NCBI GenBank assembly: GCA_031257535.1
Contig: JAIROO010000106.1
Location: 1-34,358 of the forward strand
Direction: 5' to 3'
Length of the DNA stretch: 34,358 nucleotides
DNA from: Deltaproteobacteria bacterium
Lineage (GTDB): Bacteria > Desulfobacterota > Desulfarculia > Adiutricales > Adiutricaceae
Program-made: the position numbers and the translations under genes
Notes under the pieces: generated by a model
Told to the model about the DNA's origin: nothing
The model's input: only the letters and a program-made list of their open reading frames with translations
Databases searched by the model: none
Part shown: positions 1-34,358 of the stretch, one piece after another
How the letters are laid out: the number at the start of each line of letters is the position of its first letter
Position numbering within the stretch: position 1 is the first letter of the stretch

Positions 1-260
1 TAGCCAGGATTATACTTAAATCTGGCAGGGCTAAGGTTGTGAGAAGGGAGCCTTTAACTATCAAACGCATTCATCCGCTAGACTAAAGTCTACCGGTTTT
101 CTGCGAAAGATTTTATAAATTTTTGGCTTTAAGATTAGTTACTTTCCTAAAAAAGCCAACATCTTTTGAATCGTCAGCTTTTTGGCTTTAGCGCGAAGAG
201 AAAAAACGTCGCGCACGGCGATTTTTTTAAATTTCGATCGCCTATATAAGGAGGTTAGCC

Positions 261-367
261 ATGGTTATTCGCTTGAGTTTATGAGAGTTCTGGCCGTCTT
301 TTTGGCTGGTCTGGTTTTAGGTGGCCAAAAGTGGAGTTCCCGCGCTGTTGAGTCAGGCTGGCTATAA
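261..367 (+). pseudogene. Tiny overlapping frames behind a strong ribosome binding site, possible frameshifted secreted-protein remnant
   Basis: AAGGAGG at 248-254 lies 6 bases before ATG at 261. That frame encodes only MVIRLSL and stops at 284. Its TGA overlaps an ATG at 281 (ATGA), which opens a 28-residue frame to 367 starting MRVLAVFLAGLVLGG, a hydrophobic signal-like stretch. Either this is a leader-peptide pair joined by translational coupling, or a gene that lost its frame near 281 and its 3' end. The ribosome binding site is the only strong signal. I do not recognise the product. Confidence 0.25.
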
Positions 368-432
368 AGTTACGCGCTTTTAGGTATTTTTAAAATAAAT
401 ATATAACTTTAGATTTTAAAGAATAGATAAGT

Positions 433-537
433 GTGAATCAATGTAAGTTTTTAATCGTTTTTATGGTCCTTTTGCTTTATCTAACTTTGATTGGCCAAAA
501 CGCGGCTTGCGCGAACCAATTCGCTTCTGTTTTTTAA
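433..537 (+). pseudogene. Possible truncated secreted-protein N-terminus
   Basis: A 34-codon frame starting at GTG encodes a signal-peptide-like sequence: a polar MNQCK start, a hydrophobic core FLIVFMVLLLYLTLIG and a small-residue region NAACANQ that could hold a cleavage site. The frame ends at TAA inside the transposon-like end at 528-561. This could mean that insertion of the element cut off the rest of the gene. There is no clear ribosome binding site, so this may be chance. Confidence 0.25.
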
Positions 538-561
538 AACAGGGTTTTTACGAGGCCATCA
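528..561 (-). repeat. Lone MITE/IS terminal inverted repeat
   Basis: Read on the minus strand, the sequence begins TGATGGCCTCGTAAAAACCC and continues into TGTTTT. This matches the left end of the 141-bp elements at 29289 and 33634. The opposite end expected about 141 bases away (near 421) is not present, so this is a solo end, a decayed copy, or the end of a longer element. Confidence 0.6.
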
Positions 562-642
562 AGACTATCCGCCGATCAAAAAAAATGGCCGTTTAGGAAT
601 AATCTAAAATTTTTACGCCATAGCGAAGATATATTGACACTT

Positions 643-687
643 AAAACGCCGCCAAAAAAGCCTTAAAGAAGTTTTTGGCGGCGTTTT
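643..687 (-). terminator. Strong bidirectional rho-independent terminator
   Basis: A perfect 16-bp stem pairs 643-658 (AAAACGCCGCCAAAAA) with 672-687, around a 13-base loop. The A and T tracts at the stem ends give a U run in either direction. It lies about 65 bases past the stop codon of mmsA and closes that minus-strand operon. Confidence 0.85.
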
Positions 688-753
688 AATAATTTAGCCC
701 TTAAAAAAAATCCAAAAGCCAATCAGTTAGCCAAGGGTGGCCTTAAAAAACTG

Positions 754-2274
754 TTAAAGTTGTTTGTTAATCGTCCCTTCCCAGGTGCTAACCCGGGCCT
801 CTTGGGACTCCTCGGGGGAGATCCACTTGGTGGTCACGGTCTTAACCCGGGTGTAGAACCTTAAACCGTCGCGACCTAAGCAGTGGAGATCGCCAAAAAA
901 AGACCTTTTATTGCCAGAAAAGGGGAAAAAGCCCAAAGGCACGGGAATGCCGACATTGACTCCGACCATGCCGCCGTCGGTATGTCGGACGAACTCCCGA
1001 CTATAATAACCACTAGTCGTAAAAATCGACGACCCATTGGCGAAACGATTGGCGTTCATTAAAGCTAAGCCTTCTTCGAAACTCGCGCAGCGCTTGACGC
1101 ACAAGACCGGGCCAAAGATCTCCTGGTCGCCCACGGTCATTTTGGGTTTGACCTTATCTAATATAGTGGGCCCCACGAAATAACCGTTTTCAAAACCTTT
1201 GGGGCGACAACCCCGGCCGTCTAACACTAATTCCGCCCCTTCCTCTACCCCTTTCGCGATCCATTTTTCCACCGAGTCTTTTTGACCTTGGCTAACTAAG
1301 GGGCCTAAATGGGTCGCGGGATCGTAGGCCGCCCCAATGACTAGCTCTTGGGCTAATTTTTTAATAATTTTTACGAACTCGTCGGCCACGGGCTCTTGGA
1401 CCACGACCACGGGTAAGGCCATACACCTTTGACCAGCGCACCCAAAAGCCGAGTTGACGACCCTTCTCGCGGTCCACTCTAAAGGCGCGTCCTCTAAAAT
1501 CAAGGCGTGGTTTTTAGCTTCCGTTAAAGCCTGGACCCTTTTGCCCGCGGCCGCCGCTTGACCGTAAACGATTTTCCCGACCGACTCGGACCCAACGAAA
1601 GACACCCCGTTAATCTCGGGATGGGCGATCAGATCGGCCAAAGCCTCGCGACCGCAAGTAATAAGGTTGACCACCCCTTTAGGGAGACCCGCCTCGATCA
1701 TCAGCTCCAATAAACGCATGGCCGACTGGGGCACCATACTGGCCGCCTTTAAAACCATACAATTGCCGCTGACAATACACTGAGGCGTAAACCAACCAAA
1801 AGGAATCATGGCCGGGAAATTATACGGAGCCACCCCCAAAAAGACCCCGACCGGCAGCCGGTAGAGGTTAATGTCGTGGGACCGGGTGGCGTCCATTAAA
1901 GAGTAACCTTGTAACTCCAAGGGAGCGCTTAAGGACAGCTCGCAGGCTTCGATGACCTTAAAAACGTCGCCTTTGGACTCCTCGTAATTTTTACCCATCT
2001 CCGTGGCCACCAAAATAGATAGCTCTTCGAAGTGTTGGTAAACCAGCTCCCGAAACCGAAAAATTAACTGGGTCCTAACCGCCACCGGTTGACCCGACCA
2101 GTCTGGAAAAGCCGCTCGCGCGGCTTTAACCGCGGCCTCGGCTTCGGCGGGAGAGCAGACCGGGGCTTCGGCGATTTGTTCGCCAGTGGATGGATTCATG
2201 ACTGGGGTATAGCGACCTGAAGTCGACTCCAACCATTCGTTGTTGACGCAGTACTTTAGCCTCTTAATAGCCAT
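754..2274 (-). CDS. mmsA: Methylmalonate/malonate-semialdehyde dehydrogenase (CoA-acylating)
   Basis: Aldehyde dehydrogenase superfamily enzyme that oxidises (methyl)malonate semialdehyde with NAD+ and CoA to propionyl- or acetyl-CoA plus CO2 in the cytoplasm. Seen: the family motif GQRCMAL with catalytic Cys284, the AKNH motif near 253-256 in place of the ELGGK of hydrolytic ALDHs, NANRFANGSSIFT, and the C-terminal NVGIPVPLGFFPFSG and FFGDLH motifs typical of MmsA/IolA. I chose the ATG at 2274 (506 aa), which has AAAGGAG about 7 bases upstream. A longer frame from 2349 overlaps the end of the upstream alcohol dehydrogenase and adds an unrelated basic leader. The gene lies 65 bases after that dehydrogenase, so the two are probably co-transcribed. 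Without inositol or valine genes nearby the in vivo substrate is open. Confidence 0.9.
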   Translation of the reverse strand: MAIKRLKYCVNNEWLESTSGRYTPVMNPSTGEQIAEAPVCSPAEAEAAVKAARAAFPDWSGQPVAVRTQLIFRFRELVYQHFEELSILVATEMGKNYEESKGDVFKVIEACELSLSAPLELQGYSLMDATRSHDINLYRLPVGVFLGVAPYNFPAMIPFGWFTPQCIVSGNCMVLKAASMVPQSAMRLLELMIEAGLPKGVVNLITCGREALADLIAHPEINGVSFVGSESVGKIVYGQAAAAGKRVQALTEAKNHALILEDAPLEWTARRVVNSAFGCAGQRCMALPVVVVQEPVADEFVKIIKKLAQELVIGAAYDPATHLGPLVSQGQKDSVEKWIAKGVEEGAELVLDGRGCRPKGFENGYFVGPTILDKVKPKMTVGDQEIFGPVLCVKRCASFEEGLALMNANRFANGSSIFTTSGYYSREFVRHTDGGMVGVNVGIPVPLGFFPFSGNKRSFFGDLHCLGRDGLRFYTRVKTVTTKWISPEESQEARVSTWEGTINKQL

Positions 2275-2339
2275 GGCGGCTCTCCTTTTTCGGGGCCAAA
2301 AACTTTTTGCCCCAAAGTTTTTTTTGTGGGCGTTTTTGG

Positions 2340-3497
2340 TTAGAGACAAGCGTAGTAAAGCTCGATAATTTCTTCCTTAGTCGCGATTTTGGGGTTATTA
2401 CCCGGACTACCGCTAGCTATAGCGTCGTCGGCCATTTTGCTCACTACTGGATCGAGCTTGTCTTTAATCACGCCTAAGGCGGCTAACCCCGGCACCTCTA
2501 GGTCTTTAACGATTCGGGCGACTAAAACCGCCCCGCTTTCGGCGGTCTTTTGATCGTTACCTAAATCAGGCAGACCCATAGCTTTAGCCACTTCAGCGTA
2601 ACGGGAGTAATTCCCAGACAAAGAAAACTCCATGACTTTAGCTAAAAGAGCGGCGTTAGAGACGCCATGGGCCACGTGAAAAATAGCCCCCACCGGTCGC
2701 GACATGCCATGGACCAAGGCCACGGAAGAGTTAGAAAAAGCCATGCCCGCCTCTAAAGCCCCTAAAAGAGTCTCGGAGCGAGCGGTCACGTTCGCCGGAT
2801 CCGCGTAAGCCACGGGTAAGTTTTTGACTAAAAGCTTAATGGCCGATAAAGCCAAAAGGTCAGTAATGGGCTGGGCTTTTCGGGAAACATAGGCTTCAAT
2901 GGCGTGAGTCAAGGCGTCTAAACCAGTGGCCGCGGTTAAGCCTTTGGGCATGCCTAAAGTTAAAAGAGGATCGACTAAAGCCGTTTGCGGCATGATCCGA
3001 GCGCTAATAATGAGCATTTTGACGTTATTAACCGTGTCGGCGATAATCGTCGTGGCCGTGGCTTCGCTACCGGTCCCGGCCGTCGTGGGCACGGCGATCA
3101 AAGGCAAGGCGTTAACTTTGATCTTGTCGATCCCCATGTAATCTTGGATCCGACCAGGGTTGGTGGCCATAAAACTAACCGCTTTGGCCACGTCAATGGG
3201 ACTGCCCCCGCCCACGGCCACTAAAAGGTCGGCTTTTTCCGCCTTTAAAAGAGCCAAAGCCGCGTCCACGTGCTCGATGGTAGGCTCGGTATTGACCGAG
3301 GAAAACACGCCGTAGCTTAGGCCTTTGACGTCTAAGGCTTTTTTAATGGGGTCCAGCGCCCCAGATTTAGCCAAAAAATCGTCAGTGACGATTATGATCT
3401 TTTTAGCTCCTAAGCGCGTAGCTTCGTCGCCAACCTTTAAAGCCGCGTTCTGGCCAAAATGGACGATGGGTGGAACGCGAAGCAGAAAATTATCCAT
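2340..3497 (-). CDS. Iron-containing alcohol dehydrogenase
   Basis: Group III (Fe-type) NAD(P)-dependent alcohol dehydrogenase of usual length (385 aa). Seen: the dinucleotide-binding GGGSPIDVAK at 96-105, PTTAGTGSEAT at 137-147, and the metal ligands Asp194 and His198 (GLDALTHAIEAY), His263 (LVHG) and His277 (FHVAHG). AAGGAG lies 7 bases before the ATG. It is the first gene of a minus-strand pair with mmsA. The pairing suggests it interconverts a short hydroxy compound, such as 3-hydroxypropionate, and the semialdehyde used by MmsA. That substrate is inference: the family also contains 1,3-propanediol, butanol and lactaldehyde dehydrogenases, and the sequence alone does not decide. Confidence 0.9.
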   Translation of the reverse strand: MDNFLLRVPPIVHFGQNAALKVGDEATRLGAKKIIIVTDDFLAKSGALDPIKKALDVKGLSYGVFSSVNTEPTIEHVDAALALLKAEKADLLVAVGGGSPIDVAKAVSFMATNPGRIQDYMGIDKIKVNALPLIAVPTTAGTGSEATATTIIADTVNNVKMLIISARIMPQTALVDPLLTLGMPKGLTAATGLDALTHAIEAYVSRKAQPITDLLALSAIKLLVKNLPVAYADPANVTARSETLLGALEAGMAFSNSSVALVHGMSRPVGAIFHVAHGVSNAALLAKVMEFSLSGNYSRYAEVAKAMGLPDLGNDQKTAESGAVLVARIVKDLEVPGLAALGVIKDKLDPVVSKMADDAIASGSPGNNPKIATKEEIIELYYACL

Positions 3498-4240
3498 AAA
3501 AAGGCTCCTTAACGTTTCGTTATAGGGGTTGCCAAAAACAAACTAAGCCCAAAAAACAAGGGAGAGACTCCATTTTTTAAGCCTTTTAGCCATAAGAATG
3601 GTAAATAAAGTCTTAAAGGCCCAAAAAAATAAGCTCGCTATAACTAAAAAAAAGAGAGCCCTTAGCCTAAAATTATAAATTAGGCTTAACCGTCCCCCGA
3701 CCAAAAGGCGCTTTTTTAGCTTAAAGTTTTTAGGGTCAAATTTTTTATATTTTTTAATATTTAATTATATAAGTTTTATTTATTTTCTAGTACATAGTTT
3801 TATTCTATTAAGTGAGATATGTTATCATTTTTAGCCGCGCAAATATAGTAGTTTTTGATAAAATTTTCAAGATTAAAAGTTATCGTATCAAATTGTCTTT
3901 TAACTGCAGTCATGTATTATCAATATAATAATATATATAATATAAGTTATAACACGTAAAATTTTAACAACTTAGGCCATTTATTTTAGGTTACTCCGGC
4001 AAAATAGCCTGGAACTAACGCTACGCGAACTGCCTTTTAACCACTTCTTAAGCGCGTTTTAAGCGCGTCTTACTCACTTCTAACCACGTTTAACCTCGTC
4101 TTAAGCTGGTCTTACCAGGTCTTAGTCAGGTCTTAGTCAGGTCTTAGCTAGGCCTTAACTAAGCCTAACGTCGCTTAATTGAACGATCCAAATAAGTTCC
4201 AAGTTTTTTTGAAGGGCTTATTTTAATTTCTTAAGCTTTT
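3498..4240. other. AT-rich intergenic region between adh and the PTS genes
   Basis: Contains the presumed promoter region of the minus-strand dehydrogenase operon (just above 3497) and the end of the PTS transcript. A small inverted repeat (TTAGCCTAA / TTAGGCTTAA) lies near 3661-3690. 3720-3960 is very AT-rich and shows no gene. A cluster of short direct repeats lies near 4097-4152. Confidence 0.6.
4097..4152. repeat. Short direct repeats, about 11-bp period
   Basis: The word AGGTCTTAG recurs in near-tandem (CAGGTCTTAGT, then CAGGTCTTAGT, then CAGGTCTTAGC), preceded by more degenerate versions such as CTGGTCTTACC. It lies downstream of the PTS permease gene. No function is evident. Confidence 0.6.
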
Positions 4241-6040
4241 TTAGATTAACGGTAAATACCGCTCCGGGTCAAGGCCAACGATGAGCTGAGTCTCCTCGCC
4301 TTTTTCTGGCTTCAAGATCCCGAAACCAGCTTTTTGGGCCGCGGTCTTATCAATTAAGGTAGGATCCTTAAGTTTGGCCAGTAACCGCGTCGCCCCGCCA
4401 GCGACTACTTGGATAACGTTAGCCGCTCCGCCTAAAGCGGCTAAAGCGGCTTCTTTTTCTTTAAGATCCAGGGGCGCGACTTCGACGCGAGGGACTTTTA
4501 TGGTCTCGGTCGCCTGGCTGGCCTGACTAATCTTACGCGCCTCTAAGTCGGCCGGGCTCAGTTCAGCCTCGGAACCGGCCTGCTTTAAGTAGGCGTCCAT
4601 CTCCGTTTTTAGGTTCCCAGCTTTTGTGCCAAAAATAGCTTGGACCGCGTTACCAGCCTCGACCACTCCCGCCGCCCCTAAAGCTTTAAGGCTGCCCGAG
4701 CTGACCTTAGAGGGATCGGCGACGCTGACCCTTAACCGCGTCACGCAGGCGTCGAGGTGAGTGATGTTACTCCGTCCTCCAAAAGCCAAAACTAGGTTCC
4801 GGGCCACCCCAAACTCCCCAGAAGTGTCTAAGACCGTAACGCCACCGTCCTCGTCTTCCCGGCCGGGAGTTTTAAGGTTAAATATTCGAATAGCCGCCCA
4901 AAAGATCCCGTAATAAAGGAGGGCGTACAAAGGCCCGATCACAAAGACCAACCACGGTTTTGCGTCAAGCTTCCAATATAATAATAGATCTATGCCGCCA
5001 TGAGAAAAGGAGTAGCCAATATGAGCCCCGACGAAATTCATGAGAGCGAAGGCCGCGCCAGTCAAAAACGCGTGCAAAACGTATAACAGTGGGGCCACGA
5101 ACATAAAAGAAAACTCAATGGGCTCGGTTATGCCCGTCAAGAAAGAGGTCAAAGCCGCCGAGACCATAATCCCGCCCACCCGGACTCTCTCTTCTGGTCT
5201 CGCCTGCCGCCACATGGCCAGAGCCGCGGCGGGCAGACCCCACATCTTCACTAAAAACCCCCCGCTTAAAATGCCCGCGGTTTTATCCCCCTCGAAGAAT
5301 CGGTTTATATCCCCGTGGACTATGTTTTGGGTCTCGGGATTGACGTAAGACCCAATCTCAAAGAAAAACGGCACGTTCCAAGCGTGATGGAGGCCAAAAG
5401 GCAGTAACAGTCGCTCCACGACCCCATAGACGGCCCCGGCTAAGGTGGGATTGGAGTAGGCCGCCCAATTGGAAAACTTGGCGATTAAACCTTGAACCGG
5501 GGGCCAGACGTAACTTAAAACCATCCCTAAAACCAAAGCCCCGACCCCAGTTATGATGGGCACAAAACGTTTGCCAGCGAAAAACGACAAATAATTGGGT
5601 AACTCAATCCGATAAAACCGGTTAAAGAAATACGCGCTTAAACCCCCCACGAGGATCCCGCCAAAAACGCCGGTGTTTAAACTGAGCATCCCCAAGACCT
5701 TAGCCACCTCTCCCACCTCGGGATCGGGGTTTAAACCCATGACGTCAATGGCCATAACGCCTAAGGTGGCCACCATGACTAGGTAGCCCACCACCGCCGA
5801 CAGAGCCGCCGATCCGTCGTTTCGCGTAAAACCCAAAGCCACGCCCACGGCGAAGACGAGGCCCAAGTTGTCAAAGATGACGCTCCCCCCATGTTTCATG
5901 ATGTCCATTAAAAATTTGGGGACAAAACTAAAATCAGAGGACCCTAAACCCAAAAGAAGGCCCGCCACCGGCAAAATGGCCACGGGAAGCATCAGGGATT
6001 TACCGATTTTATGTAAAAAACCTAAAGCGTTTCTGAACAT
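4241..6040 (-). CDS. PTS sugar permease, EIICB of glucose/GlcNAc family with extra degenerate IIB domain
   Basis: Membrane permease that imports a sugar and phosphorylates it. The IIC domain (about 1-390) has many hydrophobic segments and the conserved GITEPIEF motif at 303-310. The IIB domain (about 410-490) carries the phospho-accepting cysteine, C432, in [10 protein letters not shown] second IIB-like stretch at about 525-599 repeats the pattern ([18 protein letters not shown]) but has Gly548/549 where the cysteine belongs, so it cannot carry phosphate. This IIC-IIB-pseudoIIB layout and the 599-aa length resemble NagE-type permeases that partner with an EIIA-HPr-EI fusion, which is exactly what lies upstream. 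Substrate is glucose or N-acetylglucosamine by family; which one is not decided. GAGGAAGG precedes the ATG. Confidence 0.88.
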
Positions 6041-6187
6041 CTTGGTCCCTTCCTCTTTTTTAGTCCGCTAATTTTAGCTAAAAAGGCCTTGCGAGTTTTG
6101 GGGGCTAATAGAAAAAATATTATTTTTTTGGTCTATTTTTTAAGAGCTAAGTATCTGTTTTTATAAGCTAAATATAGATTTTAAATC

Positions 6188-6215
6188 GCGAGAAAAAAAT
6201 AATTTTTTTTCTCGC
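6188..6215 (-). other. Perfect inverted repeat (hairpin) between PTS genes
   Basis: GCGAGAAAAAAA pairs with TTTTTTTTCTCGC. It lies in the 269-base gap between the fusion gene and the permease gene, read through if the two are co-transcribed. It could be a terminator, attenuator or RNA processing site. Confidence 0.55.
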
Positions 6216-6222
6216 TATAAAT

Positions 6223-6254
6223 CTTTGTCGCTACAAAACTTGGCCGCGACAAAG
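6223..6254 (-). other. Second hairpin upstream of PTS permease
   Basis: A perfect 9-bp stem, CTTTGTCGC (6223-6231) with GCGACAAAG (6246-6254), around a 14-base loop. In the minus-strand transcript it comes first, directly followed by the A/U-stem hairpin at 6188-6215. Two hairpins in series between cistrons suggest differential expression or RNA cleavage. Confidence 0.55.
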
Positions 6255-6309
6255 CCGCTAAAAATCGTTGGCCGCTAAAAAATCGTTTTTTAGGCCCCTT
6301 TGCTTTTAA

Positions 6310-8850
6310 CTAACCTATCTCTTGGGCTAGATAGGCCCTTACCTCAGCCCCAGACCGGAGGCTCAAGGCTTTTTGGGCGATGGTCTGACATTGACTAAAG
6401 TTTAAGCGCCTGACTAAAGCTTTAATAGCCGGAATGGAGCCGACGCTAACGCTTAACTCGTCCACCCCTAAACCAACTAAAACCGGCCCCGCCACGACTT
6501 CCCCGGCGACTCCGCCGCAGACCCCGACCCATTTGCCAAAAGCGTGGGCCCCTTTAACGGTCTGGTCAATAAGCTTTAAAACCGCGGGATGGAGAGCGTC
6601 GGCCATTTTAGCCAGTTTAGGATGACCGCGGTCAATGGCTAAGGCGTATTGAGTCAGATCGTTGGTGCCAATGGAAAAAAAGTCCGCCTCTTGGGCCAGC
6701 TCATAAGCCAAAAGAGCCGCGGCCGGGACCTCGACCATAAGCCCTATCTTGACTTCTTCGGTGATCGAAAGGGCCTTTTTTTCCTCTAAAACCAGATCCC
6801 GAGCCTCTTGAAACTCAGCGACGTTGGTGACCATGGGAAACATTATGTGCAGCTTAGAGTAAGGAGCGGCCTTTAGAATAGCCCGGATCTGCCCACGAAA
6901 CAGATCGGTCCCCAAGAGATTGAGCCGGATCCCGCGGACCCCTAAAAAGGGATTGACCTCATGGGGTAAAGGTAAATAGGCTAAAGGTTTGTCGCCGCCC
7001 ACGTCCAAGGTCCGGACCACTAGATCCCGATTTGGCCCCAAGGCTTTGGCGATGGCCACGTAAACCGCCTCCTGCTCATTTTGGTCAGGAGCGGTAGCTC
7101 GCCTTAAAAACAAAAACTCCGAGCGTAATAAGCCCACCCCCTCGCCGCCTAACTTCGGGATCTCAGTGGCCTCGGCTAAACCGCCGACGTTGCCCACCAC
7201 TTTGACCTTATGCTCGTCTAAGGTGACGGCCTCGGCCAGAGCGGCGCTTAACTCTTGGCGCCTTAACTCTTCGGCTTCTTGGCGAACTTTTTGGACCGCC
7301 GCCACTTCTTCTTCCGTGGGAAAAAGCCTTAACTCCCCTTTAGCTCCGTCTAAAATGGCCAAAGTCCCTGTGGGGATCTCTAAAGCTCGCTCCTCAATGG
7401 CGGCGATGGCGGGGAGATTGGCGGCCCTGGCTAAAATCGAGGCGTGGGAGGTGGCCGAACCGCCGGTGATGGCGAACCCTTGGATCTTAGACTTGTCTAA
7501 AGAGGCCGTATCCGACGGAGTCAGATCCTCGGCCACTAAGATGGCGTTGGCCGGAAGCTCGACCGTGGTCGTCTTGGCGTCGGTTAAGTTTAAAAGAACC
7601 CGCCGTCCAACGTCGCGCACGTCGTTGGCCCGGCCCGCCAAGAGCTCGTTATTCAGTTTCGCTAATGACTCGGCCTGGCTAGTAAAGGCTTTTCGCCAGG
7701 CGAAGGCCGCGCTCTGGCCCAAAGCGATCCCTTGAGCGGCCGACGACAATAGCTCGGGATCCTCTAAGATCTCCTCGTGAGCGGCGAAGATGGCGGCTTT
7801 ACCGGACTCGGCTTTTTTTCTTAAGTCGTTTTGGAGCTCTTTTAGCTCTAAGCTCGCCTTTTTTATCGCCGCCCTAAGCGACTCGTTTTCATCCTCTGGG
7901 TTTTGGCCCTTTTCCGTAACCGCGATATCTTGGTAACGAAGCTGGTAAACCTCGCCTAAGGCCAAGCCCGGGGACGCCGAGACCCCTAATAAAATCTTAG
8001 GGTTAGCCGAGACCTTTTTGGGGGCTTTGGGTTTAGGCGGGGTGACTGGCTCGCCATGAAGATTTTCCCCTAAGCCCGCGGCCAAGAGCGGACCTAACTC
8101 CGTCAAAGCCTCGACCGCGTCGTCGCCCGTGGCCCTTAAGACGACGCGGTCATGGGCTTTAACCTCTAACCCCATGACCGAGATGACGCTTTTGGCGTTG
8201 GCCTTAGCCCCACCTTCGACTTTTTCTAGGTAAATGGCGCTTTTATAGCGTTTGGCGTGATTGGCTAAGACGGCTGAGGGCCTGGCGTGGAGTCCAGCTG
8301 GGTTTAGAATAACGATGGGATCGGTGACCAATTCTTTTTCGGGAATTTCCATCGCCGCGCCGCCTAGGGCGTCGGCTAAAAGGGTGGCCGTTAAAATCGT
8401 CGTCTCTTTGGCCACCACATAACCTAAAGTCGCTTTTAAGCCCAAGACGCGCTCAACGTTCGCGATGGCTAAAATGGTCAAAAGACTTTTGGCGTTTTTA
8501 ACTACATAGTCCGCGTCAAAAAGGATTAGAGGATCCCCAACCGCGACGGTCTGGCCTTCTCGGACTAAGGCCTTAAACCCTCGCCCTTTTAAAAGGACCG
8601 TCTCTAAGCCGACGTGCATGAGGATTTCTAAGCCAAAGTCGGTGGTAATGGTTAAGGCGTGGAGCGAGGAGTGCAGAAGAGTGACCCGGCCGGCGCAAGG
8701 ACTAACTAAACGCTCTTCGGTCGGATCAATGGCCACCCCGTCGCCCACCATTTTTTGAGCGAAAGTTGGGTCTGGGACTTTTTCTAAAGGCGTGGCCAGA
8801 CCAGAAATAGGCGCGAGAAGAACTAGACTAGGCGTATTTGTCGAGGGCAT
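6310..8850 (-). CDS. PTS EIIA(Glc)-HPr-Enzyme I fusion phosphotransferase
   Basis: Cytoplasmic multiphosphoryl transfer protein that takes phosphate from PEP to the permease. Domains from the ATG at 8850 (846 aa): EIIA(Glc) at about 10-155 with the His pair H64 and H79 (LHALTITT, ILMHVGLETV, spaced 15 as in E. coli EIIA); HPr at about 175-260 with His188 in NPAGLHARPSA and Ser221; Enzyme I at about 285-846 with His469 in GGSATSHASILARAANLP and Cys778 in GVCGGVAGE. I prefer the ATG at 8850 because GGAG precedes it; a longer TTG start at 8910 adds an arginine-rich leader with no ribosome binding site. The architecture and length match NagF-type proteins, and the partner IIC-IIB permease lies next downstream, so the pair forms a complete PTS. 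Confidence 0.93.
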   Translation of the reverse strand: MPSTNTPSLVLLAPISGLATPLEKVPDPTFAQKMVGDGVAIDPTEERLVSPCAGRVTLLHSSLHALTITTDFGLEILMHVGLETVLLKGRGFKALVREGQTVAVGDPLILFDADYVVKNAKSLLTILAIANVERVLGLKATLGYVVAKETTILTATLLADALGGAAMEIPEKELVTDPIVILNPAGLHARPSAVLANHAKRYKSAIYLEKVEGGAKANAKSVISVMGLEVKAHDRVVLRATGDDAVEALTELGPLLAAGLGENLHGEPVTPPKPKAPKKVSANPKILLGVSASPGLALGEVYQLRYQDIAVTEKGQNPEDENESLRAAIKKASLELKELQNDLRKKAESGKAAIFAAHEEILEDPELLSSAAQGIALGQSAAFAWRKAFTSQAESLAKLNNELLAGRANDVRDVGRRVLLNLTDAKTTTVELPANAILVAEDLTPSDTASLDKSKIQGFAITGGSATSHASILARAANLPAIAAIEERALEIPTGTLAILDGAKGELRLFPTEEEVAAVQKVRQEAEELRRQELSAALAEAVTLDEHKVKVVGNVGGLAEATEIPKLGGEGVGLLRSEFLFLRRATAPDQNEQEAVYVAIAKALGPNRDLVVRTLDVGGDKPLAYLPLPHEVNPFLGVRGIRLNLLGTDLFRGQIRAILKAAPYSKLHIMFPMVTNVAEFQEARDLVLEEKKALSITEEVKIGLMVEVPAAALLAYELAQEADFFSIGTNDLTQYALAIDRGHPKLAKMADALHPAVLKLIDQTVKGAHAFGKWVGVCGGVAGEVVAGPVLVGLGVDELSVSVGSIPAIKALVRRLNFSQCQTIAQKALSLRSGAEVRAYLAQEIG

Positions 8851-9067
8851 AAGGGTCTCTCCACGGCTAAAAGGGACGGTTTGGAGAAGACGGCGGGCGG
8901 CGGCCGACAATCTTAGGGCCGGGCCGCGTTTTTTTCTAAGACGAGCGACTACATAAGGCGACTATTGGACTTGACTAAAGAACGTTAGCTAGAGTTGTAT
9001 GGTACAAATTCCAAAGTTTTAGTAAATAAGTACTAAACACAGAGAAAAAACTTAAAAAACGAAAAAA

Positions 9068-9185
9068 GATGAAAGGCGTTAAAGGCAAAAAAACAAAAAA
9101 GAGACGAAAAAAGATGAAAGGCGTTAAAGGCAAAAAAAACAAAAAAAAGATGAAAGGCGTTAAAGGCAAAAAAACAAAAAAAAGA
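9068..9185. repeat. Tandem repeat, 3 copies, 36/45-bp spacing
   Basis: The core GATGAAAGGCGTTAAAGGC followed by an A-rich run starts at 9068, 9113 and 9149. The copies are almost identical in the core and differ mainly in the A-rich part. This points to recent slippage or duplication. Confidence 0.85.
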
Positions 9186-9239
9186 GATAAAAAAAAGATA
9201 AAAAAAAGTCGAAAAAAAATGAATAAAAAGATTAAATAG
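9069..9239 (+). CDS. Possible lysine-rich repeat peptide
   Basis: A 56-codon frame from ATG at 9069 to TAG at 9237-9239. It encodes three copies of MKGVKGKK(T/N)KK and a lysine-rich tail; 31 of 56 residues are Lys. The DNA copies start at 9068, 9113 and 9149, with spacings of 45 and 36, both multiples of three, so the frame survives the length change. The composition recalls the basic tails of histone H1-like DNA-binding proteins, but there is no hydrophobic core and no clear ribosome binding site. It could equally be an A-rich tandem repeat without coding role. Confidence 0.25.
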   Translation: MKGVKGKKTKKRRKKMKGVKGKKNKKKMKGVKGKKTKKRDKKKIKKSRKKMNKKIK

Positions 9240-9362
9240 CCCTCTAGCAAAACAAGTTTATTTAAAAATTAAATATAAAATAAATCAGACTTTTTAACTA
9301 AATAGTTATTATTTATTTCTGATTTTTAACATAAAAAAACAAAAAAATATGGTCAAAAATAC

Positions 9363-9550
9363 GCCAAAACCCTCTTTTTATTGACCAAAACCCTCTTTTT
9401 TTTTGACCAAAACCCTCTTTTTTTTGACCAAAACATTCATTTTATTGACCAAAACTATCTTTTTACCCTAAAACCTTTTTTAACCCAAAAAAACATTTTT
9501 TAACCCTAAAAACCTTTTTTAAGCTAAAAAACCTTTTTTAACCCTAAAAA
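9363..9550. repeat. Two adjacent series of about 21-24-bp T-rich repeats
   Basis: First series: TTGACCAAAACCCTCTTTTT in about five variants from 9363 to about 9470. Second series: TTAACCCTAAAAACCTTTTT in about five variants to 9550. The two units look related (TTxACC-AAAAC-CTTTTT), so one may derive from the other. They lie downstream of the 620-aa gene. Confidence 0.75.
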
Positions 9551-9744
9551 CAGTATTTTGGGAAAGAGCTTTTTTTGGGCCAACTATTGGGGCCAACCTC
9601 TATTTTTAGGGCCAACTTAAGGTCTGGCCCCCAAAAAATTCCCCTAAAACCTTGGTCAGCGCCAAAAGACTGAAAGGTCCAATCTACCCTAAAAAGCGCG
9701 ATTTTAATGACTAACTAGATCGAAAAAAAACGCGAACTAAGTTT

Positions 9745-11607
9745 TTAGCGCTTTTTAAGGACCTTTTTGATTTTTTTAGCGAGCTTCTTTTCGCGTTGCT
9801 TTTTTTCGTGCTGCGTTTGGAAGCTGTTTTTTAAATCTTCGTCGGGAAGAGACGCGAGGTCAATCCCTTGCTCGGCTAAAGAGTTCAAAAGACCAGCGTG
9901 TAAGTCCGCGAGTCCGTAAATTTTGTCCTTAAGGGCGCCCACCAGTTCGATCGAGTTAACGAACCACGGCGAAAACCGCGCTAACTCGTACTCCAGCTGG
10001 TTCTCAGAGCACTCCCGATCAAATAGGATTTGGTCTAAGAAGAGCTTGATCTTAGAGGCCATGATCCTCCAGCGACGTTTCTTAGTCTCTGGATCGTAAT
10101 CCTCTTCGGCGACCGTGAGATCGTCTTCAATTTTCCGAGTCAGCTTGAAAATATATTCCCGACTCATGTAGTCGGCAAAGTGTTCGGCGTGATCCCGTCC
10201 ATCGCGCAACTGGTCTAAAATCTCGACGATGTCGTCGACTTCATATTCATAATCTTCGGGGACACTGTCGAAGCTATCCTCGTCAAGGTCGCGCATTCGC
10301 TCCAGGGCAAAAGAGATGGTCTCGTAAAAAGCCCTAATTAGGCCAAATTCCACGAGCTTATCCCGCCAGTTGGAGCCATAAGAGGTGTCTAAGTAACCGC
10401 GGGCCGATTCGTGACGGGCGATGGCCTCTTTGGTCTCAGCCGCCAACAAACTTTCGCCTTTCTCAAAACACTGAGAAGCGAGTTCTCTTAAGGGACCTTG
10501 GATGGTTAAGCCCTTTAAAGCCGCGAGCGACTTGACCGCGTCGACGAGATCGAAATCCAAGTTCGCGTCGGGTCGCGAATCCAACTCTTCGCCAAAAAAA
10601 CGGTTTTCTAACTTGGCCAAGGCTAAAAAGGCCGAAAGATCAAAGGTAAAGCCATAAACGAGATCGGAAAACCTGGCGTTTATGTCTTCCAGAAACTCAG
10701 TCATGTTTTTTTCCAGCGTTTGGATGAAAGCGGCGAGCTTACCTTGATCTAAATCTATCTCTATCTTTAATAAATTTTTAATGTCATTTAAATAGTCCTC
10801 AAGCTGGACCTTTTTATCTACCAAAGCTTCGACAACATCAGAGATCATGAGGTCGTCAGGGCTCATGTAATATAATTCACGGTCTATCTGGGCCTTAGTT
10901 TTGACGATTTCCCGGTCTATTTTTTGGAGACTTTTATCGATCTCGCGTTCTAACTCAAATAAACGCTTAGGTTTGCCGGAAATATTTTCCAGGGAGTTTT
11001 TAGCGCCGCCCGAGAGGAAAGAATGAAACTTGCCCGATAAAGTGGCGGTCAGAACATTATAGGATTCAGATTCGCTTTGAAGATCTTGGATCTCTTGCTC
11101 TAGATCCCGGTTTTTGAGTTTTTTAAGTTGGGGGGGCGGTTGGTCGAATTTGGCCAGGGGAAATTGACCGGTGAGCTTTATAAATAATAGATGGAAAGAC
11201 TCGTAAAAAATCTTCTCGTCAATTACTTGCGGTAAAGTCGATCTTTCGTCTTGATCTAGGGTTAAAGCGGCCAAGCGGTCATACTTTTGTTGAATAGAGG
11301 CGATTTTTGCCTTTAACAAAGTCTCGGCCTTGGCTAAAAAGTCGCTGGCTACTTCGCCAACCTTTGTCCCCCGTTCCACCAATCGGCGCAAACAGCGCGT
11401 CGCCTTTAGAGCCTCCAGGCGGTCGTAGGGTCGGTGGTAATCGTGGATCCCCGGCAGGCTCTTTATTTCTCTGACGTGGGGAGCCAAGCCGCTACTTTGG
11501 GCCAGCTCCGGCAAAACCTTTAAGGCAGCCAAAATTAGCCCGTCAAAATCCAGCTGGTCGTCGGCGGAAAGCTGTTTTAGCGTGAGATCTATTGGTGGTG
11601 TATTCAT
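9745..11607 (-). CDS. Hypothetical protein, 620 aa, helical, acidic with basic C-terminal tail
   Basis: I do not recognise this protein. It has no signal peptide or membrane segment, so it is probably cytoplasmic. The sequence is rich in Leu, Glu, Asp and Lys with long predicted helical stretches, including coiled-coil-like parts around 170-320. An acidic patch occurs near 440-470 (DLDEDSFDSVPEDYEYEVDD), and the C-terminus is strongly basic (KKQREKKLAKKIKKVLKKR). The ATG at 11607 has no clear ribosome binding site. It follows the diguanylate cyclase gene on the same strand but 922 bases away across a hairpin, so membership of that cluster is uncertain. The length of the open frame and codon use like its neighbours argue that it is real. 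Confidence 0.75.
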   Translation of the reverse strand: MNTPPIDLTLKQLSADDQLDFDGLILAALKVLPELAQSSGLAPHVREIKSLPGIHDYHRPYDRLEALKATRCLRRLVERGTKVGEVASDFLAKAETLLKAKIASIQQKYDRLAALTLDQDERSTLPQVIDEKIFYESFHLLFIKLTGQFPLAKFDQPPPQLKKLKNRDLEQEIQDLQSESESYNVLTATLSGKFHSFLSGGAKNSLENISGKPKRLFELEREIDKSLQKIDREIVKTKAQIDRELYYMSPDDLMISDVVEALVDKKVQLEDYLNDIKNLLKIEIDLDQGKLAAFIQTLEKNMTEFLEDINARFSDLVYGFTFDLSAFLALAKLENRFFGEELDSRPDANLDFDLVDAVKSLAALKGLTIQGPLRELASQCFEKGESLLAAETKEAIARHESARGYLDTSYGSNWRDKLVEFGLIRAFYETISFALERMRDLDEDSFDSVPEDYEYEVDDIVEILDQLRDGRDHAEHFADYMSREYIFKLTRKIEDDLTVAEEDYDPETKKRRWRIMASKIKLFLDQILFDRECSENQLEYELARFSPWFVNSIELVGALKDKIYGLADLHAGLLNSLAEQGIDLASLPDEDLKNSFQTQHEKKQREKKLAKKIKKVLKKR

Positions 11608-12143
11608 AGCGCGTTTTTTTTTCTTACGCCTTTTTAACGTTGGCGGCCTAATTATATTGATTAATCGTGTTTTTTAAGATTTTTTGAATTTTTTTAATTT
11701 TTGCTTTTTTGGGATTATTTAAGATTTTTAGGCTTTTTCCGCGTTTTTAGGTTTTTTGAATTTTTTTAAAATTTTGGCTTGACATTTAGTTTAATTTAAT
11801 TAGGCACCTTTAATCATAACAAAACTGGCCCCAGCCGTAAAGTTTTTTCCTCGCTTTTTTTGGCTTAACCGGGCGTTTTCGCTAAAAAAACTCAAAGATT
11901 TGAAAATTTAAAATTTTTAAGGAGATTTTAGTTTTTGGATTTTTGGCCTTAACTTAGATAAAGTTAAGCCCAAGAAAATTTGAAGATCTTTTCGGCTCGC
12001 TAAAAATATTGAAAGGATCTTTTTAATATATTTTCCTGGCGTTCTTAGGTTTCGTCTCATGACCGAAGGCGCTTTTTTTTAGGGCCGGGCCACAATTTAT
12101 TGGGCTTTTAAGTCGTAAGCCGCGGAGTTTTAGACCTCTGCCC

Positions 12144-12184
12144 CGCGCCTTTAGCCCTCTCTTAAGGGGGGAGCTAAAGGCGCG
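12144..12184 (+). terminator. GC-rich hairpin, terminator-like on the plus strand
   Basis: A perfect 12-bp stem, CGCGCCTTTAGC (12144-12155) with GCTAAAGGCGCG (12173-12184). The loop can pair further (CCTC with GGGG). On the plus strand it is followed by AGGATTTTTA, a short T run. The downstream neighbours are minus-strand genes, so what a plus-strand terminator would serve is unclear; it may end an unseen plus transcript or act as an RNA structure. Confidence 0.5.
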
Positions 12185-12400
12185 AGGATTTTTAAGAAAG
12201 GCTTAAGGATCGTCTTTTTGATAAAAACGGGCTTTAAGGGATTTTAAAGGCCATAACCTTAAATTTAGGGCGATTTACCTTAATTTACAGGGGACTTTTT
12301 GGCGATAAAATCTTCCTTTAGGCGTAACTAATGACGACTAAATAGAGAAAAAATCAGCCTAACGCGACTCAATTATTGAGAACTAATAAGGGGTCTCCTT

Positions 12401-12490
12401 GGCTTTCGTGGGCCTTTTTGGCTTTCGTGGGCCTTTTTGGCTATCGCGGTTCTTATTGGCTCTCGGACCCTATTGGCTTTTGGGCCCCTA
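12401..12490. repeat. 19-bp direct repeats decaying along the array
   Basis: GGCTTTCGTGGGCCTTTTT occurs at 12401-12419 and again at 12420-12438. It is followed by diverged versions (GGCTATCGCGG..., GGCTCTCGGACC..., GGCTTTTGGGCC). It lies just past the stop of the diguanylate cyclase gene. Confidence 0.7.
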
Positions 12491-12529
12491 AAGCTATCGA
12501 GTTCCTTTTTTTCCAAAGAGCCAAGAGCT

Positions 12530-13582
12530 TTACTGGTTCGACTCTAGGTCGTCCATCTCCGCGATCTCGTCGTCGTCGATGATCCAAGGATCTCGAAAGC
12601 AGACCACGTTCCGGCCCATGAGTTTGGCGTCGTATAAGGCTAGATCCGCCCGGCGAATAAAATTGGGAACCGTCTCCCCAGAGCGGTAGATGGTGTAGCC
12701 CACGCTAATGGTCACCGGAATGTTGCCGGTGTTAAACTTGTGGTTCTGGATGCGGTGCCTTAATTTTTCGGCCAGCTTATGGGACTGCTCGATATTGGTG
12801 TCTGGAGCCACCACCGTAAACTCGTCCCCGCCATACCGCGCTGGAAAGTCGTTCTTCCGTAAAGAAGTCCTAAGGATATCGGCCACTTGGACTAAGACCG
12901 AGTCGCCGACTAAGTGGCCTAAGGTGTCGTTCACGATCTTAAAGTTGTCCACGTCAATTATAAAAAGGGCCAAAGTCGGAGAGTAGGTCCGGAGCTTATC
13001 CATCTGCTCCTGGATTATCTCCATAAAGCTAGCCCGGTTGTACAGCTTGGTCATGCCGTCGTAGAGGGCCTGCTTTTTAAAATTATTGAGATCGTTGGAG
13101 ATCTTCCGACGCTCCACCAGCTCCATGCGGGCTTTCCGTAAGAGGTTAACTCGCTCGGCGTACTCCTCGTGAATAACCTGGATGCTCATGATCTGGATCT
13201 GCTTGTGGATCTGCCAAGCTTTGGCCACTAAAGGCAGCTCGACCCCGTTTTCCCCTTCGGGTTCCAGCCAGATGCCGGAATTGACCTTTTCGCCGACCCG
13301 GGGATTCTTTTCGAAAAAATCCTCGGCGTCCAAAAGAAAATACTCAAGCATGGAGGAGTATTTCCAGGGGACCGAACAAGGCCGACCGTCAGCGTCCAAA
13401 GGAAAAAGACGACCATAAAAATCCGGGACCTGACCGTAAAACTCGTAGACCATGGGCCGCATCCGTCTTAATACGGCGAACTCCATAACGCGGAGAAACT
13501 TTAAGCCCAGCTCGCCGCCCTGGCTTTTCAGCCGATCCCTTTCTAAGGTCTCTTCAGGGTTTTTGGACTTTTGAGCGCTCAT
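12530..13582 (-). CDS. Diguanylate cyclase (GGDEF) with N-terminal sensory-type domain
   Basis: Makes c-di-GMP from two GTP. The GGDEF domain spans about 170-330: metal-binding Asp210 in FIIDVDNFK, the catalytic GGDEF at 251-255 and an intact inhibitory I-site RKND at 242-245, five residues before GGDEF, so product feedback is expected. No EAL or HD-GYP domain is present. The N-terminal part (about 20-140) has the pattern MLEYFLLDAEDFF...SGIWLEP followed by a helix linking to the GGDEF domain. I recall a similar module in front of some histidine kinases, but cannot name the family. No membrane segment is visible, so it is cytoplasmic. AGGAAAG precedes the ATG. It follows the small GTPase gene by 176 bases on the same strand and may be the output of that cluster. 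Confidence 0.93.
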   Translation of the reverse strand: MSAQKSKNPEETLERDRLKSQGGELGLKFLRVMEFAVLRRMRPMVYEFYGQVPDFYGRLFPLDADGRPCSVPWKYSSMLEYFLLDAEDFFEKNPRVGEKVNSGIWLEPEGENGVELPLVAKAWQIHKQIQIMSIQVIHEEYAERVNLLRKARMELVERRKISNDLNNFKKQALYDGMTKLYNRASFMEIIQEQMDKLRTYSPTLALFIIDVDNFKIVNDTLGHLVGDSVLVQVADILRTSLRKNDFPARYGGDEFTVVAPDTNIEQSHKLAEKLRHRIQNHKFNTGNIPVTISVGYTIYRSGETVPNFIRRADLALYDAKLMGRNVVCFRDPWIIDDDEIAEMDDLESNQ

Positions 13583-13758
13583 ATTTTAGTCTTTCCTGAA
13601 AACTCCCCTCTTTTGGTGGGTTTGAAGGGGATAATAATTTCGCGATATTGAAAGGACTTTTAACGCGAATGGGGATCTTTTTTTGGCATTTTAATCGCCA
13701 ATTAAGGCGAACTCCCCTTTAATCCTGGCCGTCAGCCAAAAAAACGACAAAATAAGTC

Positions 13759-14277
13759 TTATTTGGCTGGCGTGGCGTTTTTTCCCATCATGGCCACGGC
13801 TAAGCGGGAAAAAGTCGACTCCACGTTCAAACCCGTCTTGGCGCTAGTCTTAATAGCCACCACCCCTTTGGATTCTAGGGAATTTAAGACTTTTTCCGAG
13901 ATTTCCCACTCCGACTCTAAGTCGGCTTTGTTGACGATGAAAAAGCTCGGAACTGAAGGACCCAAAATTTTTAAGGCCTCCATGCGCAGTTTTAAAGACA
14001 CCGAAAGAGTCTCGCCCCGGGTGCCGTCAACCACGAACAGAAGCCCATGCGCCCCTCTTAAATAGGACAGGTTGACCATACTGTAATTGTCCTGGCCTTC
14101 CATATCCCATAGCATGAGATTGATTTCCTCGCCTTCCACCTCAATAGTCTTCTTGGAGATCTTCACCCCAACCGTGGAGAGATAGTTATCCGAGAAAATT
14201 GAGTTGACGTAGTGGCGAACTAAGGCCGTCTTACCCACGCAAAAGGAGCCAAGCATGCATATTTTCTTGTTAATCAT
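13759..14277 (-). CDS. Ras-like small GTPase
   Basis: A compact 172-aa single-domain GTPase with every Ras-type motif: P-loop GSFCVGKT at 10-17, switch I Thr35 in STVGV, WDMEGQ at 57-62 with Asp58 and the catalytic Gln62 (Ras Gln61), NKAD at 116-119 and SAK at 145-147. This is the eukaryotic-looking small-GTPase group of prokaryotes (MglA and the Rup families), not a translation or FeoB-type GTPase. It lacks a lipid-anchor motif. Its start has only a weak ribosome binding site. It lies directly downstream of a membrane protein with a longin/roadblock-like domain, the kind of fold that binds such GTPases, which suggests the two interact. A perfect TATAAT at 14514-14519 (minus) may give it a promoter of its own. 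Confidence 0.92.
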   Translation of the reverse strand: MINKKICMLGSFCVGKTALVRHYVNSIFSDNYLSTVGVKISKKTIEVEGEEINLMLWDMEGQDNYSMVNLSYLRGAHGLLFVVDGTRGETLSVSLKLRMEALKILGPSVPSFFIVNKADLESEWEISEKVLNSLESKGVVAIKTSAKTGLNVESTFSRLAVAMMGKNATPAK

Positions 14278-14655
14278 AACTCGAATTCCAAAAGCAGTTT
14301 GTGGCTAACCCCGCTCTCCTTTTCCAAATCTTTTGGTAAAAACCCAAAAAAGGCCATAGCGATCTAAAAAAAAAAGGGGGAAAAAAATAGCCCCAAAAAA
14401 ATAAGCCGCTAGAGGCCGAAAACCAATTTGGCCTTAAAGACAATTTAAGAACGACGTTAAAATCTGGCCCTAATCATTATGGAGGAAGTCGTCAAAGGGC
14501 CTTTCAGCCAACCATTATATTTCATGGGCCAAAATAATGGAACTAAAAATTTTCTTTTTTTCTAAGGTTAAATCCGATAATTAGCTATACATGAGCTTAA
14601 TTATATTTTTATCGACTAAAAATCCTTAAGTATAAAAGCCAATATTCCCAGATAG
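14278..14655. other. Intergenic region upstream of GTPase gene
   Basis: A 378-base AT-rich gap inside the minus-strand cluster. It contains A runs at 14370-14400 and a TATAAT-type sequence (minus strand, 14519 to 14514). No coding frame is convincing. The gap suggests that the GTPase and cyclase may be transcribed separately from the OmpA-type gene. Confidence 0.5.
14514..14542 (-). promoter_or_regulatory. Possible promoter for GTPase gene
   Basis: Minus strand: a perfect TATAAT at 14519-14514. The hexamer 17 bases upstream (TTCCAT) is a poor match to TTGACA. It lies about 240 bases before the GTPase start. Position and the -10 match support it; the weak -35 and the AT-rich setting weaken it. 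Confidence 0.3.
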
Positions 14656-17310
14656 TTAAGGCTCGTTTAAGCTGATCCCGCCTTGGGCTAACCGCACCCT
14701 TAGCTCAATGCGGCGGCTTTCTGGATCGTCCTTGGGTCGATCGCCCTCCCCGCGAGCCGAGAACTCGGAGCCTAAACCATAATTAACGATGGGTAAGCTA
14801 GAGCCGCGGGCGTACAGTAAAGCGGCCACGGCTTTGGTGCGTTTTTCGCTCAACTCAAAGTTCCGCCGGTCTTGACCAGTGGAGTCGGCGTGGCCATAAA
14901 TGACCAAAGTCACGGACATCTGGGTCTCTTGGGCCAGATTTTCCAAGGCCACTAGATTGTCGACCGCTTCTATTAAAATAGGTCGATCCTCGGGCACGGG
15001 CTCGTCGCGGTCCGTGGGAAAATGGATCTTGACCCCATTAATGGCCGAGACCAGTCTTTCCATCTCATTGGAGCGGGGGTCGATTAAGCGGTCGGCGGTC
15101 ACCATAGTCACCCCGGGGATGGCTTTGGCTCTTTCCCGGGCCCCGATAATCCAGCCCATGGGAGCGGTCCCGCTCATGGTCAAAACGCCTTGGTCGGAGT
15201 CAAAGGCCAGTTCCACCGTGGGCAGAGGGTTAATGACCTCCCGGACCCGCCTTTGGACAATAGGCTCGTCTAAGGAAATAAAAGGCCTGACCATTAAAGA
15301 GACCCGCTCGGGCGACAGTTTTAACTGATCAAACAGAAGGTAAACTGGATCCACGGCTAAGCTGTCTTTGAGGCAGATCACATGCCAGCGGCCGTCCAGA
15401 CCCTCATCCGCTTGCGCGACGATCAGCCCAGGCTCGGCGTTTAAGCGAGCCATGGCCTCTTTAAATCTTTGTCGATCGAGCTTTTGGGATCTTTGGTGGC
15501 TAACCTCTCGCTCAATTTTTTGTTTTTCTAAAATAGCCACGCGCCTTTGGATATTTTTGGTCTGATAATGGCTAACAAAGCCAAAAACCAAGAAGAAAAA
15601 CAAGATGGCTAAGACGATTATCCAGAAAAACTTGGGAATCTTCCGGGGTTTATCCTGATACTTGGCCCGTAAAAAGTCCTGAAAATAGATCCGGCACTTC
15701 TTAAAGGCGGTCGCGTCGCCATTAAAAGCGTCTAACTCTTCGGCGCAGTCGACCACCATGAGCTCTAAGGCCTCTTGGAGATCCTTATTTAAAGACTCTG
15801 GAGGATTGCCGCGGACCACGCAGGCCAGATAAACCTGATTAGTCCGGCGTAAAAAGATGGTTCTATCCCCAAACCGCAGAGTGTCCAAACCCTCGTGCTG
15901 CTTGACGTTAAAGCTATCCCGCACAAAATCTTGGATAGCCGTAAACATGCCAGCCACCATGTCGGCGTCCCGACCGGACTCAGACTCCTCGGAGATCAAG
16001 TGGTCTAAAACCAGGCCGGTGGAGGCGTGGATAAGGTAAATCTCCTCCACGTGATACAAAAGGGTGTGGAGTAAAACGATCTCGCTAAAGGGCTTGTGGA
16101 CCCGTAAAGCCTCTAAACGCCATTTTAAGCCCCGTAAAGAGAAACTAGTCTCTAAGGTGCTATTTAAATCCTGAAGTTTGGAGACAAAAGTCTCGGAGAT
16201 GGACCGCCTAATAGCCGGACCAATGGCTGGGAAAATCTGGCTAGCCAAATTCTCAGGGTCCCGCCTAACCGAGGCCGTCACGATCTTCTCCACGGTCGGG
16301 GCCAAGACGGTGTTCAGTTTCTCGTCGCGGCGAGTCCTTAACAAAAGGGCCTCGGTAATGACGCCGCTTAAAAATTCGGCTCTTTGGGCCGGCCTAGTCA
16401 AGACTCGCGACAAATACGATAGCTGGGACAGCTCCCGGCTCATTAAAAGCTCGCGGACCTGACCCAACTCAGACTCGCTCTCCGGGGGTGGCGGCCACTG
16501 ACTGGGGTCGTCCTCGGCCGTCTCGTCCTCGAGTTTTTGGGAGTCAGAGGCGAACTCGTCGTCGCCCAAAGACGACCCAGTGGAGCCTCCGGCCTCGAGT
16601 TTGGGGTCGCCAAAGTCAAAAACCCCAGACGGCCCGGCGAAAAGCTCTTTTTCGGCCGCTTCCTCTTGAAAAAAACTGTCCAGATCGCCTAAAAGCTTGT
16701 CCTCCATTTCTTGGGAGTCCAAATCGATCTGGGTGGGCTCGTCTAAAAGCCCCTCGCTCTCAAGGATTAAACGCCTTTCTAAGTCCGCGTTCCCAACCTC
16801 AAGGGGTCGAACCGTCTCCGCCTCTTTGGACTCGGAGCCTAAGCCGGCCAAAGAAGCGTCGACCGCGATATCTGGCGCCAGAGGCTCTTTCGGGACAAAA
16901 GGTAAAGGGGTCGAGAGGGGGTCTAAAGCGGGATCTTGACCAAAGTCAAAAGCCGACTCATTAGGGTCGAGCGGCGAGTTTGGGTCAGGGATAGAGTCCA
17001 ACGCCGACAACAAGGTCGACTCGACGGACGCGGAATCTTTGGCCGCGTCTTCGCCTAAGGTTGGCGAGGGATCTTTAGCTAGAGCGATCGACGGATCTGG
17101 CGCCGGCTCTGACGGCGGATCTGACGACGGATCATGGCCCACGTCGATCGACGGGGCGATCGACGGATCTCGCGCTGAATCAAGCGCTAAATCGAGGGCC
17201 AGATCTGGCGACAGATCTTTTGACGGATCTGGGGCGGCGGATTCGGACTCAGCTAAGTCTTTCGGCCGCCAGCCCACGAATTTGGCCAAAAACCGCGAAA
17301 TTAACCCCAT
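14656..17310 (-). CDS. Transmembrane protein with longin/roadblock-like cytoplasmic domain and periplasmic OmpA domain
   Basis: 884 aa. Layout: a short amphipathic start (MGLISRFLAKFVGW); an acidic low-complexity region (about 20-280) full of Asp-Pro-Ser repeats; a helical domain (about 285-405) with PAIGPAIRRSISE; a longin/roadblock-like domain (about 408-525; IYLIHASTGLVLDHL, FTAIQDFVRDSF, TLRFGDRTIFLRR, YLACVVRG); one membrane helix at about 560-580, preceded by a basic stretch (KPRKIPK) that puts the N-terminal part in the cytoplasm; a BON-like segment (about 695-745); and a C-terminal OmpA peptidoglycan-binding domain (about 760-872; GHADSTGQDRRNFELSEKR). The cytoplasmic domain is the type used as a small-GTPase platform, and the GTPase gene follows. 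The domain call for the longin-like part rests on pattern recall and needs structure comparison. Confidence 0.82.
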   Translation of the reverse strand: MGLISRFLAKFVGWRPKDLAESESAAPDPSKDLSPDLALDLALDSARDPSIAPSIDVGHDPSSDPPSEPAPDPSIALAKDPSPTLGEDAAKDSASVESTLLSALDSIPDPNSPLDPNESAFDFGQDPALDPLSTPLPFVPKEPLAPDIAVDASLAGLGSESKEAETVRPLEVGNADLERRLILESEGLLDEPTQIDLDSQEMEDKLLGDLDSFFQEEAAEKELFAGPSGVFDFGDPKLEAGGSTGSSLGDDEFASDSQKLEDETAEDDPSQWPPPPESESELGQVRELLMSRELSQLSYLSRVLTRPAQRAEFLSGVITEALLLRTRRDEKLNTVLAPTVEKIVTASVRRDPENLASQIFPAIGPAIRRSISETFVSKLQDLNSTLETSFSLRGLKWRLEALRVHKPFSEIVLLHTLLYHVEEIYLIHASTGLVLDHLISEESESGRDADMVAGMFTAIQDFVRDSFNVKQHEGLDTLRFGDRTIFLRRTNQVYLACVVRGNPPESLNKDLQEALELMVVDCAEELDAFNGDATAFKKCRIYFQDFLRAKYQDKPRKIPKFFWIIVLAILFFFLVFGFVSHYQTKNIQRRVAILEKQKIEREVSHQRSQKLDRQRFKEAMARLNAEPGLIVAQADEGLDGRWHVICLKDSLAVDPVYLLFDQLKLSPERVSLMVRPFISLDEPIVQRRVREVINPLPTVELAFDSDQGVLTMSGTAPMGWIIGARERAKAIPGVTMVTADRLIDPRSNEMERLVSAINGVKIHFPTDRDEPVPEDRPILIEAVDNLVALENLAQETQMSVTLVIYGHADSTGQDRRNFELSEKRTKAVAALLYARGSSLPIVNYGLGSEFSARGEGDRPKDDPESRRIELRVRLAQGGISLNEP

Positions 17311-17427
17311 TTTCCTCTCTATGGGCGCTTTAGCCCTGCCAATGGTCAGCCGGTCGTCGCCCCAAGATTAAAGGGACCAAGTAAGCTAAAAGACCTAAAA
17401 ATCTCCCCTTTTTAAGGTCAAAGCTTT

Positions 17428-18237
17428 TTAGTATGGATTTTGATTAGCGTTGTCGTAACTCTCCTCGCCGCGATTGTCCTCGGACTCGCTCTCGGCCGCG
17501 CTTAGGTTTTGGTCGTCAACCATGACTAGGCTCTGGCTGTCTTCCCCGGCCGGCGGAACCTCAATGTTCCAAGGCTTGGTCAGGCTGCCCACGATCTCCG
17601 TAAACATGGTCGACAAGGCGGTCCGGTAGACCATATCGGAGCGAATTTGAGCGGCCGTTTTCTCAATGACCGAGATAGCCTCGTTGTACTTCTCGTCGAT
17701 CTTGTCGTTAAGGCTGGAGCTCTCGGACATCAGAAGCTCTCTTAAGGTCCTTTCGGTCAGATCCAAAGAGTTAGCCAGTTTAGCGAACCTACGGTCGGCG
17801 TTTTCTTGAGCCTGGGCTAAATCGGCGGTCAGTTTGTTTAAGGCCTCGGTCCTTTCCCGTTTCTCTTGGGCCAAGGCTTCGTTAAACTCCCGCTGCCTTT
17901 GAGCCAAAAGGTCGTTCCGCTCCCGAACCGCCGCGGCCAACTCTTCCTGGCGCTGGCTGGCCTCGTTCTTAATAGCCGACTCTCGATCCTCGCGTTCTTC
18001 CCGCGCCCGATTTAAAAGAGCGGAAACTTCGCTTTTCATGAAATTTTCGAGGGAGTCAAGCCGACCACGGAGAGATTCCTTAACCTCGGAAATCTCCCTT
18101 AGTAACTTTTCTTCCTGACGCCGAAAGCGGGTCTCCATGTCCTTCAGTTGGGCCCCAAATAGGATCTCCCGAACCTGGGCGATGGGAGCCTCGGACTGGG
18201 ACGCGTCGTATTGCCCACGAGGCAGATTTTTGCTCAT
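17428..18237 (-). CDS. Coiled-coil protein, first gene of the GTPase cluster
   Basis: 269 aa, cytoplasmic (no signal or membrane helix). An N-terminal motif, VREILFGAQLKDMETRFRR, leads into a long coiled coil (about 35-215) rich in Glu, Arg and Lys heptads, then an acidic, Asn/Ser/Glu-rich tail ending NANQNPY. AGGAGGT 5 bases before the ATG is the strongest ribosome binding site of the cluster. It lies 117 bases before the OmpA-type gene on the same strand behind a good sigma70-type promoter, so it should start the operon. A likely role is scaffold or filament partner of the membrane protein; that is inference from position and coiled-coil content only. Confidence 0.8.
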   Translation of the reverse strand: MSKNLPRGQYDASQSEAPIAQVREILFGAQLKDMETRFRRQEEKLLREISEVKESLRGRLDSLENFMKSEVSALLNRAREEREDRESAIKNEASQRQEELAAAVRERNDLLAQRQREFNEALAQEKRERTEALNKLTADLAQAQENADRRFAKLANSLDLTERTLRELLMSESSSLNDKIDEKYNEAISVIEKTAAQIRSDMVYRTALSTMFTEIVGSLTKPWNIEVPPAGEDSQSLVMVDDQNLSAAESESEDNRGEESYDNANQNPY

Positions 18238-18417
18238 TAGAAACCTCCTAAAATGGCCTAGCCGTTCCCAAGAGAGTTAGAGTATTTGAAAGTTAACGTA
18301 AAAAGAAAGCGCGAAATAGGAGCCAAAACGGCTAAAAGAAATAGGACCAGCCAGGGACCTAAAATAGGTAGCCACCCCGTCTGACCGTCGAAAGAAATCG
18401 TGGCCCTTTGGCGCGAT

Positions 18418-18446
18418 AGTATGACACACTTAAAGAGCACTGTCAA
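18418..18446 (-). promoter_or_regulatory. Sigma70-type promoter of the GTPase cluster
   Basis: Minus strand: a perfect -35 TTGACA (18446-18441), 17-base spacer, and -10 CATACT (18423-18418, 4 of 6 consensus). It gives a leader of about 170 bases before the coiled-coil gene. Confidence 0.6.
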
Positions 18447-18456
18447 TTTTTTGACA
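18441..18456. promoter_or_regulatory. Palindrome over the -35 element, possible operator
   Basis: TGTCAATTTTTTGACA is an inverted repeat with 6-bp arms and a 4-base T spacer. One arm is the -35 hexamer of the cluster promoter. Such an arrangement is typical of repressor binding, but a chance palindrome cannot be excluded. Confidence 0.35.
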
Positions 18457-18777
18457 ATCACCTATTAAACCAGATAAACAAGAACAAAGAAGACTAAAAA
18501 GGCAGAAACAAGTCAGAAATGAGAGATATTTAATTAGACAGAATCGGAAAACTTCTGGACTAAGTTTTTTGCGTACCCAAAAGTTAGGTAAAAATTTTTT
18601 TCGCTAAAAAGACCCGCTTGACCTAAAACCTTAAATCATCTAATTTTATATGGATACCTAAACGGCACGAGATTTTTTTCGCGACTTATTTTTTTTGGCC
18701 GGGACTGACTAAAAACAGACTATTTTAAACCCAAAAACCCCGCCTTATTTGGCCAAAACAAGGAGAGTCTTTCAAAA

Positions 18778-19590
18778 ATGACCCGCTCTTTGCCCTTAAC
18801 TAAGGCTCTAACCATCGCCACCACTGATTCCTCAGGCGGGGCGGGAATCAACGCGGATCTGAAAACTTTCGCCGCCTTGGGAGTTTATGGTCTTAGCGTC
18901 ATCTGCTCGGTGACGGCCCAAAATACGCGAGGGGTCATGGCCGTCGAAAATCTCTCCCAAGAAACGGTTAAAGCTCAAATGGCCGCCGTTTGGGCTGATA
19001 TACCGCCCCAAGCCATAAAAATTGGGTTAATTGGGTCCGCCGCCTTAGCCGAGGTCGTTTCGGATTTTTTGCGAGAAAAGACCCTTAATACGCCCATTGT
19101 CTTAGATCCCGTCCTCGTTAGCGCCTCGGGCCACGTTTTTTTAAACCCCAAAGACGTGGCGGGCTTAAAAGACCTTTTTCCCTTAGCCACCCTTCTGACT
19201 CCCAACGCCCAAGAAGCGGCGGCTTTAACGGGCCTGACCCTTAACGACCCTGACTTTGTGGCCAGAGCCGGGGAAAAACTTTTAGAGTTTGGCCCGCGCC
19301 ACGTTCTTATTAAAGGCGGCCACTTAGCCGAGAGTTCTTGCGACGACTACTTGTTTTCCGAAAAAGAGCGGATCGTCCTTAATGGGTCGAGACTGAACAC
19401 GAAAAACGACCACGGGGCCGGCTGCACCTTGTCCTCGGCCATCGCGGCTTATTTAGCCCAAGGCCAGGACTTAATTGAGGCGGCCCGGTTAGCCAAAAAG
19501 TACGTGGCTAACGGCTTTTTCGACGAGCCCAAGCTTGGTCATGGCCCCGGACCGCTCAACCATTTTCACGCTTATTACGCCTGGACTTAA
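18778..19590 (+). CDS. thiD: Hydroxymethylpyrimidine/phosphomethylpyrimidine kinase
   Basis: Phosphorylates HMP-P to HMP-PP (and HMP to HMP-P) in thiamine biosynthesis, in the cytoplasm. Ribokinase fold of usual length (270 aa). Seen: SSGGAGINADLKTF at 18-31, VLDPVLVSASGH at 108-119, the catalytic/anion-hole motif DHGAGCTLSS at 211-220 with Cys216, and the C-terminal GHGPGPLNHF. Many ThiD proteins have THGTGCTLSSA at the motif; here Asp replaces the first Thr and Ala the second. AAGGAGAG lies about 10 bases before the ATG. thiE follows after 61 bases, so the two form a small thiamine operon. Confidence 0.95.
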   Translation: MTRSLPLTKALTIATTDSSGGAGINADLKTFAALGVYGLSVICSVTAQNTRGVMAVENLSQETVKAQMAAVWADIPPQAIKIGLIGSAALAEVVSDFLREKTLNTPIVLDPVLVSASGHVFLNPKDVAGLKDLFPLATLLTPNAQEAAALTGLTLNDPDFVARAGEKLLEFGPRHVLIKGGHLAESSCDDYLFSEKERIVLNGSRLNTKNDHGAGCTLSSAIAAYLAQGQDLIEAARLAKKYVANGFFDEPKLGHGPGPLNHFHAYYAWT

Positions 19591-19651
19591 AAACCTCAGG
19601 CCAAAAAAAGCCCAAAAACTTATTTAGGGGCCTAAAAAGACTGGACCGCTT

Positions 19652-20290
19652 GTGACCAATCCGACATTTGGCGACATAAAAGAGCGTTTACGCCTCACCT
19701 TAGTCGTGGGCCGGGCCGAAGCTCGTCCACGGACTATCCGGGAGCTGGCCGAGGCCGTCTTCGCTGGCGGGGTGACGGCCCTCCAACTGCGGGAAAAACA
19801 CTTACCAACCGCCGACTTATACCGTTTAGCCCATTCTCTCGCCGAGTTCTGCCGCGAGCGGGAGAAACTTTTTATAATTAACGATCGTTTAGATATCGCC
19901 TTAGCCGCGGACGCCGATGGGCTGCACTTAGGCATTGATGATCTACCTTTAGAAGTGGCCAGGCGCTACTGGCCAAAACCCAAAATCTTAGGAGCCACGG
20001 TCAAAACCTTGGACGAGGCTCAACGCGCCTTAGACGTCGGAGCCGATTATCTAGGCGTTGGGGCTTTATTTCCTAGCCCCACTAAACCCGAGGTCCCCAT
20101 TTTAAGTTTAAAGATTTTAAGGGAAATCCAAAAAACCCGTCTACCCTTAGTCGGCATTGGCGGCATCACCGCTGAAACCGTGGCCCGGGCTTGGTCTTAT
20201 GGGGTCGACGGTTTGGCCGCGATCTCGGCCTTGGCGAGGGCCGAAGATCCAACCCAGGCCGCCCGCTTATTAGCTAAAAAGCTAATTTAA
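19652..20290 (+). CDS. thiE: Thiamine-phosphate synthase
   Basis: Joins HMP-PP with the thiazole phosphate to give thiamine phosphate, the step after ThiD. TIM-barrel protein of usual length (212 aa). Seen: QLREK at 45-49, the pyrophosphate/Mg-binding NDR at 77-79, DADGLHLG at 87-94, VGALFPSPTK near 136-145 and the phosphate-binding GIGGI at 168-172. The start is a GTG with a weak ribosome binding site, which fits translation following thiD. It ends just before a repeat cluster that separates it from convergent leuD. Confidence 0.95.
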   Translation: MTNPTFGDIKERLRLTLVVGRAEARPRTIRELAEAVFAGGVTALQLREKHLPTADLYRLAHSLAEFCREREKLFIINDRLDIALAADADGLHLGIDDLPLEVARRYWPKPKILGATVKTLDEAQRALDVGADYLGVGALFPSPTKPEVPILSLKILREIQKTRLPLVGIGGITAETVARAWSYGVDGLAAISALARAEDPTQAARLLAKKLI

Positions 20291-20601
20291 ATTTTTAAGT
20301 CCCTATTCTTCAGACAATAAGCCTAATATTTTTTTATATTTTATGAGCTGGCCTTAAACTGTCTTTTAAGGTCTAACTATACGCTAGTTTACGGCTCTTA
20401 AATCAAAAAATATAGTCCATACCCTTTAAAATAAATAACTGACAACTGAAGTTTATAGCCATAAGCTTAAAGTTCTAACCAAAAACTATAAGCTTAAAGT
20501 TCTAGTCAAGACTATAAGCTTGAAGCGCTAGCCAAGGACTTCTTTTATAAGCTTAAACTTCTAGCCGATTGAACTTTAAGCTTATTAAGCTTTTTGGCTT
20601 T
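20291..20601. other. Convergent intergenic region between thiE and leuD
   Basis: A 311-base AT-rich spacer between the stops of two converging genes. The second half is a repeat cluster (20461-20585) that probably serves as the terminator region. The first half shows no feature. Confidence 0.6.
20461..20585. repeat. ATAAGCTTAAAGTT repeats with one inverted copy
   Basis: ATAAGCTTAAAGTT at 20461-20474 and 20488-20501, diverged copies from 20514 and 20547, and the exact reverse complement AACTTTAAGCTTAT at 20572-20585. Direct plus inverted copies allow long alternative hairpins between converging genes, consistent with bidirectional termination. Confidence 0.75.
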
Positions 20602-21213
20602 TTAAGGCAAGACCGCTTCCCAAGGCCGGGCGTGGGCCTTTTCGTAGGCCGCGATTTTGTCCTCCGCCAAAAGGGTCAACGCGATCTCGTCCCCGCCGGC
20701 TAAAAGGCGTTCTTTATGGAAGGGGTCAATCTCAAAATGGCTAGACCAGCCGTCAGAGCCCTTTAAGGTCTGGGCGGCCAGATCCACGGTCACCGTATAC
20801 CCAGGAGTTTTCTCGATCCTCGCCATTAGGTCGGCGACTTCAACTTGTTGGAGTTCCACCAGAAGGAGCCCCACTTTTAAGCTGTTGTTCCGAAAGATGT
20901 CCCCAAAACTTGGGGCCACGACGACCGAAAAGCCGTAATCCTCTAAAGCCCAAGGGGCGTGCTCGCGACTGGAGCCGCAGCCAAAATTTTTCCCCCCCAC
21001 TAATAAGCCGACCCCTTGATAACGGGGAAAATTTAAGAAAAAATCCGGGTTGGCCTCGCCATTAGGTAAAAACCGCTCATTATGGAATAGATGCCGACCA
21101 AAGCCATGACGATCGATCTTAATGAGGAATTGTTTAGGGATAATAAGATCCGTGTCCACGTTAGGACGATCATAGGCGGCGGCCAGTAAAGTTCGCGGCG
21201 TAAATGGTTCCAT
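20602..21213 (-). CDS. leuD: 3-isopropylmalate dehydratase small subunit
   Basis: Swivelling-domain subunit of isopropylmalate isomerase in leucine biosynthesis. It needs the iron-sulfur LeuC subunit, which is not in this window. Seen: DRPNVDTDLIIPKQFL at 15-30 and the signature NFGCGSSREHAPWAL at 76-90. I prefer the ATG at 21213 (203 aa, usual length for the bacterial enzyme), with GGGAG about 11 bases upstream, over a TTG start at 21234. It is convergent with thiE and stands without other leu genes on either side. The 2-methylmalate/citramalate branch (a LeuD-like DmdB) is a less likely alternative. Confidence 0.93.
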   Translation of the reverse strand: MEPFTPRTLLAAAYDRPNVDTDLIIPKQFLIKIDRHGFGRHLFHNERFLPNGEANPDFFLNFPRYQGVGLLVGGKNFGCGSSREHAPWALEDYGFSVVVAPSFGDIFRNNSLKVGLLLVELQQVEVADLMARIEKTPGYTVTVDLAAQTLKGSDGWSSHFEIDPFHKERLLAGGDEIALTLLAEDKIAAYEKAHARPWEAVLP

Positions 21214-22212
21214 TAAATAAATCGCTCCCGCCAAAATCCTAAGAGAATTTTTTGGCTTATTTTAGAGTTTTTAGGCCTTTTAAAGACAGAGGTCAATTTT
21301 TTGGCCAAAATCCAGGGAAAGCCCAAAAAAGCGTGACAGCCAATGGTTAGATATTTTATCAAAAAAAGTTGATTTAAAACAAAATTTTTTGCCGGACCTC
21401 GCCGGTCTAAAATGGCCCAAAAAAAGGCGGACTTTAAACTGTCCTCATAAAGCCAGCGGACCATTCGGTCGCTAACTAATTGTTTTCTTGGCCAATATAT
21501 TATCTATAACTGGTAATCGAGTAAAAAAAAGAGAGCCGTTAATCGCCATAAAATCGCTAAAAACGTTGACTTAGAGGCGACAATCCTGGCCCTGGTGAAA
21601 GCGTTAACCCAAAAATTAGCGACTAGCCCTAAAAACGCCTCTCGCCCTATTAGCCACTTTTGGCGGGGCCAAAACCCCCCTCTCGCCCTAACCACTTTTG
21701 GCGGCCCTTAACCCTTTATCGCTTTTAAAACAATATTTTGTTATAGTAGCGAACTGGACGCGCCTTAACGAGCTAAGGGCCGAAAATGGCCCGTTTGACT
21801 CCCGGCCTTTTAGTTGGCGGCCAAAAAAAACGCCCGACCGGTTGTCGCGTTTTTCTGGCCCCTTTTGGTCGTAACGTTCGTGACCGTAACCTCGCGACCG
21901 TAACCTCGCGGTAGTAGGCGTTTCCCAAGAATTCTAACCTCCTAATTATATAAAATTTCTATTTTTTTAAAAATTTTTATAATTAATCGTAAGGCTTAAG
22001 ATTTGGGTCAAAGATCTAGGTTAAAGATCTGGGTTAAAGTAGCTTTAGCCCACTAACCGTAAAAGCTGACGACTTAACCTAAAAAAAGGTCTAACTTATC
22101 CGAACATTTCGTTTAAAAGTCGCTCGCTCGCTTCCCAAAATATCAAGTTCCATCTTGGCGAGAGAAACGTTTTCGTCTTTCGCCAAAAAAGGGTCAAAGG
22201 ACTTTTTTTAAT
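21214..22212. other. Long divergent intergenic region
   Basis: About 1 kb between leuD (minus) and the activase gene (plus). It holds short direct repeats: ACTTTTGGCGG with CTCTCGCCCTA (21638-21705), CCGTAACCTCGCG (21888-21912) and AAAGATCT(A/G)GGTTAAAG (22010-22037). Small open frames here show no ribosome binding sites or recognisable products. Promoters for both genes should be inside. Confidence 0.55.
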
Positions 22213-25200
22213 ATGCCCGTTCCCGATAGTCCAGACCGACGGTTTTATCTCGGCCTGGACGCTGGTTCCATCAGCCTTAAGGCGGTCTTATTGGACGCCC
22301 AAGGGACCTTGGTATTCCAGGAATACGTCCGCCACCAGGGGCGACCATTTATCGCGGCCGTAGACGTCTTAGAAAAACTCGCCCAAAAATTCCCCTTAGA
22401 ATTAGTGGCCCCCCCCAAGGCGACGGGACTTTCGGCCACCCAACTCGCCACGCTCTTAGGCGGGGGACCTTTAGGGGAGGTCTTAGCTTTAACTTTAGGG
22501 GCAAAAAAACTCTACCCTAAAGCCCAGAGCTTAATCGACATTGGCGGCGAGGACACCAAGCTTTTATGGCTTAAACCCGACGGGGACGACCTCATCTTAG
22601 CCGACTTCGCCATGAATACCTTGTGCGCGGCCGGCACTGGCTCCTTTTTAGACCAACAAGCTCACCGTTTAGGTTACTCCATCGCCGAGTTTGGGGCTTT
22701 GGCTTTAAAGTCTAAAGTTCCGCCCAGGGTCGCGGGTCGCTGCAGCGTTTTCGCTAAAAGCGACATGATCCACCTCCAGCAGTCGGCGACTCCAGACTAC
22801 GAGATTATCTACGGCTTGTGCTTGGCCATGGCTAGAAGCCTAAAAAGTGGTTTAGCTAAAGGCCGGAATCTGCCCGCGCCCGTCCTTTTCGTGGGCGGAG
22901 TGGCCGCCAATCCTGGTCTCGCCCAAGCTTTTTTGGAAGTCTTAAACTTAAAACCCCAAGAACTCGTCATTCCGCCCACCCATTTTGTGTTCGCGGCCGT
23001 GGGGGCGGCTGTCGCGGCTTATAACGAAGGTCAAAACGCCCCTTTAGGCCTAAGTTTAAAAGTTTTAAAAGATTTCACGAAGAGTTCTCGCCCTAGTCCC
23101 GACCGCCTCCCGCCCCTCGTTCGGCCCTTAAAAACTCCCAAAACTAGCTCCTTTGACTGGTCGACCGTGGACCCGGCTAAACCTTTAGAAGTTTATATTG
23201 GGGTCGACGTGGGTTCGGTCTCCACCAACGTGGTCTTAGTTACGCCAGAAGGTCAGTTAGTGGCCAGGCAGTACCTCCCCACCGCCGGTCGACCTTTAGA
23301 AGCCATCTCCTTAGCCATGGCCAACCTTCTCCCGGACGTCGCCGGTAAAACCTTAGTCTTAGGGGTCTGCTCCACGGGCTCAGGGCGCTATCTGTCGGCC
23401 GACTACTTAGGGGCCGATCTAACCGTCAACGAGATTACGGCCCAAGCCACGGCCGCGGTGAGCTTAGATCCAGACGTGGACACCATCTTTGAGATCGGCG
23501 GCCAAGACTCAAAGTACGTCGCCTTAAACCAAGGAGTCATCGTCGACTTCATGATGAACAAAGCCTGCGCCGCGGGCACGGGCTCTTTCTTAGAGGAAGA
23601 GGCCGATAAGCTAGGCTTAAACATCAAAGAGGAGTTTAGCGATCTGGCTTTTTCTAGTCCGGGGCCTGTCGCCTTAGGCGAGCGCTGCACGGTCTTTATG
23701 GAGTCGGATCTGGTGCGTCACCAAAGAAACGGGGTGGCTCTGCCCGATCTGACGGCCGGGCTCTGTCACGGGGTGGTGGCCAACTACTTGGGCCGGGTCG
23801 TGGAGACCAGACCCATTGGCCAAAGGATCTTTTTTCAAGGCGGGACGAGCTTTAACCAAGGCGTGGCCGCGGCCTTCGCTTATCGGTTAGGGCGCGAGGT
23901 CATCGTGCCGGACAACGCCGACGTCACCGGAGCGGTGGGCGCGGCCTTAATCGCCCGCGACCGCCGCTCCTGGGCCAAGTCGACGTTTGTGGGCTTTGAC
24001 TTAAGCCAAAGGTCTTACGAAGTTAAAAGCTTTGAGTGCCGCAACTGCCCCAACCGCTGCGAGATCCGCGAGGTCATCGTCTTAGGCGGCCAGCCTTTCT
24101 TTTACGGGTCCCGCTGCGACCGCTACGAGGAAGCCGGTCGCAAAAAAGCCACGCCCAAGTGGCCAGATCTCTTTCAGTTTAGAGCGGAGGCGGCCTTTAA
24201 CTGTCCTGAGCTTAGGGCTTTAACCGCTGAATTAGAGTCTGGCCAGAAACCGTCTCGCGGCCAGATCGGCTTAATCAGGACCATGGTCTTCGCTGAGCTG
24301 GGTCCCTTCTGGTCGGTCTTCTGGGCGGCTTTAGGGTTTCAACCAGTGTGGTCGCGGCCCACCAACAAGACGGCCATCCACCGCGGCTGCGAGCGGACCG
24401 AGGGGGAGTTCTGCTTTCCGATTAAAGCCGCCCATGGCCACCTTTTAGACCTTATTGAAACCGGGGTGGAGCGGATTTTTCTGCCCTCGGTCGTCAATCT
24501 ACCGCCCGACCTCAAAGGAGCCAAAGACAACGCCGCTTGCCCTTACGCCCAATCCCTGCCTTTTACGGCCGCGGCGGCTTTGGATTTAGAAGAACCCCGC
24601 TTACTGACTGGACCCATCTTTTTTGGCGAAGGACCCAAAACTTTGTTGGACAGTTTAGTGGGCTTAACCGCGCCCTTAGGTCTTGACAAAAAAGAGGTGA
24701 GCGAGGCTATCGCTTTGGGCTGGGCGGCCCAGAAAAACTTTTCCCAGCGTTTAAAAGCCAAAGGCCAAGAGGTCCTAAGCCAGTTAACCCCCTTGGAGAC
24801 GGCCATGGTGGTGGTCGCGCGGCCCTATAATGGCTTTGACCCCGGCATGAATCTTAGCTTAAGCCGTAAACTGAGCGACTTAGGGGTCTTGGGCGTGCCT
24901 TTGGATTTTTTGCCCTTAGAGGATTACGCCTGTAATTATGAGGCCCAGAGCCACTACTGGCGCTATGGCCAAAAAATTACGGCCGCCGCCGCCGCCATCT
25001 CGGCCGACCCCCGCTTAGAGGCCCTCTACATCTCCAACTTTGGTTGTGGGCCAGACTCCTTTATTCTGCACTTTTTTAAGCATTTAATGGGGCCCAAACC
25101 CTTTTTAGAGATCGAGATCGACGAGCACTCCTCCGACGTGGGGGCGGTCACCAGGTTAGAGGCCTTTTTAGACTCCTTAGCCGCCCGAAAAGCCAGAAGT

Positions 25201-26472
25201 CAAAAGCCCCCCGTGGCCCCACCGGTTAAACCCTTAGCCACCCGGCCGCAACCCAGAAAAGGCCAAACTATTTACATCCCTCCCATGTGCGACCACGCCC
25301 TGGTCTTGGCCGCGGTTTTACGGGGGGCCGGACTTTTAGCCGAAGTACTGCCCGAGTCCGACCAAGAGACGGTGGCTTTAGGTCGCTCCCAGACCTCGGG
25401 GAAAGAGTGTTATCCCCTTATTTTAACGGTTGGCGACTTTATTAAAGTCACCCAAAGAAAAGACTTTGACCCTGACCGAGCGGCCTTTTTTATGCCGTCT
25501 TCCAATGGTCCTTGCCGTTTTGGCCAGTACAGTCGCTACCTCTCTTTAGTGGCCACTCGTCTCGGCTTAGGGGCGGTTGAGGTCGTGGCCTTAGACCAGA
25601 CCGGCGGCATGTACGCGGCCTTAAACAAAGCTGGCCGCGGCGGTCAGAGTCTGTCGCGCGGAGTCTGGCAAGCTTTAGCCGGGACCGACCTTTTACAAAA
25701 AGCCCTTTATTACGTCCGCCCCCGGGAAAAAACCCAAGGTCTCGCCGACGCGGCCTACGCCGAGTCCTTAGCCGACTTAGGGACGGCCATTACCGAAGGG
25801 CGGCCCGCGGTCAAAAAGGCCATGGCGAGGGCCCGAGAGAGGTTTCAAAGCTCTTTGGCGAAAACCAACGGAGCCGCCCCCAAACCTAAAGTGGGCATAG
25901 TCGGCGAGATTTACGTGCGCTCCAACCGCTTCGCCAACGACAACGTGGTTAAGCGCTTAGAGGCCTTAGGGGCTGAGGTCTTGGCCCCGCCCTTTACCGA
26001 ATGGGTTTTTTACACGGGGTTCGTCAACTCCATGCGCGCCGCTCGCCAAGGCTTGTGGAAAAAACGCTTTCAAGCGGCTTTAACGATTTTAGTTCAAGAC
26101 TTTGACCAAGGCTCCTTAGCCAAACCCTGGTCCGGTTTTTTTCCCACCGGGGCCAAAGACCCTTCCATCCGAGAGATCGTGGGCTTAGGCGAGAATTTTC
26201 TGCCCCGGGCTTTTCAGGGGGAGGCCATTTTATCTTTAGGCAAGGGTTTAGAGTTTTACCACCAAGGAGCCAGCGGTTTAGTTAACATTATGCCTTTTAC
26301 CTGTATGCCCGGCATGATCGTCGGCGGCTTGACCAGTCGCTTAAGGGCTAAGGCTGGGGGACTGCCTGTCCTAAGCCTCGCCTACGACGGCCAAAGCCAA
26401 GCCAACGCCCACGAGGCTCGCTTAGAGGCTTTTATGCTCCAGGCTAAAAACTTTCATAACCCGGGCGAGTAA
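22213..26472 (+). CDS. Giant 2-hydroxyacyl-CoA dehydratase activase-type protein with two ATPase domains
   Basis: 1419 aa. Two BadF/BcrA/HgdC-type ASKHA ATPase domains in tandem. Domain 1 (about 11-275): GLDAGSISLK, DIGGEDTK at 109-116, Cys138 in CAAGTGSFLDQQA and Cys177 in GRCSVF. Domain 2 (about 327-585): GVDVGSVSTN, EIGGQDSK at 427-434, Cys452 in CAAGTGSFLEEEA and Cys492 in ERCTVF. In HgdC these cysteine pairs hold the bridging 4Fe-4S cluster of the dimer; here one chain may form an intramolecular pair. Then come a Cys cluster C609-C612-C616-C635, a DUF2229-type segment (about 690-905; Cys726, Cys734) and a C-terminal part resembling the dehydratase subunit fold. Known relatives are widespread in anaerobes; function mostly unassigned. 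No HgdA/B-type genes are nearby. AAAGGA precedes the ATG. Confidence 0.88.
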   Translation: MPVPDSPDRRFYLGLDAGSISLKAVLLDAQGTLVFQEYVRHQGRPFIAAVDVLEKLAQKFPLELVAPPKATGLSATQLATLLGGGPLGEVLALTLGAKKLYPKAQSLIDIGGEDTKLLWLKPDGDDLILADFAMNTLCAAGTGSFLDQQAHRLGYSIAEFGALALKSKVPPRVAGRCSVFAKSDMIHLQQSATPDYEIIYGLCLAMARSLKSGLAKGRNLPAPVLFVGGVAANPGLAQAFLEVLNLKPQELVIPPTHFVFAAVGAAVAAYNEGQNAPLGLSLKVLKDFTKSSRPSPDRLPPLVRPLKTPKTSSFDWSTVDPAKPLEVYIGVDVGSVSTNVVLVTPEGQLVARQYLPTAGRPLEAISLAMANLLPDVAGKTLVLGVCSTGSGRYLSADYLGADLTVNEITAQATAAVSLDPDVDTIFEIGGQDSKYVALNQGVIVDFMMNKACAAGTGSFLEEEADKLGLNIKEEFSDLAFSSPGPVALGERCTVFMESDLVRHQRNGVALPDLTAGLCHGVVANYLGRVVETRPIGQRIFFQGGTSFNQGVAAAFAYRLGREVIVPDNADVTGAVGAALIARDRRSWAKSTFVGFDLSQRSYEVKSFECRNCPNRCEIREVIVLGGQPFFYGSRCDRYEEAGRKKATPKWPDLFQFRAEAAFNCPELRALTAELESGQKPSRGQIGLIRTMVFAELGPFWSVFWAALGFQPVWSRPTNKTAIHRGCERTEGEFCFPIKAAHGHLLDLIETGVERIFLPSVVNLPPDLKGAKDNAACPYAQSLPFTAAAALDLEEPRLLTGPIFFGEGPKTLLDSLVGLTAPLGLDKKEVSEAIALGWAAQKNFSQRLKAKGQEVLSQLTPLETAMVVVARPYNGFDPGMNLSLSRKLSDLGVLGVPLDFLPLEDYACNYEAQSHYWRYGQKITAAAAAISADPRLEALYISNFGCGPDSFILHFFKHLMGPKPFLEIEIDEHSSDVGAVTRLEAFLDSLAARKARSQKPPVAPPVKPLATRPQPRKGQTIYIPPMCDHALVLAAVLRGAGLLAEVLPESDQETVALGRSQTSGKECYPLILTVGDFIKVTQRKDFDPDRAAFFMPSSNGPCRFGQYSRYLSLVATRLGLGAVEVVALDQTGGMYAALNKAGRGGQSLSRGVWQALAGTDLLQKALYYVRPREKTQGLADAAYAESLADLGTAITEGRPAVKKAMARARERFQSSLAKTNGAAPKPKVGIVGEIYVRSNRFANDNVVKRLEALGAEVLAPPFTEWVFYTGFVNSMRAARQGLWKKRFQAALTILVQDFDQGSLAKPWSGFFPTGAKDPSIREIVGLGENFLPRAFQGEAILSLGKGLEFYHQGASGLVNIMPFTCMPGMIVGGLTSRLRAKAGGLPVLSLAYDGQSQANAHEARLEAFMLQAKNFHNPGE

Positions 26473-26505
26473 AGTCCGATCCACGCCAAACTACAAGGAG
26501 GGACG

Positions 26506-28335
26506 GTGGATAAAATTATCATTAACGCCCAAGACCCGGAGGAATGCCGAGTAGCCATGCTCGACGCCGACGGTCGGCTCAAAGAGTATTACTCTGACGC
26601 GGGCTACCGACAGAATAGTCTGTCCAACATTTATAAAGGGGTCATTCAAAATATTGAGCCCAGTCTCCAGGCCGCTTTCGTCAACTTTGGCCAAGAGCGC
26701 AATGGCTTTTTACAGTTAGCCGACATCCACCCCGAGTATTTCTTAGAAGATGGCGGCAAGACCCCGGATATCAAAAAATGCCTAAAAAAAGGCCAACCCA
26801 TCTTAGTCCAGGTCTTAAAGGAGCCCGGCCGAGTTAAAGGGGCCTCTTTAACCACCTTCGTGTCTTTGGCCGGCCGCTTCGTGGTTTTAACCCCTGGGCG
26901 CGACAACGTGGGGGTCAGCCGCAAAATCGAAAACGACAAAGAGCGTCAGCGTCTTCGGAGCATCGCCGAGGAGCTGCCCGTGCCCGAGGGCTGTGGCTAC
27001 ATCGTCCGCACCGTGGCCGAGGAGCGCTCCAAAAGGGAGCTGGCCGAGGATCTGTATCAGGTTTATAACCTGTGGGAAGACATCCGTCGTCAAGCTCAGC
27101 AGACCGCCGCCCCTAGTCTTATTTACCGAGAGCAAGATCTGGCCATTAAGATTTTAAGGGACCACTACACGACCGAGGTCAAGGAGATCTTGGTCGACGA
27201 TCTAGCCACCTGGCAAAAAATCGCCGACTACATTAACTCCATCGCCCCTGGCCAACGGAAGATCGTCAAACTCCATAAGGAAAAAAGGCCCATTTTCGCC
27301 CGGCACCAGTTGGAAGAGCAGCTAGCCACGATTTTTCAGACCTCGGTGCGTTTAAAAAGCGGGGGCTCCATCGTTATTACCCCCACCGAAGCCCTGGTCG
27401 CCATTGACGTGAACTCCGGCAAAGGCACCCGGGAAGGCACCTTAGAGGAGACGGCTTTCGCCACTAATTTAGAAGCCGCCGACGAGGTGGCCCGCCAATT
27501 GCGTTTACGCGACTTGGGGGGGCTGGTGGTCGTGGATTTTATCGACATGCGCGAGGAAAAACACCGTCGCGAAGTCGAAAAGCGCATCCGCGAGGCCACC
27601 AAAGCCGATAAAGCCAAGACCGACTTTGGCGGGATCTCGAAGTTTGGCCTTTTAGAGCTAACCCGACAAAGACTAAGGCCATCCATTGAGCTGGGCTCCT
27701 TCGCCATCTGTCCCCACTGCCAAGGCCGAGGCTTAGTTAAAACCGCGGAAAGCGCGTCTTTGGCCTTATTACGACAAATAGCCCATCTGCTTTTTAGCCG
27801 CAAAGAAGTTGGGGAGATAAGAGCCAAAGTCGACCCAGACGTGGCTAATTTTCTAGTCAATTACAAGCGAAACGATCTGTGCCGCTTAGAGGAAAGACAC
27901 AAAGCCCGGATCGTTATCGCCGGGGACGAGCGAAAAACCCCCGACCAGTGGGAGATCGACGCTTATCGAGCCACAGCCGAAGCCGAAACTTTAAAACCCG
28001 GTCGAGTGGCTGGCCAGTCCGAGGAAGAAGAGGACGAGATCGATCTTTTAAAAGATTTAAAGTCTGGCCCCTTGGTTGGGCATTTTACTAGCCAAACCGG
28101 TCTTTTTAACTCTGGCAAAGACGAGAGTGGGGGCCTTCATAATAATGGCTTTAGCTCCCATAATAGTCCTAGCCCCAGCAATGGATCTGGCTCCTATAAC
28201 GGCCACAACGGCGGCGGTCACAATGGCGGTGGCCATAATGGCGACCGCCATAACGGCGACCGCCACAATGGCGACCGCCGAAGGAGCCACAAATCGAGAA
28301 AAGGCCGCGACAAAAGCGAGGCCCCAGTTGCTTAA
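26506..28335 (+). CDS. rng: Ribonuclease G/E family endoribonuclease
   Basis: Cytoplasmic endonuclease for rRNA maturation and mRNA decay. Seen: S1 RNA-binding segment at about 37-125, catalytic Mg-binding Asp301 (AIDVNSGKG) and Asp344 (VVVDFIDMR), and the Zn-link CPHCQGRG with Cys402 and Cys405. The start is GTG with AAGGAGG 5 bases upstream, a very strong site 33 bases after the activase stop, so the genes are probably co-transcribed. At 609 aa it is longer than RNase G (about 490) but far shorter than RNase E. The extra C-terminal part has an acidic segment and then a Gly/His/Asn-rich tail with repeats NGGGH and NGDRH in 15-base DNA units (about 28200-28275), ending in a basic stretch. That tail may bind RNA or metal. 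Symbol follows length; it could be called rne. Confidence 0.93.
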   Translation: MDKIIINAQDPEECRVAMLDADGRLKEYYSDAGYRQNSLSNIYKGVIQNIEPSLQAAFVNFGQERNGFLQLADIHPEYFLEDGGKTPDIKKCLKKGQPILVQVLKEPGRVKGASLTTFVSLAGRFVVLTPGRDNVGVSRKIENDKERQRLRSIAEELPVPEGCGYIVRTVAEERSKRELAEDLYQVYNLWEDIRRQAQQTAAPSLIYREQDLAIKILRDHYTTEVKEILVDDLATWQKIADYINSIAPGQRKIVKLHKEKRPIFARHQLEEQLATIFQTSVRLKSGGSIVITPTEALVAIDVNSGKGTREGTLEETAFATNLEAADEVARQLRLRDLGGLVVVDFIDMREEKHRREVEKRIREATKADKAKTDFGGISKFGLLELTRQRLRPSIELGSFAICPHCQGRGLVKTAESASLALLRQIAHLLFSRKEVGEIRAKVDPDVANFLVNYKRNDLCRLEERHKARIVIAGDERKTPDQWEIDAYRATAEAETLKPGRVAGQSEEEEDEIDLLKDLKSGPLVGHFTSQTGLFNSGKDESGGLHNNGFSSHNSPSPSNGSGSYNGHNGGGHNGGGHNGDRHNGDRHNGDRRRSHKSRKGRDKSEAPVA

Positions 28336-28894
28336 AATAGTTAAGCCGCGGGTTAGGGCTTTTTGGGATCTTTTTTTAGCCCGCTTTAGAGGGCTTTTAA
28401 GTCCAAAAACCTTAACCGCTATGGGGGCCCTCTTAATTTTAGGGACTTGTTTGGGGGGGTGCGCTTATCCCACCCCCTTTGACAATGGCTTATATAGGGC
28501 CGAAGCCCCGGTTTATCCAGAAAGGCGGCTCGTTTTGGTGTTTCAAAGGGAGAAAACCTATAGTCCGGTAGCCGGGGCCAAGGTCCAGATTGAAGTGGCC
28601 CCCCCGGCCCGCTTACTCAAACCAGAAAGCGCGGTGGGAGTCACCGACGCCGACGGGACCCTCGCCCTTGTCTTAGAGCCAGTGGCCAAATACGACGAGA
28701 GCGCTTTAAAGGCCGGGGATATCGCCGTTGATTATCCCTTAGCCTTAACCGTGACCATGGCCAGAGACGAAAAGCTCCTGACCTGGGACCTTAGCGACAA
28801 TCAGTCCTTTGCCCGCTATCGCGATCCCTTATATCAAGGGTTAAACCGCGATCCGGATCCGGCGCCGGCCTTCATGACCTTGACTCTCCCGTAA
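28328..28894 (+). CDS. Small lipoprotein with transthyretin-like fold
   Basis: About 188 aa. A hydrophobic segment (MGALLILGTC) ends in a lipobox LGGC, so it is probably acylated on that Cys and sits in the cell envelope. The mature part has the pattern GAKVQIEV...GVTDADGTLALVLE, seen in carboxypeptidase-regulatory/transthyretin-like beta-sandwich domains. The start is uncertain. The only ATG close to the signal (28421) leaves no positively charged n-region. The TTG at 28328 overlaps the rng stop by 8 bases and gives a long basic leader, suggesting translational coupling. The frame also runs open further into rng. Function unknown. Confidence 0.6.
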   Translation: MLKIVKPRVRAFWDLFLARFRGLLSPKTLTAMGALLILGTCLGGCAYPTPFDNGLYRAEAPVYPERRLVLVFQREKTYSPVAGAKVQIEVAPPARLLKPESAVGVTDADGTLALVLEPVAKYDESALKAGDIAVDYPLALTVTMARDEKLLTWDLSDNQSFARYRDPLYQGLNRDPDPAPAFMTLTLP

Positions 28895-29004
28895 TAAAGC
28901 GGCCTCCTTCTTGGCGCGATGACTGGCTTAAGAATAATCGCGATTCGCGGCTATAGCTTATTTTTGATGAAAAAAAACTTGGCGAACGTTTCGCGCCTTA
29001 TAAA

Positions 29005-29146
29005 CGATGGCCTAGTAAAAACCCTTGTTTTGTAATTTTTAACCAGTAGATCTACTATTAGACAAATATAAAGTTATCGTGACTTGCGGATATTTCCCAT
29101 AAACAAGCCATTAAAAATTAATTGGGGGGTTTTCACTAAGGCGGCG
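29005..29146 (+). mobile_element. MITE-like element, copy 1 (diverged)
   Basis: 142 bases. Left end CGATGGCCTAGTAAAAACCC, right end ...GGGGGGTTTTCACTAAGGCGGCG. It aligns with copies 2 and 3 throughout, including the internal AAACAAGCC(A/C)T. Ends are mutated and no target duplication is seen, so it is the oldest of the three. Confidence 0.7.
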
Positions 29147-29222
29147 TTTTTTTTAGCTTTTCAGCTTCTTTGGGCCTGACAACGTAGTTTTCGACCATCT
29201 TTTTTTTGGGACGACCCCGCTT
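29136..29222 (-). pseudogene. Transposase-like C-terminal fragment
   Basis: A 28-codon minus-strand frame reads KRGRPKKKMVENYVVRPKEA... and ends at TAG (29138-29136) inside the right end of MITE copy 1. A basic C-terminus running into a terminal inverted repeat is common for IS transposases, so this may be all that is left of the parent element. The stretch is too short to assign a family. Confidence 0.3.
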
Positions 29223-29288
29223 TAACTGTTTTCAGGCGTTTCAGACGGAACGACGCGCCCGAAGTCAACCAACTTTTTGACTCATATT

Positions 29289-29429
29289 TGATGGGCTCGT
29301 AAAAACCCCTGTTTTGAAATTTTGGCACTTGGCTCTACTATAAAAGCTAATATAAAGGTATATCTGCCACTATATATTGTGTATAAACAAGCCCTCAAAA
29401 ATTAAAAGGGGGTTTTTACCAAGGCATCA
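29289..29429 (+). mobile_element. MITE-like element, copy 2, with 4-bp target duplication
   Basis: 141 bases between TATT at 29285-29288 and TATT at 29430-29433. Terminal inverted repeats are about 20 bp, imperfect: left TGATGGGCTCGTAAAAACCC; right end, read inward on the minus strand, TGATGCCTTGGTAAAAACCC. It encodes no protein. It lies in direct orientation with copy 1 and is inverted relative to copy 3. Confidence 0.85.
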
Positions 29430-29948
29430 TATTTAATACTCTAGAGTTTTTTTAACGATTAACTGTTTATTATCGATTAAAGTATTTTTATAATTATTTT
29501 TTCGATTTAAACATATAAAAAGACTCTTCTTAGGCTAAAGAAACTCTTATCGCGAATTAAAAATTACTGGCCAGCGCTGGTCTCTCTTGACAAAAGCCGA
29601 AAACGATTGTAATTTTAATAAAACCAGGGAGGCTTACCAGGGCCTCGCCTTTTGAATAATTTAGGAATCTGGTTATTAATTTAACGAGTTTGGGAACCTA
29701 TAGTTTTTCTTCTCAGTTTGTATTGTATTTTATTTAGGCAGTTAAATCGCCTAAAATTTTCTTTTAGAGATTTAATAAAAGAAGCAAAGAAATTATAAAT
29801 TTTATATTTACTAAAAGCTACTATTAAAAGTTGTTGTGTTTATAAGACATATTTTTAAACAATCAATCTATAATATTTCAATTTTATTTATTAACGCTAA
29901 ATATTTTTTTCCTTTTTATTGGTTAATGCCGAGTTTAAAATATAATTT

Positions 29949-30932
29949 ATGTCTAACAAACAAGATAAACAACTAAAAATAACAAATCAAAATAAAGACG
30001 TTCTCTTTAAAAAATTATTTGACCTCTTTCCTTATATTTTATTGTCAATCTTTAAGTTTGGTTTTGGTTCTAACTCTAAATATGTTCAAGTTCCAAGTGA
30101 ATTAGCTACTATTGAGTCTTATCAGGGGTTACCTGATAAAGTTTTTTTGGTAGATGATTGCAAAATTTTAGCGATAGAATTTGATAGTTCGGGAAAACAA
30201 ACTGATATAACAAGATATATGTTATACGCCGCGAATTTATCGGCTAAATATACTTTAATATCTCAAAGTAAAGTTTTCTATCCAGTTTATTTTTATGTAA
30301 TTTATCCCGCAAACGTCAAAATTCCTCCTTGCGATTACACAACTGAGGGCAACCTTTTATTTTCTTTCGTGCCTATTTCTATAGGCGACATAATTGATGG
30401 CAACGAAATTTTGGCGAAAATGATCCAGAATCTCGCGTCTGACCCCAATTATATTCCAAGCGACGAGGACTCAATCAAATTAGTATTGGCCGTTTTTGGC
30501 AAGGTAAAAGGAAAACGCAAAACTTTTTATCGAAAAGTTGGACGCTTAGCTGGTTCTTTATATAGTAATAAACCTGATCAGAAAGATAAACTCGCCGTGT
30601 TAGCCGGCGCACTTATTAAATTTTTCAGTATTACTGAGCTTGGCTCACTTTTAGGTCTTGGTGATAGCTCAATGGCAGAAATATTAGATTTATTAAGCGA
30701 AGGCAAATATTCGCTTTATAAAAAAAGTTACGATGAATCTGAGGCCGCGATTAAGGCCGCAGAACGCAAGGCCGCTGAATTTAAGGCCATGTTCACTGAG
30801 TTCGCGAAAGAGAACGCTGAATTTAAGGCCATGTTCACTGAGATCGCGAAAGAGAACGCTGAACTTAAGGCCGAGGTCGCTGAACTTAAGGCCGCGAAAG
30901 AGAGCACTGAACTTAAGGGCCGAGACAGCTGA
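29949..30932 (+). CDS. PD-(D/E)XK nuclease/transposase-family protein (Rpn-like)
   Basis: 327 aa. The N-terminal half shows the family pattern: VDDCKILAIEFDSS at 68-81 (active-site Asp, Glu and following residues), TDITRYMLYAANLSAKY at 85-101 and YPVYFYVIYP at 111-120, as in Rpn/YhgA-type recombination-promoting nucleases. A helical middle region (about 180-245) follows, then a charged heptad-like tail with Ala/Glu/Lys repeats (EFKAMFTE(F/I)AKENA), coded by 42-bp tandem repeats near 30773-30860. No ribosome binding site is clear before the ATG. Its AT-rich codon use contrasts with the GC-rich genes around it and points to horizontal transfer. Two decayed copies follow in tandem, and inverted MITEs bracket the group. 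Confidence 0.7.
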   Translation: MSNKQDKQLKITNQNKDVLFKKLFDLFPYILLSIFKFGFGSNSKYVQVPSELATIESYQGLPDKVFLVDDCKILAIEFDSSGKQTDITRYMLYAANLSAKYTLISQSKVFYPVYFYVIYPANVKIPPCDYTTEGNLLFSFVPISIGDIIDGNEILAKMIQNLASDPNYIPSDEDSIKLVLAVFGKVKGKRKTFYRKVGRLAGSLYSNKPDQKDKLAVLAGALIKFFSITELGSLLGLGDSSMAEILDLLSEGKYSLYKKSYDESEAAIKAAERKAAEFKAMFTEFAKENAEFKAMFTEIAKENAELKAEVAELKAAKESTELKGRDS

Positions 30933-31260
30933 ACACAATTGTAAAAGTGATGCTATTGCCTTCAAATTAAGCTTATTTTTACTAATTTAGTTGATACGAC
31001 CATCTACACATAATTACTAGTCGACTAAATTTAAAAAATATTAAAATTTTTTCTTTAATATTCATAAATATATCTATGTTATTTTATAAAACATCTTTTT
31101 ATATATATCGTTCAAGCATAAATTACCTTTTAAACTGAAATTAAGAGATAAAAAACATCATATAGTTACATAAAAATCTCATAATGGGACGGCCCATTGC
31201 TTTGGCGTATGAAATATTTTTCAGTTTTTTATCACTAAACACTTTTTTATATTTAATAAG
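30933..31260. repeat. Spacer of the tandem nuclease array, unit 1
   Basis: AT-rich and non-coding. It aligns along most of its length with 32148-32443: shared blocks include TTTTATAAAACATCTTTTTA, CATATAGTTACA and CTTTGGCGTATGAAATATTT. The duplicated unit therefore covers gene plus spacer. Confidence 0.75.
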
Positions 31261-32147
31261 CTACTATTGATTCTTTTCAGTGTTTATCTGATAAAATTTT
31301 TTTGTTAAATAATATCAAAATTTTAACACTAGAATTTGACTGCTCGGGTGACTCAACTGTTCTAACAATATTTATATTATCCACCGCGCATTTTTCGACT
31401 AAATATACTTCAATGTCTCAAGTTAAGGTTTTCTATCCAGTTTATTTTTATGAATTTATTCCCTAAAGCGTCAAGATTTCTCTTTGCGATTACACAACTT
31501 AAGAGCAACCTATTTTCTGTCGTGCCTCTTTCTATAGGCTACTTAATTGACGGCGACGAAATTTTGGCAAAAATGAGCCAGAATCTCGCGTCTGACCCCA
31601 ATTATATTCCAAGCGACGAAGATTCAATCAAATTAGCATTGGCCGTTTTTGGCCAGGTCAAATGAAGCCGCAAAACTTTTTATCGAAAAATCGGACACTT
31701 AGTGGGTTCTTTGTATAGTATAAACCTGACCAGAAAGATAAACTTGCCGTGTTGGCCAGCGTACTTATTAAATTTTTCAATATTAAAGAGCTTGGCTCAC
31801 TTTTAGGTCTTGGTGTTAGCTCAATGGAAGAATTATTAGATTTAATAAGCCAAGGCGAGTATTCGTTTTATAAAATAAAATACTTAAAAATTAGGGCCGA
31901 GTTAGCTAAATATAATGCCGTGATCGCTAAATATAAGGCCGAGATCGCTAAACTTAAGGTCGAGGCCGCTGAACTTAAGGCCGAAGCCGCTGAAAGCGAG
32001 GTCGAACAGGCCGAACGCAAAGCCATTATATATAAGGCTAATTTCGCTGATTTTGAGGTCCAGTTGGCTAAGACCGCTGAACTTAAGGCTACGAAAGAGG
32101 TCGCTGAACTTAAGGCCGCGAAAGAGGAGATAATTACCTTCAAATAA
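31261..32147 (+). pseudogene. Second tandem copy of the Rpn-like gene, frameshifted
   Basis: Aligns with the intact gene from CTACTATTGA (31261; intact copy 30106, offset 1155). Near-identical blocks include the stretch encoding ILAKMSQNLASDPNYIPSDE. Stops and frameshifts break it: a stop after PVYFYEFIP, another in QVK*SRKTF, and a shift near 31718. Two open pieces remain (31450-31665 and 31749-32147). The first part of the gene (N-terminal about 50 codons) is missing. The tail has its own Ala/Lys/Glu repeat array that differs from the intact copy, so the tail evolves faster than the body. Confidence 0.8.
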
Positions 32148-32443
32148 ATCATTTTTACTACTAATTTAGCTGAAACAGCCAACTATAAATAATTATCAGC
32201 AAATAAATTTAACAATGCCTATCATTATTTTCTTTAATATTCTTAAATATATCTATATGATTTTATAAAACATCTTTTTATATATCGTTCAATATAAATT
32301 ACCTTTTAAGCTGAAATTATAGGATAAAACAAATAATATCATATAGTTACAAAAAATCTCATAATGAAATGGCCCAGTGCTTTGGCGTATGAAATATTTT
32401 TCAGTTTTTTTATCGCTAAGCACTTTTTTTTATATTTGACGAT
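32148..32443. repeat. Spacer of the tandem nuclease array, unit 2
   Basis: Homologous to 30933-31260, AT-rich and non-coding. It carries the same GGCCCA(T/G)TGCTTTGGCG block just before the next copy begins. Confidence 0.75.
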
Positions 32444-33010
32444 CTACTATTGATCCTTTTCACTGTTTATCTAATAAAGTTTTTTTGCTAGATGATATCA
32501 AAATTTTAACGCTAAAATTTGATAGTTCTTTAAAATAAACTGATCTAACAAGATTCATGTTATCTATCGCGCATTTATCGGCTAAATATATTTCAATGTC
32601 TCAAGGTAAGATTTTCTATCCAGTTTATTTTTATGTAATTTTCCCCTAAAGCGTCAAAATTTCTCCTTACGATTACACAACTTAAGGGTAACCTATTTTC
32701 TAGCGAACTTATTTCTATAGGCGACTTAAGTGATGGCGACTAAATTTTGGCGAAAATTAGCCAGAATCTCGCGTCTGACTCCAATTATATCCAAAAGCGA
32801 CGAGGATTTAGTCAAATTAGCCTTGTCCCCTTTTAACCTGGTAGAAGAAAACCACAAAGTCTTTTGTTGAAAAGCTCGCGCTTAGCGGTCGCTTTGTTTA
32901 AAAACCCTGGCTAGGAAACAAATCTTGGCGTTGACCGCCTGGTACTTAGTTATTTTTTAATGTCAACGAACTTGGCCTATTTAGGTTTTGGCGCTAGCGC
33001 TTAAGAGAAA
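32444..33010 (+). pseudogene. Third tandem copy of the Rpn-like gene, heavily decayed
   Basis: Starts at CTACTATTGA (32444, 1183 bases after copy 2). It still aligns through the active-site region (AAAATTTGATAGTTCTTTAAAATAAACTGA) and the GCCAGAATCTCGCGTCTGAC block, but has many in-frame stops and no long open frame. The repeat-coding tail is lost. It is the most eroded of the three copies. Confidence 0.75.
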
Positions 33011-33311
33011 AATTAATATATTCTATTAGCCAACTATATAAATTGCAAATTAACGTCTTTTAGGGACTTATTAAGCGGCCTTAGCCGCCTTTTTTTTGGC
33101 GCGGCCACCATAACTCTCCAAAAGTTGACCCCTATAACTTTAAATATTATGGCTATTTAGGGCTTCTTTAGCCCTTGGCTATCTTAAGCGGCCTAAATCC
33201 CTTTGACCTTTAGGCCAGCTGTTTGTTTTCTCAACGTCGGAACGCGTAACTTACCGTTTTTTGAACTCCTCGGTTTGCTAATAGGCGCGATGTCTCGAAA
33301 GACGCGTATCT

Positions 33312-33597
33312 ATGGAGGTGAATTTGCGTTTGGCCTCGCTCCTCATTTTGGAAGAGCGGGAGCTTTTCATTTTTGACGCGATCGCCAGGCCCTTATCCAA
33401 GTCAAAACCTTACGACGAGCGAGTTCTTTTCTTCTATCTGGCGCGATTGCCAAGACTATGGCCCTAAAAGGACAAGCGCTAGTTTTACCGTTTTTTGGAT
33501 TTTCGTGAATTCCGCGAGTCTTATTATGCCGGCTTTAGCGATCTTTCCCGCCAACCGGCGAAATGACCTTAACGCTAAGCTCATTTGGCTTTCTTGA
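33312..33597 (+). pseudogene. Fragmented unknown gene next to MITE
   Basis: ATG at 33312 opens a 51-codon frame (MEVNLRLASLLILEERELF..., charged and helical) that stops at 33467. A second frame stays open to 33597. Codon use is like the core genes, not like the AT-rich nuclease copies. Likely a relic of a gene or IS disrupted near the MITE. Product not recognised. Confidence 0.25.
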
Positions 33598-33633
33598 CGT
33601 TCTCGTCGGAACCAGACGGTATCGGCTAAAATT

Positions 33634-33774
33634 TGACTCCTTGGTAAAACACCATTTTAATTTTTGAGGGCTTGTTTATACACAATATATAGTGGCAGTT
33701 ATACCTTTATATTAGCGTTTATAGTATAGACACGCGCCTAATATTTCAAAACAGGTTTTTTTACTAGACCATCA
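33634..33774 (-). mobile_element. MITE-like element, copy 3, inverted, with 4-bp target duplication
   Basis: 141 bases between AATT at 33630-33633 and AATT at 33775-33778. Its reverse complement matches copy 2 closely, including the internal CACTATATATTGTGTATAAA. Same length as copy 2. Together the two bracket the nuclease array in opposite orientation. Confidence 0.85.
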
Positions 33775-33973
33775 AATTTGATAATTTATTTTTTTGTTAA
33801 TTTTTAGTTTTTTATAATTTAGTTTTGCCTAAAATTTCTAGAATATTTTAAGTTTGTTTTTTAAGTAAGGTCTTTTTTGTTTGAAAGCCCTATAACCTAA
33901 AAAGCGTCTTGTTTATTATTTGGGCTCGTTCCAAAGACTCCCTTAACCTAAAGTTTAAAGGATCGCTTTTTTC

Positions 33974-34358
33974 ATGCCAGAGTGTACCAATCTCGCCGAC
34001 TTGCGGCGAGACATCTCCTTAGACCTTGACCAGATCGACCTAGGTCATGATCTTTACGCCCGCAATTTTACCTTTGTCTCCCAAAGCCATGATTTATTAA
34101 CTAAGTCCGACTCTTCTTTGGGCGACCTTAAAACCGGGCCGACCGCCAGCGACCCCGCCTTTAACTCCCTTTACCATTTGCCAGACGAGGCTATTAGCGA
34201 AAACCGAGTTTTTCGTTATCACGTCATTCTGCCTCAAGGCGTTTCTCGAGCCGAGAGCCTGATTATTTTGATTCACGGCTTTAACGAGCGGACTTGGGGC
34301 AAGTACCTCCCCTGGGCCGCCCATTTAGTTAAAAAGACCGGCCAAGGGGTTCTTTTGT
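33974..34358 (+). CDS. Alpha/beta-hydrolase-like protein, 5' part only
   Basis: An open frame from ATG at 33974 runs off the window end (128 codons visible). It begins MPECTNLADLRRDISLDLDQ. The segment VILPQGVSRAESLIILIHGF, followed by NERTWGKYLPWA, is typical of the start of an alpha/beta-hydrolase fold (oxyanion-hole HGF). The HGFNER-W-KYLPWA pattern recalls the DUF6051 family, from memory. AAAGGA lies about 11 bases upstream. The catalytic serine and histidine would lie beyond the window. Confidence 0.7.
   Translation, partial: MPECTNLADLRRDISLDLDQIDLGHDLYARNFTFVSQSHDLLTKSDSSLGDLKTGPTASDPAFNSLYHLPDEAISENRVFRYHVILPQGVSRAESLIILIHGFNERTWGKYLPWAAHLVKKTGQGVLL

Follow-up and report, generated by a model that had tools for sequence, protein, structure and literature searches.

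A variant Group 1 Rup-type GTPase operon with a predicted longin/roadblock-like scaffold protein in a deltaproteobacterial genome

The four genes at positions 12530-18237 of the window (the whole 34,358-nucleotide stretch analysed here, contig JAIROO010000106.1 of a deltaproteobacterial assembly) almost certainly form a Rup-type system, in which a Ras-like small GTPase is encoded together with a coiled-coil protein, a membrane protein with an OmpA-type domain and a signal-output protein. What is new in our analysis is that structure prediction places a conserved domain of the membrane protein, left unassigned when this gene set was described in 2014, in the longin/roadblock fold. Also new are a predicted PAS-like domain at the front of the output protein and a pattern of paired residues in GTPase and output that the window's family reverses, the latter without statistical significance. 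The reading that we prefer, with moderate confidence, is a diverged Group 1 Rup-type envelope signalling system, which would combine a longin platform with control of the GTPase from the side of a PAS-like domain.

Gene set and published relatives

The open reading frame (ORF) listing contains all four ORFs on the minus strand, at coordinates given beforehand, and their products are those that an earlier, sequence-only reading had described for four same-strand genes: a coiled coil, a protein with an acidic head, a longin-like domain, a transmembrane (TM) helix and an OmpA domain, a Ras-like GTPase and a GGDEF protein. These ORFs are not chance features, because same-order orthologues of all four are found in most relatives of the window's family. 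A scan of the minus strand found no terminator-like sites between the four genes; a single promoter-like match (10/12) lies ahead of the first, in a scan where promoter-like sites were not above those of shuffled sequence.

17428..18237, minus strand: coiled-coil protein, 269 aa, first gene (ORF; its orthologue precedes the longin/OmpA gene in almost every locus)
14656..17310, minus strand: longin-like/TM/OmpA scaffold protein, 884 aa (ORF, Pfam OmpA)
16474..17310, minus strand: acidic, Pro/Ser-rich variable head of the scaffold, residues 1-279 (composition; poorly conserved, length varies)
16090..16473, minus strand: conserved helical region, residues 280-407 (AlphaFold2 model of lower confidence, alignment)
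15730..16089, minus strand: predicted longin/roadblock-like domain, residues about 408-527, a-bb-a-bbb-a (AlphaFold2, Foldseek)
15562..15630, minus strand: single TM helix, residues about 561-583 (hydropathy)
14797..14934, minus strand: core of the OmpA-type peptidoglycan-binding domain, residues 793-838 (Pfam OmpA, E 7e-8)
13759..14277, minus strand: Ras/Rab-like small GTPase, Rup type, 172 aa (Pfam Ras, E 8e-30)
14092..14094, minus strand: GTPase Gln62, aligned with Ras Gln61; most relatives have Glu here (alignment)
12530..13582, minus strand: PAS-like/GGDEF protein, predicted diguanylate cyclase, 350 aa (ORF, Pfam GGDEF)
13088..13486, minus strand: predicted PAS-like input domain and exit helix, residues about 33-165 (AlphaFold2 pLDDT 89; Foldseek PAS/LOV)
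13136..13138, minus strand: Arg149 (LLRKAR), where most relatives have a conserved Gln (alignment)
12608..13069, minus strand: GGDEF domain with GGDEF and RxxD motifs, residues 172-325 (Pfam, E 2e-42)

This combination of genes has been described before, in a purely in silico study of the Rup GTPases (Wuichet and Sogaard-Andersen 2014, PMC4316618); among prokaryotic GTPases, these are described as the nearest to eukaryotic Rab, Ras, Rho and Ran (PMC4915359, PMC4316618). According to the 2014 paper, the Group 1 Rup neighbourhood holds the GTPase, a coiled-coil protein, a conserved domain without assignment, often with a TM helix and OmpA after it, and a signal-output protein whose N-terminal region bears an invariant Gln; the GTPases of this group are said to be without the G3 Gln, and the partner was suggested as its source (PMC4316618). 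The same paper gives Rup proteins as experimentally uncharacterised as of 2014 (PMC4316618), and our literature search, which covered mostly papers available without subscription, found no later functional study of Rup systems. A wholly new system is thus ruled out by the 2014 description. The sequence-only reading was right that the four-gene set is real but did not recognise it as the published Group 1 Rup set. Because the window's GTPase has Gln62 and Group 1 is said to lack the G3 Gln, we file the operon as a variant, rather than a standard member, of Group 1.

The GTPase itself is complete and Ras-like, as had been read from the sequence, with all nucleotide-binding motifs intact (G1 GSFCVGKT, G3 WDMEGQ, G4 NKAD, G5 SAK). 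Its closest solved structure in a profile search of the PDB is Rab23 (E 1e-29), and its G3 follows the Ras/Rup-like form WDxxG, the MglA-type TVPGQ or GTPGQ not being present. At the head of the operon, the coiled-coil protein carries a conserved N-terminal motif, VREILFGAQ. A related motif, [VL]R-x-[IL]L-x-[GS], starts the conserved parts of both the coiled-coil and the scaffold proteins, and was rejected as a link between them (hhalign probability 12%, not significant).

Several features of the surrounding sequence may be recorded here. Just downstream of the operon, 9745-11607 on the minus strand encodes a 620-aa protein with no Pfam family above the cut-off, no homologue of which adjoins the operon in 17 relatives examined. 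Between this gene and a PTS-type gene block (read by eye), 9045-9551 is a stretch of tandem repeats rich in A/T, whose periods range from 11 to 81 bp, and on the plus strand 22213-26472 encodes a 1419-aa protein that, by eye only, resembles a fused 2-hydroxyacyl-CoA dehydratase activase and dehydratase.

Predicted domains of the scaffold and output proteins

The scaffold protein begins with a strongly acidic head (65 Asp+Glu against 17 Lys+Arg in residues 1-280) and carries near its end an OmpA domain in which the motif residues GHAD and LSEKR are found and the Asp and Arg positions typical of peptidoglycan-binding OmpA domains are kept. Between residues 280 and 600, Pfam detected no domain above the cut-off. 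An AlphaFold2 model of this region, built with 56 homologues, reached a mean pLDDT of 78 and a pTM of 0.49 and consists of helices followed by an a-bb-a-bbb-a arrangement at about 408-527. When the longin-region model was compared with the PDB by Foldseek, the 49 matches at E<=1e-3 were of longin/roadblock type, including AP sigma and mu subunits, zeta-COP, Mon1-Ccz1, TRAPP, Fuzzy-Inturned, Ragulator, an Asgard roadblock protein, dynein-associated light chains and MglB (1j3w, 3t1r). Many of these are parts of GTPase regulators; a few are large complexes, in which we take the matched chain to be the one with the longin/roadblock fold.

With the sequence profile of the longin region alone, a PDB search returned neither longin nor roadblock chains, and among the 56 homologues Pfam gave weak matches to Fuz_longin_1 in three (best E 0.006) and to Intu_longin_1 in two (best E 0.035). 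The roadblock family Robl_LC7 is absent among the Pfam matches listed for these homologues, and the likeness to roadblock proteins is one of predicted fold only. Taken together, we consider it highly probable, on the strength of the models, that residues about 408-527 adopt a longin/roadblock fold, as the sequence-only reading had proposed.

For the output protein, a GGDEF cyclase had been predicted. The GGDEF domain stands, together with its RxxD I-site motif (LRKNDFPARYGGDEF), and the protein is accordingly a predicted diguanylate cyclase; overlooked was its PAS-like front, an input domain common to many outputs. AlphaFold2 gave the first 166 residues a PAS topology (pLDDT 89) and Foldseek matches in the PDB were mostly PAS and LOV domains, the best at E 2e-3 and none below 1e-3; from these models the N-terminus is very probably a PAS-like domain. 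In relatives, the same type of domain stands in front of HD-GYP domains, histidine kinases, sigma-54 activators and GGDEF-EAL proteins. In many gammaproteobacteria a PAS-like domain of a second type precedes what reads, by eye, as a class III cyclase, and in some Gemmatimonadota the output is a PP2C protein without a PAS-like domain. Because hhalign found no significant link between the profile of the first PAS type and one output of the second type, the equivalence of the two types is one of position and motif only. The predicted c-di-GMP output is the choice of the window's lineage only, other lineages using kinases, HD-GYP, sigma-54 activators, cyclases or PP2C.

Distribution, gene order and residue pattern

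The GTPase is present in 32 of the 37 genomes of the window's family and in 1/26 elsewhere in its class. Matches at E<=1e-30 number 15/395 in the window's phylum, 20/148 in that of a Nitrospira genome, 14/200 in that of a Gemmatimonadetes genome, 11/246 in that of a Planctomycetota genome and 46/398 in that of a gammaproteobacterium; outside the five phyla sampled here, the Rup family is also reported from Cyanobacteria, Chloroflexi and Bacteroidetes (PMC4316618). Of the distinct GTPase loci, 73 have 3 kb or more of upstream sequence; the longin/OmpA gene lies upstream on the same strand in 62 of these and the coiled-coil gene in 61. Gene order is conserved in the majority of loci over five phyla, and GTPase and OmpA-type genes are widely found together, in agreement with the pairing suggested earlier. 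GTPase and output genes frequently overlap or abut, and the window and relatives with the same neighbourhood group in one GTPase tree. In some loci of the family (L035, 9672-12488; L138; L139; L036, 10220-12205), 2-3 kb separate the scaffold and GTPase genes, and the gap in L036 holds a second gene similar to the periplasmic part of the scaffold. One further locus, L241 (G1327:C377), has a tandem pair of Rup GTPase genes behind a single scaffold gene.

Among relatives that carry a name, the closest are Deltaproteobacteria and Candidatus Adiutrix metagenome-assembled genomes (MAGs), Adiutrix being a termite-gut lineage. Within the Adiutrix genus, the scaffold gene is on a different contig from the GTPase/cyclase pair in two genomes (G018 and G034), and in G033 a cyclase-type gene is on a different contig from the remaining three. 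G031 is without scaffold and GTPase and retains only, on its contig C88 at 1073-1294 (L275), an apparent pseudogene remnant of a PAS output with two stops. G035 has a PAS-type output only, and in one Desulfovibrio MAG just the coiled-coil gene and the scaffold gene are present, GTPase and output being absent. Where the operon broke up its pieces were mostly kept, though the genomes with missing parts are draft assemblies and the absences are provisional.

The window's family reverses, at the level of aligned residues, the usual pattern of the relatives (GTPase Glu, output Gln), its GTPase having Gln and its output Arg. Over 132 aligned rows (the window counted twice), GTPase position 62 is Glu in 80, Gln in 33, Arg in 9 and another residue in 10, and all 33 rows with Gln belong to the window's family. 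In most lineages the exit helix of the output carries Q-x-A-[RNY], where the window has RKAR; the conserved Gln of the relatives is likely the invariant Gln described in PMC4316618. Among distinct pairs of the first PAS type, 37 of the 38 with a GTPase Glu have an output Gln, and 29 of the 30 with a GTPase Gln have an output Arg. The full tally (GTPase/output) is Glu/Gln 37, Gln/Arg 29, Thr/Gln 2, Lys/Gln 2 and Arg/Gly 2, with single cases of Asp/Gln, Glu/Thr, Gln/Ser and Arg/Arg. Beside PP2C outputs, which have no such residue, the GTPase has Arg (5) or Lys (1), and some Gemmatimonadota keep the GTPase Glu without a recognisable adjoining PAS output. Gammaproteobacterial outputs of the second PAS type show Glu/Gln; the set used for the tree test contains three such rows assigned by eye, one of them Glu/Glu.

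On a GTPase tree built with position 62 masked, the rows whose outputs are without the Gln fall into the larger clade of the window and the PP2C clade of Gemmatimonadota, apart from two that stand singly. A first coding of the tree test (Glu versus not Glu) gave no signal. A test of phylogenetically independent pairs yielded 1-2 informative pairs, which agreed in direction where informative, and cannot reach significance; because only about two informative events occur on the tree, the association is not significant. We treat the Gln/Arg swap, as seen in the alignments, as a lead for experiment and not as demonstrated coevolution.

Proposed mechanism, alternatives and known systems

In the preferred Group 1 Rup-type model, the OmpA domain would tie the scaffold to peptidoglycan, while the cytoplasmic longin/roadblock-like domain would serve as a membrane-fixed platform at which the GTPase binds and exchanges or hydrolyses nucleotide, the coiled-coil protein helping assembly of the complex. 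The loaded GTPase would then act on the PAS-like domain and switch the catalytic half of the output, here the diguanylate cyclase, and the contact on the PAS side may help to end the signal by supporting GTP hydrolysis. In the RasGAP/Ras pair, the catalytic arrangement is a cis-Gln in Ras and a trans-Arg from RasGAP; in the window's family, hydrolysis could likewise be aided by an output Arg acting together with the Gln of the GTPase itself, and in most lineages by the output Gln. The gene set, its order, its co-inheritance and the intact motifs are in hand, as are the folds by prediction. From these we infer the binding partners, the direction of the signal, the GEF and GAP roles and the envelope cue. 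Docking of the GTPase on the longin-like domain is somewhat favoured, and the PAS-like domain is to a similar degree the probable target of the GTPase; that envelope state is the signal falls a little short of an even chance, and a catalytic role for the output Gln/Arg is rather doubtful. The sequence-only interpretation as a whole is thus partly supported: of the two outcomes that it had named as refuting, an unrelated fold of the 408-525 region and a failure of GTPase and OmpA-type genes to co-occur in other genomes, neither arose, and its docking, envelope control and c-di-GMP output in vivo are still proposals.

The way in which the operon comes apart bears on an improbable alternative, in which the GTPase works with the output only and the coiled-coil/longin/OmpA pair forms an envelope structure of its own, placed in the operon by chance. 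G018 and G034 split the two halves as units, the Desulfovibrio MAG retains one half without the other, and GTPase and output genes often overlap or abut; yet the halves stand together in 62/73 sampled GTPase loci across phyla and are mostly kept or lost jointly in the Adiutrix genus, and the longin fold is typical of GTPase partners. The residue pattern is pertinent to the fairly unlikely reading that the longin-like domain is a GAP or a passive anchor, the PAS-like domain a pure effector and the output Gln/Arg non-catalytic. MglA has a roadblock-fold GAP, MglB, whose structures were also matched by the longin-region model; the Gln/Arg position lies on the helix leaving the PAS-like domain and could equally well have a structural function there, and the Glu/Gln and Gln/Arg pattern may be a single historical accident. 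Set against this, the Gln is conserved in outputs of different kinds, and its absence is accompanied in two separate clades by Gln or Arg/Lys at GTPase position 62.

A GTPase with a roadblock-like partner and a signalling output also follows an MglA-like logic, and c-di-GMP enzymes, which are among the outputs, often control motility. A polarity or surface-motility module like MglA/MglB, in which OmpA would only position the complex and envelope state would not be sensed, is nevertheless distinctly improbable: no pilus or gliding genes were recognised beside the operon, and the G3 motif is WDxxG against TVPGQ/GTPGQ in MglA. Returning to the envelope signalling model, its most far-reaching form, which we regard as speculative and unlikely to hold in full, is that Group 1 Rup is a wall-anchored bacterial Rab-longin module, in which the longin domain loads the GTPase, interchangeable PAS-fronted outputs act as effector and GAP, and the place of the catalytic Gln has shifted between the GTPase and its partner in the course of evolution, the window's family arriving independently at the cis-Gln/trans-Arg solution of Ras and RasGAP. 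If a wall-anchored longin protein is indeed the partner in Rup operons, the Rab-longin pairing would exist in bacteria with interchangeable outputs, which would bear on the origin of GTPase-regulator pairs. Through the Gln/Arg swap, the 2014 proposal that the partner protein contributes the catalytic residue can be tested directly.

Among known systems, the closest is Group 1 Rup itself, with which the operon shares a single-domain Ras-like GTPase below 240 aa (here 172 aa, with motifs G1-G5), adjacent genes for a coiled-coil protein and for a conserved domain with TM helix and OmpA, and an adjacent signal-output gene (a c-di-GMP enzyme or histidine kinase; here GGDEF) with a special N-terminal region. 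It differs in that the window's family has the G3 Gln in the GTPase and an output Arg where most relatives have Gln. With MglA/MglB it shares a small GTPase and a partner of roadblock fold, here a predicted one matching MglB 1j3w and 3t1r; however, G3 is WDMEGQ rather than TVPGQ/GTPGQ, and the window's partner is fused to a TM helix and OmpA, with no Pfam roadblock family among the matches listed. Actinobacterial conservons (CvnA-D) likewise join a signal protein, a roadblock protein and a small GTPase in one operon, whereas the window's operon has neither an MglB-type roadblock gene nor the conservon kinase and its GTPase is of Rup/Ras type. A longin-fold partner (here predicted) of a Rab-like GTPase is common to Mon1-Ccz1/Ypt7, Fuzzy-Inturned/Rab23 and TRAPP/Ypt1; the likeness to Fuzzy-Inturned/Rab23 extends to the weak Fuz_longin_1 and Intu_longin_1 matches in a few homologues and to Rab23 as the closest solved GTPase. 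In contrast to these Rab exchange factors, of which the tri-longin ones have three longin domains, the window's scaffold is bacterial, anchored in membrane and wall, and has one predicted longin-like domain per chain.
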